64,000 nucleotides of DNA from Nocardia ninae NBRC 108245. Its GTDB lineage: Bacteria > Actinomycetota > Actinomycetes > Mycobacteriales > Mycobacteriaceae. Under the pieces are notes generated by a model. That model saw only the letters and a list, made by a program, of their open reading frames with translations. It searched no databases and was not told the origin of the DNA. Location of the stretch: assembly GCF_007990755.1 (NCBI RefSeq), contig NZ_BJXA01000016.1, positions 62,001 through 126,000 of the forward strand. Reading direction: 5' to 3'. Of the stretch, positions 1 through 64,000 are shown piece after piece. Within the stretch, counting starts at the first letter, position 1; each line of letters begins with the position of its first letter. The position numbers were made by a program, and so were the translations under genes.

Positions 1-1
1 A

Positions 2-3000
2 ACCGCCTCTGCCGCAACAACTGCCGCACCGGTGGTGGCCGCCGCGCCGGTGGCCAGCTCGGGTGGACCGCGCCCGGACGACATCGCGTTCACCGCGGCC
101 GACGCCACCCGCGTGCTCATCGCGCTGTGGACCAAGCTGCGGCTGGACCAGATCGGCCCGGTCGACACCATCGAGGGCCTGTGCGACGGCGTCTCCTCCC
201 GTCGCAACCAGCTGCTCGTCGACCTCGGCACGGAGCTCTCGCTCGGCGCCATCGACGGTGCCGCCGACGCGGACATGGGTGCGCTCTCGGTCACCGTCGA
301 GCGCCTCGCCCGTACCTACAAGCCCTTCGGCTCGGTGCTGTCCGATTCGATCGGTGACCACTTGCGCAAGGTGTTCGGTCCGTCCGGCAAGCGCCCGGCC
401 GCGATCGGCGAGCGGGTGAAGAAGGTCTGGGAGCTCGGCGACGGCTGGGCCAGCCACGTCACCGCCGAGGTCTCCCTCGGCACCAGGGAAGGCGCCAGCG
501 TCCGCGGTGGCGACCTCGGCGGGTTGGTCAACGGCTCGCTGGGCGACGCCGCCTCGGTCGACGCGGCCATCGACGCCGCCGTGCAGGCGGTCGCCGCCCG
601 CCGCGGTGTCGCGGTTTCGCTGCCGTCCACCGGTGGTGGTGGCGGAGCCACCGTCGACGCGGCCGCCCTCGGCGAATTCACCGAGCAGATCACCGGCCGC
701 GACGGCGTGCTCGCTACCGCCGCCCGGGTGGTGCTCGAACAGCTCGGCCTGACTGAGCAGGTGTCCGCGCCAGAGGCGACCGACACCTCGCTGGTCGACC
801 TGGTCTCGGCCGAATTGGGTTCGGACTGGCCGCGTTTGGTCGCTCCCGCGTTCGATGCCCGCAAGGCCGTGCTGCTCGACGACCGCTGGGCCACGGCCCG
901 TGAGGACCTGGCCAAGCTGTGGCTCGGCGACGACGCCGAGTCCGCGCAGCTGCCGGTCGACGGCTACCTCGGCGCGGGTGAAGCCGTTGCCACGCAGGCG
1001 AACTGGTGGCGCGAACGGGCCAAGCACGAGGCCCGCTCGGTGCTGGCCGGCGTGTACGAGCGGATCGCCACGGCGGCGCTGACCGCCGACGATCGCGGGA
1101 TCTGGTCCGCGGACATCGCGGTGATCACCGGCGCCAGCAAGGGTTCCATCGCGGCGGCCGTCACCGGGCAGCTGCTCGGCGGTGGCGCGACCGTGGTGGT
1201 CACCACGTCGAGCCTCAACGACGACCGGCTGAGCTTCTACCGGAAGCTGTACCGGGACAACGCCCGCCACGGTGCCGCCCTCTGGGTGGTGCCCGCGAAC
1301 ATGGCCTCCTACCAGGACATCGACGCGCTGATCGAGTGGGTCGGCACCGAACAGGTCGACAACGCCGGCGGCGCGAAGGTCAAGACCAAGGACGCGATGA
1401 CGCCGACCATGCTGCTGCCGTTCGCGGCGCCGCGGGTGGCCGGTGACCTCGCCGACGCGGGCGCCCGCGCGGAGATGGAAATGCGCGTGCTGCTCTGGTC
1501 GGTGGAACGGCTGATCGGTGGCCTGTCCACCCTCGGTGCCGACCACGACGTGGACGCGAAACTGCATGTGGTGCTGCCGGGTTCGCCCAACCGCGGCCTC
1601 TTCGGTGGTGACGGTGCCTACGGCGAGTCGAAGGCCGCGCTCGACGCGGTGGTGGCCAAGTGGCGCGCCGAGAAGTCGTGGTCGACCCGGGTCACCCTGG
1701 TGCACGCGATGATCGGCTGGGTGCGTGGCACCGGGCTGATGGGCCACAACGACCCGATGGTCGAGGCCGTGGAGCAGGCTGGCGTGCAGACCTGGTCCAC
1801 CGCCGAGATGGCCGACGAGCTGCTCAAGTGGTGCACCTCGCGCGCTCGCCAGGTGACCCTGGCCGGGCCGCAGCAGATCGACCTGACCGGCGGACTCGCC
1901 AAGGCCAAGCTCGATCTGCCCGCGCTGGCCAAGCAGGCCGCGGAGCAGGCAGCCGAGGAGACCGTGGAAGCCGATGCGGCAGCCACGATTTCGGCACTGC
2001 CCGCGCCGCCGACCATGTCCTCGGTGCTGCCGGTACCCGAATGGGGCACGGTCACCACCGATCTCGCCGACATGGTGGTGATCGTCGGAGCGGGCGAGCT
2101 CGGCCCGTACGGCTCCGCGCGCACCCGGTTCGAGATGGAGGTCGAGGATCAGCTCTCGGCCGCGGGCGTGCTCGAACTCGCCTGGACCACCGGCCTGGTC
2201 ACCTGGGAGAACGACCCCAAGCCCGGCTGGTACGACGCCGAATCCGGTGACTACGTCCCCGAATCCGAGATCGCCGACAAGTACCACGACGTGGTCGTCG
2301 CCCGCTGCGGCGTGCGCCGCTACGGCGACGACGGCGCCATGATCGACAACAGCGCGCCGCTGATGACCTCGGTGTTCCTGGATCAGGACCTGACGTTCAC
2401 CGTCGGCGGCGAGGCCGAGGCCCGCGCCTTCCACGAGGCCGATCCCGAGCACACGGTCATCGCACCGGTGCCGGACGCGGCGGACTGGACGGTGACGCGC
2501 AAGGCGGGCACCGAGATTCGGGTGCCGCGCCGGGCCAAGCTGTCGCGCACCGTCGGCGGCCAGATCCCCACCGGCTGGGATCCGACCATCTGGGGCATCT
2601 CCGCGGAGATGGCGAACTCGGTTGACCGCGTTGCCCTCTGGAACGTCGTCTGCACGGTGGACGCGTTCGTCAGCTCCGGCTTCAGTCCGGCCGAGCTGAT
2701 GAGCTGGGTGCACCCGAGCCTGGTCGCCAACACCCAGGGCACCGGCATGGGTGGCATGTCCTCGATGCGCTCGCTCTACGTCGACAACCTGCTCGGCGAG
2801 TCGCGGCCCAACGACATCCTGCAGGAGGCGCTGCCGAACGTGGCCCTCGCGCACGTGGTGCAGTCCTACGTGGGCAGCTACGGCGCCATGGTGCACCCGG
2901 TGGCGGCGTGCGCCACCGCCGCGGTGTCGGTGGAAGAGGGCGTCGACAAGATCCGTCTCGGCAAGGCCGAGCTGGTGGTGGCGGGCGGCTTCGACGATCT

Positions 3001-4039
3001 GGGCATCGAGGGCATCGTCGGCTTCGGTGACATGTCGGCCACCGCGGACTCGGCGGCCATGAGCGCCAAGGGCATCAGCGACCGGTACTTCTCCCGCGCC
3101 AACGACCGCCGTCGCGGCGGATTCGTGGAATCGCAGGGCGGCGGCACCGTGCTGCTGGCCCGCGGTGACGTGGCGGTGGAGATGGGCCTGCCGGTGCTCG
3201 GTGTGGTCGCCTTCGCGCAGTCCTTCGCCGACGGCGTGCACACCTCCATCCCGGCGCCCGGTCTCGGTGCGCTCGGTGCGGGGCGTGGCGGGCGCGAGTC
3301 CCGGTTCGCCGCCGAGCTGCGCAAGCTCGGGGTCGGGCCGGACGACATCGCGGTGGTGTCCAAGCACGACACCTCCACCGCGGCCAACGATCCGAACGAG
3401 TCCGAGCTGCACACCCGGCTGGCCACCGCCATCGGGCGTTCCGAGGGCGCACCGCTGTTCGTCATCTCGCAGAAGAGCCTGACCGGGCACGCCAAGGGCG
3501 GCGCGGCCGCGTTCCAGCTGATCGGCCTGTGCCAGGTGCTGGAAACCGGTGTGGTGCCGCCGAACCGGAGCCTGGACTGTGTCGACGAGAAGATGCAGGC
3601 GTACCCGCACCTGGTGTGGGCGCGCGAGCCGCTGCGCTTCGGCGAGCGGTTCCCGCTCAAGGCAGGCCTGCTGACCTCGCTCGGGTTCGGGCACGTCAAC
3701 GGTCTGCTCGCGGTGGTGCATCCGGAGGCGTTCATCCAGGCGATCGACCCGCAGCGGCGCGAGGCCTACCAGCGGCAGGCGCAGCAGCGTCAGCTGGCCG
3801 GGCGGCAGCGGTTCACCGAGGCCATGTGCGGCGGCGCTCCGTTGTACGAGCGTCCGGCGGACCGTCGCATGGGTGGTGACGGCACGCCTGCCAAGCAGTC
3901 GCGCCAGCTGGAGGCGGATGTGTTGCTGTCCACCGAGGCTCGCCTCAACGCCGACGGCGCCTACCGGGCCGACGGGTTCGGGTGCGGCACCGGCCACACT
4001 GCGGCCGGTTCGGGCACGGACCGCCAGAGCAGGTCGTAG
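2..4039 (+). CDS. fas: Type I fatty acid synthase, C-terminal part (ACP-KR-KS), 5' end outside window
   Basis: The frame is open from the first bases, so this is the 3' part of a much longer gene; about 1345 residues are visible. An Ala/Pro-rich linker leads into an ACP domain with the GVSSRRNQLL phosphopantetheine-site region (serines near bp 194-199). A ketoreductase follows, with the nucleotide-binding motif VITGASKGSIAAA near bp 1123-1160. The ketosynthase comes last: active-site Cys in VAACATAA (Cys codon 2909-2911), first catalytic His in KHDTSTAANDPNE and second in KSLTGHAKGG. This ACP-KR-KS order is the C-terminal order of the single-chain actinobacterial FAS-I that makes C16-C26 acyl-CoA for lipids and mycolic acids. 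Cytosolic. acpS follows 11 bp downstream and supplies the phosphopantetheine arm. The upstream AT, ER, DH and MPT domains are not in the window. Confidence 0.96.
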   Translation, partial: TASAATTAAPVVAAAPVASSGGPRPDDIAFTAADATRVLIALWTKLRLDQIGPVDTIEGLCDGVSSRRNQLLVDLGTELSLGAIDGAADADMGALSVTVERLARTYKPFGSVLSDSIGDHLRKVFGPSGKRPAAIGERVKKVWELGDGWASHVTAEVSLGTREGASVRGGDLGGLVNGSLGDAASVDAAIDAAVQAVAARRGVAVSLPSTGGGGGATVDAAALGEFTEQITGRDGVLATAARVVLEQLGLTEQVSAPEATDTSLVDLVSAELGSDWPRLVAPAFDARKAVLLDDRWATAREDLAKLWLGDDAESAQLPVDGYLGAGEAVATQANWWRERAKHEARSVLAGVYERIATAALTADDRGIWSADIAVITGASKGSIAAAVTGQLLGGGATVVVTTSSLNDDRLSFYRKLYRDNARHGAALWVVPANMASYQDIDALIEWVGTEQVDNAGGAKVKTKDAMTPTMLLPFAAPRVAGDLADAGARAEMEMRVLLWSVERLIGGLSTLGADHDVDAKLHVVLPGSPNRGLFGGDGAYGESKAALDAVVAKWRAEKSWSTRVTLVHAMIGWVRGTGLMGHNDPMVEAVEQAGVQTWSTAEMADELLKWCTSRARQVTLAGPQQIDLTGGLAKAKLDLPALAKQAAEQAAEETVEADAAATISALPAPPTMSSVLPVPEWGTVTTDLADMVVIVGAGELGPYGSARTRFEMEVEDQLSAAGVLELAWTTGLVTWENDPKPGWYDAESGDYVPESEIADKYHDVVVARCGVRRYGDDGAMIDNSAPLMTSVFLDQDLTFTVGGEAEARAFHEADPEHTVIAPVPDAADWTVTRKAGTEIRVPRRAKLSRTVGGQIPTGWDPTIWGISAEMANSVDRVALWNVVCTVDAFVSSGFSPAELMSWVHPSLVANTQGTGMGGMSSMRSLYVDNLLGESRPNDILQEALPNVALAHVVQSYVGSYGAMVHPVAACATAAVSVEEGVDKIRLGKAELVVAGGFDDLGIEGIVGFGDMSATADSAAMSAKGISDRYFSRANDRRRGGFVESQGGGTVLLARGDVAVEMGLPVLGVVAFAQSFADGVHTSIPAPGLGALGAGRGGRESRFAAELRKLGVGPDDIAVVSKHDTSTAANDPNESELHTRLATAIGRSEGAPLFVISQKSLTGHAKGGAAAFQLIGLCQVLETGVVPPNRSLDCVDEKMQAYPHLVWAREPLRFGERFPLKAGLLTSLGFGHVNGLLAVVHPEAFIQAIDPQRREAYQRQAQQRQLAGRQRFTEAMCGGAPLYERPADRRMGGDGTPAKQSRQLEADVLLSTEARLNADGAYRADGFGCGTGHTAAGSGTDRQSRS

Positions 4040-4050
4040 GCTCCCGGCAT

Positions 4051-4488
4051 ATGACGATCCTCGGTATCGGCCTGGACTTGGTGACCATCTCCGAGTTCGC
4101 CGAACAGCTCGAACGCGCCGGAACCACCATGCTCCGGGAAAGTTTCACCGCGGGCGAGCGGCGCTACTGTCAGAGCAAGGGGACCGATCCGGCGCGTAGT
4201 TACGCGGTGCGCTGGGCGGCGAAGGAAGCGGTGATCAAGGCCTGGGCCTCATCCCGCTTCGCGCGCCGCCCACAGATCGGCGACAATCCGTACCCGCTGA
4301 TCGAGGTGGTCAACGACGCGTGGGGCAGGCCGAGCATCAAGCTGCACGGCCTCGCCGCCGAATTCCTGCCTCGTGCAAGGGTTCACCTGTCGCTGACGCA
4401 CGACGGCGACACCGCCGCCGCGATGGTGGTGCTGGAAGATCCGGGTGAACTGGTCGACCTGATCGAAGGCCGGGAAACCCCCGCCTGA
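4051..4488 (+). CDS. acpS: Holo-[acyl-carrier-protein] synthase AcpS
   Basis: This 145-residue 4'-phosphopantetheinyl transferase moves the pantetheine arm of CoA onto the ACP serine of FAS-I. The N-terminal GIGLDLVTISEF carries the Mg-binding Asp, and the WAAKEAVIKAW motif supplies the conserved Glu and Lys. A late LSLTHDGDTAAAMVV strand is typical of the family. The ATG at 4051 lies 11 bp after the fas stop, so the two are almost certainly co-transcribed, as is usual in mycobacteria and nocardiae. A strong hairpin follows the stop codon. Confidence 0.95.
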   Translation: MTILGIGLDLVTISEFAEQLERAGTTMLRESFTAGERRYCQSKGTDPARSYAVRWAAKEAVIKAWASSRFARRPQIGDNPYPLIEVVNDAWGRPSIKLHGLAAEFLPRARVHLSLTHDGDTAAAMVVLEDPGELVDLIEGRETPA

Positions 4489-4503
4489 GCGTCAAACCTG
4501 TAC

Positions 4504-4575
4504 AGCCGCACACCAACTGATGTCCCGCAGCCGAAATCGCCTGCGGTGTAGGACATCAGGAGGTGTGCGGCTTTT
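4504..4575. terminator. Long nested hairpin terminator between acpS and the PucR-type regulator
   Basis: Outer arms AGCCGCACACC (4504-4514) and GGTGTGCGGCT (4562-4572) pair exactly. Inside them GATGTCC/GGACATC (4519-4525, 4551-4557) and CGCAG/CTGCG also pair. A T run follows at 4572-4575. It sits between two convergent genes and can terminate both. Confidence 0.8.
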
Positions 4576-5729
4576 CAGCGTTCCCGGCTGAGGCGGCGAC
4601 GCTGCAAAGCCCACCATGCTTCGAGGGCGCGGTCGGGGTCGGTGAGATCGATACCGGTCAGGTCTTGGAAGCGGCGGAGGCGGTAGCGCACGGTGTTGGT
4701 GTGCAGGCCCATCTCCTTGGCGGTGTTGTCCACCCGCATGCCGTTGCCCAGATAGTGCGCGACGGTGTCGAGCAGCGCCGCGGCACTGTCGTTGCGGCCC
4801 AGCGGGGTCAGGTAGCGGCGGACGAGTTCGTCGCCGACCTCGGTATCGGCGAGCACCGCGGGTAGCAGCCCGAGATCGGCCAGCTCGTAGACGCCGGTGC
4901 GTTCGAAGGCCTCGGCGGTGGCCATGGCCCGGGTGGCGCTGCGAAACGACGGCTCCATCCGATCCAGCCGGGCGGGCGGGCCGATGCCGACCGCGGTCTC
5001 GATCTCCCTGGCGGGCATGTGGTCCACCACGCCGGCGATGTCGCCGTCGACGAGGGCGAGCAGGCCGTGCGGACGATCGCCGGACGGTGTGTGCTCGAGC
5101 TGCCGCGCCACCTGGTCCGCGGGCAGTTCGGGGTGCGGGCGGGCGCGGATCGCACGGTATTCGCGATCGGAATCCAAGCCGTATCGCTCGACCTGGACGC
5201 GGATCTCGGCAGGGCCGAGGGTGCCGAACAAGATGCCGCGGACCAGGTCGGCGCGGCGCTGCTGGTCGTGGCGGGTTCGTTCGAAATCGGCGTCGATATG
5301 TCCGCGGGCCACCGCGAGGATCGCGGTATCGGTGAGCGCGAGCAACTCGTTGGTCAGGCCGAGCAGCTGACTGTCGCCGATGCCGAGCCTGCGGCCCGTG
5401 GCGACCACCTGATCGATGGCGATCCGCACGGCCAGCCGCCAGCCGCGGAACATCTCGGTCACCGGAATCCCTTGGCGGCCCCGAGTTTCGCCATGCGCGG
5501 TGAACACGGCGAGTTCGTCGGCGGTCAGGTCACGCCCCTCGGCGAGCACTCGCATCAGCTGATCGATGGTGCGGCGGGTGGCCGGCGCCAGCGTCTCCGG
5601 GTCCAGCTGCGCATAGGCGGGGATTTCCGCGCGCAGTCGCTTGATGGCCAGCGCGGTCAGTTCTGCGGACCGCGCGGACATCTGAGCAAACAGCACGCGG
5701 CGATTAGTTGACGGCCCTGGGCTGGACAT
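4575..5729 (-). CDS. PucR-family helix-turn-helix transcriptional regulator
   Basis: About 384 residues. The C-terminal domain carries the PucR-type HTH: ELADLGLLP is followed by LLDTVAHYLGNGMRVDNTAKEMGLHTNTVRYRLRRFQDLTG, split here only to name it, where the GLHTNTVRYRLRRFQ segment is the recognition helix. This is the CdaR/PucR fold used by activators of purine, amino-acid or fatty-acid metabolism. The N-terminal half is a helical, probably ligand-sensing region with no recognised cofactor motif. The ATG at 5729 was chosen over a TTG at 5765, but its ribosome site is poor, and an ATG at 5678 is a third option. It is the second gene after a TetR gene on the same strand. Its position opposite fas-acpS makes a role in lipid metabolism plausible but unproven. 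Confidence 0.85.
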   Translation of the reverse strand: MSSPGPSTNRRVLFAQMSARSAELTALAIKRLRAEIPAYAQLDPETLAPATRRTIDQLMRVLAEGRDLTADELAVFTAHGETRGRQGIPVTEMFRGWRLAVRIAIDQVVATGRRLGIGDSQLLGLTNELLALTDTAILAVARGHIDADFERTRHDQQRRADLVRGILFGTLGPAEIRVQVERYGLDSDREYRAIRARPHPELPADQVARQLEHTPSGDRPHGLLALVDGDIAGVVDHMPAREIETAVGIGPPARLDRMEPSFRSATRAMATAEAFERTGVYELADLGLLPAVLADTEVGDELVRRYLTPLGRNDSAAALLDTVAHYLGNGMRVDNTAKEMGLHTNTVRYRLRRFQDLTGIDLTDPDRALEAWWALQRRRLSRER

Positions 5730-5783
5730 ACTCCTGGAGGATAGCCCCTGTTTCGGATTCAGCAACTAGGCGGCTATGTGGGC

Positions 5784-6485
5784 TCAGCGTCCGCTGGCCG
5801 AGCGGGATTCCTTCTCCGCGACCAGCAGATACGCCACCATCAGGCGCTTGAGCTCGGAGACCGCCTCGGCGTGGCTCTGCTCGTCCTGCACCGAGAAGTT
5901 CAGCATCGAGTAGACGACGTGCACCAGCACCTCGGCCATCATGGTGCGCCGCGCCCGCGGGGTGCGCGGCGTCAGCGGCCGCAGCATCTGCGAGACGACC
6001 TCGGCGAACTCCTTCTCGTGGATCGCGCCCGTCGCCCGCGTCGAGGGCGTGGATTGCATGGCGAGCCACACCTCGCGCCGGGACGGGTCGTTCATCCACA
6101 GGTTCGCCAGATGGTCGACCAACTGGTTCATGTGCCGCAGCCAGTCCAGCGACGGGATCTCGCCGTGGAAATCGGCGAGCTCCTGCGAAACGGCCACCAG
6201 GTCTTGCCGATTCAGTTCGCAGACGATGACGTACTTGTTGGCGAAGAATTGGTACAGCGTGCCGATCGGCACCTCGGCGCGCGCCGCCACCTCTTCACAG
6301 GTGAACGATTCGAAACCGACCTCGACGAGCAGTTCGCGCGACGCCTGCAACAGCGCGTCGAACTTGCGTTTACTGCGCTCCTGCGTCGGCCGTCGCCGCG
6401 GCATGAGCTCCTGTGGGTCGTCCTGCAGCTCCAACGCAGGGTCCAGACGTTGGTGCTTCGACCTGGTCTCTGCGCGTACTTCCAC
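5784..6485 (-). CDS. TetR/AcrR-family transcriptional regulator
   Basis: This protein of 233 residues has an N-terminal TetR DNA-binding domain at about residues 30-78: RRRPTQERSKRKFDALL, then FTCEEVAARAEVPIGTLYQF and FANKYVIV. The C-terminal ligand domain is helical and unlike any with a known inducer. The start is a GTG at 6485 because no ATG lies before the HTH except the internal MPRRRP at residue 28, which is a credible alternative start. It diverges from the membrane protein at 6647 and lies upstream of the PucR-type gene, with which it is likely co-transcribed. Target genes are unknown. Confidence 0.88.
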   Translation of the reverse strand: MEVRAETRSKHQRLDPALELQDDPQELMPRRRPTQERSKRKFDALLQASRELLVEVGFESFTCEEVAARAEVPIGTLYQFFANKYVIVCELNRQDLVAVSQELADFHGEIPSLDWLRHMNQLVDHLANLWMNDPSRREVWLAMQSTPSTRATGAIHEKEFAEVVSQMLRPLTPRTPRARRTMMAEVLVHVVYSMLNFSVQDEQSHAEAVSELKRLMVAYLLVAEKESRSASGR

Positions 6486-6646
6486 GTATCCAGGCTAACG
6501 GTACGGACACACCCACGACACGCGCACGGCTTCTGCGTGTTCATCTTCTGTCCGATTTCACTACCCATCCAGATCGAATGTGGCGCCGAACACATACCGA
6601 GCGCGCGTGGCTTCTGACGCGCGAACGGACCAGGAGGGCGCGACCT

Positions 6647-7942
6647 GTGGTAGCTCGATCAGTGGTAACTCTCGGCGTTTCCACCGAACGTGGCGCCGTG
6701 CACGCGGTAGCTTTCGCCGACACCGGCGCACGGCTACCCGAGCGCGTGCTGCTGCATCGGGTGAAACGGACGCTCGGTGACGGCAAAGCGGACTTGGCGG
6801 AAGCGGTCGAGACGGCGTTGGACGAACTCGCCGCCGAACTCGGCCAGGACCACGAGATCGTGGGCGCGGCCGTCACCTACCGGGACGCTGCCGAGCGGCG
6901 CGCCATCGTCACCAGGCTGGCGTCCGGGCAGTGGCACACGGCGTCCCTGGTGTCGGCCAAGTCCGCGCATCTCAGCGTGGCCGGAATGATGACCTGGCTC
7001 GACGAATTCGATGATCTGCTGATCTGCGAGGTGGTGCCCGGCCACCAGGCCTTCACCCTCGTCGACCGCGGCCGCCGCCGGGTGCTCGCCTCGATCAGCC
7101 AGGCGGGCGGCGCGACGGCGGACTCGATGGGCGCCGCCGTGACGGCCGCCTGGGACCAGTTCGAGGCGGCGGCGGTGCGGCCGGATGCGGTGGTGCTGAT
7201 CGGTTCGGCCGCAGGCAAACCCGCGGTCATCGCGGCCGTGGACGCCTTCGGTGCGCCGGTGATCCCGTGCAAGACTTCGGCCGCCGCGTCGGCCGCCGGT
7301 GCCGCGCTGTACGCGATGGCCGACGTGGACGGCGTCGGCGAGACGGAAGAACGGGTGCGCCGGGTGCGTGGCGGCGCCGCGGTGTTCGCCGCGGCCAGCG
7401 TGCTCGCGGGCGGGCTGGTGGTCGGCGGCGTGTACGTCGCGGGCGGCTCGTCGCGGACGTTGCCGGGTGCGGTGGTGAAGGACGCGCACGTCACCGCCGA
7501 ATCGAAGGTGGTCGTCAGCGGGTCGGACGCGGACAAGCCGGACCGGATCCGGGTCGACACGCCTCGGGTCGAGGGGCCCGTGCTGGACCGGCGCGCACCC
7601 GTCGTCGCGGCCGAGCCGGAAATTACGGTCGTCACTCTCGATCCCGTCGAATCCGAGCCGCAGTACTCCGCCCAGTTGTGGGGGAGCACGCCGCAGGATC
7701 GCACGGAATCGCTGATCCCCGCCGAACCCGCGCGCGACTCCGAAGCGAAAGCCACGACGCCGCTGACGTCGGGCTCGGGCGTCCCGGCGGCCACCAACAA
7801 GGTCGGCGCCCCGAACGGGTCGCTGCTCTTCCCCGGCGAGTCACCGCCCCCGCCGGCGTTCACCGCGGAGTCGTATACGTGGTGGGACAACCACTTCCGG
7901 ATGATGGTGCAGTGGGCGGCTCAGCAGATCATGTCCACCTGA
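6647..7942 (+). CDS. DUF7159-like membrane-anchored protein
   Basis: About 431 residues. The N-terminal 240 residues form a globular domain beginning VVARSVVTLGVSTERGAV with repeated GAAV/VVLIGSAAG strands; this resembles the actin-like fold predicted for DUF7159 proteins of Mycobacteriales, an assignment from memory. A single membrane helix follows at about residues 245-270 (GGAAVFAAASVLAGGLVVGG). The C-terminal tail is extracytoplasmic, low in complexity and rich in Pro, Ser and Thr. The GTG start at 6647 has AGGAGG at 6632-6637, nine bases upstream, so the longer upstream open frame is not used. No function is established. Such genes are often found near type VII secretion or cell-envelope genes, but no such neighbours are seen here. 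Confidence 0.7.
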   Translation: MVARSVVTLGVSTERGAVHAVAFADTGARLPERVLLHRVKRTLGDGKADLAEAVETALDELAAELGQDHEIVGAAVTYRDAAERRAIVTRLASGQWHTASLVSAKSAHLSVAGMMTWLDEFDDLLICEVVPGHQAFTLVDRGRRRVLASISQAGGATADSMGAAVTAAWDQFEAAAVRPDAVVLIGSAAGKPAVIAAVDAFGAPVIPCKTSAAASAAGAALYAMADVDGVGETEERVRRVRGGAAVFAAASVLAGGLVVGGVYVAGGSSRTLPGAVVKDAHVTAESKVVVSGSDADKPDRIRVDTPRVEGPVLDRRAPVVAAEPEITVVTLDPVESEPQYSAQLWGSTPQDRTESLIPAEPARDSEAKATTPLTSGSGVPAATNKVGAPNGSLLFPGESPPPPAFTAESYTWWDNHFRMMVQWAAQQIMST

Positions 7943-7957
7943 GCCGAAATGACCTGC

Positions 7958-7996
7958 GGCGTAAGGTCCGTCCCCTCCCGATTCGGACCTTACGCC
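7958..7996. terminator. Bidirectional hairpin terminator
   Basis: Perfect 13-bp stem GGCGTAAGGTCCG (7958-7970) with CGGACCTTACGCC (7984-7996) and a 13-base loop. It lies between the convergent membrane-protein gene and the ABC permease gene. Confidence 0.8.
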
Positions 7997-8002
7997 GGCC
8001 GG

Positions 8003-8776
8003 TCAGTTCTTGGTCCTGCGCCGGAACAGCGCGACCGCAGCGAGGTAGCCCGCCAGGCCGATGCCCGCGCACCACAGCACGGCCAGCAGCGCGCTGTTGC
8101 CGATCGGGGTGCCCATCAGCAGACCGCGCAGGGTTTCGATCACCGGCGTGACCGGCTGGTGCTCGGCGAACCAGTGCAACCCGCTCGGCATCGACTGCGG
8201 CGGGACGAACGCGCTGCTCACGTACGGCAGGAACATGAAGAAGAAGGTGGACCCGTTGGCGGCTTCCGGATTCTTCGCCAGCAACCCGAGCGCGGCCGCG
8301 ACCCAGGACAGCGCGAGGACGAACATCGCGATGATGCCGTAGGCGGCGAGCCAGCGCAGCGGATCACCGGTCGGCCGGAAGCCGATCGCCACGGCCACCA
8401 GGATCACCAGCGTGGTGGTGATCAGATTGCGCAGCACGCTCTCCACCACATGCCCGGTCAGCACCGACGGCCGCGCGATGGCCATGCTGCGGAACCGATC
8501 GATGATGCCGTTGGTCAGATCGGTGGACACACTCACCGCGGTCGTGGCCGAACCGAAGCCGGCACACAGCAGGATGATGCCGGGCACCACATAGTCGATG
8601 TACGCGCCGCCGACGTTCATCGCTCCGCCGAACACGTAGGCGAACATCAGCAGGATCGCGATCGGCACCGCGACGGTCATCAGCATCGTGTCGGGACTGC
8701 GCACCGTGTGGCGCAGGTTGCGGCTCAGCATGGTGGCCGAATCCTGCACGGCCAGCCGGGTATTCATGATCGTCAC
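8003..8776 (-). CDS. ABC-2 type transporter permease, DrrB-like
   Basis: An integral membrane protein of 257 residues with six predicted helices (e.g. TVAVPIAILLMFAYVFGG, YVVPGIILLCAGFGSATTAV, WLAAYGIIAMFVLALSWV, ALLAVLWCAGIGLAGYLAAV). The segment IDRFRSMAIARPSVLTGHV is the ABC-2 signature region, close to the daunorubicin-resistance DrrB family. It overlaps the end of the ATPase gene by 4 bp (ATGA), so the two are translationally coupled and form one exporter for drugs or lipids. Substrate unknown. The C-terminal RRRTKN is cytoplasmic. Confidence 0.92.
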   Translation of the reverse strand: MTIMNTRLAVQDSATMLSRNLRHTVRSPDTMLMTVAVPIAILLMFAYVFGGAMNVGGAYIDYVVPGIILLCAGFGSATTAVSVSTDLTNGIIDRFRSMAIARPSVLTGHVVESVLRNLITTTLVILVAVAIGFRPTGDPLRWLAAYGIIAMFVLALSWVAAALGLLAKNPEAANGSTFFFMFLPYVSSAFVPPQSMPSGLHWFAEHQPVTPVIETLRGLLMGTPIGNSALLAVLWCAGIGLAGYLAAVALFRRRTKN

Positions 8777-9729
8777 AGCACTGCTGCTTTCTGCGTGGTG
8801 GGGTGCCCGGTGAGGGCGAAGAACACGTCGTCGAGGTCGGGGGTGTGGATGGTCAGCCCGTCGATGGTGATCGCCTGATCCTCGAACTGGTCGAGCAGCT
8901 GTTTGAGCATGCCGACGCTGCCGTCCGAGGGCACTTGCAGCGCCAACTGTTCGGCGTCGATCTCAGCGCCGGGCACGGCGCGGGACGCGGCGGCCAGGCC
9001 GTGCTGATCGGCGAAGCGCAGCTGGATGTGCCCGCCGGGGGCGAGCCGCTTCAAGTCGCCCGGTGTGCCCTCGGCCACGATCTTTCCGTTGTGCAGCACC
9101 GCGATTCGATCCGCCAGCTGATCGGCCTCCTCCAGGTATTGCGTGGTGAGGAAGATCGTCACGCCGTCGGCCACCAGGTTCCGGATCACCTGCCAGAGTT
9201 CACGGCGGCTGCGCGGATCCAGCCCGGTGGTTGGTTCGTCGAGGAAGATGATCCGCGGCGCACCCATCAGGCTCATGGCCAGATCGAGCCGTCGGCGCAT
9301 GCCGCCGGAGTAGGTCGCGACGCGGACATCGGCGGCGCCGGTCAGCTCGAATCGGTCGAGTAGAGCGGCGGTGCGATCGGCGATCTGCTGCTTGCCCAGA
9401 TGCAGCAGCCTGCCCATCAGCCGGAGATTTTCGGCGCCGGTCAGCACCTCGTCCACCGCGGAGTACTGGCCGGTGACGCCGATGAGGCGGCGCACGGTGT
9501 CGGCCTCGTGCGCGAGATCGTGGCCGCCGACCCGGATCGCACCACTGTCGGCGCCGGTCAATGTGGCCAGGATGCGCACCATCGTCGTCTTGCCCGCCCC
9601 GTTCGGGCCGAGCAGCGAAAAGACCGTGCCCGCCGCGACTTCCAGGTCGATCCCGGCGAGCACCGTTTGATCGCCGAAGGTTTTGGTCAACCCGCTGATG
9701 CTGACAGCGGGTGTAGATGGGACTGTCAT
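8773..9729 (-). CDS. ABC transporter ATP-binding protein, DrrA-like
   Basis: This 318-residue nucleotide-binding subunit has Walker A GPNGAGKTTMVRILATL, signature YSGGMRRRLDLAMSL, Walker B RIIFLDEPTTGLDPRS and the H-loop region TIFLTTQYLEEADQLADR (Gln-Tyr in place of the usual Thr-His, as in many DrrA proteins). The C-terminal extension, ending in a dimer-type domain with LDQFEDQAITIDGLTIHTPD, is the DrrA C-terminal domain. It is the first gene of a two-gene operon with the permease. The promoter region is shared with a divergent TetR gene and contains a large palindrome, so TetR repression of the exporter is likely. Confidence 0.94.
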   Translation of the reverse strand: MTVPSTPAVSISGLTKTFGDQTVLAGIDLEVAAGTVFSLLGPNGAGKTTMVRILATLTGADSGAIRVGGHDLAHEADTVRRLIGVTGQYSAVDEVLTGAENLRLMGRLLHLGKQQIADRTAALLDRFELTGAADVRVATYSGGMRRRLDLAMSLMGAPRIIFLDEPTTGLDPRSRRELWQVIRNLVADGVTIFLTTQYLEEADQLADRIAVLHNGKIVAEGTPGDLKRLAPGGHIQLRFADQHGLAAASRAVPGAEIDAEQLALQVPSDGSVGMLKQLLDQFEDQAITIDGLTIHTPDLDDVFFALTGHPTTQKAAVL

Positions 9730-9744
9730 GTGGTTCCTCGAGTC

Positions 9745-9789
9745 AAAACTGTGTATGGGTTAAACTTAGTTTAGACGGTACACAGTTTT
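9745..9789. promoter_or_regulatory. Candidate TetR operator in the divergent drrA/tetR region
   Basis: Outer arms AAAACTGTGTA (9745-9755) and TACACAGTTTT (9779-9789) are perfect inverted repeats. Nested between them is the palindrome TAAACTTAGTTTA (9761-9773). The element lies 16 bp from the exporter ATG and 40 bp from the TetR start, where a repressor controlling both genes would bind. The inner AT-rich palindrome stands out in GC-rich DNA. Confidence 0.72.
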
Positions 9790-9828
9790 TGGCCCGAGGG
9801 AAGAGGCGACGAGAAAAAGGGGTCGACA

Positions 9829-10578
9829 GTGGTGAACACGCCGGAGGCGGACAGCGGCGGGGCGGCGCGGGCCAAGTCCTTCGCCTTGATGTGGGGTCTG
9901 GACGAGCAGGGCACGCGGGGGCCGAAGCGCGGACTGAGTCTCGAGCAGGTGATCGACGCGGCGATCGAGGTGGCCGATGCCGAGGGGGTCGCGGCACTGT
10001 CGATGAGCCGGGTCGCCAAGCGGCTCGGCTTCACCACCATGTCGCTCTACCGCTACGTGGACAGCAAGGACACCCTGCTCGTCCTGATCTCGGATCGCGC
10101 GCTCGGGTTACCGCCGGAGCTGCCGGTCGGCGTCGGGTGGCGGGCCGGCATCGAGGCCTGGGCCGCGGGCGTATCCGAGTCGCTGCGACGGCACCCGTGG
10201 TTCGTCGATCTGCCGCTGGCCGCGCCGCCGACGGGGCCGTGCAATATGGCCTGGCTGGACGCCGGCCTGGGGATGTTCGCCGAAACCGCCGTGCCCGAGC
10301 CGATCAAACTGCAACTCGTCATGAATGTTTCGTTGTATCTGATCGGCCGGATGCGCGTCGCCAAGGAGCTGGCGGCGAGCGGGGACAACGCCGAGTACCC
10401 GGCCATGTTGAGCCGGGTACTCGACCCGCAGCGCTACCCGGCGCTGACCCGCGCCCTCGCCGCCCAGGTGTTCGACGATGACGACGTGGAATGGGACGAC
10501 GGGGGACTGCGGTTCGGTCTGGCCCGACTGCTGGACGGATACGAGCAGTTCGTCCGATCCTTCGAGCAGCAGCCCTAG
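9829..10578 (+). CDS. TetR-family regulator with TetR C-terminal domain
   Basis: Of its 249 residues, about 30-80 form the DNA-binding domain: LEQVIDAAIEVADAEGVAAL, then SMSRVAKRLGFTTMSLYRYV and DSKDTLLVLI. The C-terminal domain (RAGIEAWAAGVSESLRRHPW and following) resembles the TetR_C_1 group that guards drug exporters. The start is GTG at 9829 (a second GTG follows at 9832), preceded by AAAAAGGGG. It diverges from the DrrAB-like pair and shares the palindromic operator, so it is the likely repressor of that exporter and of itself. The 3' end overlaps the convergent bcp gene by 4 bp. Confidence 0.92.
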   Translation: MVNTPEADSGGAARAKSFALMWGLDEQGTRGPKRGLSLEQVIDAAIEVADAEGVAALSMSRVAKRLGFTTMSLYRYVDSKDTLLVLISDRALGLPPELPVGVGWRAGIEAWAAGVSESLRRHPWFVDLPLAAPPTGPCNMAWLDAGLGMFAETAVPEPIKLQLVMNVSLYLIGRMRVAKELAASGDNAEYPAMLSRVLDPQRYPALTRALAAQVFDDDDVEWDDGGLRFGLARLLDGYEQFVRSFEQQP

Positions 10579-11048
10579 ACCGACAGATCGCGGCGCAGCT
10601 TGGCGACGTGACCGGTGGCCTTCACGTTGTACTGGGCGACCTCGATCTTGCCTGCCTCGTCCACCAGGAAGGTGGAGCGGATGACCCCGGTGACGGTCTT
10701 GCCGTACATGGTCTTTTCGCCGAACGCGCCCCACGCGGTGAGCACGGCCTTGTCCGGATCGGACAGCAGCGGGAAGGTGAGCTGCTCGGCGTCGCGGAAT
10801 TTGGCCAGCTTCGCGGGCTTGTCGGGCGAGACGCCGAGCACGGTGATGCCCGCGCCGTCGAGCTCGGCCAGGTTGTCGCGGAAGTCGCAGGCCTGTTTGG
10901 TGCAGCCGGGGGTGCTGGCGGCGGGGTAGAAGTACACGATCACCTTGCGGCCGCGGTAGTCGGCGAGCGACACGTCCTTGCCGTCGGCGTCGGGCAGCGT
11001 GAAATCGGGGGCGGTATCGCCGGGGGAGAGTCGTTGGTTGTCGGTCAC
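10575..11048 (-). CDS. bcp: Thioredoxin-dependent peroxiredoxin, Bcp/PrxQ type
   Basis: This 157-residue thiol peroxidase reduces hydrogen peroxide and alkyl hydroperoxides in the cytosol. The peroxidatic Cys is in YPAASTPGCTKQACDFRD, which also has the second Cys five residues on (CxxxxC), the PrxQ resolving pattern. The segment GVSPDKPAKLAKF and the late Arg in TGVIRSTFLVDEAGKI complete the family pattern. The start is placed at GTG 11048 (VTDNQRLSPGDTAPDF), which matches the family length. The frame is open 32 codons further upstream, and no strong ribosome site settles the start. Confidence 0.93.
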   Translation of the reverse strand: MTDNQRLSPGDTAPDFTLPDADGKDVSLADYRGRKVIVYFYPAASTPGCTKQACDFRDNLAELDGAGITVLGVSPDKPAKLAKFRDAEQLTFPLLSDPDKAVLTAWGAFGEKTMYGKTVTGVIRSTFLVDEAGKIEVAQYNVKATGHVAKLRRDLSV

Positions 11049-11291
11049 GTCCTGCACGGTAACCGACGGCTCGGACACGCTGCCGACGGACGGAACGACA
11101 CTGTGCGGACCGACAGAACCGTGCCGCGCACACCTCGGCAGCACTGTGCGGATCTATAGAACGCCGCGTGCCCCGGGTCGGCGCCGCGCGGACCGATACA
11201 CTCGGCCGGGAGCTGAGGGTGACCCGCGAAGGCCGAACACGCACCGCGATTCGAGCCCCGGCGCGGCACATCAAACACAGGAGGCCTGAAC

Positions 11292-11513
11292 GTGGCGAAG
11301 GATACCGAGCGGATCGAGCAGGAGATCGAGGCCGCGCGCACGCGGCTGGCGAGCACGCTCGACGAACTCGCCGTGCGCGCGGATCCGCAGCGGATCGCGA
11401 GCGACAGCAAGCAGATCGTGCTGCGGAAGCTGAACGAGCCCAAGGTGAAGTACAGCCTGATCGGCGCGGCCGTCGTGGTGGTCGGGCTGGTGCTGGTCAA
11501 GATCTTCCGCTGA
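11292..11513 (+). CDS. DUF3618 small membrane protein
   Basis: This small protein has 73 residues: a charged N-terminal helix (DTERIEQEIEAARTRLASTL, DELAVRADPQRI) and one C-terminal membrane helix (YSLIGAAVVVVGLVLVKIF). This is the usual form of DUF3618 proteins in actinobacteria. GTG start at 11292 with CAGGAGG ten bases upstream. A 14-bp terminator follows. Function is unknown; it probably lies in the inner leaflet with its helix bundle in the cytosol. Confidence 0.88.
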   Translation: MAKDTERIEQEIEAARTRLASTLDELAVRADPQRIASDSKQIVLRKLNEPKVKYSLIGAAVVVVGLVLVKIFR

Positions 11514-11530
11514 ATCGGCGCCGAACAGCA

Positions 11531-11567
11531 GAACACCCGGTGTGCCTGGCACACCGGGTGTTCTTAT
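11531..11567. terminator. Strong intrinsic terminator
   Basis: Perfect 14-bp stem GAACACCCGGTGTG (11531-11544) with CACACCGGGTGTTC (11550-11563), a five-base loop CCTGG and a T-rich tail. It lies between the convergent DUF3618 and excalibur genes. Confidence 0.88.
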
Positions 11568-11577
11568 TTCACGGGTA

Positions 11578-11874
11578 TCAGACCGTGGGGCAGGCGAACC
11601 CGTCACCGTCCGGATCCAGGTGCGGGCCGTAGCCCGGTTCACCACGAAACAGTGGTGCCCGGTTGGCGCGCTTGGCGTCTTCACAGTTGGCAAAGGCGCC
11701 GCCGGCCGAACCGGTCTGCGTCAGACCAGCCGAACCGGTTGCGGCCGAGCCGGTGTCGACGGCCGACGATCCGGTTCCGGAGGAACCTGAGGGAGGCTGA
11801 GCCAGCGCGGTCGGCGCCGCAAGGAGGGTCAGTCCCGCGACGGCAGCGCTGAGGGTAAGCCGGCGAACGTTCAT
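11578..11874 (-). CDS. Secreted excalibur calcium-binding domain protein
   Basis: An exported protein of 98 residues. The N-terminal signal peptide is MNVRRLTLSAAVAGLTLLAA with a likely cleavage after PTALA. A Gly/Ser/Thr linker follows. The C-terminal excalibur domain reads FANCEDAKRANRAPLFRGEP, then GYGPHLDPDGDGFACP, with the Ca-binding DPDGDG loop and two Cys that would form a disulphide. The ATG at 11874 has GAGGAAT upstream. Excalibur proteins are cell-surface or secreted; the exact role is unknown. Confidence 0.9.
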   Translation of the reverse strand: MNVRRLTLSAAVAGLTLLAAPTALAQPPSGSSGTGSSAVDTGSAATGSAGLTQTGSAGGAFANCEDAKRANRAPLFRGEPGYGPHLDPDGDGFACPTV

Positions 11875-11973
11875 GTATTCCTCTAAATAGTTGCTGCGAT
11901 GGATAGGCGTCCGACCGGACGCCGCATCCACTGTTGTGACGCCTCGCCCGCTTGTCAACCGCGTCGGCCGAGA

Positions 11974-11999
11974 ACTAGGGCATTAGGGGATGCCCTAGT
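11974..11999 (-). terminator. Hairpin terminator after the pirin gene
   Basis: Perfect 10-bp stem ACTAGGGCAT (11974-11983) with ATGCCCTAGT (11990-11999), six-base loop, just downstream of the pirin stop codon. No strong T run. Confidence 0.6.
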
Positions 12000-12007
12000 C
12001 GGGACGT

Positions 12008-12985
12008 TCACTCGCCCAGGCGATGGCCCGCCACGTGCTCGGCGGGGATGTTTCCCATGCGTCCTGCCTGGTAGTCGTCCATGGCCTGGATGATTTCGGC
12101 GCGAGTGTTCATCACGAAGGGCCCGTATTGCACGACGGGTTCCTTGATCGGTTGGCCGCCGAGCAACAACACCTCCAAGTCGCCGGTCCGATTGTGTTGG
12201 CGTGCATCGGCACTCACCGTGATCGCGTCGCCGGGACCGAAGACGGCCAGCTGTCCCTCGCGCAGTGGCCTGCGTTCGGCGCCGACCGTGCCGCTGCCGG
12301 ACAGCACGTACGCCATCGCCGTGAAGTGTTGCGGCCACGGCGTTTCCAGCTGTCCGCCGGGGCTGATCGAGGCGTGGGCGTAGGCGATCGGGGTGTAGGT
12401 CGAGCCTGGCCCGTCGAAGCCGCCGACCGAACCCGCGATGAGCCGGACCAGCGCGCCACCGTCGTGCGAGCTGACCAGGGTCAGTTCACCGGCACGCAGA
12501 TCCTGGTAGCGCGGTGCGGCGAACTTGAGCGCGCGCGGCAGGTTCACCCACAGTTGGATGCCGTGGAACCAGCCGCCCGCCATGACCAGCTGCTCGGTGG
12601 GCAGCTCGTCGTGCAGGATGCCGGAGCCCGCGGTCATCCACTGCGTGTCGCCCTCGCCGATCACGCCACCGCCGCCGTTGGAGTCGTGGTGCACCATGGC
12701 GCCGTCCATGACGTAGGTGACGGTCTCGAAGCCGCGGTGCGGATGCCACGGCGCGCCCTTCGCCTCGTGCGGTTCGTAGGCGACCGGGCCCATCTGGTCG
12801 AGCAGGATGAACGGGTCGGCGGTGCGCAGGTCCACGCTCGGGAACGGCCTGCGAACCTCGAACCCCGCGCCCTCGCGCTGTTTCGGCGCGCTGACCACGG
12901 TGCGCACCGGGCGTTCGCGCATGGTCTCGGTGGGCTGGGGCAGGCGCGGCAGGATCATGAGGTCGGGGACGGTGATGGCGGGCAT
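12008..12985 (-). CDS. Pirin family protein
   Basis: A bicupin of 325 residues. The metal-site motif HPHRGFETVTYVMDG (about residues 81-95) and the later HDELPTE (about 126-132) are the pirin Fe ligands (two His, then His and Glu). Pirins act as quercetin 2,3-dioxygenases or redox sensors; which applies here is not known. The ATG at 12985 has CCAGGAGG seven bases upstream. It diverges from a MarR gene at 13048, an arrangement common for pirins, and the short shared region suggests MarR control. Confidence 0.93.
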   Translation of the reverse strand: MPAITVPDLMILPRLPQPTETMRERPVRTVVSAPKQREGAGFEVRRPFPSVDLRTADPFILLDQMGPVAYEPHEAKGAPWHPHRGFETVTYVMDGAMVHHDSNGGGGVIGEGDTQWMTAGSGILHDELPTEQLVMAGGWFHGIQLWVNLPRALKFAAPRYQDLRAGELTLVSSHDGGALVRLIAGSVGGFDGPGSTYTPIAYAHASISPGGQLETPWPQHFTAMAYVLSGSGTVGAERRPLREGQLAVFGPGDAITVSADARQHNRTGDLEVLLLGGQPIKEPVVQYGPFVMNTRAEIIQAMDDYQAGRMGNIPAEHVAGHRLGE

Positions 12986-13006
12986 CGGAACCTCCTGGGA
13001 GGAAAG

Positions 13007-13026
13007 TTGGTGTCCATGTCAACCAA
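13007..13026. promoter_or_regulatory. Possible MarR operator between pirin and marR
   Basis: Short inverted repeat TTGGT (13007-13011) and ACCAA (13022-13026) with a 10-base spacer, in the 62-bp divergent region. The arms are short, so this is a position-based suggestion. Confidence 0.3.
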
Positions 13027-13047
13027 ATGTGAGTAGACTTCATTCCC

Positions 13048-13515
13048 ATGGAGTGGCTGAGTGACGACGAGCAGGCGACGTGGTCGGCCTACATCCGCCT
13101 GCGCCAGCGGCTGGACGCGGCGATGGCGGAGGGATTGACCCGGGATGGGCTGTCCGCGGCGGACTACGAACTGATGGTCGCGCTCTCGGCCGCACCGGGT
13201 GACTGTCTGCGAGCCAAGGATCTCGCGGCCGAGGTCTGCTGGGAAAAGAGCAGGTTGTCCAAGCATCTCGCCCGGATGGACGCGCGCGGGCTGGTCGACC
13301 GGCAGCCGGTGGCGGAGGACGCGCGCGGGGTGCTGGTCAAGCTCACGGCCGAAGGTCGCCGGTTACTCGAACGCGCTGCCCCGAACCACGTCCGGCTGGT
13401 CCGCGAGGTCTTCATCGACTGCATCACCCCCGACGAAGCCCGCGCCCTTCAGTCGCTCTCCGACAAAGTACTTGTCGCAGTAGAGGAATCAACCCACTCC
13501 GCGCTGGGTGCGTGA
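13048..13515 (+). CDS. MarR-family transcriptional regulator
   Basis: 155 residues with the winged-helix MarR core: LSAADYELMVALSAAPG, then LRAKDLAAEVCWEKSRLSKH and LARMDARGLVDRQPVAEDAR (wing). The single Cys in EVCWEK could sense oxidants, as in some MarR proteins; this is inference. The ATG at 13048 starts the protein at MEWLSDDEQATWSAYIRL. It is divergent from pirin and probably controls both genes. Confidence 0.92.
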   Translation: MEWLSDDEQATWSAYIRLRQRLDAAMAEGLTRDGLSAADYELMVALSAAPGDCLRAKDLAAEVCWEKSRLSKHLARMDARGLVDRQPVAEDARGVLVKLTAEGRRLLERAAPNHVRLVREVFIDCITPDEARALQSLSDKVLVAVEESTHSALGA

Positions 13516-13530
13516 GTGCTTTCAGGATCC

Positions 13531-13581
13531 GGGGGAATTGAGGTCGGCATTTCCCGGGAAGCGACTTACCTCAGTTCCCCC
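13531..13581. terminator. Bidirectional terminator hairpin
   Basis: GGGGGAATTGAGGT (13531-13544) pairs with ACCTCAGTTCCCCC (13568-13581) over 14 bp with one G-T wobble. It lies between the convergent marR and DUF1992 genes. The 13582-13664 stretch beyond it holds no gene. Confidence 0.65.
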
Positions 13582-13664
13582 TGATCTTGAAACGGTCGCT
13601 CAGTGGCGGCTGCTCCGCTGAGCCGGGTGGAATATTCGGCTGGCCCGGGACAGCGGCTGTGAGA

Positions 13665-14168
13665 TCAGTTGCTGGGCGCGGCGTTGGGGTTGCGGAATAG
13701 GCGCCGCCACCATGAGGTGGTGTCCGGGGCTGGTTTGGGGGCGACCACAGATGTGTCCGGCGATCGCTTCGGCCTGCGCTCGGCACGCCATTGCTCGACG
13801 ATCTCCTCGGTATCGACCGGGGCGATGCGGACGTAAGGCCCGTGCGGCAGGCGCAGCCAGTCGACCACCCGCTTGTTGAGCTCGCGCACGGTCTCGCGGA
13901 CCGCGCGCTCGGAGGTCAATTCGCGCACAGTCTCGGGCAGTCGCTCGATATCCCGGCGCAGCAGCAGCGACGGTGGCAGGAGCGCGTCACCGCTCACTCC
14001 TTCTTTCCGGAGGTAGCCCTTCAGCCACCAGTTCTCGTCGTCGCTGCCGCGCGGAATCGGTTTGCCCGCACCGGGCAGATTCTCGAATTCACCGCGTGCT
14101 GTTGCCTCGCGGATCTGCTTGTCGATCCACGATTCGAAGTCCAGTTTCGCTGGTTTGCGCTCGGTCAT
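13665..14168 (-). CDS. DUF1992 (DnaJ homologue subfamily C member 28, conserved domain) protein
   Basis: 167 residues. The N-terminal DUF1992 core reads FESWIDKQIREATARGEFEN, then LPGAGKPIPRGSDDENWWLK. The SLLLRRDIERLPETVREL helix and the ELNKRVVDWLRLPHGP segment follow. The C-terminal tail is a low-complexity Pro/Arg linker ending WWRRLFRNPNA. The domain is widespread; its function in bacteria is not established. The ATG at 14168 gives MTERKPAKLDFE, the usual family start. Confidence 0.9.
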   Translation of the reverse strand: MTERKPAKLDFESWIDKQIREATARGEFENLPGAGKPIPRGSDDENWWLKGYLRKEGVSGDALLPPSLLLRRDIERLPETVRELTSERAVRETVRELNKRVVDWLRLPHGPYVRIAPVDTEEIVEQWRAERRPKRSPDTSVVAPKPAPDTTSWWRRLFRNPNAAPSN

Positions 14169-14252
14169 CGCGTCACCTTTGACGGCGGGTGCATTGCCAC
14201 CATGCTACCGAATGGGCCCGTGTGGGCGCCGAAGCCGGTGTCCGGCAAGGGA

Positions 14253-14567
14253 TCACGACCAGGGCGTGATCGGCGGCTTCACCCACATCAGCTTGTCGTC
14301 GGTGTGCTCGCGCCGCGCCGCCGGATGGCCGGGATGCCGGGCGGCCCAGTCGTCCTTCTCGGTCAGCAACTGCGCCACCGTCGCCCAGGTCTCCTCGGTG
14401 CTCGGTGGGTTCGTGTCGGCCGCCCTGGCGAGCTTGCGCCGGGTCGTCGCGGGCATCGCCAGCAGTTCGGGTCCGGTGATGCCCAGGTGCCAGACGTAGC
14501 CCGCGAGGCGCCGGGCCTTCTCGGCGCGGCTCTTGGCCGCCGTGTCGCTGTGCGCGTAATCGGTCAT
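14253..14567 (-). CDS. Conserved hypothetical actinobacterial protein
   Basis: About 104 residues starting MTDYAHSDTAAKSRAEKARR at ATG 14567. It is helical and soluble. The centre (LAGYVWHLGITGPELLAMPA, TTRRKLARAADTN) looks like a small helical DNA- or protein-binding fold. The end has DDWAARHPGHPAA and DDKLMWVKPPITPWS. I do not recognise a named family. It lies between DUF1992 and the transglycosylase on the same strand, with a terminator upstream, so it is probably a separate unit. Confidence 0.7.
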   Translation of the reverse strand: MTDYAHSDTAAKSRAEKARRLAGYVWHLGITGPELLAMPATTRRKLARAADTNPPSTEETWATVAQLLTEKDDWAARHPGHPAARREHTDDKLMWVKPPITPWS

Positions 14568-14624
14568 CGCGGAATTCCAAAGGTCGGTGGTGCACGACCC
14601 TATCCCGGAGGCGGGGCGAGATGC

Positions 14625-14662
14625 GACGACGCCTCCCCGCGGTCGGGCGGGGAGGCATCGTC
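14625..14662 (-). terminator. Terminator hairpin after the transglycosylase gene
   Basis: GACGACGCCTCCCCGC (14625-14640) pairs with GCGGGGAGGCATCGTC (14647-14662) over 16 bp with one mismatch and a six-base loop, 60 bp past the stop of the minus-strand SLT gene. Confidence 0.7.
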
Positions 14663-14719
14663 GTTGCGTGGCCAGGCGTCGTTGCGTGGCCGGACGGGGC
14701 GGCGTCGTGGCCGCGTGGG

Positions 14720-15313
14720 TCAGTACGCGCCGTTGACGTTGTCCATCGAGCCGTACGTGCGCGCGGCGTAGTTGCAGGCGGCGACGATGTTGGCGACCGG
14801 GTCGTAGATGTCCCAGGAGGTGCCCTCGACGTGGTACGCGCTGAAGGTCGGGTCGATCACCTGGAGCAGGCCCTTGGACGGGATGCCCGCGGCGGCGTTG
14901 GAGTCCCACAGGTTGATCGCCTGCGGGTTACCGGTCGACTCGCGCATCACGTTGCGGAAGATGCCGTCGTAGCTGCCGGGGATGTTGTTGGCCGCCATGA
15001 CGTCGAGGGCCTGGCGGATCCAGCCGTCGAGGTTGTCCGGGTAGCTGGGGGCCGGTGCGGGCAGCGGCGCCGGGATCGGCTCGGGCACGGGGATCGGGAT
15101 CGGCAGCGGCGCGGGCATGGGTGCGGGGGCGGCGACGGGCTCGGCGGCCGGGTGCTGCTCGGCGACCATCGCGATGCGAGACGGGACGCTGTCGTCGGCC
15201 ACCGAGACCGCGGACGAGGCGGCAACGGCCACGACGCCTGCGGCGGCGATGGCAAAGGTCATGCCCTCGCGAAGCGTCGAGCGGCGGAGCGGGAAAAAGC
15301 GTCTGTCAGGCAT
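14720..15313 (-). CDS. Exported SLT-type lytic transglycosylase
   Basis: A cell-wall protein of 197 residues that cuts peptidoglycan glycan strands. The N terminus has an Arg-rich start (MPDRRFFPLRRSTLREG) and a signal or anchor helix (MTFAIAAAGVVAVAASSAV). A Pro/Ala-rich spacer of about 45 residues (PAPLPIPIPVPEPIPAP) spans the wall. The C-terminal SLT domain has the catalytic Glu in FRNVMRESTGNPQAINLWDS, the GLLQVIDPTFSAY motif and ANIVAACNYAARTYGSMDNV. The ATG at 15313 was chosen because it opens on the signal sequence; an upstream GTG at 15388 is less likely. Confidence 0.92.
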   Translation of the reverse strand: MPDRRFFPLRRSTLREGMTFAIAAAGVVAVAASSAVSVADDSVPSRIAMVAEQHPAAEPVAAPAPMPAPLPIPIPVPEPIPAPLPAPAPSYPDNLDGWIRQALDVMAANNIPGSYDGIFRNVMRESTGNPQAINLWDSNAAAGIPSKGLLQVIDPTFSAYHVEGTSWDIYDPVANIVAACNYAARTYGSMDNVNGAY

Positions 15314-16066
15314 GACGAAATCGGTTCCTTTGTCGGGGACTGGTTTCGATCCGGGCGCGCGCAGGCAGCACGGATCCAAGGCGGGCACGCGGTGGGCGCT
15401 CGCCGGTACGGCTGTGTGCTGTTGTCGGGTTTTGTTGTGGGGGACGCGGTGGTCCCCGGAACGCGACGGTTCAGTGGTGCGGTGCCGGGGCGCTCACTGC
15501 GAGCCCGGCCGCGATGTCGCGCGGGACTCCGCATCCTCGATGCGGAGAGAAAGACGGCCTCTCGGCGCGCCCATTCGGCGGAAGGTTGGGGTTAGCGGGT
15601 CCATTGCCGGATCCCGATCCGCCGACCGCGGCTGGCATGGGGCCTGCCGTTGCGGTCGTTTTCCGAATGCGTGTGAACAACTCCTCGGTGTAACCAAACT
15701 CCAGGTCGCTTTATGACCTGATCGCAGAATGGTCACGCTAGGTGAACGCACGGTAAACGAATAGCAAATGAAAGGGGCTACCGATCTTGGAACACCTCCC
15801 TGGTAGTTGCCGAACCGTTACCTACGCAGGGAGTTTGCTGCTAAACCGAATGTGCGACACGTCACAGAAATTTTCGGCTGACAAACCGGACTTCTGCTGC
15901 CGGACCGGGATGTTCGTCCGGATTGAGACCGGTGAGACGGCGGCCAAAACGTCTCGATCACGGCGTTTCCGTCGGAAGATCCGATCCGGTCGGTCTGCGG
16001 GACCGAATACAGGGGAGCCGCTAGCCGCCGACCCCCCGCGACCGGGGAGACAGGGAACCGCCGTCC
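15314..16066. other. 753-bp intergenic region with one notable hairpin
   Basis: No convincing gene is present; open frames here lack ribosome sites and family-like sequence. The region must hold the promoter and a long 5' leader for the minus-strand transglycosylase and the promoter for the plus-strand secreted protein. An inverted repeat CTCCCTGGTAG (15796-15806) with CTACGCAGGGAG (15822-15833), one bulged base, can fold. I looked for a c-di-AMP riboswitch, common ahead of actinobacterial wall hydrolases, and could not match its conserved core. Confidence 0.5.
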
Positions 16067-16426
16067 ATGAAATCGAACAGCCTGGCGTGCCGCACCGGCG
16101 TCCTTGCCGCCGGGACCGTGCTCGCAGTGCTGCCACCCCTCGGCGTCGCAGCCATGACACTCGGCACCATGACGGCGGTGGATATGCCCGAGGGGACCGG
16201 GCGCGATATCGCCGCCCGGCAGTACGCGGTGGTGCCGATCGAGGCGCGCTCGGACTTCTGCGACGGCAAGAGTGCGGGACATTACGTCGATCCGGCCGAC
16301 CGAGCCGTGTTCTATCGGTGCGTGAGTTCCCGAACTCAACCCATGACGACGTATCAGTTCCGCTGTGCGGAGGGCGGGTGGTACGACGAGCGGCGACTGG
16401 TCTGTGTGGGCCGAACTCCCCGCTGA
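16067..16426 (+). CDS. Secreted protein with peritrophin-like (CBM14-type) cysteine domain
   Basis: 119 residues. Signal peptide: MKSNSLACRTGVLAAGTVLA followed by VLPPLGVAA. The mature part has one small domain: FCDGKSAGHYVDPADRAVFY, then RCVSSRTQPMTTYQFRC and GGWYDERRLVCV. The Cys spacing with the aromatic G-x-Y-x-DP and FYRC features matches the chitin-binding type-2 (peritrophin-A) pattern, normally eukaryotic but known in some actinobacteria. It may bind chitin or cell-wall glycans; this is inference. The ATG at 16067 opens on the signal peptide but has only a weak ribosome site. Confidence 0.72.
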   Translation: MKSNSLACRTGVLAAGTVLAVLPPLGVAAMTLGTMTAVDMPEGTGRDIAARQYAVVPIEARSDFCDGKSAGHYVDPADRAVFYRCVSSRTQPMTTYQFRCAEGGWYDERRLVCVGRTPR

Positions 16427-16612
16427 AATCCCCGGCGCTGAAGTGTTGCGCCGAACACCATGTGCGAAGCCGACATTCGAGAGGACAACTGGTTGTCCTG
16501 CGAATTCTCGGCACGTCACCAGATCGCCGCTGCGACACTGGCGGTGCCGGACCTGTTCAGCGTTTCCGGGTCGCGGTGTGGGTGCCGTTCGGGTGGACAG
16601 GAGCGTGATCGC

Positions 16613-16894
16613 ATGTCGCAGAGGTCGAATCAGCGCGGATCCCGGGGTGAGGACGCGGTACTCCTGGCGGCGGGGCTGGCGGATCTGGCGCTCAGCCGGG
16701 TAGGCCCGGTGGTGAACCGGGCACTGGGATTTCTACGGCGGTCCGACTTACCCGGCATGGCCGGCGAGGCGGAGAGCGATCTGAAAGCGCGTGGACGGTT
16801 AGCGCTGGACCGGACCTCGCTGCTGCCGCCCGCCCACCTCGAGATCCTCGCGCAGCATGTCGTCGCGCGCGAAACCGGTTCCGGTGCGCCCTGA
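16613..16894 (+). CDS. Small hypothetical protein upstream of a polyprenyl synthase
   Basis: 93 residues, MSQRSNQRGSRGEDAVLLAA followed by GLADLALSRVGPVVNRALGF. The middle is a possible amphipathic or membrane-associated helix and the rest is soluble and charged. No family is recognised. Its last 38 bp overlap the start of the polyprenyl synthase in another frame, which suggests translational coupling and a shared role. Start ATG 16613 follows GACAGGAGCG, an acceptable ribosome site. Confidence 0.6.
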   Translation: MSQRSNQRGSRGEDAVLLAAGLADLALSRVGPVVNRALGFLRRSDLPGMAGEAESDLKARGRLALDRTSLLPPAHLEILAQHVVARETGSGAP

Positions 16895-17933
16895 TCGACA
16901 CGACGCCTGCGCTTTCAAGGCACGCGTCGACGACATCCTGGAGGAGTTCGTCGGACAGGAACGCGACCAGCTGCTCGCCATCGATCCGCGACTACGTCCG
17001 GTGGCCGATCAGCTGGTAGCGGCTAGCGCGCAGGGGAAACGGCTGCGGGCGGCGTTCTGCTACTGGGGTTGGCGCGCGGCCGGGCAACCGGACAGTAGTG
17101 CCTTCGTCCGGGCCGCGGCCGCACTGGAATTGGTGCACGCGGCGGCGAGTGTGCACGACGACATCATCGATGACAGTCCGTTGCGGCACGGCTTACCCAC
17201 CGCGCAGATCGCCCTGCACGAACCACTGCGCAGCGCACCGGAGTTCGCGCAGACCGGTAAGGCGCTCGCCATGCTGGTCGGGGATCTGCTGATGGCGTTG
17301 GCCGGGCAATTGTTCGTGACCAGTGGTCTGCCCGCGGCCTACCTGTCGCGGGCACGCCCGCTGTGGGCGGTGCTGGCCCGGGAACTGATCGCCGGTGAGT
17401 GCCTCGAAATCCTTTGCACCGGTGCGGTTCCGGATGTGGCCGAGTCGCTGAAGGTGGTTCGGTACAAGACGGCCAAATACACCGTCGAACAACCGTTGCT
17501 CATCGGCGGCGCGCTCGGCGGCGCGAGTGACGCGCTGCGGAAAGCGTTCTCCGCGTATGGCTTACCGCTGGGCGAAGCCTTTCAGCTGCGCGACGACCTG
17601 CTCGGACTCTTCGGCGACCAGGACCGTACCGGAAAGGCGAATCTCGATGATCTGCGCGCCCGCCGCCCCACCGCTCTGCTCGCCGAAACCTGGCAGGCGG
17701 TCGACCGCCCGCAGCGCGAACAGCTGACCCGGCTACTGGAGCAGGGCGAACCCGACGAGGCCGTCCTGTGCGAGGTGCGCGACCTGATGACGAGGGTCGG
17801 CGCACCGGCACGCATCGAGCAGATGATCACCGACCGAGTCGAGGAGGCCACGCACGCCCTGGCCGACGTGCCCGCACCCGCCGCCCGCGCGCTGACCGAA
17901 CTGGCCACCGCGGCTACCGCGCGCCGCTACTGA
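16857..17933 (+). CDS. Polyprenyl (trans-isoprenyl) diphosphate synthase
   Basis: 358 residues of the E-type head-to-tail prenyl synthase family. The first Asp-rich motif is VHDDIIDDSPLRHG and the second is LRDDLLGLFGDQDRTGKA. The KRLRAAFCYWGWRA segment and the VRYKTAKYTVEQPL motif (conserved Lys-Thr) are present. It makes linear C15-C20 or longer diphosphates from IPP; chain length cannot be read safely. The start overlaps the preceding small gene. The Lcp/MpaB-like oxygenase begins 35 bp downstream, so the two may act on the same isoprenoid. Confidence 0.93.
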   Translation: MSSRAKPVPVRPDRHDACAFKARVDDILEEFVGQERDQLLAIDPRLRPVADQLVAASAQGKRLRAAFCYWGWRAAGQPDSSAFVRAAAALELVHAAASVHDDIIDDSPLRHGLPTAQIALHEPLRSAPEFAQTGKALAMLVGDLLMALAGQLFVTSGLPAAYLSRARPLWAVLARELIAGECLEILCTGAVPDVAESLKVVRYKTAKYTVEQPLLIGGALGGASDALRKAFSAYGLPLGEAFQLRDDLLGLFGDQDRTGKANLDDLRARRPTALLAETWQAVDRPQREQLTRLLEQGEPDEAVLCEVRDLMTRVGAPARIEQMITDRVEEATHALADVPAPAARALTELATAATARRY

Positions 17934-17968
17934 CCAACGCCATTTCGCCACCGACACAAGGAGTCTCG

Positions 17969-19135
17969 ATGACCCGGACACAAACGTCGATGGACGCGCT
18001 GCGCCTGCACGGTGACGAACTCGCCGATGCCACCGTGGCCACCCTGTTCGAGCGCGGGGAGGTGGGCAAGTTCAACACCCTCATGCGCTACGTCTCCACC
18101 GCCGGTTCGCCGCTGCCCGACGACCTGCCCGAGGTCGCCCGCGAATACCTGCACACGACCGCAGCCCCGCCCGCCTGGGTGGACTGGGACGAAATGGAGA
18201 AGGCCAGGCTGTTCTTCATCGACAACAACGTGCACATCTCCACCGCGCTGTCCTTCGCCGCCATGCCCGCCTGTTACGTCATCCCACAGGTCGCAAAGCT
18301 GTTGTCGGCCACCCACTCCCTGGAGTACCCATCCAAGCGGATGGCCGAGACCGGACAGTTCACCGTCTACCTGATGCAGCCCGACGCCTTCGAGGCCGGT
18401 AGTCGTTTCATCCCCGCCGTGCAGAAGGTGCGGCTGCTGCACGCCGCGATCCGCCACCACCTCTCCCGCGAAAACCGTTGGGACACAGCCAAATGGGGGA
18501 CACCGATCTGCCAGGAGGACATGATCGGCGGCCAGCTCCTGTTCTCGATGCTGGTCCTGGACAGCCTGCACCGCTTGAACATCCACATGAGCGTCGACGG
18601 CGCCGAAGCCTACTTCTACGCCTGGCGCGTGGTCGGCGCGATGCTCGGCGTCGACCAGGAACACGCGCCGAAAGACATCGACTCCGCCCGAGAATTCCTC
18701 GACCTCTACATGATTCGCCACATGGGGCCTAGCCAGGAAGGTGTGAACCTCACCCGCCAGCTCATCGACCTCTACGAAGAGGTCGTCCCCGGCACGCTCT
18801 TCGACCCCGTCGTCTCCGCCCTCATCCGCTACCTCATCGGCGACACCTGCGCCGACTGGCTCGAGGTGCCGCGCACCGCCTGGGACACCGCCATCAAAAC
18901 CGTCCCCGCATTACTCGGCATCCTCGAAACCATCGAAGACAGTTCCCCTTTGGGCGAATGGGCCCTCGACCGCCTCGGCCACCTCACCACCTGGTTCGAA
19001 CTCAGCTCCCTCACCCGAGGTCGTGTCATGCAATACGCCATCCCCGAAGAGCTCAAACACGACTTCGGATTCGCGTCATCGGCTGCACGCAGCAGCCGCT
19101 GGATTCCCCCGGACCCCACCTTCACCACCGAATAG
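17969..19135 (+). CDS. Oxygenase MpaB family protein (DUF2236, Lcp-related)
   Basis: 388 residues. The family of haem-dependent DUF2236 proteins includes latex clearing protein, which cleaves polyisoprene, and fungal MpaB. The diagnostic segment is KVRLLHAAIRHHL, the Arg/His region that places the haem-binding His, followed by WGTPICQEDMIGGQLLFSM. DSLHRLNIHMS and AEAYFYAWRVVGAMLGVD also fit the family. No signal peptide, so it acts in the cytosol, unlike secreted Lcp. ATG 17969 has AAGGAG eight bases upstream. Placement after a polyprenyl synthase suggests oxidative cleavage of a prenyl chain or carotenoid-like product; this is inference. Confidence 0.85.
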   Translation: MTRTQTSMDALRLHGDELADATVATLFERGEVGKFNTLMRYVSTAGSPLPDDLPEVAREYLHTTAAPPAWVDWDEMEKARLFFIDNNVHISTALSFAAMPACYVIPQVAKLLSATHSLEYPSKRMAETGQFTVYLMQPDAFEAGSRFIPAVQKVRLLHAAIRHHLSRENRWDTAKWGTPICQEDMIGGQLLFSMLVLDSLHRLNIHMSVDGAEAYFYAWRVVGAMLGVDQEHAPKDIDSAREFLDLYMIRHMGPSQEGVNLTRQLIDLYEEVVPGTLFDPVVSALIRYLIGDTCADWLEVPRTAWDTAIKTVPALLGILETIEDSSPLGEWALDRLGHLTTWFELSSLTRGRVMQYAIPEELKHDFGFASSAARSSRWIPPDPTFTTE

Positions 19136-19403
19136 CGGGGACCGGGCAATTCGCCCTTCCCGTCGGCTGCGCTTTCATGGCGCGGAGTGGCATTTGTACT
19201 CGGCGAAACACCGCGGCCGCGCCGAGGTCGGCGAGGTGCCGCCCAGCGGCTTGGCGCCGGTCGGGTAGTTGCGGGCAGTTGCGGTCCATCCACAGGGGTC
19301 GCCGCACCGAATCATCTCTGTTCGAACAACGAGGCACCGGCCGCGCGTCGGCTTCGCTGTCGTCGGAGGGTCTCGGGATCGGCCGCAACTAGGAGGACAA
19401 GCT

Positions 19404-19481
19404 GTGCTCGCTGCGTGGATAGGTGCACGCTCACCGCTGATTGCTGGACTGCACGCGGGGACGAAGGGCCGGGCAGCGTGA
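19404..19481 (+). CDS. Candidate 25-codon leader ORF coupled to the FAD oxidase
   Basis: GTG at 19404 is preceded by a perfect AGGAGG at 19391-19396. The frame encodes VLAAWIGARSPLIAGLHAGT then KGRAA and stops at TGA 19479-19481. That stop overlaps the GTG start of the FAD oxidase (GTGA), the classic arrangement for translational coupling. The oxidase itself has a weaker ribosome site. No conserved peptide family is recognised, and it could be a regulatory leader or an upstream miscalled start. The 268 bp between the oxygenase stop and this ORF hold nothing recognisable. Confidence 0.5.
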   Translation: MLAAWIGARSPLIAGLHAGTKGRAA

Positions 19482-20941
19482 CGTCGATGGCTGACTCCGC
19501 GGAAGCGACAGGTCTCACTACACCCGGATTCTCGCGTCGCTCGCTGATCCGTGGGGCGGGCAGCCTCGTGGCAGCCGCGGCCGCGGGAACGCTGTACTCG
19601 GGGACGGCGGCGGCAACCGTGGACTCCACCGCGTGGACCGACTTGCGCAGTCGATTGCGTGGCAAGCTCGTGCTGCCCGAGGACAGCGAATACGGCGAGG
19701 TCAAAGCACTTTTCGACCGGCGGTTCGACGGCAACGCACCACTCGGGGTGGTCGAGGTGGCGCAGCCACAGGATGTACAGGCGGCGGTGTCCTTCGCGCG
19801 CGACCACGGCCTGCCCATCGCCGCCAGATCGGGCGGCCACTCGTTTGTCGGCGCGTCCGCCTCCACCGGAGCACTGGTGATCGATGTACGCGGACTCGAC
19901 CACATCAATGTCGACGCCGACCAGGTCACCGTCGGTGCCGGGGTGACCAGTCTCGCGGCGGTGACCCGGCTGGCCGAGTCGGACCTGGCACTCCCGATCG
20001 GCGTCTGCGCCAGCGTCGGGCTCACCGGTCTGACGGTCGGCGGCGGTCTCGGGGCCGATGCGCGCCGCTACGGAATGACCTGCGACCGGCTGGTCGCGGC
20101 CGAACTCGTGCTGCCGAACGGCGACACGATACGAGCCGACGCGACCACCGCGCCGGACCTGTTCTGGGCACTGCGCGGTGCGGGCGGCACGACCGGCATC
20201 CTCACCTCCTCGACCTACCGCACCATCCGTGCAACGGCGAAAGACATGGTGCGACTGACCTTTCCGGGTGACAAGGCAGCCCGCGTGCTCAACGGCTGGG
20301 CGCAGTGGATGCCTACGGCCGATCGTGGCGTGTATGCCAGCGTCCTTATCTCGGCGGACGACGGCCTGCGATGTCTGGTCCGGATGGTGTGCCCGGCAGG
20401 TACCGGAGCGGCTGCCGCCGCCGACCTGAGCGCCGCGGCTGGAGTCGAGCCGTCCGCCGCGGACCATCGCACGCTCGACCACTTGGCCGCCGTACACGAT
20501 CTCGACAGTGGGCGGCCGCGGCCGGGATCGATCAGGGTCGCCGGCTCCGACGTCGTCGCCCAGCTTTCACCGGCCGCTGTCGACACCATCGTCGATGTCA
20601 TCACCGCCCGTTCGCACAGTGGCGGATCGGGTCTGGTTGTGGCCGAACCCCTCGACGGCGCCATCCAGGAGACCGCTCCCGACGCCACGGCTTTCCCCTG
20701 GCGTGCGCACGCCGCGGCATTGGAGTGGGTAGTCCGGACCCCCAACCCGGTCGACGAAGCCCATGACTGGATCCTCAGCGCAAACCGCGCCGTAGCTGCC
20801 TTCTCCTCCGGCGCGTACCTCAATCACGTGCAACCCACCGACACGATGCTGCGCTGCTTTGCCCACAACTTCCCCCGATTGCAGCTCGTCCGCCAGACCA
20901 CAGACCCGGACCGTCGACTGCGGTGGGGGATCAACGGGTAG
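19478..20941 (+). CDS. Tat-exported FAD-binding PCMH-type oxidoreductase (BBE/hexose oxidase-like)
   Basis: 487 residues. A twin-arginine signal FSRRSLIRGAGSLVAAAAAG precedes an Ala-rich cleavage region. The FAD domain has AARSGGHSFVGASASTGALV, where the His of the SGGHS motif is the usual covalent FAD attachment site, and GLTVGGGLGADARRYGMTCD. The C terminus ends NFPRLQLVRQTTDPDRRLRW, typical of berberine-bridge-like oxidases. The second attachment Cys (normally in GxCxxVGxxG) seems absent: the matching segment is IGVCASVGLTGLTVGGG, which does keep a Cys. It oxidises an alcohol or sugar outside the cell membrane; substrate unknown. GTG 19478 overlaps a 25-codon ORF. Confidence 0.88.
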   Translation: MTSMADSAEATGLTTPGFSRRSLIRGAGSLVAAAAAGTLYSGTAAATVDSTAWTDLRSRLRGKLVLPEDSEYGEVKALFDRRFDGNAPLGVVEVAQPQDVQAAVSFARDHGLPIAARSGGHSFVGASASTGALVIDVRGLDHINVDADQVTVGAGVTSLAAVTRLAESDLALPIGVCASVGLTGLTVGGGLGADARRYGMTCDRLVAAELVLPNGDTIRADATTAPDLFWALRGAGGTTGILTSSTYRTIRATAKDMVRLTFPGDKAARVLNGWAQWMPTADRGVYASVLISADDGLRCLVRMVCPAGTGAAAAADLSAAAGVEPSAADHRTLDHLAAVHDLDSGRPRPGSIRVAGSDVVAQLSPAAVDTIVDVITARSHSGGSGLVVAEPLDGAIQETAPDATAFPWRAHAAALEWVVRTPNPVDEAHDWILSANRAVAAFSSGAYLNHVQPTDTMLRCFAHNFPRLQLVRQTTDPDRRLRWGING

Positions 20942-21054
20942 TCGCCGGCCGCTATGGCACAGCCACGCGATCGGCGCGCCAGTTCACCCGGTCGCTGATC
21001 GCCTGGACCGCGGGACCAGGCTTCGGACTTACTCGTCCAGGTGGAAAGCCCGGC

Positions 21055-21837
21055 TCACTTGCCGAATCGTCGCTGACGACTTGCATACGATCGCAGTGCA
21101 CGCAAAAAGTCGATACGGCGGAAGGCCGGCCAGTAGCAGTCCAGCCAGTGCATCTCGGCATAGGCCGACTGCCACAGCAGAAACCCTGATAGCCGCTGCT
21201 CCCCTGAGGTGCGGATGATGAAGTCGGTGTTCTCGCCATTGGGTGAGTAGAGGTGCTGTGAGATGTCATCGACATCGAATTGCTCGATCAGCTCGAGCAG
21301 GTCGCCGCCGTCCGCGACGCGTTGCCGGAACGCGCGCTTCACTGCGTCCACAATCTCGCGGCGGCCGCCGTACCCGACCGCGACGTCGACCCTGGGGCCG
21401 CCACGTCCGACCGTTTCGGCGACCGCTTCCTTGAGCACTCGAGCGGTGTCGCCGGGAAGTAGGTCGAGTGATCCGATCACCTGGACGTCCCAATCCCTGT
21501 TGGTGGCGGTGATGTCTCGTATGGTTGCTTCGATGATCTCGATCAGCGGCTCGAGCTCCGCTGCCGGGCGGCTGAGGTTGTCGTCGGACAGCATGAAGAG
21601 GGTCACGTGCGCGATGCCGGCGGCGGTGCTCCATTCGAGGAACTCCGTGACCTTGGCGCCGCCGGCACGATATCCCTCCCGGACATCGTCGTGGCCGGCT
21701 TCTCTCGCCCAGCGGCGATTACCGTCGAGCACGATGCCGATGTGCTGCGGTCTCGGCAGTCCGCTCAGCGTCGTAGCCAGCCGACGCTCGTAGATGGCCT
21801 CCAGCGGCTGACGCAAGAACAAGGGCAGAAGTCTCAT
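21055..21837 (-). CDS. Short-chain cis-prenyltransferase (Z-prenyl diphosphate synthase, Rv1086-like)
   Basis: 260 residues of the UppS fold. The catalytic motif HIGIVLDGNRRWAREAG has the essential Asp at about residue 38. The LFMLSDDNLSRPAAEL segment, YGGRREIVDAVKRA and RTSGEQRLSGFLLWQSAYAE motifs are intact, and the protein ends YASRQRRFGK. These segments match my memory of M. tuberculosis Rv1086, a Z,E-farnesyl diphosphate synthase, better than long-chain UppS. It adds IPP in cis to a short allylic primer. ATG 21837 has AAGAAGAG upstream. It is the last gene of the minus-strand arm of the terpenoid locus; whether it serves that pathway or general decaprenyl phosphate synthesis is open. Confidence 0.9.
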   Translation of the reverse strand: MRLLPLFLRQPLEAIYERRLATTLSGLPRPQHIGIVLDGNRRWAREAGHDDVREGYRAGGAKVTEFLEWSTAAGIAHVTLFMLSDDNLSRPAAELEPLIEIIEATIRDITATNRDWDVQVIGSLDLLPGDTARVLKEAVAETVGRGGPRVDVAVGYGGRREIVDAVKRAFRQRVADGGDLLELIEQFDVDDISQHLYSPNGENTDFIIRTSGEQRLSGFLLWQSAYAEMHWLDCYWPAFRRIDFLRALRSYASRQRRFGK

Positions 21838-21932
21838 CAACTCTTCTTAGGTGAGGGTTCGTCACGGCACCTGGAACCGAGGCAGTATATCGGGCCGCCC
21901 GCTCAGGCGGCGAGATTCGGTTGAGGCCGGCG

Positions 21933-22346
21933 TCAGAATCCGCCGAGGTGCCGCTGCAGCGCGGCCCGGATGGGTGACAACATAGGCAGGGCGGCCAGCT
22001 GCGAGGTGGCTATCCAGGCCGAGGCGTCTACCCCGCCGTCCCCGGTGTGGGTGAGCTCGCCCCCGATGACTTTCACCTCGAAGAGAGCAAAGACAGCGTG
22101 GAGGTCGATGCCGGTACTCAGTAATCGATGTTCGGCATCGATATCGAGCAGTCGGACTACCGCTACATCGAACCCTGTTTCTTCCTTGAACTCCCGGACC
22201 ACGGTTTCCCGCGGGTGTTCGCCGTGCTCTATCCGGCCACCTGGCAGCATCCACCGTCCGTGGTCATCCTTCGACGAGGAACCGAGTCGGACCATGAGCA
22301 CGCGGTCCGAATCCAGCACGAGTCCGTAGGAAGCGAATCTTTGCAT
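21933..22346 (-). CDS. NUDIX hydrolase
   Basis: 137 residues with a complete Nudix box, GGRIEHGEHPRETVVREF followed by KEETGF, which binds Mg and cleaves nucleoside-diphosphate-X compounds. The N-terminal strand RFASYGLVLDSDRVLMVRLG is typical. ATG 22346 has GGAAG five bases upstream; a TTG seven codons earlier is possible. It lies between the cis-prenyltransferase and the ABC permease in the minus arm, so it could process a nucleotide-activated or diphosphate intermediate of this pathway, which is inference. Confidence 0.88.
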   Translation of the reverse strand: MQRFASYGLVLDSDRVLMVRLGSSSKDDHGRWMLPGGRIEHGEHPRETVVREFKEETGFDVAVVRLLDIDAEHRLLSTGIDLHAVFALFEVKVIGGELTHTGDGGVDASAWIATSQLAALPMLSPIRAALQRHLGGF

Positions 22347-22397
22347 GGCACTTCCGGACTCAGCCAATCCAGGTACTCCAGTTCGTTGCGGGCCGCA

Positions 22398-23165
22398 CTA
22401 GGTCCAATGAACGCGCTCTCGGTTCATGGGGAAGCGCCACAAGGCCATGGCGAGGAAGAACGCGGTGAAGGCGAGGAGCGCCGCCAGCTGCGGGAGGACA
22501 CCCACGAGGCTGGAGCCGTCCAGCACGACTCGTCGGAACCCGCTGACGGCCCAGTAGACCGGGGTCGATTTTGCGATCCATTCGACCCATGTTGGCAGGA
22601 AGTCGGTCGGCACCAAAGCGCCGCCTACCAATGTCCAGCTCAAGGTGGTTACTCGTTCCATCGCGAATGCTTGCCGCCTGGAAGCTGATATCGCGCAAAG
22701 GAACAGTGCGAACGATGAGACACAGGCGGAGAGGACGCACATCATCGCGACAAGCGCGACTCCTGAACCCTCCACCCGCAGGTCGAGGACTGCCCAGCCC
22801 AGCGCGAACAGAAACAAGGTCTGGGTCAGCGCGAGAACCGCGCACAAAGCCGACTTGCCCAGGAGAACCTCCCAGGTACGCACCGGCGACATCCGCAAGC
22901 GTTGCCAGGTCTGCAGGCCGTGCTCACGGAAATACGAGTCGGTGACCAAGCCGGTCAGGAAGAACGAGAACATCGCCGCGATTCCCGGCACGGCCAGCTG
23001 TACACCGTCGCCCTGGTGGTATCCGAGCCGGGTCACGGCGTCGGCGTACATCGGTTTGATGAAAAGAACGAGCATTGCGGGCGTGATCAAGATGGTGATC
23101 AACGGTGCCGGCTCTCGGCTCAGCCAGACGGCATCATGCCGAAACAGGAGCAGTGCGCGAATCAC
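22398..23165 (-). CDS. ABC-2 type exporter permease
   Basis: 255 residues, six predicted helices: APLITILITPAMLVLFIKPM, GIAAMFSFFLTGLVTD, ALCAVLALTQTLFLFALGWA, VALVAMMCVLSACVSSFALF, ERVTTLSWTLVGGALVPTDF and LAALLAFTAFFLAMALWRFP. The QTWQRLRMSPVRTWEVLLGK loop is the ABC-2 signature region. GTG 23165 opens on VIRALLLFRHDAVWLSREPA, and the frame overlaps the ATPase gene by 32 bp, so the two are coupled. Likely exports the product of the neighbouring biosynthetic genes. Confidence 0.87.
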   Translation of the reverse strand: MIRALLLFRHDAVWLSREPAPLITILITPAMLVLFIKPMYADAVTRLGYHQGDGVQLAVPGIAAMFSFFLTGLVTDSYFREHGLQTWQRLRMSPVRTWEVLLGKSALCAVLALTQTLFLFALGWAVLDLRVEGSGVALVAMMCVLSACVSSFALFLCAISASRRQAFAMERVTTLSWTLVGGALVPTDFLPTWVEWIAKSTPVYWAVSGFRRVVLDGSSLVGVLPQLAALLAFTAFFLAMALWRFPMNRERVHWT

Positions 23166-24072
23166 GAGTGTTCTCCTCGGCGAGGATATTGAAATAGGCA
23201 CGTTCCAGGTCGGCCTGGATGATCTCCAGTCCACGAAGCCGATCTCGGTGCTCGGCAACAGCTTCGAGCGCTTTGACAAGATCGACGGCGGGATTCGTCG
23301 TGGGCAGGAGAAGGGTGTCGGTGCGAATCCGAGCACCCGGCCAGTCGATCGGGGGTAGCTCCCCATCGAAGCGAAGCGCGAGTTCGCTTCTGGCATGAGC
23401 GGTGATCAGCTTGTCGACGGGTCCATCGACAGCGATCCGACCCCGGGCGAGAACCGCCACCCGAGCACGCAACTCCTCGACCTCGGCAAGATAGTGGGTG
23501 GTGTAGACGACGAGGGCGCCACGGGCCGCCTGCTGCCGCACAATGTGCAGCAACTGCAGCCGAGTCTCTGGATCTGCCCCGGCTGTCGGCTCGTCCAGCA
23601 GCAAGACGTCCGGTCGGTACACGAGGGTGCAGCCGACGTGGAGGCGTCGACGCTGGCCACCGGAGAGCTTTCCGGCGCGGGTCCGGCGTTGGTCGCCGAG
23701 ATCCAGGAGCCCGAGCAACTCGTCGACAGAGTGTGTGAGCTCCCGGCTCCGCAGTCCGTTGAGCGAGCCGAAGAACCGAAGATTCTCCTCCGCGGTATGG
23801 GCGGGATAGACCGCGATATCTTGGCCGGCCAGCCCAACTCGTCCGTGGTGGATCTTGTGCCGGCGGATCGAATCCACGCCGAGAACCCGTGCGGTGCCAC
23901 CATCGGGCGGTAGCAGCCCGGCGATGATCGACATGAGTGTCGTCTTCCCCGCACCATTCGGCCCGAGGATGGTCAGCACCTCGCCGCGATCAGCGGTCAG
24001 CGCTACCCGAGAAAGGACCTCATTCCCGTCGAAGGACTTCCGCAGATTGTCGAGTTCGAGTGCGAATCCCAC
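23134..24072 (-). CDS. ABC exporter ATP-binding protein
   Basis: 312 residues. Walker A LGPNGAGKTTLMSIIAGLLP, Q-loop region RVGLAGQDIAVYPAHTAEEN, signature LSGGQRRRLHVGCTLVY, Walker B VLLLDEPTAGADPETR and H-loop YTTHYLAEVEELRARVA are intact. The start is GTG 24072 (VGFALELDNLRKSFDGNE) with GAGGATTACC upstream; a longer open frame to 24393 lacks family-like sequence. Partner of the overlapping permease; together a two-component exporter in the minus arm of the terpenoid locus. Confidence 0.92.
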   Translation of the reverse strand: MGFALELDNLRKSFDGNEVLSRVALTADRGEVLTILGPNGAGKTTLMSIIAGLLPPDGGTARVLGVDSIRRHKIHHGRVGLAGQDIAVYPAHTAEENLRFFGSLNGLRSRELTHSVDELLGLLDLGDQRRTRAGKLSGGQRRRLHVGCTLVYRPDVLLLDEPTAGADPETRLQLLHIVRQQAARGALVVYTTHYLAEVEELRARVAVLARGRIAVDGPVDKLITAHARSELALRFDGELPPIDWPGARIRTDTLLLPTTNPAVDLVKALEAVAEHRDRLRGLEIIQADLERAYFNILAEENTRDSRTAPVSA

Positions 24073-24125
24073 GCGTAGGTAATCCTCTGATCGTCCGATG
24101 CCACCTGCTACCGGCCGTGCACGAC

Positions 24126-24656
24126 CTACAGCGGCCTGGTCCAGTCGGACGGCAGTAATGCGGGAAGCTGTAGTGGATTGATGAGTTCGTCCCATGCGCG
24201 GACCAGCCGGATCGCGCCGAACATCCCTTCCGGTGAACGCAGTTCCGGAAGGAAATCCGGCAGCCCGAAACTGCTTTCGACGCCGGAGACCCACGTGCGC
24301 ACCTGCTCGAGCCAGGCCTGTGCTTCCGCCGGTTCGGGGGCGGTGCGAGAAAATTCTTCGGCCTGGTGCAGCAGGTGCTGCCCGCCCTGCCACACGTCCG
24401 GGGGCACATGGGTATACGGGTCGAGCGCCCCGCCGTCTTCAGCGACGTACGGTTCGGCGCCGAACTCCAATCCGCGTGCCTGGCAACAGATGAGTACCAG
24501 ATAGCGAGTCTGCGCCAATACCAGCATCCACTGGCCGCAGTCCACGCCGCCCGCCACGTCCTGGAGCGCCGATTGAGCGCCGACCACCAGCATCACCGAA
24601 CCATGGCTGACATGAGTGACATGTCGTCGTAGGTCGGGCCTCGAATGGACACTCAT
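24126..24656 (-). CDS. Hypothetical protein coupled to the nucleotidyltransferase-fold gene
   Basis: 176 residues from ATG 24656 (MSVHSRPDLRRHVTHVSHGS). The ATGA overlap with the preceding stop shows translational coupling. Visible features: a hydrophobic segment WMLVLAQTRYLVLICCQARG, an acidic centre and helix-forming QAEEFSRTAPEPAEAQAWLE. Ends LLPSDWTRPL. No family recognised; its coupling suggests it works with the nucleotidyltransferase-like protein, as some minimal nucleotidyltransferases have a helical partner. Confidence 0.65.
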   Translation of the reverse strand: MSVHSRPDLRRHVTHVSHGSVMLVVGAQSALQDVAGGVDCGQWMLVLAQTRYLVLICCQARGLEFGAEPYVAEDGGALDPYTHVPPDVWQGGQHLLHQAEEFSRTAPEPAEAQAWLEQVRTWVSGVESSFGLPDFLPELRSPEGMFGAIRLVRAWDELINPLQLPALLPSDWTRPL

Positions 24657-25669
24657 GACTTCTCCACTCCCATCCATAGGACGTCTTCAGCGAACAACCC
24701 AGCGATCTCGTCGTCCCAGGTATCCGTTATCCCGTAGGTCCATTCCGCTCTCCCGCTCGTCGGCCCGTCCGCGGGAACGGAAACCGTGCGTAGCCCCCAG
24801 CGGCTGAAGAGCTCGGTGCCGCCGAAGGCATACCGGTCGGTGCCGTACGCGGGCTTCACTGTGATACGCCACTGATCGCTGTCGACTCCGGTGAGGTAGT
24901 GGTCGACCAGTGCGCCGACTTCTTCCAGGTACGCAGGCACGCCATCGGGTGACAGGGGAGGGCACGAAGCCAGCCGGAATGCGTCGAGGCCCGCACGATC
25001 GTCGAGCCTTCGCAGCTTTTCACCCAACCACTTGGGCTTGAAGTACCACTCGCCGTGGAGCGCGGCATGTCGCTCGAGCGCCGCCCAGAGCGCTTCGCCC
25101 ATGCGCAGCGCCGCGACGATAGGCTTCCGCGGCGCGAAAGTACGTGCGGAAACCTGCTTTCGGACAGCTTCGACGGCGTACCACGAGGTTATCCACTGAA
25201 CGACCTCACCACCGAGCTGCTGTTTCCAGGCCAGCCATTCGGGGGTGCCCGCCAAGGCCAAGCCGAGCGCGAACCTGCTGAGGCTATCCAGGTGCAAACG
25301 TCTGGACGCGAGGTCGCCAGGGCCGACTTCAGCGGGCGGCCACTCGTCTGCGGTGAGTTCGCGATGACGAGTCATGACCGGATCGGCTCCGTGCAGCACG
25401 ACTTCGATCAGCGCGCCATTGACGTACGCGGTCAGGGGAAGGGTGCTGGACACGGTCTCGGGTACTACTGAATAGACGTCGAGGTCGCTACCCGAATTCC
25501 CGAACCCGGCCATGACGGAGCCGGTGGCCACCGTGAGCAGCGGCTCTCCGAACGAGGTATCGACCTGCTGGACGACTTGGCTTCTGGTCAAGCTCCGTGC
25601 AGCCAGGTGTGCATCCAGGCGGCGATCCAGTGTGGCCGATAACTCGGTATCGGATGCCGTAGCAGTCAT
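24653..25669 (-). CDS. Nucleotidyltransferase-fold protein
   Basis: 338 residues. The N-terminal half has the polymerase-beta nucleotidyltransferase signature: TVATGSVMAGFGNSGSDLDV (Gly-Ser, then Asp-x-Asp), and a later strand NGALIEVVLHG that would supply the third acidic ligand as Glu. The C-terminal 200 residues are helical (ALWAALERHAALHGEWYFKP, KWLGEKLRRLDDRAGLDAF), as in nucleotidyltransferases with substrate-binding helical domains. It may add a nucleotide to a small molecule or protein. It is the first gene of the minus arm, divergent from idi. Start ATG 25669. Confidence 0.72.
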   Translation of the reverse strand: MTATASDTELSATLDRRLDAHLAARSLTRSQVVQQVDTSFGEPLLTVATGSVMAGFGNSGSDLDVYSVVPETVSSTLPLTAYVNGALIEVVLHGADPVMTRHRELTADEWPPAEVGPGDLASRRLHLDSLSRFALGLALAGTPEWLAWKQQLGGEVVQWITSWYAVEAVRKQVSARTFAPRKPIVAALRMGEALWAALERHAALHGEWYFKPKWLGEKLRRLDDRAGLDAFRLASCPPLSPDGVPAYLEEVGALVDHYLTGVDSDQWRITVKPAYGTDRYAFGGTELFSRWGLRTVSVPADGPTSGRAEWTYGITDTWDDEIAGLFAEDVLWMGVEKS

Positions 25670-26092
25670 TCCTGGAAATCCCCTCGTAGTCGGGCCGAAT
25701 GGAAAGTTTGCGTGATATTCACCAGCGAGTTTGTGTCGGTCGTGCGCACATCGGCAATTCTTCCTCGGCTGATCACGGCAACCTCGACTGGATAGTCACG
25801 ACCCCCGTCGTGCCGGATCGCAGTTAATTTTGGTAGCTCGACCGTGCCACCGCAGACCCCCTGACGATTGCGCTCCAAAGTAGCAGAGGCTGCGGGTGCT
25901 GACAACAAGAAGATCAGCCGTTCTATCGGGCAAGTCTGTTGCGCGAACCAGGCCTGTCCGGTAGCGTGGCGGCAGCAGCGCAATATTCGCTGCAGGGGAT
26001 GTGCAAAGCGTTGACGAGACGGCATTCGGCCGGTTGAAATCGGCTACGGTCTATTGTCCGCAATCGCATTCGGGGACAATCGAGGTGGGATA
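25670..26092. other. 423-bp divergent promoter region of the terpenoid locus
   Basis: No gene is supported. Both arms of the locus (the nucleotidyltransferase-first minus arm and idi-first plus arm) start from its ends, so it should carry both promoters and any pathway operator. The sequence is visibly more AT-rich than the core genome. I found no long palindrome. Confidence 0.5.
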
Positions 26093-26746
26093 TTGAATGA
26101 CGTCGATATCGGGGACGCCGGGGGCTTGCGAGCGGTCCAGTCGGAACCTTCTGTAGATTATATTGAATTGGAGCTCGTCGACTCGGTCGGGAATGCTGTA
26201 GGTACCGCTGAGAAACTCGCCGCACATCAGCCTCCTGGCCGCCTTCATCGTGCGTTCTCGGTATTCTTGCTCGATGTCGACGGGCGATTGATCCTGCAGC
26301 GCAGGGCATTGACCAAATATCATTTCCCCGGAGTATGGTCGAATTCTTGTTGCGGCCATCCGCGGCCCGGCGAACAGCCTTTTCTCGCCGCCGCGCGACG
26401 CGTTCGAGAAGAGCTGGGCACCTGCCCGGCGCTCCTGATGGAGGCGGGCACAGTGACCTATCGCCATCGTGACCCGCAATCGGGCCTGGTCGAGCACGAG
26501 TACAACCACCTCTTCGCCGGCGTTCTCACCGCAGAGCTGCGACCGGACCCCGAGGAGGTCGCCGAAACCGCTCGGGTGCATCCGGGTGAACTCCGCCGCA
26601 GGCGAGAAATAGATCAATTTTCCGGATGGTTCGGCGATGTCTTCGATGCGGTGTTGCCGGTATTGGGAAGATTGGATGTGGCGGATGCGTGGCGAATTCT
26701 GGCATCGGATGGTCTGCAGCGTGACGCAAAGGCGGAGATCACATGA
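26093..26746 (+). CDS. idi: Isopentenyl-diphosphate delta-isomerase, type I
   Basis: 217 residues. It interconverts IPP and DMAPP, supplying the allylic primer for the prenyl synthases downstream. The active-site Cys lies in the WSNSCCGHPRPGEQ motif and the metal-binding Glu pair in GLVEHEYNHLFAGVL. HRAFSVFLLDVDGRLILQRR and the Nudix-like REELG helix are typical of type I Idi. The start is placed at TTG 26093, with GAGGTGGG ahead of it; another TTG at 26054 is possible, and no ATG fits. First gene of the plus arm. An ATGA overlap couples it to the next gene. Confidence 0.92.
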   Translation: MNDVDIGDAGGLRAVQSEPSVDYIELELVDSVGNAVGTAEKLAAHQPPGRLHRAFSVFLLDVDGRLILQRRALTKYHFPGVWSNSCCGHPRPGEQPFLAAARRVREELGTCPALLMEAGTVTYRHRDPQSGLVEHEYNHLFAGVLTAELRPDPEEVAETARVHPGELRRRREIDQFSGWFGDVFDAVLPVLGRLDVADAWRILASDGLQRDAKAEIT

Positions 26747-27537
26747 CCCGGGATAGCGAAGTGCAGAACTGGGTCAGCAGTGAAGTATTCATTGATTGGA
26801 CTGATCTTCGGTCTGCACATGCGCAATGCAGGTCGGTGCTGACGAGGCTGGCCGCGGATCGAGATCTGCTGACCCTGCTGGTCGATCGTATCGCCGATGA
26901 CGAAGATCTTTTCCGGGATGCGGACCACCATCCGGTCATGGACCGGCTCACCCTCTGGCGCGATATGGAACGGGGAATCTACCTGCGGCTGCACGTATCG
27001 CCCGGGAACAACGAACTGATTCCGCATGATCACAAGTATTCTTTCACCACCTACATTCTGCGCGGATCCTATACGCACGTTTGGCGGCGCCGTACCGCCC
27101 CATATCGAGGGAAATTCAGTTCGGAGCACGTGCCATTGGGCTTGGTCACCTGTGAACGTGTCGGATCCTGCTATACGCTCGGGTATTCGCTCGTACATCA
27201 GACAATGATGGAAGCGGATACTGTCACGCTATTCATGCGGGGCCCTGGGGAACAAGGAAGTTCATACGCTGCCCAGGACATGTTGGACCGGGTCGACGGG
27301 GGGAATCGTGCGGACGGCGATCAGAGTGCACCCGCCACCACGGCGGCGCGGAAGCACACCGACGGACAACGTCCTCTGGAACTCAACGAATATCGCCGAC
27401 TCCGGCATCGACTGATGACGCTGGGAGCTCTAGGCCCTGTGTCGAAGTCCCGTCCGGCGCCTCCGGGGGCGGGATCCGGCCTGACGTCCACGCAGGGCCG
27501 GGGACCGGCGCCTCGGCCGGATCAACGCGCGAGATAG
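26743..27537 (+). CDS. Cupin-like protein A of the terpenoid locus
   Basis: 264 residues. The beta-barrel core has LRLHVSPGNNELIPHDHKYS, FTTYILRGSYTHVWRR and GSCYTLGYSLVHQTMMEAD, ending in VTLFMRGP. The PHDHK pair of His and a third His in LVHQT would form a cupin-type metal site. Proteins B (30299) and C (31704) in this operon share every one of these segments, and so does the protein at 52486. It has an N-terminal IDWTDLRSAHAQCRSVLTRL helix, also shared, and a Pro/Gly-rich C-terminal tail not found in B or C. The enzymatic role is unknown; a metal-dependent oxygenase or isomerase is possible. Coupled to idi by overlap. Confidence 0.75.
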   Translation: MTRDSEVQNWVSSEVFIDWTDLRSAHAQCRSVLTRLAADRDLLTLLVDRIADDEDLFRDADHHPVMDRLTLWRDMERGIYLRLHVSPGNNELIPHDHKYSFTTYILRGSYTHVWRRRTAPYRGKFSSEHVPLGLVTCERVGSCYTLGYSLVHQTMMEADTVTLFMRGPGEQGSSYAAQDMLDRVDGGNRADGDQSAPATTAARKHTDGQRPLELNEYRRLRHRLMTLGALGPVSKSRPAPPGAGSGLTSTQGRGPAPRPDQRAR

Positions 27538-27546
27538 GTCTCCACA

Positions 27547-28644
27547 ATGTCAGTACTGAACGATGTCGATGGCATCACCCGTGAACTGCAGGACAGAATT
27601 TCGGGATACCAGGATAGCTTCGCGCGAATATTCGAACGCTATTTCGAAGAACTCCGGGAAAACTTCGACGGCCCGGCTGACAGCCGATTCACCGCGCGCT
27701 CCCTCGAACTCCTCGGCGACCTATCGCTCAGAGGAGGCAAACGCCAGCGAGTGGCGTTCATGTACGAGGCGGCGCGGCTGGTGACCGACCAACCTGTCGC
27801 GGGCCTCGATGAAGCGGCCCTGAGCATCGAGCTGTTGCAGACCCACCTCCTCGTGCACGACGACATCATCGATGATGCGCCGACCCGACGTGGTGGCCCC
27901 TCAACGTACTTCGCGTATCGGGCGGAGTTTCCTGGACATCCGCAGACGGCGCTGGGTCTGGCGTTGCTGGCCGGCGACCTCGCCGCATTCCTGTCCCTTC
28001 GGGTCCTCATCGATTCGGGCCTGCCGGTTCCGCTCAAACACGCGCTTGTCGATGTTCAGACACGGGCCGCCGAAGCAACTTTCGTCGGACAGATGTTCGA
28101 TCTCGAACGCGACTTTCCGGAGATACCGAGCATCGAGCTGTTGAACTCGGTCTCCGATTTCAAGGCCTCGCGCTCATCGGCGCTGGCGCCGATGCAGCTC
28201 GGGCTCTTGGTAGCGGGAGAAGATCCTGCCGAGCACGCGGTGACACTCCGTCGCTACGCGCTGATGTTCGGCATCTCCGGGCAGATGTGCGACGACTACC
28301 TGAGCCTCTTCGGGGATGAGCGTGTCACGGGCAAGCCGAATACCGCCGACGTCCGAGACGGCCGGCGTACCTACCTGATCTCGGCGCTATTGACCGCGGC
28401 AACGCGGACGGAGCGAACGCGCATCGAGTCGATCCTGGGCCGGCCGGACTGCACCGCCGCGGATGTGGACAGCTTGCGTGAAATTGCCTGCCGACACGGT
28501 GTGGACCGCACTCTCCGGGCGGAAATGCACCGATACGCGGGCCTGGCCTCGAAGGAAGCCTCCGAATGGCGGGATCGATGGCGGGCAGACGCAGTGACCT
28601 TCTTCGAGAGGGTGCCGATCTGGGGTGTGGAGCGGACGCTTTGA
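27547..28644 (+). CDS. Trans-polyprenyl diphosphate synthase of the terpenoid locus
   Basis: 365 residues. First Asp-rich motif LLVHDDIIDDAPTRRGG, second MCDDYLSLFGDERVTGKPNT; GGKRQRVAFMYEAAR and FKASRSSALAPMQLGLLVAG are also family-like. It probably makes a trans diphosphate primer (GPP to GGPP) from DMAPP made by Idi. The residues before the first motif (SIELLQTHL) include bulky Leu, compatible with a short product, but this is weak evidence. It shares only family-level similarity with the synthase at 16857. The cis-prenyltransferase that follows starts within 20 bp of its stop. Confidence 0.93.
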   Translation: MSVLNDVDGITRELQDRISGYQDSFARIFERYFEELRENFDGPADSRFTARSLELLGDLSLRGGKRQRVAFMYEAARLVTDQPVAGLDEAALSIELLQTHLLVHDDIIDDAPTRRGGPSTYFAYRAEFPGHPQTALGLALLAGDLAAFLSLRVLIDSGLPVPLKHALVDVQTRAAEATFVGQMFDLERDFPEIPSIELLNSVSDFKASRSSALAPMQLGLLVAGEDPAEHAVTLRRYALMFGISGQMCDDYLSLFGDERVTGKPNTADVRDGRRTYLISALLTAATRTERTRIESILGRPDCTAADVDSLREIACRHGVDRTLRAEMHRYAGLASKEASEWRDRWRADAVTFFERVPIWGVERTL

Positions 28645-28661
28645 ATCCGGGAAATCGGTCC

Positions 28662-29432
28662 GTGTCGGACTATTCCGTCGATGGACAGTCGGCCGATGTC
28701 TCGATCGTGCCGACACACGTGGGATTCATCCTCGACGGGAATCGCCGGTGGGCGCACTCTCGCGGCATGAAGGCATCTGCCGGTCACTTGGCGGGCTTTT
28801 CCCGGATACCGGAGGTCTTGACCTGGTGCAGGGCCGTGGGGATCCAAGCGGTGACCCTATGGATGCTGTCTACGGACAATCTGAAGCGCAGCCCGGTCGA
28901 GGTCGACTCTCTCGTGAAGATCATCGAAGCAACGGTGAAGACTGTCAGTGCCTCGGAAATCGGGCAAATTCGTCATATCGGGTCGCGTTCGGCGGTTCGC
29001 AAACCACTCCTCGATATCATCGACCGGGCGGTCGAGCAAACTGCCGAGACCCAGGGAATGCGTATCAATTTGGGGGTATGTTACGGCGGGCGAGAAGAAA
29101 TAATCGATGCGTGCCGGAGCATTTTGGCACGATGCGTTGCGGATGGGATGTCGATCCCAGAGGCTATCGACAGAGTCACCGTTTCGTCGATATCGCAAGA
29201 AATACTGGCGGGCTCGATCGCACCGGAGTTGATCGTCAGAACGTCCGGTGAGCAGCGTTCGTCCGGTTTCATGCTGTGGTCGGGCATGTATTCCACGATG
29301 TGCATCGTCCCCGCTTACTGGCCCGACTTCCGCTTCGCGGACTTCCGTGAGGTTTTGCTCGCATACCGGGAGGCAGACCGGGAGACCCGATATGCCGACA
29401 GCGGCGAGCCGTGCGAGGTGAGTGTCCGGTGA
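28662..29432 (+). CDS. Cis-prenyltransferase, catalytic type
   Basis: 256 residues. Catalytic motif HVGFILDGNRRWAHSRGM with Asp at residue 25 intact. MLSTDNLKRSPVEVDSLVKI, YGGREEIIDACRSIL and RTSGEQRSSGFMLWSGMYST follow, all as in UppS/Z-FPP synthases. The usual terminal RxG tail is replaced by ETRYADSGEPCEVSVR, an unusual end. Start GTG 28662; a TTG at 28641 that overlaps the previous stop is an alternative. It is one of two cis-prenyltransferase-fold genes in this arm; the second (31009) lacks the catalytic Asp, so this one probably carries the activity. Confidence 0.9.
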   Translation: MSDYSVDGQSADVSIVPTHVGFILDGNRRWAHSRGMKASAGHLAGFSRIPEVLTWCRAVGIQAVTLWMLSTDNLKRSPVEVDSLVKIIEATVKTVSASEIGQIRHIGSRSAVRKPLLDIIDRAVEQTAETQGMRINLGVCYGGREEIIDACRSILARCVADGMSIPEAIDRVTVSSISQEILAGSIAPELIVRTSGEQRSSGFMLWSGMYSTMCIVPAYWPDFRFADFREVLLAYREADRETRYADSGEPCEVSVR

Positions 29433-30292
29433 GCGCGGGGCAGCCGTTGCGAGGATGCGCCGTAGGGCTGATCGGCATCGATGGTGCCGGCAAGACAACT
29501 CTCGCCGGAGAACTCGAGCGGCGATTGTCCGATCAGGGCGTGGATGCGGTACGGGTATCTCGCCGTGGGTATCTCAAATCCAGTCCGCCGGATTTCGCCG
29601 GGAGTACGATCACCGCGCTGTACGAAGGCGCTCTGCGGACACTCTACGGCTTCGCCGGGCTCGCCGATGGCAGAGTGCTGGGCGAGGACTTTCCACCGCT
29701 CGCAGGCGAGATCATGTCAGACGAATTCGAGAAACTCTTGAACACGTCGGAGATCGTCGGGAACAATCCTTCCGCACTGGTCGCATCGATGCTGTCGGAG
29801 ATCGCCGGATCTCTGGCGTTCCGTGAATCAATAATTCGACCGCATCTTGCCGCAGGTCGGGTTGTCATCGAAGACACCCACGCTATCAAGATGGTGATCA
29901 AGCTCTATCTGCTCGGATCGTCGGTGAGTGGGGATGAAACTCAACTGCAAGGCGAGCTCGACGCAGCCCTGCGAGCCGGGATCGATATCCTCCGGCCGGC
30001 GGACAGGACATTTTTACCGGTCTTCGTCCGGACCGATCCGGAAGTCGCATATCGGCGAAGGTTACTGCAGCACGGCCAAGTGGGCGGGATGGAACACTAT
30101 GGTCCGGTCGGCCGGGCGATCGGGGCTGATTCATACCTCGAGCTCCAGACCCGTAGTCAACAGATCTTCGAGGACATCGCGGATCGCTGGGCATGCGTGC
30201 GGATCGATCTTTCTGCCGACGATCGGGAATACGCGCTGACAACTGCCGCGGAACATATTTCCTCGGCTCTGCACGACCGCGGGAAGTGGTGA
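29429..30292 (+). CDS. P-loop kinase, thymidylate-kinase-like
   Basis: 287 residues. Walker A GLIGIDGAGKTTLAGELERR near residue 20 is of the dTMP-kinase type. A second acidic motif RVVIEDTHAIKMVIKLYLLG stands where TMP kinases have their DR(Y/F) motif. The rest (FLPVFVRTDPEVAYRRRLLQ, HYGPVGRAIGADSYLELQTR) matches the kinase LID/Arg region. It is longer than true TMP kinases (about 210 residues) and lies between two prenyltransferase genes, so it more likely phosphorylates a pathway intermediate such as a prenyl monophosphate or prenol than TMP. GTG start overlaps the cis-prenyltransferase stop (GTGA). Confidence 0.78.
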   Translation: MSAGQPLRGCAVGLIGIDGAGKTTLAGELERRLSDQGVDAVRVSRRGYLKSSPPDFAGSTITALYEGALRTLYGFAGLADGRVLGEDFPPLAGEIMSDEFEKLLNTSEIVGNNPSALVASMLSEIAGSLAFRESIIRPHLAAGRVVIEDTHAIKMVIKLYLLGSSVSGDETQLQGELDAALRAGIDILRPADRTFLPVFVRTDPEVAYRRRLLQHGQVGGMEHYGPVGRAIGADSYLELQTRSQQIFEDIADRWACVRIDLSADDREYALTTAAEHISSALHDRGKW

Positions 30293-30298
30293 GCACAC

Positions 30299-31012
30299 AT
30301 GACGAAAAGTCGAGCACTGGATTCCGAACTGCACTGGATCGATCACTTGCCCCCGCTGGATTGGTCCGACCTGCGGTCCGGCCACCGTCAAGCGCGCCTC
30401 GTGCTCTCGCGGCTGGCCGAAGACAAGGACCTGCTCACCAGGCTGGTGCACGAGATCGAGTTCGATCACGAGCGGTTGTCGAAGAGCGAAGTCCATCCAC
30501 TGATCAACCGGCTGATCTTGTACCAAGACGATTCGCGTGCGTTTCAAATTCGTTTACACATGTCGCCCGGCTCGCGCGAGCTCGTCCCGCACGACCACAA
30601 GTATTCGTTCACCGCGTACGTGCTTCGCGGCGCCTACCTGCACGTATGGCGGAGGCGCGTCGACCGGAGAGAGGGTGAGTTCACCGGGGCGGACATCTTG
30701 CCCGGCATCGTGACCATTGAACGTCCCGGCACGTGTTACACGTTCGGGCACCCGTTGATCCATCAAACGATCATGGTGCCGGGAACAGTGACGTTGTTCA
30801 TGCGAGGCCCGCGCGTCAAGGGCCGGTCGCACGCGGCGTTGGACATGCTCCCACAGGCCGAGCAATGGCCGCCGCCCGCCGAAGCGGGAAAGCCGACACA
30901 TGCCAACGGGCAACGCCCCGTGACAATGGCCGAGTATCAGGCGATGCGTGCGCGTCTCGTGGCCGAGGGCTTGATCGACGACATTTCCGCTGCGCACGGA
31001 GCAACACCGTGA
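30299..31012 (+). CDS. Cupin-like protein B of the terpenoid locus
   Basis: 237 residues, clear paralogue of protein A: WIDHLPPLDWSDLRSGHRQA at the N terminus, IRLHMSPGSRELVPHDHKYS then FTAYVLRGAYLHVWRRR in the core, and TCYTFGHPLIHQTIMVPGTV followed by TLFMRGP. The PHDHK and IHQT His residues are kept. The C-terminal segment NGQRPVTMAEYQAMRARLVA also aligns with A. Stop overlaps the start of the degenerate cis-prenyltransferase. Function unknown; the retained putative metal ligands suggest it is not a pseudoenzyme. Confidence 0.75.
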   Translation: MTKSRALDSELHWIDHLPPLDWSDLRSGHRQARLVLSRLAEDKDLLTRLVHEIEFDHERLSKSEVHPLINRLILYQDDSRAFQIRLHMSPGSRELVPHDHKYSFTAYVLRGAYLHVWRRRVDRREGEFTGADILPGIVTIERPGTCYTFGHPLIHQTIMVPGTVTLFMRGPRVKGRSHAALDMLPQAEQWPPPAEAGKPTHANGQRPVTMAEYQAMRARLVAEGLIDDISAAHGATP

Positions 31013-31707
31013 CTCCCGGACATGTCGGAGTGGTTCTCGGCGGGAGTGCTCGGTGGGCCGAGTCCTCCGGAAGGTCGGTCGTCGAGGCCTACCAGCGGAC
31101 CTGCGCCAAGCAACTGGAGATTGTGGAATGGTGCTGGGCTGCCGGCGTTGCCGAACTCACGCTGCAGGTCGTATCACCGGAGCCGGCTCATGGCGACGGC
31201 ACGGCCCGGGAGGCCTGGGGCAATGTACTCGACCGATTGTTTCGGGGTTGGCCGGCCGTTCCGGTCGCCGCACTGAATCTTGTCGGTAATTCAGATATTG
31301 TCCCCGAAAATCTGGCTTCTGAATTTGGTGCGCCGGCGAGTGCGAGTTCTCGCAGCGGCGACGGAATTGTCCTAAACCTGGTTCTCGGTTACGAGGGGCG
31401 CCAGGAAATCGTGGACGGGGTCCGAACCATGTTGGCGACGGCGCACCGGGCCGGTGCCGGCCTCTCCGAGGTGGTTGCGCGATTGGACAGCGAATATCTG
31501 GACGGATTTCTTGCCACCGGCACCTTGTCGCCCATAGATTTCGTGATCAGGACGTCGGCGGACAAACATGTTCTGGGCTTCTTGCCGTGGAAATCAGCGT
31601 ACGCAGAATTCTATGTCACCGGGGTATCGGCACCGGACCTCTCTGTCGGAGATTTCACGGCAGCTTTGAAAGACTACTCACACAGGAAGCGGAGGTTCGG
31701 TCGATGA
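31009..31707 (+). CDS. Degenerate cis-prenyltransferase homologue lacking the catalytic Asp
   Basis: 232 residues. The family fold is clear from the end: YEGRQEIVDGVRTMLATAHR, IDFVIRTSADKHVLGFLPWK, SAYAEFYVTG and DYSHRKRRFGR. The catalytic motif is changed: HVGVVLGGSARWAESSG has Gly-Gly-Ser where active enzymes have Asp-Gly-Asn, so the Asp that holds Mg-diphosphate is absent. The second motif RTSGExR has become RTSADKH. It keeps the C-terminal RFG ending that the catalytic protein at 28662 has lost. This split matches eukaryotic heteromeric cis-prenyltransferases, where a non-catalytic partner supplies the RxG tail. Start GTG 31009 overlaps the previous stop. Confidence 0.85.
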   Translation: MTPGHVGVVLGGSARWAESSGRSVVEAYQRTCAKQLEIVEWCWAAGVAELTLQVVSPEPAHGDGTAREAWGNVLDRLFRGWPAVPVAALNLVGNSDIVPENLASEFGAPASASSRSGDGIVLNLVLGYEGRQEIVDGVRTMLATAHRAGAGLSEVVARLDSEYLDGFLATGTLSPIDFVIRTSADKHVLGFLPWKSAYAEFYVTGVSAPDLSVGDFTAALKDYSHRKRRFGR

Positions 31708-32423
31708 TCTCTGGCAAACCGGAAAAATCCCCCAATGCTCCGTTCGACCTGGGTGCCGCCTGTTCGGCTGTCGAATGGGAGGATCCACGCCGCGCGTGCC
31801 GACAAGCCCGGACAATCCTTGGTCGCCTGGTATCCGATCGAGCACTTTTCTCGGAAACGGTGTTCGGAATCGAAGCGGATCCAGCGCGGCTCGCGCGATC
31901 GGAAAGTCATCCGCTGCTACACAGACTGTCGCTGTACGAAGACCCGCAGCGGCGCTGTCAGTTACGCCTGCACGTCTTTTCCGGCCGTGAAAGAGACCTG
32001 GTTCCGCACGATCACAAATACCCCTTCAGTGTTTACGTAGTGGCCGGAGGATATCTGCACGTGTGGAACCGAAGGGTAGGTGAAAGTCAATCCGGCGAGT
32101 TCCTATCGACCGATATTTCACCCGGTATCGTCTCGGTGGAGCGTCCGGGTTCCTGCTATACGTTTCAAAATTCGCTCGTGCACCAGACCATCGTGATGCC
32201 CGGTACGGTTTCGCTGTTTCTGCGTGGCCCGAAGCGTCAGGATCGCTGGCATGCGGCGGGCGACATGCTTCATCTTCTCGAAGGCTATGAAGCGCCGCGT
32301 TCGGACAGAGCCGAGCACCAGGGAGCGCAGCCGATGACCCTGGAAGATCTCCATCGTATTCGGCGTGGCTTGGTACGTAGTGGAATTATTGCCGATCAGA
32401 GGTCATCACATGTCATTGCCTGA
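31704..32423 (+). CDS. Cupin-like protein C of the terpenoid locus
   Basis: 239 residues, third paralogue: VEWEDPRRACRQARTILGRL at the N terminus, LRLHVFSGRERDLVPHDHKY and PFSVYVVAGGYLHVWNRRVG in the core, then SCYTFQNSLVHQTIVMPGTV and SLFLRGP. Putative metal-ligand His residues are kept. ATG 31704 overlaps the stop of the degenerate cis-prenyltransferase (ATGA). Three copies alternating with prenyltransferase genes suggest each acts at a separate step or pairs with a neighbour. Confidence 0.75.
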   Translation: MISGKPEKSPNAPFDLGAACSAVEWEDPRRACRQARTILGRLVSDRALFSETVFGIEADPARLARSESHPLLHRLSLYEDPQRRCQLRLHVFSGRERDLVPHDHKYPFSVYVVAGGYLHVWNRRVGESQSGEFLSTDISPGIVSVERPGSCYTFQNSLVHQTIVMPGTVSLFLRGPKRQDRWHAAGDMLHLLEGYEAPRSDRAEHQGAQPMTLEDLHRIRRGLVRSGIIADQRSSHVIA

Positions 32424-33042
32424 ATTCTTTATTCATCCCGTCGTCAAACTGCTGGGCCAGACCCAGTCGCCCTATGATGTGCCTGCCGATCCGGCGATCT
32501 TCGATGGCGATTGGCTGACGCCCACGAGATCACGAGTCCTCGACCTCCTGCGAGACATCGACCCGGAGACTCAGGCACAGAATTCGGTAACCGGTCTCGG
32601 CTTGACGTATCTGTTCATCGCCGCAGACCTGGAACGGGATTACTCCGTGTATCTCAGGTTGGCGGGAGATGGGACGGTGGCCCCTCGCAGCCCTGAGGAG
32701 AAGGCGGTGGTGCTCACCCTCGCCGGCGTCATGGAGCTGGAGGCATATCGACACGAGGGTGACGTGTCCGCGGACACGCCGTGGTACGTCCGGCAGTTTT
32801 CGGCAGGACAGATCTACGCCGGCCATCCGGGAACTATTCACTCGGTTGCGCAGTCCCCGGACGCGGTGCAACTGGTTGTTTCGCGGGGAGCCGTCCCGGC
32901 GATCGGACGGCAGCTGGGTAGCGACGATGTCGCAGCGCAGGTGGCACGGGCACGGGAACTGCTGCAGAACGCCGTCGCACGCGATGCGGCGCTACTGGAT
33001 GTCACGGCAGCGACGGCACTGGCCGAGCCGCCCGCCCGGTGA
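32410..33042 (+). CDS. Cupin-like protein D (divergent), hypothetical
   Basis: 210 residues from ATG 32410, overlapping protein C by 14 bp. The core SVYLRLAGDGTVAPRSPEEK, AVVLTLAGVMELEAYRHEGD and AGQIYAGHPGTIHSVAQSPD has the same order of strands as A-C, ending VQLVVSRGAV, but the PHDHK pair is replaced by PRSPEEK. A single His remains in GTIHSV. It may be a structural paralogue that lost the metal site, or another cupin family. Function unknown. Confidence 0.62.
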   Translation: MSLPEFFIHPVVKLLGQTQSPYDVPADPAIFDGDWLTPTRSRVLDLLRDIDPETQAQNSVTGLGLTYLFIAADLERDYSVYLRLAGDGTVAPRSPEEKAVVLTLAGVMELEAYRHEGDVSADTPWYVRQFSAGQIYAGHPGTIHSVAQSPDAVQLVVSRGAVPAIGRQLGSDDVAAQVARARELLQNAVARDAALLDVTAATALAEPPAR

Positions 33043-33088
33043 ACAGCAGGCCGAATACAAATCGACCCCCAACGAAAGGTAGCTCCGT

Positions 33089-33547
33089 ATGCCAGTGGTC
33101 ACCGTCTGCGAGCGACTGAACTCGTCGCAGGCCGCGATATGGAAACAGCTTTGCGATGTCGAATCCTATCCGGAATACATGGAGTCGATCGTCGACATAA
33201 AGATCGTTTCCAGAAAAACTCTACCGGACAATTCTATAGAGACAGTAGTGTCTTGGGAGGCGACGGTAAAAGGATCAATACTGAGATGGACCGAACGGGA
33301 ATTGCGGTATGACCACGCTTATCGGCTGACGTTCGAACAGGTGTCCGGTGACCTGGAGGTCTACCGAGGATACTGGGAGGTTCGTGCGATCGACGACGAT
33401 TCCGCCGAGGCCACGCTCGAGGTCGAGTTCCAGATCGGCGTGGCTGAGTTGCATCCGATGCTGGAGCCGCTGGTTATTCAGGCGATCAGGACCAATTCGA
33501 CAGACATGCTGCGCGCCTTGGGCAGCCGGGCTTCCTCGGCACTCTGA
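33089..33547 (+). CDS. SRPBCC-family (polyketide cyclase/START-like) protein
   Basis: 152 residues. The helix-grip fold is visible: SSQAAIWKQLCDVESYPEYM at the start, IETVVSWEATVKGSILRWTE, YRLTFEQVSGDLEVYRGYWE and a long C-terminal helix PLVIQAIRTNSTDMLRALGS. These proteins bind hydrophobic ligands and include aromatase/cyclases of type II polyketide and coenzyme Q pathways. Here it could bind or cyclise a prenylated intermediate. GTAGCTCC then ATG 33089; AAAGG lies ten bases upstream. Confidence 0.85.
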   Translation: MPVVTVCERLNSSQAAIWKQLCDVESYPEYMESIVDIKIVSRKTLPDNSIETVVSWEATVKGSILRWTERELRYDHAYRLTFEQVSGDLEVYRGYWEVRAIDDDSAEATLEVEFQIGVAELHPMLEPLVIQAIRTNSTDMLRALGSRASSAL

Positions 33548-33594
33548 TGCGGCGTTGATCAGGAAACTGTGAGGATTCGAATGGCATTGGAGAG

Positions 33595-34323
33595 ATGATG
33601 GTGCTGCACGACAGCGGCGAACGCGTTGTCCCAGAATGGGTCCGGCCGACCGACAAGATGGGGTCGATGTTGTTGGAACAGCATCGACGGCGGTACGGCA
33701 TCGCGTCGGCGGACGTTCGCGGAAAGAAGGTCCTCGACCTCGGTTGTGGAGCCGGATACGGGGCCCACCTGCTGGCGGAGGCGGGGGCGGCCGAGGTGAC
33801 AGCGGTGGACATCGACTCGGCCGCGCTTTCCTACGCGGCCGAGACGTACGCGCATCCAGTTGTCGAGTACATCCAGCAGGATGCTACGGAATTCGCGCCA
33901 GCGGCACAGGATTACGACTTGGTGACCTGTTTCGAAGTGCTGGAGCACGTCGGTGATCCTGCGGAGCTACTGCGAGTGATCCGCTCCGCGTTGAAGCCCG
34001 ACGGGCTACTGATGATTTCCGGGTGTGTCTACCCGACTCGAGACTTCTACCGCTTCCATCTGCGTGACTACTCCAAGCTGAGTTTTCGCGATGAGTTGGC
34101 GGCTGGTGGATTCGTGGTACTGGATCAACTCGATCAGGTAGCGGTCATGTCCGCCGCCGAGGTCCGAGGAACCATACGGCGACATTGGCGGAGTTTCCCA
34201 CTGGAACGGTTCAGAACCAACCCCGTCAAAGTGCTACGTGCGATCGTCTCGACTCAACTGATCAACGGCGTAACGCACGAGGAAGCGATGTTCACCTGTG
34301 CGGTCAAGCCTGACTCCGGCTAG
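33595..34323 (+). CDS. SAM-dependent methyltransferase, class I
   Basis: 242 residues. Motif I KVLDLGCGAGYGAHLLAEAG, the acidic residue after strand 2 (EVTAVDIDSA), and LVTCFEVLEHVGDPAELLRV mark a UbiG/Methyltransf_11-type enzyme. The C-terminal half (YPTRDFYRFHLRDYSKLSFR) is the substrate lid. It methylates an O, N or C atom of an unknown substrate, probably the pathway intermediate. ATG at 33595 or 33598. It follows the SRPBCC gene by 47 bp. Confidence 0.9.
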   Translation: MMVLHDSGERVVPEWVRPTDKMGSMLLEQHRRRYGIASADVRGKKVLDLGCGAGYGAHLLAEAGAAEVTAVDIDSAALSYAAETYAHPVVEYIQQDATEFAPAAQDYDLVTCFEVLEHVGDPAELLRVIRSALKPDGLLMISGCVYPTRDFYRFHLRDYSKLSFRDELAAGGFVVLDQLDQVAVMSAAEVRGTIRRHWRSFPLERFRTNPVKVLRAIVSTQLINGVTHEEAMFTCAVKPDSG

Positions 34324-34405
34324 ACCTGGCCCGACGAAACGTTGAACGAGTGTCCCCGCGTGAGTACCCGACGGGTAGCGATGCGCTTAATTGAGTAGGT
34401 ATATT

Positions 34406-35767
34406 GTGCAGTTCGAGTCCTCGACCCAGCTCTCCGACGAGGTGGACGGGCGCCGGAACAACCCGCCTGGCCCCCATTGCTCGCGCACTCGCCAAACGGT
34501 GAATTGGATGTTGCGTCCTTATCCGTATCTGCACGAGTGCCACCAGAAGTACGGTGATGTATTCACCCTTCGGCTGCACGCTCTCGGCGACGTCGTCATG
34601 CTGGCGGACCCCCGAGATGTCGACGCGGTATTCCGGATGAATCCCGATCACGGACGAACCGGCGAAGCCAATGCGTTGATGACTCCGATTGTCGGCGAGG
34701 ATTCACTGTTCGTGCTCGACGGCGAGCGCCATCGAAGTCGCCGGGCGGAGATGCGGTCAGCAATCCATACTCGACCGCCGATCGACCCGGGCATCGTCGA
34801 ACGGCTCACGCTCGAGGAATTGCCGGACAACGGTGGTGTTGTCGAAGTGACCGCACTCTTCCGTTGGCTCGCGATGCGGCTCATCGGCCACCGCGTTCTC
34901 GGCACCGACGACCCAGCGATTCTGCGTTCCTTCTGCACGCAGCTGCACTGGGTGGTCGGGCCACTTATTTCCCTGGGGGCGTTCTTCCCGATTCTGCAAC
35001 GCAACTACGGAATCGCCTCGCCGGGCTACTGGCTCGACCGCCGGATCGCGGCGCTGGATTCGGCACTGGCGGATTCGGTCAGGGCCGCGGCGCTGAAGCC
35101 GAGCACGTCGTGTGTCGGCGAGCGAATGTCTGCGGCGCGGGGGGAGCCCTGGCCCCCCGCACACAGCGGTCCGCTCAGAGACGATCTGATCACGCTGGTC
35201 GCCGCGGGTGACGACACCGTGGCCAGCGCGCTGTCGTGGGCATTGTTCTGGGTGGCCCGGACTCCGCGCGTCGCTGGAAAGCTGCAGTCCGGGGCCGATG
35301 CGGTATTCCCGGATACCAACCGAGCCGATATTGCCGAATCGCGTTTCCTGGATGCCGTTTGTATGGAGGCATTGAGAATTGCACCCGTCGTGGATATCGT
35401 CTCCCGAAAGACTTCGGTCCCGATGGTGGTCCGCGGGTTCGACGTTCCGGTGGGTTCCTTGTTGTCACCTGCGATTTATCTGGTACACCGGCGTCCCGAC
35501 GTGTTCGACGACCCGCATAGTTTCCGGCCCGAGCGATTCTTGGAGCGAAAGTTCAAGCCTTCCGAGTACTTTCCATTCGGCGGCGGGAACCGGAGATGTA
35601 TCGGGGCGTCCTTGGCGCTCGCAGAGATGAAGGTAGTGCTCGGCACGATACTCGCGCACTTCGAGGTGAGCCCGGCTTCGGTCGCCGACACCGCGATCCG
35701 ATATTCGAGAAGGAACGTGACGGTGGCGCCGGCGAAGTTTCGAGTCCGACTGGTACGCCGGCGGTAG
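34406..35767 (+). CDS. Cytochrome P450
   Basis: 453 residues. I-helix oxygen motif AAGDDTVASALSWALFW, K-helix ExxR in MEALRIAP, and haem-binding FPFGGGNRRCIGASLALAEM with the thiolate Cys near residue 398. The PxRF motif is FRPERFLERKF. The length and FGGGxRxCIG pattern resemble CYP110/CYP135-like bacterial P450s. GTG 34406 was chosen (VQFESSTQLSDEVDGRR); a TTG at 34391 is less likely. It would hydroxylate or otherwise oxidise the terpenoid product and needs ferredoxin partners not seen here. Confidence 0.93.
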   Translation: MQFESSTQLSDEVDGRRNNPPGPHCSRTRQTVNWMLRPYPYLHECHQKYGDVFTLRLHALGDVVMLADPRDVDAVFRMNPDHGRTGEANALMTPIVGEDSLFVLDGERHRSRRAEMRSAIHTRPPIDPGIVERLTLEELPDNGGVVEVTALFRWLAMRLIGHRVLGTDDPAILRSFCTQLHWVVGPLISLGAFFPILQRNYGIASPGYWLDRRIAALDSALADSVRAAALKPSTSCVGERMSAARGEPWPPAHSGPLRDDLITLVAAGDDTVASALSWALFWVARTPRVAGKLQSGADAVFPDTNRADIAESRFLDAVCMEALRIAPVVDIVSRKTSVPMVVRGFDVPVGSLLSPAIYLVHRRPDVFDDPHSFRPERFLERKFKPSEYFPFGGGNRRCIGASLALAEMKVVLGTILAHFEVSPASVADTAIRYSRRNVTVAPAKFRVRLVRRR

Positions 35768-35855
35768 GTCCTGTGTTCGGCGGGGCGGCGGCGGCCGCTG
35801 TGGTATTTCAATCTCGGCTGGCACAGCCGAGATCGTGAGAAAGTGATTGGCGGAT

Positions 35856-37070
35856 ATGGTCCATACCCTGATTAGACGACTTGCCGAGAAGGACGGGCCC
35901 AGACTGTTCGTCGAGCTCCGGAATCGAGGTATCTCTCCATTTTATCGGACGGCCGAGTCGGCGATCGGTTCGTCGGTCCATCTCGAGGGCCGGGATGTGC
36001 TCATGTTCGGTTCGAACAACTATCTCGGCCTGGCAGGTGATGAGCGGGTCAAGAATGCGGCGACCGCCGGGATTCGTCGGTACGGCAGCGCGTCGACCGG
36101 TAGCCGGCTGCTGAACGGATCGAACGAGCTGCACGTCGAGATCGAGAGCCGCATCGCGGCGTGGTTTCAAACAGCCGACGCTCTCGTCTTCACCTCCGGC
36201 TATACCGCCAATATCGGCGTGATCTCCGCCCTGGTCGGAACAGGTGACACTATTGTTGCCGATGAGTACGCGCACGCGTCGATCATCGACGGGGCTCGGC
36301 TGTCGGGCGCGCGAATGCTTCGGTTCAGCCACAACGATGTGCACAGCCTCCAAAACGTGCTTGCTTCGGTGGAACCGTCCACTGGCGAGATCTTGGTCAT
36401 CGTCGACGGCTTGTACTCGATGGAGGGCAGCCTGGCACCGCTGCGCTCCATCGCGACGATGTGTAAGGACCGTGGCGCGGCGTTGATGGTGGACGAAGCT
36501 CACTCACTCGGTCTCTACGGGGCCACGCTGCGGGGATGGGCGGAGGAGTGCGGCGTTCTGGACGATATCGACGTATTGATGGGTTCGATGTCCAAGGGGC
36601 TCGGCAGCACCGGCGGTTTCATCGCCGGATCGGCCGAGTTGATCGCGGGATTGAAAGGTATGGCTCGGAGTAATTTGTTCACTACGTCAGCTACGCCGGC
36701 CAGTCTGAATGCCGCTATCGAATCGCTTCGGATCGTCGGGAGCCCCGAGGGCCGAGATATCGCCGAACGTGTGCGAGCGTCGTCTGTACGACTGGCCGGC
36801 CTGCTCCGGGATGCCGGCGTCCCGCTCAACCCGTCCGGCGAGAGCTGGTCTCCCATCCTCCCGGTGCTGATCGGCTCCGACGTGATGGCCATCGAGATCT
36901 GGAACAAGATCTTGGCCGGCGGGGTATACGTCGGTGTGGCCTTGCATCCGGCCGTCCCCCGGGGGCGCGCGCTGTTGCGTGTGTGTGTAACAGCGGACCA
37001 CGGTCCCGACGACTTGGCACGCGCGGCCGAGGTCATCAGTGCCGCTGCGGTCGGCGTGCCGGCGCTATGA
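35856..37070 (+). CDS. PLP-dependent alpha-oxoamine synthase (AONS/KBL/ALAS family)
   Basis: 404 residues. Family features: FGSNNYLGLAGDERVKNAA, GSASTGSRLLNGSNELHVEI, VFTSGYTANIGVIS, LMVDEAHSLGLYG (the Asp pairing with PLP), and the Schiff-base Lys at about residue 247 in LMGSMSKGLGSTGGFIAGS. These enzymes condense an acyl-CoA or acyl-ACP with an amino acid and lose CO2, giving an alpha-amino ketone. It is not near bio genes, so it is a pathway enzyme rather than BioF. ATG 35856 preferred over TTG 35847. Its product could be reduced by the overlapping SDR-type gene. Confidence 0.92.
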   Translation: MVHTLIRRLAEKDGPRLFVELRNRGISPFYRTAESAIGSSVHLEGRDVLMFGSNNYLGLAGDERVKNAATAGIRRYGSASTGSRLLNGSNELHVEIESRIAAWFQTADALVFTSGYTANIGVISALVGTGDTIVADEYAHASIIDGARLSGARMLRFSHNDVHSLQNVLASVEPSTGEILVIVDGLYSMEGSLAPLRSIATMCKDRGAALMVDEAHSLGLYGATLRGWAEECGVLDDIDVLMGSMSKGLGSTGGFIAGSAELIAGLKGMARSNLFTTSATPASLNAAIESLRIVGSPEGRDIAERVRASSVRLAGLLRDAGVPLNPSGESWSPILPVLIGSDVMAIEIWNKILAGGVYVGVALHPAVPRGRALLRVCVTADHGPDDLARAAEVISAAAVGVPAL

Positions 37071-37993
37071 CCACAGTTGCCGTGACCGGCGCCTCCGGCG
37101 ACTTGGCGACGGTACTCGTCCGAGCGCTGGCAGGATCCGCTGCGGTCGATTCGGTGAAAGCGTTTTCGCGGCACCCGCTCCGAGTCCGGCACAAGAAAGT
37201 GACCTTCGTGCCGTACGGGGCGATCTCGGAATTGTCGGTCGAGCAACTTCGCGGAGTCGAATGCCTTGTTCATACCGCCTATGTCGTCGAGGAGCCGCGC
37301 GATAAGCGGCAGGCTCGAAAGATAAATGTCGAGGCAGTCGAATCGATCGTCGAGCTCGCGGTCGAAGCAGGTGTCGGTCACGTCATCGTGCTCTCGAGTA
37401 TCAACGCCTATGGTGACACCTACCGTGCGGGGCAGTGTCTGGACGAGTCGGTTCCCGTGCAGCGGACACCCGGCAAGTTCTATTTTGACCACAAAGCAGA
37501 GATGGAGCTCCGGCTCGCGGACAGATCGCGCCGCGACGAAGCGATAGCGGAGCGGCTCTGTGTGGTGCGGCCCACGTATGTCGTGGGACCGGATATCGAC
37601 AATTCAGGTATTCGAATGTTCCGGCAGCGGGTGATCGTCTATCCCGAAGCCGCAACGGCGGCGTATCAATTTCTCCATCAGGATGACTTTGCTTCCGCGA
37701 TCATGAGCATCATCGAACAGAGGTGCTGCGGCATATTCAACCTCGGGCCTCGGGGATACATGACGGTCCGCGATATCGCCGAGCGCGGCGGGCACCTCTG
37801 TGTGTCCGTACCACTACCGTTCGCCGAACGAGCAGCTGATCTGCTGTACCGATTCAGGATCTCGACCTATTCCTCCGAGTGGGTGACGATCGGCGAGGCA
37901 ACTGTGACATCGGAACGGCTGGAGCGGCGCACCGGCTGGCAACCGATGTGGTCCTGTGCGGAGGCAGCGTCGATCATGCTCGGTGTTGCGTGA
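37067..37993 (+). CDS. NAD(P)-dependent epimerase/dehydratase (extended SDR)
   Basis: 308 residues. N-terminal Rossmann motif MTTVAVTGASGDLATVLVRA (atypical GASGDLA in place of GxxGxxG), active-site Ser in IVLSSINAYGDTYRAGQ and the YxxxK pair in FYFDHKAEMELRLADR. RLCVVRPTYVVGPD is the usual strand after it. ATG 37067 overlaps the oxoamine synthase stop (ATGA), so the two are coupled; reduction of an amino ketone to an amino alcohol is a reasonable guess. It is the last gene of the plus arm, and the integrase remnant lies just downstream. Confidence 0.88.
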   Translation: MTTVAVTGASGDLATVLVRALAGSAAVDSVKAFSRHPLRVRHKKVTFVPYGAISELSVEQLRGVECLVHTAYVVEEPRDKRQARKINVEAVESIVELAVEAGVGHVIVLSSINAYGDTYRAGQCLDESVPVQRTPGKFYFDHKAEMELRLADRSRRDEAIAERLCVVRPTYVVGPDIDNSGIRMFRQRVIVYPEAATAAYQFLHQDDFASAIMSIIEQRCCGIFNLGPRGYMTVRDIAERGGHLCVSVPLPFAERAADLLYRFRISTYSSEWVTIGEATVTSERLERRTGWQPMWSCAEAASIMLGVA

Positions 37994-38020
37994 CACCAGA
38001 CCGTTCGCCGCGCCGACCGT

Positions 38021-38398
38021 GTGGTTGCGTCGAATCATGGCGAGTATGCATTCGTAGCCGGTGGTCGCGGCCACCCGAGCTATCTCGGTGAGCTGCTCGA
38101 GCGGTATGCCCCGCCTCGTGGACGGGATGCGCGCGGGGAGCACTTCGCCGGGGTGACACCGAAGACGTTCCGCAAGACGGTGGCGTCGGTGATCACCCGC
38201 GAGTACGGCATCGGCCAGGCAGGGCTTGCAGCTGGGGCACCGGCGCGGTTAGAAGCCGACCGAGGAGCATGGCGTGGAGCGTGGATTGCTGATGCCTGAC
38301 TCGTCGGCGGCGTCGGAGCGCGTCGCCGGTGAGCGCCGAACTGCGGGATGCCGCCGAGACTACGGCTGCGTCGGAACAAGCGAAGGACACCTGACATG
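38021..38398 (+). pseudogene. Tyrosine integrase C-terminal remnant, frameshifted
   Basis: In one frame HFAGVTPKTFRKTVASVITR (about 38141-38200) matches the catalytic HxxR box of phage-type tyrosine integrases. The match then breaks and continues in another frame from about 38216 with LQLGHRRG, the conserved second His box, then an in-frame TAG at 38250-38252. After it comes KPTEEHGVERGLLMPDSSAA, which aligns with the integrase end, but the catalytic Tyr position (EHY in relatives) reads Gly. So the gene is truncated, frameshifted, interrupted and lacks the nucleophile. It marks an old integration end next to the terpenoid locus. Confidence 0.75.
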
Positions 38399-38401
38399 AG
38401 G

Positions 38402-38432
38402 AAAGCCCTGGTAATCGATCTGCCAGGGCTTT
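38402..38432. terminator. Hairpin downstream of the integrase remnant
   Basis: AAAGCCCTGG (38402-38411) pairs with CCAGGGCTTT (38423-38432), 10-bp stem and 11-base loop. Probably a terminator of the former integrase gene. Confidence 0.6.
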
Positions 38433-38438
38433 GGATAT

Positions 38439-38885
38439 GTGCGCTTCCTGAGGTCTCACTCCAATCTGAACAGCGCTGGTGAGGCGCTTTTAGCCCTGTT
38501 GGCGGAGGCGCGGGCCGAGGCAGATGGTGGTGTAGATCGCCCATCAGTGACTTTGCCAGCCCGAGCTCGACGGCTGACGAACCAGGAGAAAGCGGAGCTA
38601 GCGCGGGACTACCTGGGTGGCATGACGGTGTACGAAGTGGCCGAGAAGTTCTCTATCCAGCGGCAGACGGTCAGCGCTCACCTGAAGCGTATGGGTGTGC
38701 CGATGCGGCAGCAGGGATTGAGCGACGAGCAGGTGGACCAGGCCACCGAGCTATACGCCGAGGGGCTGACCCTGAAGCAGGTTGGATTGAAGCTCGGAGT
38801 GGACGCCGGCACAGTGCGCTTGGCGCTCCTGCGGCGAGGGGTGCGGATGCGGGAACCTGTGGCGAGACGCGGAGGTACACGCTGA
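38439..38885 (+). CDS. Helix-turn-helix protein, recombinase-type repeats
   Basis: 148 residues with two HTH repeats: RRLTNQEKAELARDYLGGMT, VYEVAEKFSIQRQTVSAHLK, then GLSDEQVDQATELYAEGLTL and KQVGLKLGVDAGTVRLALLR. The resolvase-like HTH pattern is common in actinobacterial mobile elements, sometimes as a stand-alone protein. No catalytic serine-recombinase domain is present, so it is a DNA-binding protein or a leftover of a larger recombinase. Start GTG 38439 is uncertain; GTG near 38547 is possible. Confidence 0.65.
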   Translation: MRFLRSHSNLNSAGEALLALLAEARAEADGGVDRPSVTLPARARRLTNQEKAELARDYLGGMTVYEVAEKFSIQRQTVSAHLKRMGVPMRQQGLSDEQVDQATELYAEGLTLKQVGLKLGVDAGTVRLALLRRGVRMREPVARRGGTR

Positions 38886-38930
38886 TCCCAGCGTGGTGCG
38901 CCAGCGAAGCCGATCGCGGTATCTTGATCT

Positions 38931-39695
38931 GTGCCACACCTCTCCCGGACAACGTTGCCGTTCATCTACGCCGTCGCGCATATTTGTCCGTCATTTGTGT
39001 TACCGGATGCGTCGACGAAGACATTCGGTTGGGGCACAGGATTTTTCGTAGGCGACGGTACTGATCCAAACTGTGCATACTTGATGACCGCCGCCCACGT
39101 TTTCGATCCCGCACGATCAAACAGCCGTTACATCGGGTTCAAACTCGACTCCGTCTACGTTCGGCAGTGGTTCAAGCGTATGGATGAAACCGATGCGCCG
39201 CTTGTCCTAAACGAATCTCGCTTTACCTCACCACAAGTCAAGTACGCACCATCACATGATGTTGCTGTCATGCGCCTAGCAACCGAAATGGCCGTGATTA
39301 CTGGCAACGGGAAAATCAACTGGCTGGAAACCTCCATCCTTGCAACTGGCGCAGATTTCGAAAGCGGCCGTATCTGGCCTGGTCAGGACGTACTCATCCC
39401 GGGATACCCAGGTGCAGCGGCGAATACTCCACCGGCCAGGCCCTTTCTCTTCTCTGGCACCATCGTGACAGATCCAGCCCAGCCCGCGCATATCGATAAC
39501 GGGGACCAGGACCGAACTATCGTTTGCCAAGCATTCAGCTGGGGTGGCTCGTCAGGAGCACCTGTGTTGTGTCCATTGGCCCCAGAACCCAAGATCATCG
39601 GTATCAATACGGGTCACTTCAATCTCGGTGGTGACAGCGCCGGAGTCCTAACAACTGCAGTACGTTCGGACGTCCTGATAGAACTGATTGAGTAA
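38931..39695 (+). CDS. Trypsin-like serine protease
   Basis: 254 residues. Chymotrypsin-fold triad: His in AYLMTAAHVFDPAR, Asp in SHDVAVMRLATE, Ser in FSWGGSSGAPVLCPLAPEP. GWGTGFFVGDG marks the first barrel. No signal peptide, so it is cytosolic. Intracellular trypsin-like proteases are often found in defence islands, where they may act as effectors or sensors; Shedu and Mrr-like nucleases are the next genes. GTG 38931 starts MPHLSRTTLPFIYAVAHICP. Confidence 0.85.
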   Translation: MPHLSRTTLPFIYAVAHICPSFVLPDASTKTFGWGTGFFVGDGTDPNCAYLMTAAHVFDPARSNSRYIGFKLDSVYVRQWFKRMDETDAPLVLNESRFTSPQVKYAPSHDVAVMRLATEMAVITGNGKINWLETSILATGADFESGRIWPGQDVLIPGYPGAAANTPPARPFLFSGTIVTDPAQPAHIDNGDQDRTIVCQAFSWGGSSGAPVLCPLAPEPKIIGINTGHFNLGGDSAGVLTTAVRSDVLIELIE

Positions 39696-40111
39696 TCGTA
39701 GTTAAAGTTGATGATGTCGATCCGGCAGAGAAACTTATAGACCGAGCTGTGGCTGCACGTAGAGGGCTCGACCGCCGAAGCGCGGTGCGCCCGGCACAGT
39801 GCGGTTGGCGCTGCAACGGCCGGGGCCGCCACATACGCGTCGATGGCGAGACGAAGATGGTCTGGATCGAGCACGCCCAACTCCAGCTTCAGGCTCGCCC
39901 AGCGCTGGCCGATCGCTGACACTGCTGATGTCGTTGACCCGGCGGGGGCTCACGATTCGGCTAATAGTCAGAACTGGCCCGCTCGCTCTGCAAGTTACCG
40001 CCAAGTAGCTGTAACGACAGCGATGCTGCGGCGGATTTATACTTCAAGTACGTTCCATGACGCACGTCCCTGTCGCTGAATGTTATACTGCCCAGAGGGG
40101 TATAAACATTA
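39696..40111. other. 416-bp gap without an intact gene
   Basis: No supported gene. A minus-strand open stretch (about 39770-39920) encodes WASLKLELGVLDPDHLRLAI then DAYVAAPAVAAPTALC, which reads like a fragment of a real protein but has no start or family I recognise; it may be a decayed gene. The last 25 bases before the Shedu ATG have an AGAGGGG ribosome site. Confidence 0.4.
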
Positions 40112-41329
40112 ATGTCCGAAGATTTCGATAAACCAGAGTTCGATGATCTTCTCATATCAAGTGATGAGAAAGAATTTGACGTCGCAACCGGCGATCTCTC
40201 AAAACTGGAGATACGGCGCAGCTGGTCGATGGATGGTTACACTTACTTCATAGAGAAGCCGACAGGGCGTGTCGTACGAGATTTCGTACTTAACAACGGC
40301 CTACGCGTCGCGACTATCTGCTCGGTGAAAATCATCTACACCGACGGCAAGTACACTCCCCGGCTGCGGTTCTGGAAGAAAGACAAAACGAAGGCGGGCA
40401 AAGAAATACTGGAATTGCCGCTGGAGGACTTGCCGCAGTATCGCATGATCAAGGCGGCAGTCGATACGGATGATGGACACGAGAATCTTTGGAAGCTCGT
40501 CAACTATCTCCAAGCCTGCCGAGATCTCGATGTGCCGCACGATCGGTTTCGTGCGATCAGCGATGACAGCGCTGAGCTTGTTGAAGTACTGAAGGGCAAG
40601 GACAAGGCGACGGTTCTTGGGGCGATGCGCCAGTTGTTCGGCGGCAGCGTTACACAGGCAGACCTGGATCTCATCGCTGGTCGGAAGACTCAGCTCGATG
40701 TCTTTGAGCGTTTGCTAACGGACGAAGCATACTTCGCCGAGCAGATGGAACTTCGAAACAAAAAGATCGAGGGCGTATGGCAAGACTTCTTTGAGGAGAA
40801 CCCATGGATCTTCGGCTATGGCCTTACTCTCATTTCATGCGAATCCTACGACAAAGAGAAGCTTGAGAGGGCGACGACGGGTAGGAGTATCTTTGGCGGG
40901 GCCGGCAAGCGTGTCGATGCGCTGCTGCGGACTCGCGGTGCGGTTAGTAGCTTGGTGTTCTGTGAAATTAAGCAGCATGGTCAGCGTTTGCTCGTTCCAT
41001 ACCGTACCGATGTCTACCGACCGGATATAGAGGTCGTTGGCGCTGTAAGTCAGGTTCAGAAGACTGCCGATAAGGCGATCCGTGCAATGGGTGACTACCT
41101 TCACCGCCAGTATGGACGCGATGGAACACCGGAAGGATTCGAAGTAGCCACTATCCGACCTCGGCAAGTAGTAGTTATTGGCTCGACGACGGAATTTCAA
41201 ACCGAGCAGGGGTTAAATCCAGAGATGGTCTCGTCATTCGAACACTATCGGCGGTCGGTGAACGATGTTGAGATAATTACGTTTGACGAACTGCTGGCGC
41301 GGGCAAAGTTTATTGTGGCGGATGCGTAG
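40112..41329 (+). CDS. sduA: Shedu-family immune nuclease (DUF4263)
   Basis: 405 residues. The N-terminal two thirds holds beta-rich and helical domains (TYFIEKPTGRVVRDFVLNNG). The C-terminal DUF4263 nuclease has FFEENPWIFGYGLTLISCES, GAGKRVDALLRTRGAVSSLV and FCEIKQHGQRLL: Asp in KRVDALL and Glu-x-Lys in CEIKQ form the PD-(D/E)XK site. Shedu protects bacteria against phage and plasmids. Codon use is less GC-rich than the core genome, pointing to transfer. The Mrr-like nuclease begins nine bases downstream, so the two form an operon. Confidence 0.88.
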   Translation: MSEDFDKPEFDDLLISSDEKEFDVATGDLSKLEIRRSWSMDGYTYFIEKPTGRVVRDFVLNNGLRVATICSVKIIYTDGKYTPRLRFWKKDKTKAGKEILELPLEDLPQYRMIKAAVDTDDGHENLWKLVNYLQACRDLDVPHDRFRAISDDSAELVEVLKGKDKATVLGAMRQLFGGSVTQADLDLIAGRKTQLDVFERLLTDEAYFAEQMELRNKKIEGVWQDFFEENPWIFGYGLTLISCESYDKEKLERATTGRSIFGGAGKRVDALLRTRGAVSSLVFCEIKQHGQRLLVPYRTDVYRPDIEVVGAVSQVQKTADKAIRAMGDYLHRQYGRDGTPEGFEVATIRPRQVVVIGSTTEFQTEQGLNPEMVSSFEHYRRSVNDVEIITFDELLARAKFIVADA

Positions 41330-41337
41330 GTCGAAAG

Positions 41338-42510
41338 ATGGATTTAGAGAAGGCTCTGGAACATTTTGACGTCACCGAGGCCAACCTCAGGCGGCTCGAA
41401 AAGGTATGGTCGGAAATCGCTAGCTTGATTCCGCAGGGGATAGTCTTCGGAGGTGAAGAACGTTATACCGAGCTCTGCCGGGCCTATGCTGCAATAATGA
41501 AAGGGCTCCCGGCCATCGGAGGATTTAGATTGACCGAAGAGCCATGGGAGCTAAATGAGATTGCGCAGAACCGGCTCGACGCTCAGGAAGTCGGCGAAGC
41601 GCACGTAATCTTCGGGGTCGAAGAGGGTATCGAGGCTCCGGGTCGCGAGATCGATGAGTACCGATCGCGACTGGCTGCAATGCGCCGTGAACTCGTGCGT
41701 GATCACCTTATTCGTATGACGACAGAGGTTGACAGCCTCCTAGCTCAGATGACAGCGCGGATTGAAGCGAATAAGACGCCCATCGCGGACGAATTATGGG
41801 TCAACTTCTGTGAGCTTATTGCTCAGATTGAACGCCTAGGTGGTAGCCAGATTCCCCGCACCGGTCGATGGTCAGAGCTTTACCGGCACATGCGATTCGC
41901 TCAGGGCCACGATCTGCACGATATCGCGAATATGGACTGGCCGTCGGTCCGCGAAGACATTCAGGCGGGGCTGTACTCCGAACTTGAGCCTCTTCCAATG
42001 GAACTGGAAGACCTATCAGAGCTTGTGCGAGCGAAACCGACCGGCGCGGTGACAACGAAACTTAATTGGTCGGCAATCTCTGCCGATGATTTCGAGCGCC
42101 TGCTGTTCAATATCGTAGCTGATGCCCAAGACTATGTGAACCCGCTTTGGCTGATGAAAACCAATGCGCCGGATCGTGGTCGGGATATCTCGGTTGAGCG
42201 GGTAAGCCAAGATAGTTTGAGCGGCACAAAGAACCAGCGGGTTATCATCCAGGCGAAGCACTGGCAATCTAAGTCAGTTGGACCGCACGATGTTGCAGAG
42301 GCGATGAATCTGATGAAGCTATGGGAGCCGCCGCTCGTGAACATTCTGATAGTTGCAACAAGCGGGCGTTTCACGACGGACGCGGTCGCATGGATTGAGA
42401 AACACAATATCGACGGCGGGCGTCCACATATTGACATGTGGCCGGACAGCCATCTTGAGCTAATACTCGCCCAACGGCCGCACCTCGTCGCTGGATTCGA
42501 ACTTCGATGA
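41338..42510 (+). CDS. Mrr-like restriction endonuclease
   Basis: 390 residues. About 240 N-terminal residues are helical (NLRRLEKVWSEIASLIPQGI, REIDEYRSRLAAMRRELVRD) and could bind DNA or Shedu. The C-terminal Mrr-type nuclease is ISADDFERLLFNIVADAQDY, then APDRGRDISVERVSQDS and VIIQAKHWQSKSVGP: the Asp of GRD and Gln-x-Lys of QAK make the PD-(D/E)XK site. LVNILIVATSGRFTTDAVAW completes the fold. No methyltransferase is nearby, so it is a type IV enzyme or a helper of Shedu. Confidence 0.82.
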   Translation: MDLEKALEHFDVTEANLRRLEKVWSEIASLIPQGIVFGGEERYTELCRAYAAIMKGLPAIGGFRLTEEPWELNEIAQNRLDAQEVGEAHVIFGVEEGIEAPGREIDEYRSRLAAMRRELVRDHLIRMTTEVDSLLAQMTARIEANKTPIADELWVNFCELIAQIERLGGSQIPRTGRWSELYRHMRFAQGHDLHDIANMDWPSVREDIQAGLYSELEPLPMELEDLSELVRAKPTGAVTTKLNWSAISADDFERLLFNIVADAQDYVNPLWLMKTNAPDRGRDISVERVSQDSLSGTKNQRVIIQAKHWQSKSVGPHDVAEAMNLMKLWEPPLVNILIVATSGRFTTDAVAWIEKHNIDGGRPHIDMWPDSHLELILAQRPHLVAGFELR

Positions 42511-42576
42511 TTTATTTGTGCTACCAACCTGCGTGTGGCAGCCTCTGTCTTAAAGCTTCGGAGAAGGCCGCGCGCC

Positions 42577-42939
42577 TCAATCAACGGCCAGTTGCGCCGT
42601 GCGTATGGCTGCGGCGAGGAGTTCAAGCAGGCTCTTGGCTGTCTTCTTGTCGGTAATCACGTATAAGATCAGCCCGTTATCCTCGCCATAGAAGCCGATA
42701 GCCCAGCCGGTTTGATCCTTTCGCATATCGCAGAGCGGTCCTTCGGGGTCGGTAATGAGGAGCTGGCTGTTAGCGATAGGGCCCACTTCAATGGCCAGGC
42801 AGCCACCACCGGTGTCGGTGATGCATGCGTCGTAGCCGTGCGCGGCGAGTAGCTGGAGCGCGTCGGCGTACTGGTCCCTTACGTATTCGAGTGGGTGGAA
42901 GGTTACGGTACTCTGTTCTCGCTTTTGCAGGCTATTCAT
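42577..42939 (-). CDS. Hypothetical protein of the mobile region
   Basis: 120 residues, MNSLQKREQSTVTFHPLEYV and onward, with an alternating strand pattern (CLAIEVGPIANSQLLITDPE, TGWAIGFYGEDNGLILYVIT) and a helical end. Acidic and soluble. Similar small alpha/beta proteins are found near ArdA genes in actinobacterial integrative elements, from general knowledge. ATG 42939. No function known. Confidence 0.65.
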   Translation of the reverse strand: MNSLQKREQSTVTFHPLEYVRDQYADALQLLAAHGYDACITDTGGGCLAIEVGPIANSQLLITDPEGPLCDMRKDQTGWAIGFYGEDNGLILYVITDKKTAKSLLELLAAAIRTAQLAVD

Positions 42940-43031
42940 TCGATGTTCTCCGTTTACTTATATTACTGTTCTAACTCTCTTCAGGTACTCCGATCAACCG
43001 TTTCGGCGAATAATGAGATGTAGTTATTACC

Positions 43032-43733
43032 TCAGCGGTGGCCTGGTGCAGATTCAGGACGCTCCTCAAACACCCATACCCCACCGCCCTCGGCCGGGAC
43101 CGCGGCAATGTCGCCTTCGTGCAGCATTTCCTCCCCGATCGCCGCATAGTCGACAGAAACGAACTCCTCAAGCACTGCCGGAACTACACGTTTCAGCATG
43201 TCCTCGATATTGAGCGGTTCGAACAGCTGTCGAACATAGGCGGTCATGCTCTCGTAGTGGCCCTTGTATGCGCTGGTGAAGTGGTCGAATAGGAGTGGAT
43301 CGTCCTCGTGAGCATCTGCCCATGCCGCGTATGCCGGACCGTGTTTCTCGATCCCGCGCGCCACCTGCGCCAGCAACTCAATGCTGTCGACGCCCTCTAG
43401 GTCGATCGCGCCGGTCGTCACTTCGAACGCGCCAAAACCGTCGTAGTCCCAGATGTACAGCGGGGCACCTTCGGTGGCCTCGTCTGTGGTGAGGACGGCA
43501 TAGATCTCGGCGCGGATAGTTTGTGGGTCGCGGGCCATATCCACCCACGTACCGTCAGTTAGTTCGGCTCGTAGCGGTAGTCCGCGGGTGACGTAGATAC
43601 GCGGATTGAGCTTCTTGTCCTGCTCGTGGCTAGCTTCTTGCTCCGTGGGCGTGGGTTCGTCTGCGAACGCTTCCGGCTCGCAGTCTTTGCGGTATTCGTT
43701 GGGTGCCTGAGGTTTTGGGAAGCGTTCATTCAT
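43032..43733 (-). CDS. ArdA-like antirestriction protein
   Basis: 233 residues. After a disordered acidic N terminus, the ArdA pattern appears: PRIYVTRGLPLRAELTDGTW, VDMARDPQTIRAEIYAVL, PLYIWDYDGFGAFEVTTGAI and GIEKHGPAYAAWADAHEDDP, then YKGHYESMTAYVRQLFEPL. ArdA proteins mimic B-form DNA and block type I restriction when an element enters a new host. The predicted acidity fits. ATG 43733 (MNERFPKPQ); a GTG two codons earlier also has a ribosome site. The start overlaps the end of the next upstream gene. Confidence 0.82.
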   Translation of the reverse strand: MNERFPKPQAPNEYRKDCEPEAFADEPTPTEQEASHEQDKKLNPRIYVTRGLPLRAELTDGTWVDMARDPQTIRAEIYAVLTTDEATEGAPLYIWDYDGFGAFEVTTGAIDLEGVDSIELLAQVARGIEKHGPAYAAWADAHEDDPLLFDHFTSAYKGHYESMTAYVRQLFEPLNIEDMLKRVVPAVLEEFVSVDYAAIGEEMLHEGDIAAVPAEGGGVWVFEERPESAPGHR

Positions 43734-44193
43734 GATCACCCCCTTCGAGCTCGCGTGGTTCGGCCGTCCCGATGATGAGTTGATGGCGAACCAGCTGGAG
43801 CGCGAGTGCCTCGGCGCCGCTTTGCAAATCGCTGGTGGTCAGGTCATCGTGGGCATCGGCGAGCTCGACGATCCGATCGTTGACGGTCGTTATCAGCACC
43901 GCCAGTGCCCGCTGCTGTTGGTCGCTGGTCGCGACGCCGTAGACGTGCTCGACGAGGTTGCGTGCGAGCGTGGCGGTTGCCGCGAGGGCTGGAGGGCCGG
44001 GGTGCTGGGCCAGGTCGTACACCGCCGTCAGGATGGCGTCACTGATCGCCCATCTCAGTTCCCAGTCTTGATCACTGTCAGCTTCTGCGGTCGCAGCAGA
44101 AATGGTTTCCGCTTCGTGCGGCGCCGGATTCGGTTGTTCTAGCGGCGACTGTTCATCTGGATTGTGTTGTGGGCCTGGATATTTCTCGTTCAT
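43726..44193 (-). CDS. Hypothetical protein preceding the ArdA gene
   Basis: 155 residues, overlapping ardA by 8 bp. Its N terminus (MNEKYPGPQHNPDEQSPLEQ) resembles the ArdA-like N terminus MNERFPKPQAPNE, a hint of duplication or a shared signal. The C-terminal part is helical (ALAATATLARNLVEHVYGVA, ALAVLITTVNDRIVELADAH). No family recognised. Confidence 0.62.
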   Translation of the reverse strand: MNEKYPGPQHNPDEQSPLEQPNPAPHEAETISAATAEADSDQDWELRWAISDAILTAVYDLAQHPGPPALAATATLARNLVEHVYGVATSDQQQRALAVLITTVNDRIVELADAHDDLTTSDLQSGAEALALQLVRHQLIIGTAEPRELEGGDHE

Positions 44194-44300
44194 GGTTACC
44201 TCTCTTTCGTAATAGTTGGATGTTGGCCGGTCGGATAGCGAAGAGGATCGCTCCTCGATTCGCTGTCCGCCGGCCTCTTACACCGGGACCTGAGCGAGGC

Positions 44301-44714
44301 TCAGCTGTCCGCCTGCTCACCTCCTGCCTTCGACCCACCACGACGGGTTCGGGACCGCGGGTTGCCTTGCGGTGGGTCGCTTTCCGCACCGCCCGCATCG
44401 TCGGCCATCACCTCGATTTCGGGGGTCTCGGATGCATCCTCCTGTTCGGGCGGAGGCGGCGGGGTGGCTGTGAACAGGTTGTCGATGGCGGCCTGCCGGG
44501 CGCGTGCCTCTTCTTCGATGGCGGCGCGTGCGGCGTTAGCCCTGGCCATCAGCTCGGGATCCTGCTTAGCGGCTTCGATGTAGGCGTCGACAGCCTTGAA
44601 GCATTCAGCCTTGAGACTGGTGCGCCGCAGTTCGGCGATCCAGGTGAGCTGGGCGTGCCTGGCAGTGTCGATACGGATGGCAAGGGTGATTTCCTTGCCT
44701 TCGGGTGTGGACAT
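44301..44714 (-). CDS. Ribbon-helix-helix-like DNA-binding protein of the mobile element
   Basis: 137 residues. N-terminal segment KEITLAIRIDTARHAQLTWI then AELRRTSLKAECFKAVDAYI is a strand followed by two helices, as in CopG/MobC-like RHH proteins. A long charged helix and Pro-rich, basic tail (PRSRTRRGGSKAGG) follow. Such proteins act as plasmid copy-control or relaxosome accessory factors. The ATG at 44714 has GAGGAGCG upstream. The 106 bp between it and the next gene hold nothing seen. Confidence 0.65.
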   Translation of the reverse strand: MSTPEGKEITLAIRIDTARHAQLTWIAELRRTSLKAECFKAVDAYIEAAKQDPELMARANAARAAIEEEARARQAAIDNLFTATPPPPPEQEDASETPEIEVMADDAGGAESDPPQGNPRSRTRRGGSKAGGEQADS

Positions 44715-45054
44715 GTTCGCTCCTCCTCGGTGCGAGCGGCCGGTAAGCGCTTGGTGCGCTTACGGTTTGCGGACCGCAGGGCATCGACGAGCGGCACTCC
44801 GCGCTGACCAGCCGATGGGTGAAGTCGAGCTGGCCAAACTGCGGAGGCGTTTGGCTCCGAAAGCGGACCCGTTCCCAGTTAATGACGGTGGACCGCTGGT
44901 CTCAATCGTCCGATCGGGCGACGAGTCGAACGCTAGGACGCTCGGTCTGACACCGCTTGCTAGCGGTGCGTAGGTCCCGTTGATAGCCGCCGATGGCAAC
45001 GTTTCTCACGTTGTGGAACGCACAGCAGCGGGGGATCAGCCGCCCAACAAGAAA
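44715..45054. other. Non-coding stretch with a 7-bp hairpin
   Basis: No gene. CACCGCT (44951-44957) and AGCGGTG (44962-44968) form a hairpin with a four-base loop. Beside a ribbon-helix-helix-like gene in a mobile element, this could be part of a transfer or replication origin, but nothing proves it. Confidence 0.3.
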
Positions 45055-45073
45055 AGCCGCCAAATTGGCGGCT
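45055..45073 (-). terminator. Intrinsic terminator of the 45.1-46.3 kb minus operon
   Basis: AGCCGCCAA (45055-45063) pairs with TTGGCGGCT (45065-45073). Read on the minus strand the hairpin is followed by TTTTC, so it is a standard intrinsic terminator. Confidence 0.75.
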
Positions 45074-45093
45074 AGGCGGCGAAGTATGCGTGA

Positions 45094-45354
45094 TCAGATC
45101 AGACTGGCGTTGATATCGTCCGCCATCTGCTCGGACAGCTCCAGTGCTTTGCCTTGGTAGGCCGGATCACGGATTCCCATGAGGCCCAGCCGGAGGATCA
45201 GGAGCGGCCACAGGTATACGCCAGTCCGAACCCGGTCGCAGTGTCGACAATGAAGCGTTGCTCTGAACCCATACCCCAGGACAGGCACGGCGGCAACAAG
45301 TTCGACGTCTTCGACGTACCACGACCGCGGATGCGGATGGAACAGCAAGATCAC
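45094..45354 (-). CDS. Small hypothetical protein coupled to the transposase-domain fusion
   Basis: 86 residues from GTG 45354, which overlaps the upstream stop (GTGA): MILLFHPHPRSWYVEDVELV, VLGYGFRATLHCRHCDRVRT and GVYLWPLLILRLGLMGIRDP. One CxxC pair (CRHC) may bind a metal. A longer open frame to 45552 would overlap the neighbour by 200 bp and is rejected. Function unknown; coupling suggests it is the partner of the fusion protein. Confidence 0.6.
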   Translation of the reverse strand: MILLFHPHPRSWYVEDVELVAAVPVLGYGFRATLHCRHCDRVRTGVYLWPLLILRLGLMGIRDPAYQGKALELSEQMADDINASLI

Positions 45355-46274
45355 GTCGTAGCCTCCGTCGAGGTGGCCGATCCAACTTGGTCGCTGTTCA
45401 CCACCTGCTCCAGCCAAGCCACGATCCGGCGGGGCTGGTGGTTGGTGCGGAGCCCTTGATACAGACGGTAAAACATTCCGGAACGTTGGTAGTAACGATA
45501 GCTTTGATAGATCGAAAAGACATGGCCGTAGCGGGCTGGCACCTGCGTCCATTGAACATCATGGGACATCTTGAACCGGATACCGTTGAGCGTGCGCCGT
45601 TTGGCGTCGAGTTCGGCCTGTGACCGCTGAAACTCGCCTCTGCGGCTTCGTCGTAATCCGAAGTGCGGCAGGATCAGTCGCCACTCTTCGTCGGTCAAAT
45701 CGGATTCGGACGGCCCGAAGAAAACTTCCCAGGCATCCAGTAATTCACCTGGTTTCAGTATGTGGACCAGGTCGTAGGGTTCGAGCGGACGCTGTGGCCA
45801 GGTGGTTGTCCAAGCTGGAATTCGCTCGAAGTACTTACTGGAGAGGATCTCGTGCCAGCTGACGTCTTCGCCGTGGACGAGCAACCAAGTTTCGGTGTCA
45901 GAACGTTCGTCTTCGGATGGCCAATCGTCGAGGTGGCCGATGAGTTCGTGCAGAGTAGGAACAGCGGCGACAGCGGCATTGTGGACAGCCAAGGCCACTT
46001 CCCAGGGTTCGAACTCAACCAGTTTGTTTACCAGCGATTCCATGCCGGTAGCCGTGAGCGACTCACCATTGCCAATATTCAGCAACCGGTCGCCGACGTC
46101 GGCCGGAAGCTCATGCAACAGGTAGTTGCGCACGACCTTACGGAGCTCATCGGTCCACCCCTGCACGTCATAACCGACGATGCCACCCTCGGGGATGTTG
46201 TACTCATAGATATTCCCAAAGCGGGGAGCGAGATGGATTGCAAGTAGTTCGAATTTATTGTATTGCTCTTCCAT
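45351..46274 (-). CDS. Fusion of an unknown N-terminal domain with a transposase-type DNA-binding domain
   Basis: 307 residues. The N-terminal 200 residues (GNIYEYNIPEGGIVGYDVQG, WEVALAVHNAAVAAVPTLHE) match nothing I know. From about residue 205 the sequence SDLTDEEWRLILPHFGLRRS, then KRRTLNGIRFKMSHDVQWTQ, VPARYGHVFSIYQSYRYYQR and SGMFYRLYQGL follows the DUF4096/IS5-type transposase N-terminal domain, where relatives read LTDEQW and LNAI...WRDLP. No DDE catalytic domain follows. This looks like a captured transposase DNA-binding module. ATG 46274 chosen; the longer frame to 46367 lacks a ribosome site. Confidence 0.68.
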   Translation of the reverse strand: MEEQYNKFELLAIHLAPRFGNIYEYNIPEGGIVGYDVQGWTDELRKVVRNYLLHELPADVGDRLLNIGNGESLTATGMESLVNKLVEFEPWEVALAVHNAAVAAVPTLHELIGHLDDWPSEDERSDTETWLLVHGEDVSWHEILSSKYFERIPAWTTTWPQRPLEPYDLVHILKPGELLDAWEVFFGPSESDLTDEEWRLILPHFGLRRSRRGEFQRSQAELDAKRRTLNGIRFKMSHDVQWTQVPARYGHVFSIYQSYRYYQRSGMFYRLYQGLRTNHQPRRIVAWLEQVVNSDQVGSATSTEATT

Positions 46275-46383
46275 GTATCTCTGATTTTGGCTCGATTTGG
46301 TGATTGAGTCAAGCACTTCGATGTCGATTATTATGTAGTACGTGAAATAGCAACTGGACGCGGCCACCTGTTATTCTTGGGGT

Positions 46384-47073
46384 ATGAATCCAACAACTTC
46401 ACAGTGTCACTATCGTAGAGGCAGAAACCTGAACACTTGCGATGACGCCATCGCAAGTTTTACGCCGGATAAATGGCTGGCATGTACCGGGCAGGTCGGT
46501 CATCTGTTTGATGGCCTCTCCTATCTGTTGCAGGCCGCCCAGGAGTGGCAGTTGCAGACAGATCTTAAGCTGGAAGTTGTGGGTTATCCGGCACAAACTT
46601 ACGCGATGGATTCGGTATTCCTGCGCGCTCGGTCTCTGTTTGAATTCTTCATTGGCCGAGGCGCTATGAATTATTGCCATGCTCACTGCCTTTTCGGCCT
46701 AACGAACCAATTCGGATACGCCAAGTATCAACCCGCCCAAGGCGTCGTCAGCACTACCACTGACTGGGCGGATGTGCTACACGTCGGCTCAATACATCTC
46801 AAGGATAGGGGTCGCCCCGTTCAGCTAGTCGGCCATGACGGGACTTTGAAGGATTTGAACCAGATGCCAGGTGACTTCGCCAAGGGCATATTAGATGTAT
46901 GGGTCGATTTCGAGACAGAACTGCAAGCGCAGGGCCACGCGCAGCTGCACGGTATGGCAGAAGCGTGCAGGGTTAAGGCGGTAGAGGACGCCGGAAATAT
47001 TTTCGACAGTGTCATGCAACGTGCGGGTGCCTACCAGATTGCATCAACGAAGAAGGTGACGAAACTATTTTAG
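46384..47073 (+). CDS. Hypothetical protein divergent from the transposase-domain fusion
   Basis: 229 residues, MNPTTSQCHYRRGRNLNTCD, with LLQAAQEWQLQTDLKLEVVG, AMDSVFLRARSLFEFFIGRG and AEACRVKAVEDAGNIFDSVM. The FLRARSLFEFFIGR helix pattern recalls helical nucleotide-binding or HEPN-like folds, but no Rx4-6H motif is clear. AT-richer than core genes. The 109-bp divergent region should hold both promoters. No family named. Confidence 0.6.
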   Translation: MNPTTSQCHYRRGRNLNTCDDAIASFTPDKWLACTGQVGHLFDGLSYLLQAAQEWQLQTDLKLEVVGYPAQTYAMDSVFLRARSLFEFFIGRGAMNYCHAHCLFGLTNQFGYAKYQPAQGVVSTTTDWADVLHVGSIHLKDRGRPVQLVGHDGTLKDLNQMPGDFAKGILDVWVDFETELQAQGHAQLHGMAEACRVKAVEDAGNIFDSVMQRAGAYQIASTKKVTKLF

Positions 47074-47218
47074 CTGCCTACGCGGGCTAACGAAGGTGCT
47101 TGACGTCATCGCGGTTGTAACCCCAAGGACGCCAACCTCGGGTGTCCTGGCTTCCTGGCCGATTCGGCTACGATAACCACCCATACGTACCACTCATCCA
47201 CCACGGAGGAAATTTCAT

Positions 47219-47554
47219 ATGGCACGCCAAGTTGTTGTCACCCTTGTCGATGACTACGACGGCAAGTCGCCAGCCGTAGAGACGGTGATCTTCGGGCTGG
47301 ATGGTGTGTCCTACGAGATCGACCTGTCTTTGCTCAACGCCAGCACCCTGCGGGGCATCTTTGAGCAGTGGACGCCCCACGCCCGCAAGGTCGGTCGTGT
47401 ACCGCGGGGCAAGCAGATCAACACCCGGCCGGCGACCGACCGGGATCGGAGTGCCGCCATCCGTGAGTGGGCGCGCAAGAAGGGCCATGAGGTGTCGAGC
47501 CGGGGACGGATTTCTGCCGAAGTTGTTGAGGCATATGAGAAGGCGAACTCGTAG
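47219..47554 (+). CDS. lsr2: Lsr2-family nucleoid-associated protein
   Basis: 111 residues. N-terminal dimerisation domain [20 protein letters not shown], then [21 protein letters not shown]-terminal DNA-binding domain [20 protein letters not shown] with the RGR AT-hook-like motif that inserts into AT-rich minor grooves. Lsr2 silences horizontally acquired AT-rich DNA. Carried on a mobile island it is probably a second copy that represses island genes or eases establishment. ATG 47219 with GGAGGAAATTTC ahead. Confidence 0.92.
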
Positions 47555-47636
47555 GACCGCCGCACAATTCGAGACGCGGCGCCCGCTCACCGAATCCGCG
47601 CGGGAGCTTCCGAACGGTGAAGTAGCGGGCCTCGCA

Positions 47637-48137
47637 TCACTTACTCGAAATCATCGTCTCGTCGGCCATCGCAACAATCTTTCGCGCTACCGGCGTCAGC
47701 ACCTCGACTGGGATTGGTGGCGCGAAGCAGCGAACACCCGCCACGTCATCGTCATTGCCGTTCCAGACGGGCGTCCCGCTCGCTGCTGCCCGAAAGTAAT
47801 GGCGCTTCGACTCCCACCCTGTTTCTGACCAAATGTCGAAGTAGTACTCGATGAACTCACAGACTTTGACCGGTTTGCCGACAAGCTGGAGCCCCGTCTC
47901 CTCGTGTACCTCACGCCCGAGCGCCTCGGTCAGCTCCTCGCCTGGTTCGACACCGCCGCCAGGCAGGTCCCAGAGTTCGTCGGGTCGAGAGCCGCCGCGG
48001 ACCAGCACGATGCCGCTGTCATCCTGAAGCAAGGCGTATACCGACGTCCGCCTGACCAGCTCATCTTGGTGAACGATATGCGCCTCGCCGTGGATATCTC
48101 GGCAGAGGTAATGATCGACCGCCAACTGATCGCTCAT
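47637..48137 (-). CDS. NUDIX hydrolase (island operon 1)
   Basis: 166 residues. Nudix box GGGVEPGEELTEALGREV followed by HEETGL is complete. RTSVYALLQDDSGIVLVRGG precedes it. ATG 48137 overlaps the APH-like stop (ATGA), so it is the third gene of the regulator-APH-NUDIX operon. Probably cleaves a nucleotide-linked or diphosphate compound of the neighbouring radical SAM module. Confidence 0.9.
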   Translation of the reverse strand: MSDQLAVDHYLCRDIHGEAHIVHQDELVRRTSVYALLQDDSGIVLVRGGSRPDELWDLPGGGVEPGEELTEALGREVHEETGLQLVGKPVKVCEFIEYYFDIWSETGWESKRHYFRAAASGTPVWNGNDDDVAGVRCFAPPIPVEVLTPVARKIVAMADETMISSK

Positions 48138-49030
48138 TCCAGTGCCTGCCATCCCGACCACGGGCGTGCCCCGCGCTCGCCTCGGATACATGCCAGCCGG
48201 TGCTCGGCCTGTTCCCGGAGCGCCGGCTTGGTCGATGCTGCCTGCACCGCCATCGTCGTCATCCGGAACTCCCGAATGTCGCGCAGCAGTTCGAACCCGG
48301 CCCAGTTTGTGACGTCGTGGCCGTACACCTGGCAGAACTCGCCGTACTGCTCGGCGGTGATCCAGTCGAACGAACTGTGCTTGATTGCTGTGTGCACCAG
48401 ATCCCATTCGGGCGGCCCGATCGAAGTGCGCTCCAGGTCGAGTAGCACGACGTGTCCGTCATCCGTGGCAGCCACATTGCCGACCCAGGCGTCACCGTGA
48501 ATCACGCACCACAGCAAGCCTTTCGGTAGTTCTTTCCACCGCTGCTGCAACTCGACGAGGCGTGTACGCAGCCACTGCCGATCCTCGTCACTCCAGCCAT
48601 GGGCCGCCCCGATTCGCTCCTCCAGTCGCACGAACGGCGCCACTTCGCCGAGATCGAAATCGGCCGGCGGCGGCAGGCGGTGCAGCTGCTTCAGGACCGC
48701 GGCCACCTGCGTCGGCGTGCCGTGGTGATGCGGCGGGAGCTCGCGCCAAAAGGTGACTGCACGGCCATCGATATCTACCGGCTGGTCGACATCCGGAACA
48801 ACCTGAACGGCTGGGACACCGGACGCTTCAAGCCAGCGAGCGACGTTCACTTCACGCCGGGCTGCGGCCAGTTGGCCTTGTCGGCTCGCCCGAGCGACAA
48901 CGCATCCCGGCAGCCGGTAGATGGCGTTCTCGCTCAACTGAATTGGCTCGGCCTGGTCGGCGTCGAGGCCAACCGCGGCGGCAGCCCTGCGGACGATCGC
49001 GAGCCAGTCCGTCTCGGCCGCCTCGCTCAT
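48134..49030 (-). CDS. Aminoglycoside phosphotransferase-family kinase
   Basis: 298 residues of the APH/choline kinase fold. The catalytic loop is LWCVIHGDAWVGNVAATDDG with Asp and Asn, and the Mg motif is VVLLDLERTSIGPPEWDLVH, where Asp-Leu-Glu stands for the usual DxD/E. N-terminal YRLPGCVVARASRQG has the ATP-binding strand. Not necessarily a resistance enzyme; many relatives phosphorylate small alcohols or sugars. Coupled by ATGA overlaps on both sides. Confidence 0.85.
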   Translation of the reverse strand: MSEAAETDWLAIVRRAAAAVGLDADQAEPIQLSENAIYRLPGCVVARASRQGQLAAARREVNVARWLEASGVPAVQVVPDVDQPVDIDGRAVTFWRELPPHHHGTPTQVAAVLKQLHRLPPPADFDLGEVAPFVRLEERIGAAHGWSDEDRQWLRTRLVELQQRWKELPKGLLWCVIHGDAWVGNVAATDDGHVVLLDLERTSIGPPEWDLVHTAIKHSSFDWITAEQYGEFCQVYGHDVTNWAGFELLRDIREFRMTTMAVQAASTKPALREQAEHRLACIRGERGARPWSGWQALE

Positions 49031-50463
49031 GCGGGAACCAGCGTGCGGTCGATCTGGACGCGCAGCTCCTCGACCTCGGTGGAACGGATATGCGGTTCCG
49101 CGAACATTCGAAGCTCGCGGAGGTCATCGGCGGCCCGGCGGGAACGCAGATGTCCAGCATCAACCAGGGCCGCTTGGCCAAACGATGCCGCCTCGACCGG
49201 ATCGCCGGTGGTCATGGTGAGCGACGCTAGCTTAATTCCTGAAATCGCCCGCGAGCGAACGAAATTGGCTGTGTGCCCAGCGACAGCTGCTTCCAATCGG
49301 TGCCTTGCTTCGCCGACGAATCGCCCGTCGAGCGCGACGTCAAACAGGGCGTGGCCGGTGTCGCCCGAGTGTTGGGCCGCGTCGTAATAGGCCATCCACG
49401 GTGGATCGTTAGCGGGCGAGGCGCCCGCGAACTCCTCATCCGCTTGCCCGACCGATCGAACTGCCTCTTCGGTCCGATGCAATTTGGCGAGCGCCCGCGC
49501 TCTGGCCGCGTGCAGCATGGCGCGTTCGGTGGCGGTCAGCCGATCGGCGCGCACCATCGCAAGCTCGATGAACGTCAAACCATCATCAGGTTGGCCGCAC
49601 CAGATGGCTTGCCGGGCCATTGACGACAGCACCTTGCCGCGGAGGTGCCAGTCGCCAACCTCTTCCGCGCAGGTAAGGCCCAGTTGGAACATGCTGCGGG
49701 CATCGTTGTGGGCATAGGCGTCGAAGGCCATGAACCCGGCCGTGTGGCCAAGAAACCCGACGGCGCTATGAAGGTCCATCCGGTGCTTGTCCGCGCAACT
49801 AGCGCCAAGGAGGTTCACGGCGTAGCGCAGTTGCGCTGCCACGGCTTCGCGGACCAATCCGCCGCCGTAGGTGTGATCCCATGAGCTGAACTCCCGGGCA
49901 GCCGTCCGTACCTGTTCGATCTCGGTCAGGCCGACCATCGACGGAATCGGGGTCGGTTCGATCTTGCCCAGCAGATCGAGCAGTGGCTGCTTAGTAGCCG
50001 CCGCCATGACGCCGAGTGCCGCCCGCATGAATTCCTGGCGTTTCACAATATCGAGCGTAGCGCCGGAACCTGCTGGCAGCTTGAACCACAGCAGCTCCGG
50101 CGGGATGGCCAACGTCTCGGCCCAGCGGATGAGTTTCGAAAGTTGTTCCGGTGCTGGACCTTTTTCAATGCGGCTGAGCTGAGCCTGCGTCAACCCGAGC
50201 CAGTTGGCGACAAGTTCCTGCGGCAGCGGTCGACTGTGAAACGGATGGGTTCGGTAGGCAAAGATCACCCGACCCATGTGCCAGGTGGCGAGCGCATCCC
50301 GCATCTGGTCGGTTTGCCAGAAGGTCGGCGGCAGGAGCGGCGGTTGCTGTAGCTGATCGCGGGAAGCGGATTCGCAAGGAGCACAAAGCGATTCAAGGTT
50401 GTAGTTGTTCAACCTGGTCCCACAGCGTGCGCAGTAGCGCTGCATATGGGGTACCCGCGTCAT
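49027..50463 (-). CDS. XRE-family regulator with N-terminal zinc ribbon and TPR-like region
   Basis: 478 residues. The N terminus has two Cys pairs (QRYCARCGTRLNNYNLESLC then APC) forming a zinc ribbon. The HTH is ELVANWLGLTQAQLSRIEKG. The long C-terminal region is helical with repeat-like helices (ALARARALAKLHRTEEAVRS is similar to LHAARARALAKLHRTEEAVR here), as in TPR sensors that bind peptides or metabolites. It diverges from the Adk-radical SAM operon and leads APH-NUDIX, so it probably controls both. ATG 50463 chosen; the much longer open frame to 51177 antisense to the kinase is rejected. Confidence 0.85.
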   Translation of the reverse strand: MTRVPHMQRYCARCGTRLNNYNLESLCAPCESASRDQLQQPPLLPPTFWQTDQMRDALATWHMGRVIFAYRTHPFHSRPLPQELVANWLGLTQAQLSRIEKGPAPEQLSKLIRWAETLAIPPELLWFKLPAGSGATLDIVKRQEFMRAALGVMAAATKQPLLDLLGKIEPTPIPSMVGLTEIEQVRTAAREFSSWDHTYGGGLVREAVAAQLRYAVNLLGASCADKHRMDLHSAVGFLGHTAGFMAFDAYAHNDARSMFQLGLTCAEEVGDWHLRGKVLSSMARQAIWCGQPDDGLTFIELAMVRADRLTATERAMLHAARARALAKLHRTEEAVRSVGQADEEFAGASPANDPPWMAYYDAAQHSGDTGHALFDVALDGRFVGEARHRLEAAVAGHTANFVRSRAISGIKLASLTMTTGDPVEAASFGQAALVDAGHLRSRRAADDLRELRMFAEPHIRSTEVEELRVQIDRTLVPA

Positions 50464-50529
50464 GATGGCCGCTCCCGGTTGCCTGGGGATTGTCGCCTTC
50501 TGCCTTTGGTCGCGTGACCCTACCAGGGC

Positions 50530-50559
50530 TTGACACCGCCAACTATACGTTTCATACAT
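50530..50559 (+). promoter_or_regulatory. Candidate promoter of the kinase-radical SAM operon
   Basis: TTGACA at 50530-50535, 17-base spacer, then an AT-rich CATACAT box near 50553-50559. It lies about 90 bp ahead of the GTG at 50651 in the divergent region. The -35 is perfect and the -10 is weak. Confidence 0.45.
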
Positions 50560-50650
50560 ACCCCCTATTCGCCCCTGTCGTGGCCGTTTTCGGCCCTCCG
50601 GGCCACCCTTGGCCAGTCTCGAAAAATGGCCGCTAGGAAAGGGGTAGGCC

Positions 50651-51334
50651 GTGGCATTGTCCCTAGTAGTCCCCATATTTGGCCCGCCAGCCGCTGGCAA
50701 AACAACCCTGACGCTGCGACTCGGATGCGATCCCGGACGCCGGATCTTTCGGTTGCGGGAGCACATATCCAAAGAAGCGCTCGCCGCGACGGCCGCCAGC
50801 AGCGAGCGGCTGGGCTGGATCGATGAGTTCACGGTGAGCGAAGCGGTGCGCTCGTACTTCGCAGGCGCCGCGTCCAACCCCGGTATCCACACCGTGCTGC
50901 TGGACAACTTCCCCGGTTCGGCGAACCAGGTCGACCAGCTGCTGGCCGCCGTCAGAGCGGCGGCACCGGCCTGCCACGTCGAGGCGATCGAACTCCTGAC
51001 CGACGCCAAAACCCTGAAGCAGCGATCACGGAGCCGGAAGGTCTGCCATCGCTGTGAGCGCGATCCGATCTCCGATCCTCGGTTGCCGGCTATTCCGAGC
51101 GACGACGACCCCTGGCAGTGCGCGCATTGCCGCGGAGTGCTGCATCCGAGACGCGGGGATTCGCCTCGCCTGTTCAAGGCGCGGATGCAGCGCTATCACC
51201 AGGCGGCAGCCGGTATCCGCGCCGGATTTACCGATTCCGGTGTCGCCGTCACCCAACTCGACACCACCAACACCATTGACGGGGCGGCGAATCTGCTTGC
51301 TCCGCTGCTTATCTCCCGGAGTGTCTCGCTATGA
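50651..51334 (+). CDS. Adenylate-kinase-like P-loop kinase with zinc-ribbon lid
   Basis: 227 residues. Walker A PIFGPPAAGKTTLTLRLGCD; HTVLLDNFPGSANQVDQLLA matches the NMP-kinase DGFPR-like region (here DNFPGS). The lid carries RKVCHRCERDP and WQCAHCRGVLHPRRGDS, two CxxC pairs as in zinc-type adenylate kinase lids, then RLFKARMQRYHQAAAGIRAG as in the YHxxT region. It is not the housekeeping adk, which is normally next to secY. It likely phosphorylates a nucleotide-like intermediate. GTG 50651 with AGGAAAGGGG upstream; ATGA overlap with the radical SAM gene. Confidence 0.82.
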   Translation: MALSLVVPIFGPPAAGKTTLTLRLGCDPGRRIFRLREHISKEALAATAASSERLGWIDEFTVSEAVRSYFAGAASNPGIHTVLLDNFPGSANQVDQLLAAVRAAAPACHVEAIELLTDAKTLKQRSRSRKVCHRCERDPISDPRLPAIPSDDDPWQCAHCRGVLHPRRGDSPRLFKARMQRYHQAAAGIRAGFTDSGVAVTQLDTTNTIDGAANLLAPLLISRSVSL

Positions 51335-52476
51335 CCACTGTTGATCTGCCCGCCCCCAGCTTGAGAACGAATAGCGACGGCTACGGCCATGGCCGAATGC
51401 CACGCGGCGGCAATCTCCCCGAACCGGATCGCATCGACCGTGTGGCCTATGGCCGGTTCCGCAACGTCTACCTCTACATCACCGAAGCCTGCCAACTGCG
51501 CTGCGAGCACTGCTACATGGGGGAACGGCTGGACCGTGCGCTCAAGATGCCGCTGCCGCAGATCGTGGACACGCTCACCACCTGGCGGCGGATGGGCGGC
51601 GACAAATTGACCATCCTCGGTGGTGAACCGACCCTGCACCCGCACTACTGCGAGGTGATCCGCCTGAGTCGCAAGCTCGGCTACGGGCACGTCATCACCA
51701 CCACCAATGCCCAGAAGCCGGCCCTGCGACGGTTCCGCCAACTCGAACCTGACGACTTCGCCTACATCCAGGTCAGTCTGGACGGCGGCAGCGGCGAGAG
51801 CCATGACGCGATTCGCGGTGCGGGCACCTTTACTCAGGCGCTGGAAACCACAGCCGAAGTCACCCGGCGCGGCTTCGACGCCCGCATCATCTGCACAGTC
51901 AGCAAGGCGAATGAGCGAGACGTGCTGCAACTGCTCGACATCGCCGATCACCTGGGCGTCAGTCTGGTGAAGTTCCATGTCTTTTCGACCATCGGCACGG
52001 GGCACGGCAACGCGGATATGGCGATGAATCCGCTGGAGTGGGTCACATTCTGCGACCGCCTGAATGAGGTTGCGCCGCAATACAAGACGCGCGTGTGGTA
52101 CCAGCCGACCTACGCCCGGCGCGATCAGATGGAGCGTTACGCGGCCGAAGGCTACCAAGGATGCATCGGCCGGACGCTGGATCGGATTTCAATCTTTCCG
52201 GACGGCCGCTGCTATGTCTGCTCGTTCCTGTTCGACACCGAGCTGCACTTCGCCCAGATGGTCGACGGCCAGGTGCAGCTGAACCACGGCACCAATGAGT
52301 TCGATTTGTTTACGAGCGCCTTGGCCGAAAGTTCCTGCGGCGGTTGCAAAGCCAGTGCATGCCAGGGCGGCTGCCCGGCCGAGGAACTGGTGATGGGCAG
52401 CGCCTCGTGCACGGCCTACGACGACATCGTGCCGATCTGCCGGTTGTGGAAATCCAGCGCCAAGCCCGAGGAATGA
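51331..52476 (+). CDS. Radical SAM/SPASM-domain protein
   Basis: 381 residues. The 4Fe-4S SAM motif is CQLRCEHC (CxxxCxxC) in VYLYITEACQLRCEHCYMGE, with the GGEPTLHP motif after it. The C-terminal SPASM-like region has the Cys cluster GRCYVC, CGGCKASACQGGCPAEE, SASC and PICRLW for extra clusters. SPASM enzymes modify peptides (sactipeptides, mycofactocin, cross-linked RiPPs) or carry out anaerobic maturation. Coupled to the kinase, followed by a cupin-like gene and an 11-codon ORF. The peptide substrate hypothesis rests on that context. Confidence 0.93.
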   Translation: MTTVDLPAPSLRTNSDGYGHGRMPRGGNLPEPDRIDRVAYGRFRNVYLYITEACQLRCEHCYMGERLDRALKMPLPQIVDTLTTWRRMGGDKLTILGGEPTLHPHYCEVIRLSRKLGYGHVITTTNAQKPALRRFRQLEPDDFAYIQVSLDGGSGESHDAIRGAGTFTQALETTAEVTRRGFDARIICTVSKANERDVLQLLDIADHLGVSLVKFHVFSTIGTGHGNADMAMNPLEWVTFCDRLNEVAPQYKTRVWYQPTYARRDQMERYAAEGYQGCIGRTLDRISIFPDGRCYVCSFLFDTELHFAQMVDGQVQLNHGTNEFDLFTSALAESSCGGCKASACQGGCPAEELVMGSASCTAYDDIVPICRLWKSSAKPEE

Positions 52477-52485
52477 GGAACCGAC

Positions 52486-53139
52486 GTGGACGAGATGGAC
52501 CGCATCGCGGAGAACCTGTGTTGGATCGACTGGAACGACATCGACGATGTTGAACTCAACTGCCGCGAAGCCTTGAATGAACTCGCTGCCGAGCCCGGAA
52601 TCGTCCGTGCACGGCTGGACGATCTGCCCAACCGGCCGGACCTGATGGCTATGTGCGAGCACTACGACATCCTGGACAAGATCGTGCTGCACAGCGGCGA
52701 CAATCCCGACATCCGCATCCGGCTGCACATCTTCTTGCCCGGCTACTTCGACCGGCCACACAACCACCGCTGGTCGTACGCCAGCCGCATCCTGCGCGGC
52801 CAGTACCGGCACTTTCTGTTCGGGAATGCCGAGGTGGATGAGCAGGTGGAGCCGAACAAGCTGCCAGTACTGCATGTCCGGGAGGAACCGGTCGGCACCG
52901 CCTACGCCCTGCACCACTCGATGGTCCACGCGGTAGTGGCCGAGCCCTACACCGTGAGCCTGGTGATCCGCGGCCCCGCCGTGAAGGACCGCTTCTTGGT
53001 GATGGACCGAAAGACCGGCGAGGCGTGGTGGCAGTACGGCCAGAAGGACGAGTCGGCGGAGGAGACGGCGCGCAAGCGAATGGGAGCGGAACGGCTACGG
53101 GAGGTGAGCGACCAGCTCACCGAGTGGAAGTTGTTCTAG
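52486..53139 (+). CDS. Cupin-like protein of the radical SAM operon
   Basis: 217 residues. Core IRIRLHIFLPGYFDRPHNHR then WSYASRILRGQYRHFLFG, and GTAYALHHSMVHAVVAEPYT followed by VSLVIRGP. These segments align with proteins A-C of the terpenoid locus: PH-x-H, ILRGxYxH, SxVH and RGP are shared. N-terminal LCWIDWNDIDDVELNCREAL also matches the IDWxD(L) start of the other family members. GTG 52486 with GAGGA upstream. A metal-dependent tailoring enzyme is plausible. Confidence 0.78.
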   Translation: MDEMDRIAENLCWIDWNDIDDVELNCREALNELAAEPGIVRARLDDLPNRPDLMAMCEHYDILDKIVLHSGDNPDIRIRLHIFLPGYFDRPHNHRWSYASRILRGQYRHFLFGNAEVDEQVEPNKLPVLHVREEPVGTAYALHHSMVHAVVAEPYTVSLVIRGPAVKDRFLVMDRKTGEAWWQYGQKDESAEETARKRMGAERLREVSDQLTEWKLF

Positions 53140-53244
53140 CGCCACCAATCTCGATGCGCAGCGGCTGCTGACAGCGCGCGGCGCTCACCAGCCTGACACT
53201 GCCCTGCCACTTGGTCAGGGCCGACATGAAGGGAGGTGACACTA

Positions 53245-53280
53245 TGGGCGGCAACGGCTTCACTGGCGGAAACGGCTAGT
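53245..53280 (+). CDS. Candidate 11-residue precursor peptide MGGNGFTGGNG
   Basis: ATG 53245 to TAG 53278-53280. It is preceded by GGGAGGTGA (53232-53240), about the best possible ribosome site, with correct spacing. The peptide holds two GGNG repeats flanking Phe-Thr. An in-frame ATG at 53227 would give a 17-residue form, MKGGDTMGGNGFTGGNG, but the ribosome site lies inside it, so the short form is preferred. It is the last ORF of the kinase-radical SAM-cupin operon and is followed by a perfect 15-bp terminator. A radical SAM gene, SPASM domain and tiny Gly-rich ORF together suggest a RiPP precursor without a conventional leader. Not proven to be translated. Confidence 0.55.
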
Positions 53281-53299
53281 GCGACGTGAGTGATCGTAG

Positions 53300-53337
53300 A
53301 AATGGCGAGGACCCACTCGGGTCCTCGCCATTTCTTC
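53300..53337 (+). terminator. Strong intrinsic terminator of the radical SAM operon
   Basis: Perfect 15-bp stem AAATGGCGAGGACCC (53300-53314) with GGGTCCTCGCCATTT (53319-53333), loop ACTC and a T-rich tail. It ends the operon 20 bp after the 11-codon ORF, showing that the ORF is inside the transcript. Confidence 0.9.
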
Positions 53338-53383
53338 GCTCTATGCCCGCGCGCCGCGACTTGATACAATAGTTGCGACATAT

Positions 53384-54526
53384 ATGAACGACACTCTGCA
53401 CCGCTTCCAACGAACCAAGAAGATCCTCGCCGGTCTGGTGCTGGTGGTCGCTGGAGCCTCGTTCATAGCGGTCGGCAAGTCCATCCCGACAATGCGAGAG
53501 TTGGCATGGCTTGGCGTCATCCCGTGGAGTGAACTGGGCGCCGTACTGATCGGCGCCGGAGTCTTCTCCATCTGGCTCGATGCGTACTTCGAACGTGAAA
53601 AACGGGAAGCCGACGACGAACGCCTCCGGCGGTTATTCGTGGAGCAAGCGCCCGCGATGAAGGCGGCCGTGATCAAGGGGTTCGCCTTCGAAGATGAGGA
53701 CTTGCGCCGCGTCGCAACGCCCGAACTGCTCGACAGCATCATCGGCAATAGCTTGGCAATGCGCCTCCAGGACAAGGACTTTGCGCGCGAGCTCTACGCC
53801 GACATTCGCGACCAAGCAGTGAAGTCTGTGGAGCGCTGGCACGATGTCAAGATTTCGATCCGGTTGAGCACCTTTGGGCCATCACCTGACGGGCCCGCGG
53901 TCGGGAAGCAGTCGACTGCTGCTCCATCGCCGATGGTCATCACTGTGCGCCACGAGTACACCACCGTGCCCTCAAGTCGGGTCAGGCGATTCGTATCCGT
54001 GTCGGACATTGATGAATACCGGGAGCTGGCGCAGGATCCCGCTTCCACCTTCGCGTGGTACTACCGTCCAACGAGCACGCTGGACGCTGGCTCGAAGGAG
54101 GCGTTCGAACTGGTGCAGTTCACGGTCGACGGTGAAGAACGGCCGATTCGCCGCAGCGCACGCAAGGGATCTCAGACGTACACGGTCAACCTCGATATCC
54201 CTGAGGATGAGCGACGGCAACCGCGAACGATCTCTTACACCTACCGTCTCCAACCAGCGCCGCAGAACCGCCTACTGCACCTCGACGTGGAGCAACCGTC
54301 CCGCGGCATCGACATCGAGCTCGACTACACCGACGCGGACGTCGCCTACGTCAATATGGTCGACTTCATCGCGAGCAGCCAAAAGGGCATCGTTACAAGG
54401 ACACCGGATACGGTGCCCGGCAGAGTGGTGGGCTTGCACTTCGACGGGTGGGCGATGCCGCGCAGCGGAGTTGCCTTCGTTTGGGTGATGAACGATGACC
54501 TCGTAGAAGAACGCCAGCGCCCATGA
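53384..54526 (+). CDS. Two-helix membrane protein with large cytosolic domain
   Basis: 380 residues. Two N-terminal membrane helices: ILAGLVLVVAGASFIAVGKS and LGAVLIGAGVFSIWLDAYFE. The rest is soluble and beta-rich (ISIRLSTFGPSPDGPAVGKQ, RTISYTYRLQPAPQNRLLHL, GIDIELDYTDADVAYVNMVD). No family recognised. A membrane anchor with a cytosolic effector-like domain is a common form of abortive-infection proteins, but no catalytic motif is seen. ATG 53384, very close to a TACAAT box at 53365-53370, so the leader is short. Confidence 0.65.
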   Translation: MNDTLHRFQRTKKILAGLVLVVAGASFIAVGKSIPTMRELAWLGVIPWSELGAVLIGAGVFSIWLDAYFEREKREADDERLRRLFVEQAPAMKAAVIKGFAFEDEDLRRVATPELLDSIIGNSLAMRLQDKDFARELYADIRDQAVKSVERWHDVKISIRLSTFGPSPDGPAVGKQSTAAPSPMVITVRHEYTTVPSSRVRRFVSVSDIDEYRELAQDPASTFAWYYRPTSTLDAGSKEAFELVQFTVDGEERPIRRSARKGSQTYTVNLDIPEDERRQPRTISYTYRLQPAPQNRLLHLDVEQPSRGIDIELDYTDADVAYVNMVDFIASSQKGIVTRTPDTVPGRVVGLHFDGWAMPRSGVAFVWVMNDDLVEERQRP

Positions 54527-54538
54527 GCAAGCCTCAAA

Positions 54539-54898
54539 TTATTGCAGTTTCTCTACAATCTGAAACAGCTCATCCCAGGCAGCTTGGTCGTCGTCAACGT
54601 CAAGTTTGCATGCGAGGTCGAGAGCACGTGATAGCTCTGGTTCTGATTTCTCAGTAAGCCAGCCTATCTCATCATCCGCTACAACAGATGGCCATATAAG
54701 AGCACCGCATATATTCGCGGATACATCGCCACCCTTCCCGGACAGCAACTCCCGGTTCGTAAGAGCTCGTGCACGATCCATTTCTCGACGCATATATTCG
54801 ATGAGGTATGGGCGCACATCCGGGGTTGACGGCTTGGCCCATACCTTTTGGCGAAGCTCAGACATATCTAAATGTTTTGGGTTGATGTGTACGGTCAT
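54539..54898 (-). CDS. Hypothetical protein, helical, 119 residues
   Basis: MTVHINPKHLDMSELRQKVW then RPYLIEYMRREMDRARALTN and AWDELFQIVEKLQ at the end. Acidic, all-helical, soluble. Lower-GC codon use than core genes. No family recognised. ATG 54898. It is convergent with the membrane protein gene with a 12-bp gap. Confidence 0.62.
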   Translation of the reverse strand: MTVHINPKHLDMSELRQKVWAKPSTPDVRPYLIEYMRREMDRARALTNRELLSGKGGDVSANICGALIWPSVVADDEIGWLTEKSEPELSRALDLACKLDVDDDQAAWDELFQIVEKLQ

Positions 54899-54980
54899 GA
54901 TAAATAATTCCTTGATACAAACTATTATTACAAATGTAGTGGCCGCGTGGCCCGACCAGTTACGGTCGGGCCAGCGGTTT

Positions 54981-55307
54981 TCACCAGCGGTGGGTACGGT
55001 CGTCGCGATGCTCGTCGTAGGTGTGAGCATCATCGATGGCCGCGGAGCCGATGGTGCTGTGCGGCGAACGATCGAAGTTGTCGCCGCGGTGGCCGTGCTT
55101 GTTGCCCGGCCGTTTGTCCATGCCCTCCGGTCCGTAGAGCGTGGTGCCGTCCGGCCGCTTCTTCTGGAAGGTGTTGGGCTGGCGATTCGTGGAACGCCGG
55201 GCCTCCTTCATCCGAGCATCGAGCGCTCGGGCTGCGTCCGGGAACTGCCGGCGGCATTTGCCGCAGAGGTAGTTGCCGGAGTCACAGCGGGGGTTCTTGC
55301 AAGCCAT
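54981..55307 (-). CDS. Small zinc-ribbon-like basic protein
   Basis: 108 residues. N terminus MACKNPRCDSGNYLCGKCRR holds four Cys in a ribbon arrangement. The rest is basic and low in structure (KEARRSTNRQPNTFQKKRPD, NKHGHRGDNFDRSPHST) with a His/Asp-rich end. Such Cys4 proteins with tails appear in actinobacterial mobile elements; the role is unknown, perhaps nucleic-acid binding. ATG 55307 with GGAAAGC ahead. Confidence 0.65.
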   Translation of the reverse strand: MACKNPRCDSGNYLCGKCRRQFPDAARALDARMKEARRSTNRQPNTFQKKRPDGTTLYGPEGMDKRPGNKHGHRGDNFDRSPHSTIGSAAIDDAHTYDEHRDDRTHRW

Positions 55308-55650
55308 TGCTTTCCCTTTCGGGTTTTGGCAGAGCGCAAAGAGCGATGCCGTGGATTGCTGGCGAGATGCATAGCTTTCTCATTGCTTCGACATTGGGCC
55401 GAAACGGAAAGGATATTACGGCGAAAATTTATTGCCGCTCACGCCAGCGGTGGATTATGAGACAAGGTTGCATAAATTGCAAGCATGAGCAGAATTGGAA
55501 GCCTTATATGCAGCAGCTCAATTTTCAAGCGGAAATGATGTAACGGCTCGGCAGGCGGACCGTACATACGTTGTAGGCGGTATCGCGCCGGACCTGCTTC
55601 AACGCCGCGCTCCAGCCCGGGCTACGGGCCGGGGGAGAAGGGATAGTGCC
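55308..55650. other. 343-bp gap between a zinc-ribbon gene and the HEPN gene
   Basis: No gene supported. An open frame runs in from 55495 to the HEPN start but has no ribosome site and an Arg-rich, unnatural composition. The first half is AT-rich and probably holds promoters for both divergent genes. Confidence 0.4.
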
Positions 55651-56838
55651 ATGTCGCACGCCGACGAGCTGGCCAACGCACTGCTCTACCTCAGTACCCG
55701 GCAGCTTCGCGACTTTGGCCCGCCTCAGGCGGGCTTGGACAAGACCGGGCTCCGCAAGACTGACCATTCCTTGGACTTCAATTTCGCGGTGATGAGCGAG
55801 CTGCTACACCTCTCGCTGCTCACCCGGGGAGCAGTGCAGGTACCAGTCGGGGAGAAGGTTAATTGGGAGCTCGAATTCTCGTGCGCTTCGGTTCCGTGCG
55901 CCATCAGACTCGCGCAGTCGGGCATCAAGCTTGCGATATGGCTACCGGAGGATTCTGGCGAGGCCGACACCGTGGCGACTGACATCGCGGCGAAGCTCGG
56001 TAGTGCTGTCAAAAATATTCAGACTCAAGTGGTCGAACCGCGGATCGAACGGAAGCGGCAGATGAACGATGTACGCGTCGTGAACCAGCACGGCCGCTAC
56101 GCCGGGTTCGTGTCCTACTTCCGGGAGAAGCTTGACCAAGCACTGGACGATCGCGAAGGGCCGAAAGATGCTGCTCCGGCAGGCAAATCCGCAGCCGGTG
56201 GCGATGACCTCGAAGCTGCATTGCTCGACCTCTTCCAGCCGATTCATGGAGACAACGAGGTTGCCTACCTGACGACCGCGCTGCTGGCTGGATACTTCTC
56301 TCTCGTCCACCATCGCCTCATCCTGTTGACCGCCTTCTCGCCGGCTGCGCTGGAGCCCGGATTCTCGGTCAACGCTCTCTTCCGCGATGAGTGGGCCAAC
56401 CAGTTTGCGTCCGCAACGGCGGGACGGCAATCGAGTGAGGATGCTGTCGCGAAGAGCGACCTACGCTACTTGGCCCGCGAGTACCGAAACACGCTCCTCC
56501 ATGGAGGTGGCGGACGATTGGCTGACGGCATGATGGTCGAGTGGGCAGACGGTCGCCATTCGATGGTGACGGAACGCGGTAAATTCAATGGCCAGCTCAT
56601 AGCATGGCTGCCTGCTCTCACACGGGCGGATGCGCGGGACGCCTTGTCAAGGATAGATCGCATCGAAGAGTGGTTCCGCTCGCTTCCCTACTACCCCTGG
56701 CTCGAAGAGGGATTGCCGGTCAACTTCAGCAAGAAGTCTGTCGAGCTGGCGCTGGAGCATCTGCGAAAGGGAACCGTCGCCGAGTACATTGAGCACGAGA
56801 GCATGATGTTTGATCGCGCGGTCAATGGCGAGTTCTGA
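55651..56838 (+). CDS. Putative HEPN-domain protein
   Basis: 395 residues. The segment LRYLAREYRNTLLHGGGG contains RNTLLH, the R-x4-H HEPN catalytic motif with Asn after Arg as in active HEPN RNases. Flanking regions are helical (LAGYFSLVHHRLILLTAFSP, AVMSELLHLSLLTRGAV) with a beta domain in between. HEPN RNases are toxins or defence effectors, usually held back by a partner; none is obvious next door. ATG 55651 (MSHADELANALLYLSTRQL) was chosen for its position after GAAGGGAT; 343 bp upstream of it hold only weak frames. Confidence 0.6.
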   Translation: MSHADELANALLYLSTRQLRDFGPPQAGLDKTGLRKTDHSLDFNFAVMSELLHLSLLTRGAVQVPVGEKVNWELEFSCASVPCAIRLAQSGIKLAIWLPEDSGEADTVATDIAAKLGSAVKNIQTQVVEPRIERKRQMNDVRVVNQHGRYAGFVSYFREKLDQALDDREGPKDAAPAGKSAAGGDDLEAALLDLFQPIHGDNEVAYLTTALLAGYFSLVHHRLILLTAFSPAALEPGFSVNALFRDEWANQFASATAGRQSSEDAVAKSDLRYLAREYRNTLLHGGGGRLADGMMVEWADGRHSMVTERGKFNGQLIAWLPALTRADARDALSRIDRIEEWFRSLPYYPWLEEGLPVNFSKKSVELALEHLRKGTVAEYIEHESMMFDRAVNGEF

Positions 56839-56865
56839 CCGCGATCCTAAATTCGCTAAATGTGC

Positions 56866-57420
56866 TTACCCTTCTAAAGTCCGGGCTGCCTTGATCTTAT
56901 CGGCAGTCACTTTGTGTATTGGGCCGTAAAGCTTCGCATAATCCGACCATGCGTAGAGACCTTCTTCGCCGTTGTGCCACAGGGCATCAGGTAGTTGCTC
57001 GTAGCGTTCGCCGAGCTCATAGACTTCGTCGGGTGTCATCCGAATGATGTGTGTGACATCGTCACCGGGCTGGTATGCCTGGTCGCCGATAGTAGCTCCA
57101 AAGACGACAGTTTCGTTGTAGTACTCATTGCCGTCCTCATCCGTTGCCGAGGTTTCAAAGAGGACGAGCGGAGTCAAGCTGCCTGCTTCCAGCTTCACGC
57201 CAAGTTCTTCCTCCAGCTCGCGTAGAGCCGCTTGCACAAACGACTCGCCGCCATCGACGCCACCGCCAAGCAGGCGAGAAATGGTCGGCGGGTAGAAGCG
57301 CGGCTTTGCGCCAATGAGGATGTGCCCTTCGCTGTCCTGTGCCGCGATAAGGACGCACTTCCTGCGAAACAGGTTTCCAAATGGCCTCTTTACATCGAGC
57401 TTCAATACACGCTCTTCCAT
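56866..57420 (-). CDS. NUDIX hydrolase (operon 2, distal)
   Basis: 184 residues. Nudix box GGGVDGGESFVQAALREL followed by EEELGV is complete; FRRKCVLIAAQDSEGHILIG precedes it, and LYGPIHKVTADKIKAARTLE is the end. It starts 6 bp after the PfkB-like stop, so it is the third gene of the NUDIX-PfkB-NUDIX operon. Probably acts on the same sugar- or nucleotide-type metabolite as the PfkB-like protein. Confidence 0.9.
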   Translation of the reverse strand: MEERVLKLDVKRPFGNLFRRKCVLIAAQDSEGHILIGAKPRFYPPTISRLLGGGVDGGESFVQAALRELEEELGVKLEAGSLTPLVLFETSATDEDGNEYYNETVVFGATIGDQAYQPGDDVTHIIRMTPDEVYELGERYEQLPDALWHNGEEGLYAWSDYAKLYGPIHKVTADKIKAARTLEG

Positions 57421-57426
57421 AGCAGC

Positions 57427-58359
57427 TCATGCTCCAATTCGATGCTGATCTGACGAGGTCGAAGCAATTGCCACCTGGAGATCTGCCAGGTTGGGCAGCG
57501 GCTCGGCCTGCCGCCGTGCGCACCGTAGCGCCCCGCTCGCTGATCCCAGCGTCATGCTGCGCTCCATCGGCCAACCAGCTCGCAGGCCGTAGAGCAATCC
57601 GGCCGAGAAGGCCGCACCCGCGCAGTGGGTATGAAGCACGTTGACCGGAAAGGCTGGCATGGCAACCTCTTCGGAGGAACTGACCGCCACGGCACCGAAG
57701 GACCCGGCCGTCACGATCACCCACCGCGCATCTGTCGCTGCCAGTAGGGATTTGGCTATGCCGGGTGCTTCGAGGTGATCGGCATCGTCCACGTTGGTCT
57801 GGATCAGGAGGTGCGGGTAGCCGGCGACGGCCACAGTGACGGCTTCCGAGAGATCGGAGCCACCCAGGTTGAGCAGCATGGGCACTTCGGCAGTTCGGCC
57901 GGCGTCGATCACGCGAAGCGCTGCCTGCTCGATGATCTCGTAGCAGTCGACGTAAAGGACCGAAGCCTCAACGACCGGCGCCAGATCCGCCTCCTCCAGG
58001 CTGGCAACCACGCCGGGCAGATGCGCGAACCAGGTGCGGGTGTGATCGTCATCAGCGGCCACGACGATCCGCGGTGTGACGACATCGGGACTCACGGAAT
58101 CGAGCGTCACGTGACGCCCGCTCAGCCAGCGGCGGACAAACTGGCCACGCTCGTCATCACCGATGTTGTTGGCAATGAGGCGCGTTGGCGCTCCCATCGA
58201 GGCAAGCGCCGCCGCAGTCATCGGTCCGTCAGCCGCGACGGACTGCTCAATGCTTCTGATCGGTGCCCCATGGTTCACGCGCGGAAACTGAGGCACCGTC
58301 CAGAGTTCCGCATAGGCCAAGTAGCTGACGCACACCACCGGGCCGGGCGGATTGTTCAT
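57427..58359 (-). CDS. PfkB-family protein with altered catalytic motif
   Basis: 310 residues. Ribokinase-like fold: IGDDERGQFVRRWLSGRHVT, SDLSEAVTVAVAGYPHLLIQ and NVDDADHLEA. The signature 2 motif, usually DTTGAGDAFxAG, here reads HTHCAGAAFSAGLLYGLRAG: the catalytic base Asp of GAGD is Ala, the anion-hole Gly-Ala-Gly is Cys-Ala-Gly, and the leading Asp is His. The GSASGALRCAR end is normal for the family. So it may bind a sugar without phosphorylating it, or use another mechanism. ATG 58359 sits directly after the upstream NUDIX stop. Confidence 0.82.
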   Translation of the reverse strand: MNNPPGPVVCVSYLAYAELWTVPQFPRVNHGAPIRSIEQSVAADGPMTAAALASMGAPTRLIANNIGDDERGQFVRRWLSGRHVTLDSVSPDVVTPRIVVAADDDHTRTWFAHLPGVVASLEEADLAPVVEASVLYVDCYEIIEQAALRVIDAGRTAEVPMLLNLGGSDLSEAVTVAVAGYPHLLIQTNVDDADHLEAPGIAKSLLAATDARWVIVTAGSFGAVAVSSSEEVAMPAFPVNVLHTHCAGAAFSAGLLYGLRAGWPMERSMTLGSASGALRCARRQAEPLPNLADLQVAIASTSSDQHRIGA

Positions 58360-58361
58360 GA

Positions 58362-58826
58362 TTACCAGCCGTAAATCGAAAAGGGCTTGCTCTCGGTGAT
58401 GTGCTGCATGGCCTCGCGGCAGTAGCCGATCATGTGTTCTGGCAAGGCATCTGGAGCGAACCACTCCAGGCCGCCACACTTGTCCGGCTCCATATTGGTT
58501 GGTTCATCCTGCCAGGTGCGCACGGTGAAGAAGAACGCCATCCGGCCGCCCGATGACGCGTTGTGCATGATGTGGCTAAAGGCCACGTCGGCGGGCGCGA
58601 TCACAACGCCGATCTCTTCCTCTGCCTCGCGGACCAGGGCGTCGATGACGGACTCGTCAGCTTCCAGATGACCGCTCGGCAGGTGCCAGGCTCCATCCTC
58701 AAAGCCGGTGTTTTTGCGCTGACCAAAGAGCACCTCGTTGCCGCGGCGGAGCAGCAGGTGAACGTCGCCAGTGACTTTGTGGCGTTGGGGCTTGGATTGC
58801 TGTGGGGACTCGACGGTCACGCTCAT
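58362..58826 (-). CDS. NUDIX hydrolase (operon 2, proximal)
   Basis: 154 residues. Complete Nudix box GHLEADESVIDALVREAE followed by EEIGV. The substrate region includes HIMHNASSGGRMAFFFTVRT. It precedes the PfkB-like gene by 2 bp and has a good upstream promoter (TATAAT at 58851-58856 on the minus strand) and GAAAGGAA ribosome site. First gene of NUDIX-PfkB-NUDIX. Confidence 0.91.
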   Translation of the reverse strand: MSVTVESPQQSKPQRHKVTGDVHLLLRRGNEVLFGQRKNTGFEDGAWHLPSGHLEADESVIDALVREAEEEIGVVIAPADVAFSHIMHNASSGGRMAFFFTVRTWQDEPTNMEPDKCGGLEWFAPDALPEHMIGYCREAMQHITESKPFSIYGW

Positions 58827-58850
58827 GGAGCGAATGTTCCTTTCACCTCA

Positions 58851-58856
58851 ATTATA
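58851..58856 (-). promoter_or_regulatory. Minus-strand -10 box of the NUDIX-PfkB-NUDIX operon
   Basis: Reads TATAAT on the minus strand, a perfect -10. The start codon is 25 bp downstream with GAAAGGAA between. No strong -35; spacing fits TTCGGA about 17 bases upstream. Confidence 0.5.
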
Positions 58857-59097
58857 TCGTTTACCAGGGCTTTTCCGAAGAACGGATGAAACGAACCGAG
58901 CCTACTGCGCGTGTGTGGGGTGGGCTATACGCCGAACGCATAGCGGCGCGGGTGAACGCGGTATACCCCCTTCCGCCCACCTGGCCAAAGCTGGACTTGG
59001 GCACCGGTACCGGATAACGCCGTACCGCACGACTATGCACCGCGCATCGGTATCGAATGCCGCTCACGAACGACCGCCACGAAAGGTGTGCTCCGAC

Positions 59098-59307
59098 ATG
59101 GATTCTCTCGCCATATACCGGCTCCTCGCACTGTGCGGTGAGGAAGCCCACCAGGCACCGACTGCGCCCCTCACCGTTGCCCAGGCCCACGATGCTATGC
59201 AGATCCATGTGGACTGCCGAGCAAAACATTGCCCGAGAAAGGCTGCCGCACTCCAAGTTCTGATCGCCGCCGGCCGGGTGAGGCCCTCCCTGAGCAAACC
59301 GCGGTGA
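59098..59307 (+). CDS. Small actinobacterial protein, 69 residues
   Basis: MDSLAIYRLLALCGEEAHQA then VAQAHDAMQIHVDCRAKHCP and RKAAALQVLIAAGRVRPSLS. Helical with three Cys. Similar small proteins are common in actinobacterial mobile regions (general knowledge), function unknown. ATG 59098 with GAAAGGTG upstream; the much longer frame from 58771 lacks support. Confidence 0.65.
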   Translation: MDSLAIYRLLALCGEEAHQAPTAPLTVAQAHDAMQIHVDCRAKHCPRKAAALQVLIAAGRVRPSLSKPR

Positions 59308-59313
59308 TGCAGG

Positions 59314-59508
59314 ATGGAACCGCCTCGGCGTATCCGGCACATCCACATCGAGTCGGGTGCGCTTTGTCTGGACTACAAGGCGAGTGCTGAACAGGCACAG
59401 AACGTGGCTGATGAACTGGCGCAGGGGGTTCCGGAGTTCACGGTTACCATCGACGATGACGTACGGGCGGATCTTCAGGTGCTGCCGTGCGGCGGGTTGT
59501 GGGAGTGA
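59314..59508 (+). CDS. Small hypothetical protein, 64 residues
   Basis: [20 protein letters not shown] then [20 protein letters not shown] and [17 protein letters not shown]. It has strand-helix-strand order, 6 bp after the previous gene, so the two form a small operon. Ribosome site GCAGG before ATG 59314 is acceptable. No family recognised. Confidence 0.62.
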
Positions 59509-59524
59509 TGGACTCAGAGGTCGA

Positions 59525-62515
59525 TTAGATCCACAACAACATCGGAGATTTCTCGCGACTCGCGGCCACTGCATTAGCCAACTCGAATCTATCTGTACGG
59601 CCGATCTGCATTAGCGCCGAGCGCGCGGTCGAACGAGCTTCATGGATGGTCTCCTCGGGAACGTTGGCAATTAGTGACGCCGCGTAAATTGTATTCAGAG
59701 CGTCTGCATGCCAATAGTTAGAACTGAATTGTTTGAAGAGAGATACTAGCTGAATCAACTCTTCGATGCAGACCAGTAAATCACGGCTATCCGCGACGGC
59801 AAGCTTCATCTTTATCACCGAAAGTCTACATATTGCTGCGCCAACCTGAACTTGCATATCTACGAGATCCTGATGGATATTCATTATCGCGTTACAAATC
59901 TGCTCCTGCGGTATACCCCCATATGCGCCAGCCTTGATCCTCATGAACTTAGTCTCCAGGGTTTGTAAACCCATGCCCAGTTCCTCAAATGTGGACACCG
60001 TGTCAGAAAAGTCATCGATCACAGTTTGCAAATCTGCTCTGTCTGCTGGATCTGTTGCTGTCGGGTGATAATCCAGCTCCAAAGTCGCAAGCATTCCTAC
60101 TCGCTCGAACCTATGGAGTAGCACTCGATCGAAAAAGACGTCTTCATTCAGATCGGGATCATCAACTAGCTTCATGCCACTTACGATGAAATCACGACAT
60201 AGCTGATAGTTGCCTGAATAGATACCGAGTTCGATGAGCCTCTCATGGCAGGCCAGTCGGAGGCTAATAGCCTCCGGCCATTCATTCTCTAGGTCATGAC
60301 ACATGGCCAAGCATTTCCTAAACCAGTCTTCGGCGTACTGCCAATGAGCCTGTTCGAGATTGTAGACGCCAGCGTAGAATGCTGCGTGCAATCTCATTCC
60401 GGGGCCTGTGGCATGCGCGAGACGAGAGATCGCGACCACTTGCTCAATATTGGGTGCTCTGCTTCCCAGAGCAGTGATTAACTCACCGATTGGTCGAAAT
60501 TCACTGATCATGACGGCCCGGAGTGCCATTAATTCCGGCTGGTGCCCAGTGGCGATCATTAATTCGTCGGCGAGAATGCTCTTTTCTGGACTTTGAGGCA
60601 TGATATTGACATCCTCGAAGTAGCCGAGGTCGATTAGTTCGCGCATCAGGACTAGCGTGGTTGACGTAACTACTTCTGGGTCCCGCTCGTGAATAATGTC
60701 AGCCAGACTCTTTATCAGCTCTACCTTCAGCCCAATCGACAATTGACCGATTTCCCTGAGCTGACGAATGTGGACGGCAGTCAAATATCGGTGGACGTGG
60801 CGCAGATTAACAGCCTCGCCATCACTCGCAGATGCTGCTCTATCCAACCAATTGATCACCCTTCTGATCACGGCAATCGGCGCTACAAAGCGACGCCACT
60901 GTGTTGGAGCTGGCCAGCCCCCCAGCCATCGCGGCACACTGGAATCGTCCAGCGACACGTCCAGGCGGAACAGGAGTGTCTGAATATGAGTGGCAATAGT
61001 GGCCTGCAAATCCGCCTTGCGTATTGACCGAAGCATCTGGACTGTTAGGTCATGCATGACGACAAACTCGCCCGGCTGAATCAGGCTCCGGTCTTGAAGA
61101 ATCCGTACTGCTTTATCAAACTTCACTTGGTCATATGGAATTATTTTTGTCGGATCACCGGCGCGCGAGGGCGGATACAGTAACGAGCCGACAATGTCGA
61201 ATTCATGGAAACGACCACCAAACACTAGTAGTATATCGATTACCGACAGCAGTGAATAACTGTCCTGGTGTTGGCTAAGTTGATCGACGGTTACGGAATA
61301 AATGCGATGAAGAGTTGTATCGTCTTCATTTCCATATCCGCCCAGTATCTCGGGTGCGCGCAGCAGCTCAGCCTTGAACTCGGAAATGTTGTTGTTGAAT
61401 GGGCGTCTCGACAAGCATGCGCATCCATGGACGATAGCAAGCGGTCGATTGTCCAGCATTTCCGCGACTTCCGCGACTTGTTGACTGTCAAGCGTGGGTG
61501 CATGTGCTGCTACGAGTTCCTGAGCCTCCTCGTCTTCCATATTGCCAACAAAGACGGAGGCGGCAGTCGGATCAGCTATAAGCTTGCGCCGGCTTGTGAC
61601 AATGACCCGATGTCGAGGTTCTACGGGGAGGACCCGTCGAAGTGTGTTTGAGTCTTGGATGTTGTCAAGGATTGTAACCTGGGGAGCGTCGTCGCTGGCC
61701 AATAATGTTCGAAGTGCAGCCCAAGGGCGGATGCTCGTTGGCAGGTCAACCGATCGCGCATGCTCTTCGATGAATCTCTCGACGGTATCGATAAGCGCTT
61801 CTTCTGACTGTCCGTCAATTATCAACGTATTGACATCTGGCGCACCTCGCACCAACTGCTTCCCGATGGCTACTGCGAGAGACGATTTGCCTGTGCCTGC
61901 GTCTCCATGAAGAAATACGATTTTGTCGCCACGCCGGACAGCGTTGAGTATTTCTTTCTGCGGGCTGGGCCGTGACACGTAGCCAGGATCAGGTAGTTCT
62001 TCGGCAGGGGTGAGATGAAATTCCTCCATCTCACGCAGGCGCAGAGCAATTTCTGTGCGGATTGACGCTGTAACTCGCTCAAATTGGCGTTCACTCTTGG
62101 TGTACGCCGCGATATTTTGAAGATGGCGAATCCGTTTGTTGTAGTCACCGCCTATGCCTTCTAGCTGACGTTCGACAGTTGGCCCTAGCGCGGTGAATCC
62201 GAAAATGATCGAGGCTGCGTCGTGCCATGAGACATCAGTATCGGGAATCTTTCGACGCTTCGGCAGCATCCCGATTGCTTTAATCATCCTAGCCTTGATG
62301 GCGTGAGTTTTTCGACTATCCGTGGTCCAGTCAGCGGGATGAAGCGTCTCAACAATTCGGAAAAGAGTGTTGAGAAACAATGGCTCCGTTTTGTTGCCCG
62401 ACTCAAAGGTCTTATCGATCGTCCGCCGGGCAAGCTTCCGCAATTCCTCTTCAAGGCGTGCTTGATCGTCTGTGGGATTCGGGTGCGCAGCTTCGCCGTC
62501 TGTGTGCTCTGACAC
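59525..62515 (-). CDS. STAND/NB-ARC-type NTPase with helical repeat C terminus
   Basis: About 996 residues. N-terminal helical domain (EELRKLARRTIDKTFESGNK, RIRHLQNIAAYTKSERQFER). The NTPase has Walker A VFLHGDAGTGKSSLAVAIGK, Walker B PQVTILDNIQDSNTLRRVLP, sensor RVIVTSRRK and the winged-helix start RPLAIVHGCACLSRR. The C-terminal 450 residues are TPR-like helices (AGVYNLEQAHWQYAEDWFRK). STAND proteins are regulators or phage sensors (Avs-like). No effector domain is recognised. The start is uncertain: GTG 62515 chosen; ATG 62608 would overlap the upstream gene by 77 bp. Confidence 0.8.
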   Translation of the reverse strand: MSEHTDGEAAHPNPTDDQARLEEELRKLARRTIDKTFESGNKTEPLFLNTLFRIVETLHPADWTTDSRKTHAIKARMIKAIGMLPKRRKIPDTDVSWHDAASIIFGFTALGPTVERQLEGIGGDYNKRIRHLQNIAAYTKSERQFERVTASIRTEIALRLREMEEFHLTPAEELPDPGYVSRPSPQKEILNAVRRGDKIVFLHGDAGTGKSSLAVAIGKQLVRGAPDVNTLIIDGQSEEALIDTVERFIEEHARSVDLPTSIRPWAALRTLLASDDAPQVTILDNIQDSNTLRRVLPVEPRHRVIVTSRRKLIADPTAASVFVGNMEDEEAQELVAAHAPTLDSQQVAEVAEMLDNRPLAIVHGCACLSRRPFNNNISEFKAELLRAPEILGGYGNEDDTTLHRIYSVTVDQLSQHQDSYSLLSVIDILLVFGGRFHEFDIVGSLLYPPSRAGDPTKIIPYDQVKFDKAVRILQDRSLIQPGEFVVMHDLTVQMLRSIRKADLQATIATHIQTLLFRLDVSLDDSSVPRWLGGWPAPTQWRRFVAPIAVIRRVINWLDRAASASDGEAVNLRHVHRYLTAVHIRQLREIGQLSIGLKVELIKSLADIIHERDPEVVTSTTLVLMRELIDLGYFEDVNIMPQSPEKSILADELMIATGHQPELMALRAVMISEFRPIGELITALGSRAPNIEQVVAISRLAHATGPGMRLHAAFYAGVYNLEQAHWQYAEDWFRKCLAMCHDLENEWPEAISLRLACHERLIELGIYSGNYQLCRDFIVSGMKLVDDPDLNEDVFFDRVLLHRFERVGMLATLELDYHPTATDPADRADLQTVIDDFSDTVSTFEELGMGLQTLETKFMRIKAGAYGGIPQEQICNAIMNIHQDLVDMQVQVGAAICRLSVIKMKLAVADSRDLLVCIEELIQLVSLFKQFSSNYWHADALNTIYAASLIANVPEETIHEARSTARSALMQIGRTDRFELANAVAASREKSPMLLWI

Positions 62516-62531
62516 ACGTAGAGTATGCCAT

Positions 62532-63434
62532 CTACTCGGTGTCTTCGTGGGCCCAATCGATCGCGCGGCAGAAGAGCTGTTCAATATCTGCCGGTAGCTG
62601 TCCCTCATGTAGAAGGTTGCTTATGGCTTCCGTTGCGGGAGGAATCTCGTGGTATGAGTACCTGAATTCTTCCTCTACTTCAACGCGGAATAGCCGTTCG
62701 AGATGTTCAGCTGACATTCGCATATGAGGATCATTTGTCTCGATCTCATATGTCAATAACTTCTTAAGGTAGTCGCCCGCAAGTCCTTGTTGGGTGACTG
62801 AATCGCTTGATGCCATTGCCTCGAAGAGCGCCTGTGCCTTCGCAGTATCTTCATGAATAAGCCGTTCAATACTTTTCTGCATTGCCGTATCAAGCTCGCC
62901 CACAATTGCAAAGTGCTCGGAGTTCTGACGCTCGTCGACCGCCCAATACTGATCCAACAGTATTTCGTCTAGCGCAGCGATATCTGCGATGTCGAGCGCG
63001 CCGAGGTCTATCACGAGTTTGTCGTCGTTGCCGCGTTCCGGCTCAGGTGGGACTGGAGGCAAAGCCAAATGGGCGACGGTCAGCCCGTCGTCTCCTGGTG
63101 TCTGCCGATCATGTTCGAGGAGCATTGGCAATAATAGCGTTGCAGCGGTTCGGCGGGTCGCAGGGTTAACAGACATTGCACTGAGTAATTCTCTTGCTTG
63201 ATAAGCATCCTCGTTGACGGCTCGCAGCAAACTAAACTCGATGATTTCATTCAGGCGAGCTACGCGTTGCGCTCTCATGTAATTATTTCCCACAGCGCCC
63301 ATCTGTGCCACGACTGCTTCAGTAAGGCCGACGATTTCTTTTAGCTGGAATTGACCAAAATCAAGCGAGTGGGGCAGTTGTTCACGATGCTCTAGATCTA
63401 TTCCCGACTGATTTGGTAGGCGCTGCTCTGACAT
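62532..63434 (-). CDS. Hypothetical protein coupled to the STAND NTPase
   Basis: 300 residues, MSEQRLPNQSGIDLEHREQL and on. Two repeated helical units can be seen: a stretch ending MSVNPATRRTAATLLLPMLL resembles one ending MASSDSVTQQGLAGDYLKKL, and each unit has a preceding SLLRAVNEDAYQARELLSAM / SIERLIHEDTAKAQALFEAM segment, i.e. an internal duplication. Acidic. It ends 17 bp before the NTPase start, so the two form an operon. Function unknown. Confidence 0.65.
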   Translation of the reverse strand: MSEQRLPNQSGIDLEHREQLPHSLDFGQFQLKEIVGLTEAVVAQMGAVGNNYMRAQRVARLNEIIEFSLLRAVNEDAYQARELLSAMSVNPATRRTAATLLLPMLLEHDRQTPGDDGLTVAHLALPPVPPEPERGNDDKLVIDLGALDIADIAALDEILLDQYWAVDERQNSEHFAIVGELDTAMQKSIERLIHEDTAKAQALFEAMASSDSVTQQGLAGDYLKKLLTYEIETNDPHMRMSAEHLERLFRVEVEEEFRYSYHEIPPATEAISNLLHEGQLPADIEQLFCRAIDWAHEDTE

Positions 63435-63737
63435 ATATAGGTAAGTGTTTTGTATATAGATAAACATACTTTACGCAGATTTGCAATACCTACGTTTGGC
63501 GAAGTGCTATCGCGGATCATTTATATATTGGGTCAAATGCTGTCGGGTCAGGGACCATTCCGGCTTCACCGTCATACTTGACCGCCATCTGCGGGGACTA
63601 GTCAGCGGTCAAGTATGGCGGTCAACGTATAGGAATCATTCGGCACTTTTGAGAGATTTGGTTCATCGCTTCCCGTCCGGGGCGCGATGCATAACTTTGG
63701 AATTCAATTCCACCCAAACCACTCACAAGGAGCCCTC
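63435..63737. promoter_or_regulatory. Divergent intergenic region with overlapping inverted repeats
   Basis: CATACTTGACC (63573-63583) and GGTCAAGTATG (63607-63617) are inverted repeats. TTGACCGCCAT (63578-63588) and ATGGCGGTCAA (63615-63625) are another pair that overlaps the first, so one half-site can pair in two ways. TTGACC also resembles a -35 element. It lies between the 63434 minus gene and the 63738 plus gene and could bind a regulator of either. Confidence 0.5.
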
Positions 63738-63992
63738 ATGGCCCTCAAGATCACCCGCAAGCTTCCTCCGGCCACCGACCGTGTCCTCGACGTCCCCGAA
63801 GGGGACTACCCGGACGTCGCCAGCGAGATCATCTACTTCGTCCGCAGGCGGATGGAGCAGTTCCGGGACGAACTCAATGAGTTCGTGGAACTGCGCGAGG
63901 AAGCCGCGCCCACGACCGTTCTTCAGGCTCGCGTGCTGAACGGCCTCCTCGATCACGAGTTTCGGCAGTGGCTCAAGTACTGCGAACGGTGA
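63738..63992 (+). CDS. Small hypothetical protein, 84 residues
   Basis: MALKITRKLPPATDRVLDVP then DYPDVASEIIYFVRRRMEQF and ALQARVLNGLLDHEFRQWLK-type helices (here VLQARVLNGLLDHEFRQWLK). Helical and charged. ATG 63738 has AAGGAG seven bases upstream. No family recognised. Confidence 0.72.
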   Translation: MALKITRKLPPATDRVLDVPEGDYPDVASEIIYFVRRRMEQFRDELNEFVELREEAAPTTVLQARVLNGLLDHEFRQWLKYCER

Positions 63993-64000
63993 TCTCACCA

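Follow-up and report, generated by a model that had tools for sequence, protein, structure and literature searches.

Which neighbour does an open reading frame of only 11 codons belong to, and what may its peptide do, when it stands between a radical SAM operon and the gene of a protein of no known family? This question is raised by the micro-ORF MGGNGFTGGNG of Nocardia ninae NBRC 108245 (contig NZ_BJXA01000016.1), which lies in the 64,000-nucleotide stretch of DNA analysed here, called the window in the following. An initial annotation had read it as a RiPP precursor of the adjacent radical SAM enzyme. Our comparisons point instead to the downstream side: the micro-ORF and the membrane protein gene behind it appear to form a conserved pair, normally with a divergent small XRE gene, and at the level of sequence the conservation of the micro-ORF is strongly supported. 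The features concerned are as follows.

50651-53139, + strand: neighbouring operon for an adenylate-kinase-like P-loop protein, a radical SAM protein and a 217-aa protein; outside the micro-ORF system
51331-52476, + strand: radical SAM gene (PF04055, 2.9e-19)
52486-53139, + strand: gene of the 217-aa protein, no Pfam or NCBIfam match
53230-53239, + strand: ribosome binding site AGGGAGGTGA of the micro-ORF, read from the sequence; similar sites precede homologous ORFs
53244-53279, + strand: micro-ORF MGGNGFTGGNG, 11 codons, ATG at 53244, TAG stop, read from the sequence
53298-53314 / 53319-53335, + strand: perfect hairpin of 17 bp with a 4-nt loop, 18 nt past the micro-ORF stop; probable transcription terminator of the unit
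53365-53370, + strand: TACAAT, -10-like box of the membrane protein gene (near-leaderless start), a putative promoter element
53384-54526, + strand: partner gene for a 380-aa membrane-anchored protein of no known family (alignment, hydropathy and a low-confidence AlphaFold2 model)

Reading the sequence directly confirmed the 11-codon ORF and its ribosome site, in which GGAGG ends 7 nt 5' of the ATG; its stop codon ends at 53279 and not at 53280. An alternative in-frame ATG at 53226 would yield MKGGDTMGGNGFTGGNG and has no comparable ribosome site. The hairpin had been described as a perfect terminator of 15 bp; it is perfect, with 17 bp, and a second computation gave 23-nt arms with 91% complementarity. 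Since its tail, TCGCTCTA, is poor in T, we speak of a probable terminator, and a simple terminator scan did not list the hairpin at 53298-53335.

The upstream gene described as encoding a SPASM radical SAM enzyme does encode a radical SAM protein, as its PF04055 match indicates; to SPASM families it has long matches that stay below the cutoffs, and no NCBIfam cutoff was reached. The gene between it and the micro-ORF is also present; the label cupin-like, however, finds no counterpart in Pfam or NCBIfam. Relatives of the radical SAM gene were fetched as 36 loci from named genomes, mostly Nocardia, and in 28 of them the radical SAM gene is immediately followed by a homolog of the 217-aa gene; these 28 formed the operon test set. 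Behind the homologous kinase/radical-SAM/217-aa operon, a comparable short ORF was found in 0 of these 28 loci; one loose GGSG match, in L050, belongs to a 27-aa ORF that lies some 700 nt further downstream and has no clear ribosome site. The membrane protein gene was not found in any of 35 radical SAM loci (up to 13 kb each). Because both are absent from the homologous loci, the micro-ORF and the membrane gene look like an insertion beside the operon. Adjacency in this single genome speaks for a RiPP precursor of the radical SAM enzyme, whereas none of the 28 homologous operons carries such an ORF and the ORF accompanies a different gene in 41 of 48 loci; the conservation pattern contradicts the proposal, which we regard as very improbable, and in the window we see no link between micro-ORF and radical SAM gene beyond position. 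The operon itself, together with a divergent NsdA-family regulator, is conserved in most of the 35 loci, mostly Nocardia, and L056, L059 and L062 carry about 1.5 kb extra between the radical SAM gene and the third gene.

The micro-ORF was followed through its partner. Homologs of the membrane protein occur in 14 of 150 genomes of the genus, the window's own included. With fragments included, matches came from 15 of 298 genomes of the order, 16 of 394 of the class, and 10 of 35 and 20 of 249 genomes of two families; a phylum-wide sample of 346 returned the window's own genome and no further member. The window protein had no match among PLSDB plasmids, and viral contigs gave one relative, without upstream DNA, and three further scans that were empty. 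A ribosome site with a short ORF stands upstream of the partner homolog in 13 of the 15 genus loci other than the window. The genus peptides are MGGNGLTGGNG, MSGGNG, MGGGNGFFGGGNG (three loci), MSGGSGFVSGGSGK, MGGDGD (two), MGGDSD, MGGDGSGK, MGGGDGFIGGGDG, MGGGSGFFGGGSGII and MGGDGFLG; the order, class and family searches added MNGGGG, MSKTSGGGG, MRIAMGGGGGGGGTGK, MTGGEGS, MTLRSGGDGGGGGGTGG, MRNAFSGGGGDT, MRIAISGGGGGI and others. Units were found in at least seven actinobacterial families, and they share one anatomy: a ribosome site, then 6-36 codons (mostly 6-20) for a mostly glycine-rich peptide, typically with GG followed by G, N, D, S or E and then G. A DNA search with positions 53140-53340 against 148 genus genomes, too insensitive for diverged units, returned the window itself and matches of 25-39 bases outside the ORF in three others.

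For counting, the loci (given here by L numbers) were reduced to 48 distinct ones, the window included. Fragments without the N-terminus and broken genes (L085, L111, L114, L115, L126, L128-L132, L135, L136, L184-L186, L188), second matches of places already counted (L117, L119, L167, L175, L180-L182, L187) and L116, which lacks upstream DNA, were dropped beforehand; L078, whose N-terminus is replaced, and L113, at about 20% identity, were kept and counted as lacking a micro-ORF. An automated rule (ribosome-site motif, 5-40 codons, GG motif, at most 260 nt upstream of the membrane gene) is satisfied in 38 of the 48 loci, against 0.53 expected in dinucleotide shuffles. L112 and L118 were recognised by eye, and L172, whose unit lies about 700 nt upstream and thus outside the 260-nt rule, was added afterwards, which brings the total to 41 of 48. 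By the rule, the micro-ORF persists down to 26% partner identity (L110); the less typical peptide of L112 was seen at 23%. A chance ORF might be suspected from a mere 11 codons; the excess of 38 loci over 0.53 contradicts it, and we give it next to no credence. That the micro-ORF is a real and conserved gene, if one that standard gene callers would miss, as had been predicted, is strongly supported by its recurrence in 41 of 48 partner loci. Two variants were also seen: in one clade (L103, L104, L118, L133) the ORFs have 31-36 codons, an MSGG start and a longer tail, basic or amphipathic-looking and not rich in glycine, with no strong hairpin behind them; in L109, L112 and L183, among the most distant members, the micro-peptides end in KK or KKK.

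The same rule was also run on 328 regions in front of other ORFs from 34 larger contexts. It matched 4 times: one match is the micro-ORF that belongs to a membrane gene, one falls within such a gene, one is a second unit (L193) and one is unrelated. When ORF and hairpin were required together, a stricter scan of 209 partly overlapping sequences (2.8 million bases over the two strands) found 31 distinct matches, of which 30 adjoin the membrane gene. We also made an RNA model of the unit from a single clade and searched 120 genomes of one family with it; matches came from 14 genomes, and in 5 of these there are real units, each beside a membrane gene. Of the model's 19 matches, 13 fell outside known units or repeated them on the other strand; these 13 are plain hairpins, ends of longer genes or a known hairpin read from the opposite strand. 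Diverged units escape the model, as genome G437 shows: its membrane gene and micro-ORF are known, and it gave no match. Thus the unit is self-contained and yet, as far as seen, tied to the membrane gene.

The pattern of substitution is that of a coding sequence among the closest pairs. Between the window and its closest relative, L073, there are six synonymous codon differences and one that changes the amino acid, all at third positions, and L075, L076 and L086 show six synonymous differences and zero replacements. In all 31 pairs compared, some of them distant and with overlap between pairs, synonymous differences prevail only modestly: 90 synonymous against 78 non-synonymous codons, and 122 third-position against 86 first- and second-position differences. 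Stop codons vary, and lengths change by whole codons. Translation of the micro-ORF is well supported by these comparisons.

Behind the stop codon, a hairpin of at least 9 bp lies within 95 nt in 32 of 40 units (29 of 40 for at least 12 bp), compared with 9.5% of shuffled spacers reaching 9 bp; the hairpins follow the stop at a median of 20 nt and have a median energy of -31 kcal/mol, and an uninterrupted 9-bp hairpin is absent in 8 of the 40 units. Their tails are often T-poor, so that here too a terminator function is probable at most. The hairpin sequence is alike inside one clade and differs widely between clades. Membrane genes mostly have a putative promoter element of their own, as 36 of 48 have TANANT in the 36 nt before the start codon, compared with 19 of 346 other ORFs from the same contexts. 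Operator-like repeats, such as AATATCCcaatttaGGATATT, occur 5' of micro-ORFs.

Of the 41 loci with a micro-ORF, 38 have a divergent small XRE gene (found with an HMM from seven seeds, on the opposite strand and at most 1.5 kb away), and of the 7 loci without a micro-ORF, 0 have one; the three carriers without an XRE gene are the window, L102 and L106, no locus has XRE only and seven have neither. A first scoring had given 37 of 40 and 1 of 8, and that one, L172, proved to carry a micro-ORF. Fisher's test gives p = 1.6e-6, which is not corrected for kinship; when kinship is considered, there are 4 independent pairs, with a mean of 3.3 in the same direction and none opposite, so the linkage rests on few independent events and is not significant. 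On a tree of 44 membrane proteins (L078, L084, L113 and L127 left out), the XRE type has to change 13 times among four states, one of them 'none', while most members retain the micro-ORF; the sister loci L118 and L133, from a single genome, differ in XRE type. A query with an XRE protein in 49 genus genomes gave weak, general HTH matches only.

Clustering of neighbours in 34 contexts, with ORFs of 80 aa or more, gave XRE/HTH proteins in 28 (larger HTH proteins included), Lsr2-like proteins in 11, and every other cluster in at most 4. The Lsr2-like genes in 11 of 34 membrane-gene contexts, 5 of them confirmed by Pfam, are an observation in their own right, and in the window we take 47219-47554 to be such a gene. 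Two Nocardia loci, L097 and L101, have a Gabija-type GajA gene no more than about 3 kb away from the membrane gene, and L195 has type I restriction genes nearby. The neighbour scans covered 110 of 140 listed proteins, themselves the nearest of 362 called ORFs. We make no claim of a defence island, because control flanks of radical SAM loci match a similar number of PADLOC families, 162 against 188 (best 25 of each).

By hydropathy, 44 of 44 partner proteins carry one or more hydrophobic segments at the N-terminus, and a second one exceeds the threshold in at most 19 of 44. Basic residues flank these segments, which suggests that the soluble body is cytosolic. After the segment or segments, the modelled protein is probably helical and then has a beta-rich soluble part; because the AlphaFold2 model is poor (two-sequence alignment, mean pLDDT 53), no fold is claimed. 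Among 22 members there was no significant match to Pfam, PADLOC or PDB sequences, the best effector match being Cap15_CD_rec at E 0.056 in 1 of 22, which is not significant. Four intact membrane genes, L105, L121, L125 and L176, have neither micro-ORF nor XRE gene; thus the peptide would not be strictly required, an obligate antitoxin is unlikely, and a trigger or modulator of the membrane protein is the likelier role.

Three further explanations have to be weighed. The micro-ORF could be a cis-acting leader peptide, which together with the hairpin forms an attenuator setting read-through into the membrane gene, for example by sensing glycyl-tRNA or arrest. The arrangement invites this idea, as in almost all loci with a unit it immediately precedes the membrane gene, with a terminator-like hairpin in between and many glycine codons. 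Complementarity between the leader and the hairpin 5' arm is at chance level, however (mean z 0.17 over 32 units), and an attenuator with an antiterminator finds no support for that reason and was rejected. The membrane gene, moreover, mostly has its own -10-like box, and position is not fixed: in L172, a 134-aa ORF on the opposite strand separates the unit from the membrane gene; in L108, a second unit (MGLSGGSGGT) stands behind the membrane gene and is followed by opposite-strand genes, with no same-strand gene directly behind; and a second unit, MRIATSGGGGGT, stands behind the membrane gene of L174 (1313, minus strand) / L193 (3564-4874). The gene after MRIATSGGGGGT presumably encodes a PD-(D/E)XK nuclease and had no PADLOC match. 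We consider a cis leader unlikely.

Alternatively, the short transcript could act as a small regulatory RNA, with the ORF incidental or stabilising. A short hairpin-ended unit with its own control region would suit this, as would the likeness of hairpins inside one clade and the modest synonymous excess over all compared pairs; the closest pairs, however, differ mostly at synonymous positions, lengths change by whole codons, hairpins diverge widely between clades, and an Rfam search of the window gave six matches, all below gathering scores, and thus no known RNA family. A regulatory RNA is improbable on this evidence. A secreted signal or RiPP-like product, exported or modified by enzymes encoded elsewhere in the genome and with the membrane protein as its receptor, exporter or immunity factor, would fit the existence of extremely short leaderless precursors, namely the five-residue biarylitides (PMC13417212, PMC12951456), but among the neighbours in 34 contexts (ORFs of at least 80 aa) neither a modifying enzyme nor a transporter is conserved, and we hold it to be distinctly unlikely.

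We therefore favour, with a probability of roughly 45%, the reading of the micro-ORF as an XRE-controlled, trans-acting micropeptide, overproduced from a short message like that of microcin C mccA and acting on the membrane protein. It is the match with the mccA layout that leads us to propose overproduction under XRE control and action in trans. The displaced units of L172, L108 and L174 also speak for action in trans. The membrane protein would be present in small amounts, its gene being read from a near-leaderless promoter of its own. When XRE repression is relieved, a short message ending right behind the micro-ORF would be made, and its repeated translation would give a large excess of unprocessed peptide, which may then trigger or restrain the membrane protein by acting in trans on its soluble part. 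The setting would possibly be a stress or defence response, and a defence role is only a guess; in the window copy no XRE regulator is present. In a bolder form, to which we lend somewhat less credence, the system may be a new kind of two-component switch: glycine-rich peptides, some encoded by no more than six codons, would be used unprocessed, would be made in excess from a message like that of mccA whose XRE repressor can be exchanged, and would gate a constitutive effector that is membrane-anchored and of an undescribed family.

The micro-gene family is apparently undescribed. In our searches, neither the unit nor the partner protein had a significant match in Rfam, Pfam, NCBIfam or PADLOC, and the titles and abstract openings of the open-access literature revealed no such family, an absence that is not conclusive. 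Six-codon genes (MSGGNG, MGGDGD, MNGGGG), as members of a gene family that is conserved in several families of actinobacteria, would rank with the shortest conserved genes on record, and gene finders would pass over them. With many homologs, one constant partner and one regulator, the set offers a ready-made case for asking what an unprocessed six-residue peptide can do in the cell; it also draws attention to an undescribed family of membrane proteins and its cognate micro-gene.

Known systems resemble this one in parts. Attenuator leader peptides are encoded by a short ORF that is followed by a terminator and then the gene; the order of short ORF, hairpin and gene is shared, whereas here antiterminator pairing is lacking, the unit can be separated from the gene or stand behind it, and it is linked to XRE. 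Abortive-infection effectors such as Cap15 or 2TM CBASS combine N-terminal membrane segment(s) with a soluble domain and are patchily distributed, as the partner protein does and is; it differs in having no significant sequence match to them and no cyclase among its conserved neighbours. Biarylitide-type precursors reportedly have five residues, no leader and a dedicated P450 that makes the product (PMC13417212, PMC12951456); they share with our peptides the lack of a leader and a gene too short for automatic annotation, and they differ by the P450, since no modifying enzyme is conserved beside the micro-ORF. In layout, the system matches microcin C mccA. No MccB-type enzyme or exporter is conserved beside our unit, as judged from the neighbour clusters of 34 contexts, and the peptides here are glycine-rich and of variable length, with a membrane-anchored partner and a divergent XRE gene. 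The mccA report describes a seven-codon gene followed by a terminator before mccB, where termination yields a short, monocistronic, ribosome-bound message and the peptide in large excess, by reiterative translation that falls as the ORF is lengthened (PMC6495379). Our unit shares with mccA an ultra-short ORF, a ribosome site and a terminator-like hairpin (at least 9 bp in 32 of 40 units) before the next gene.
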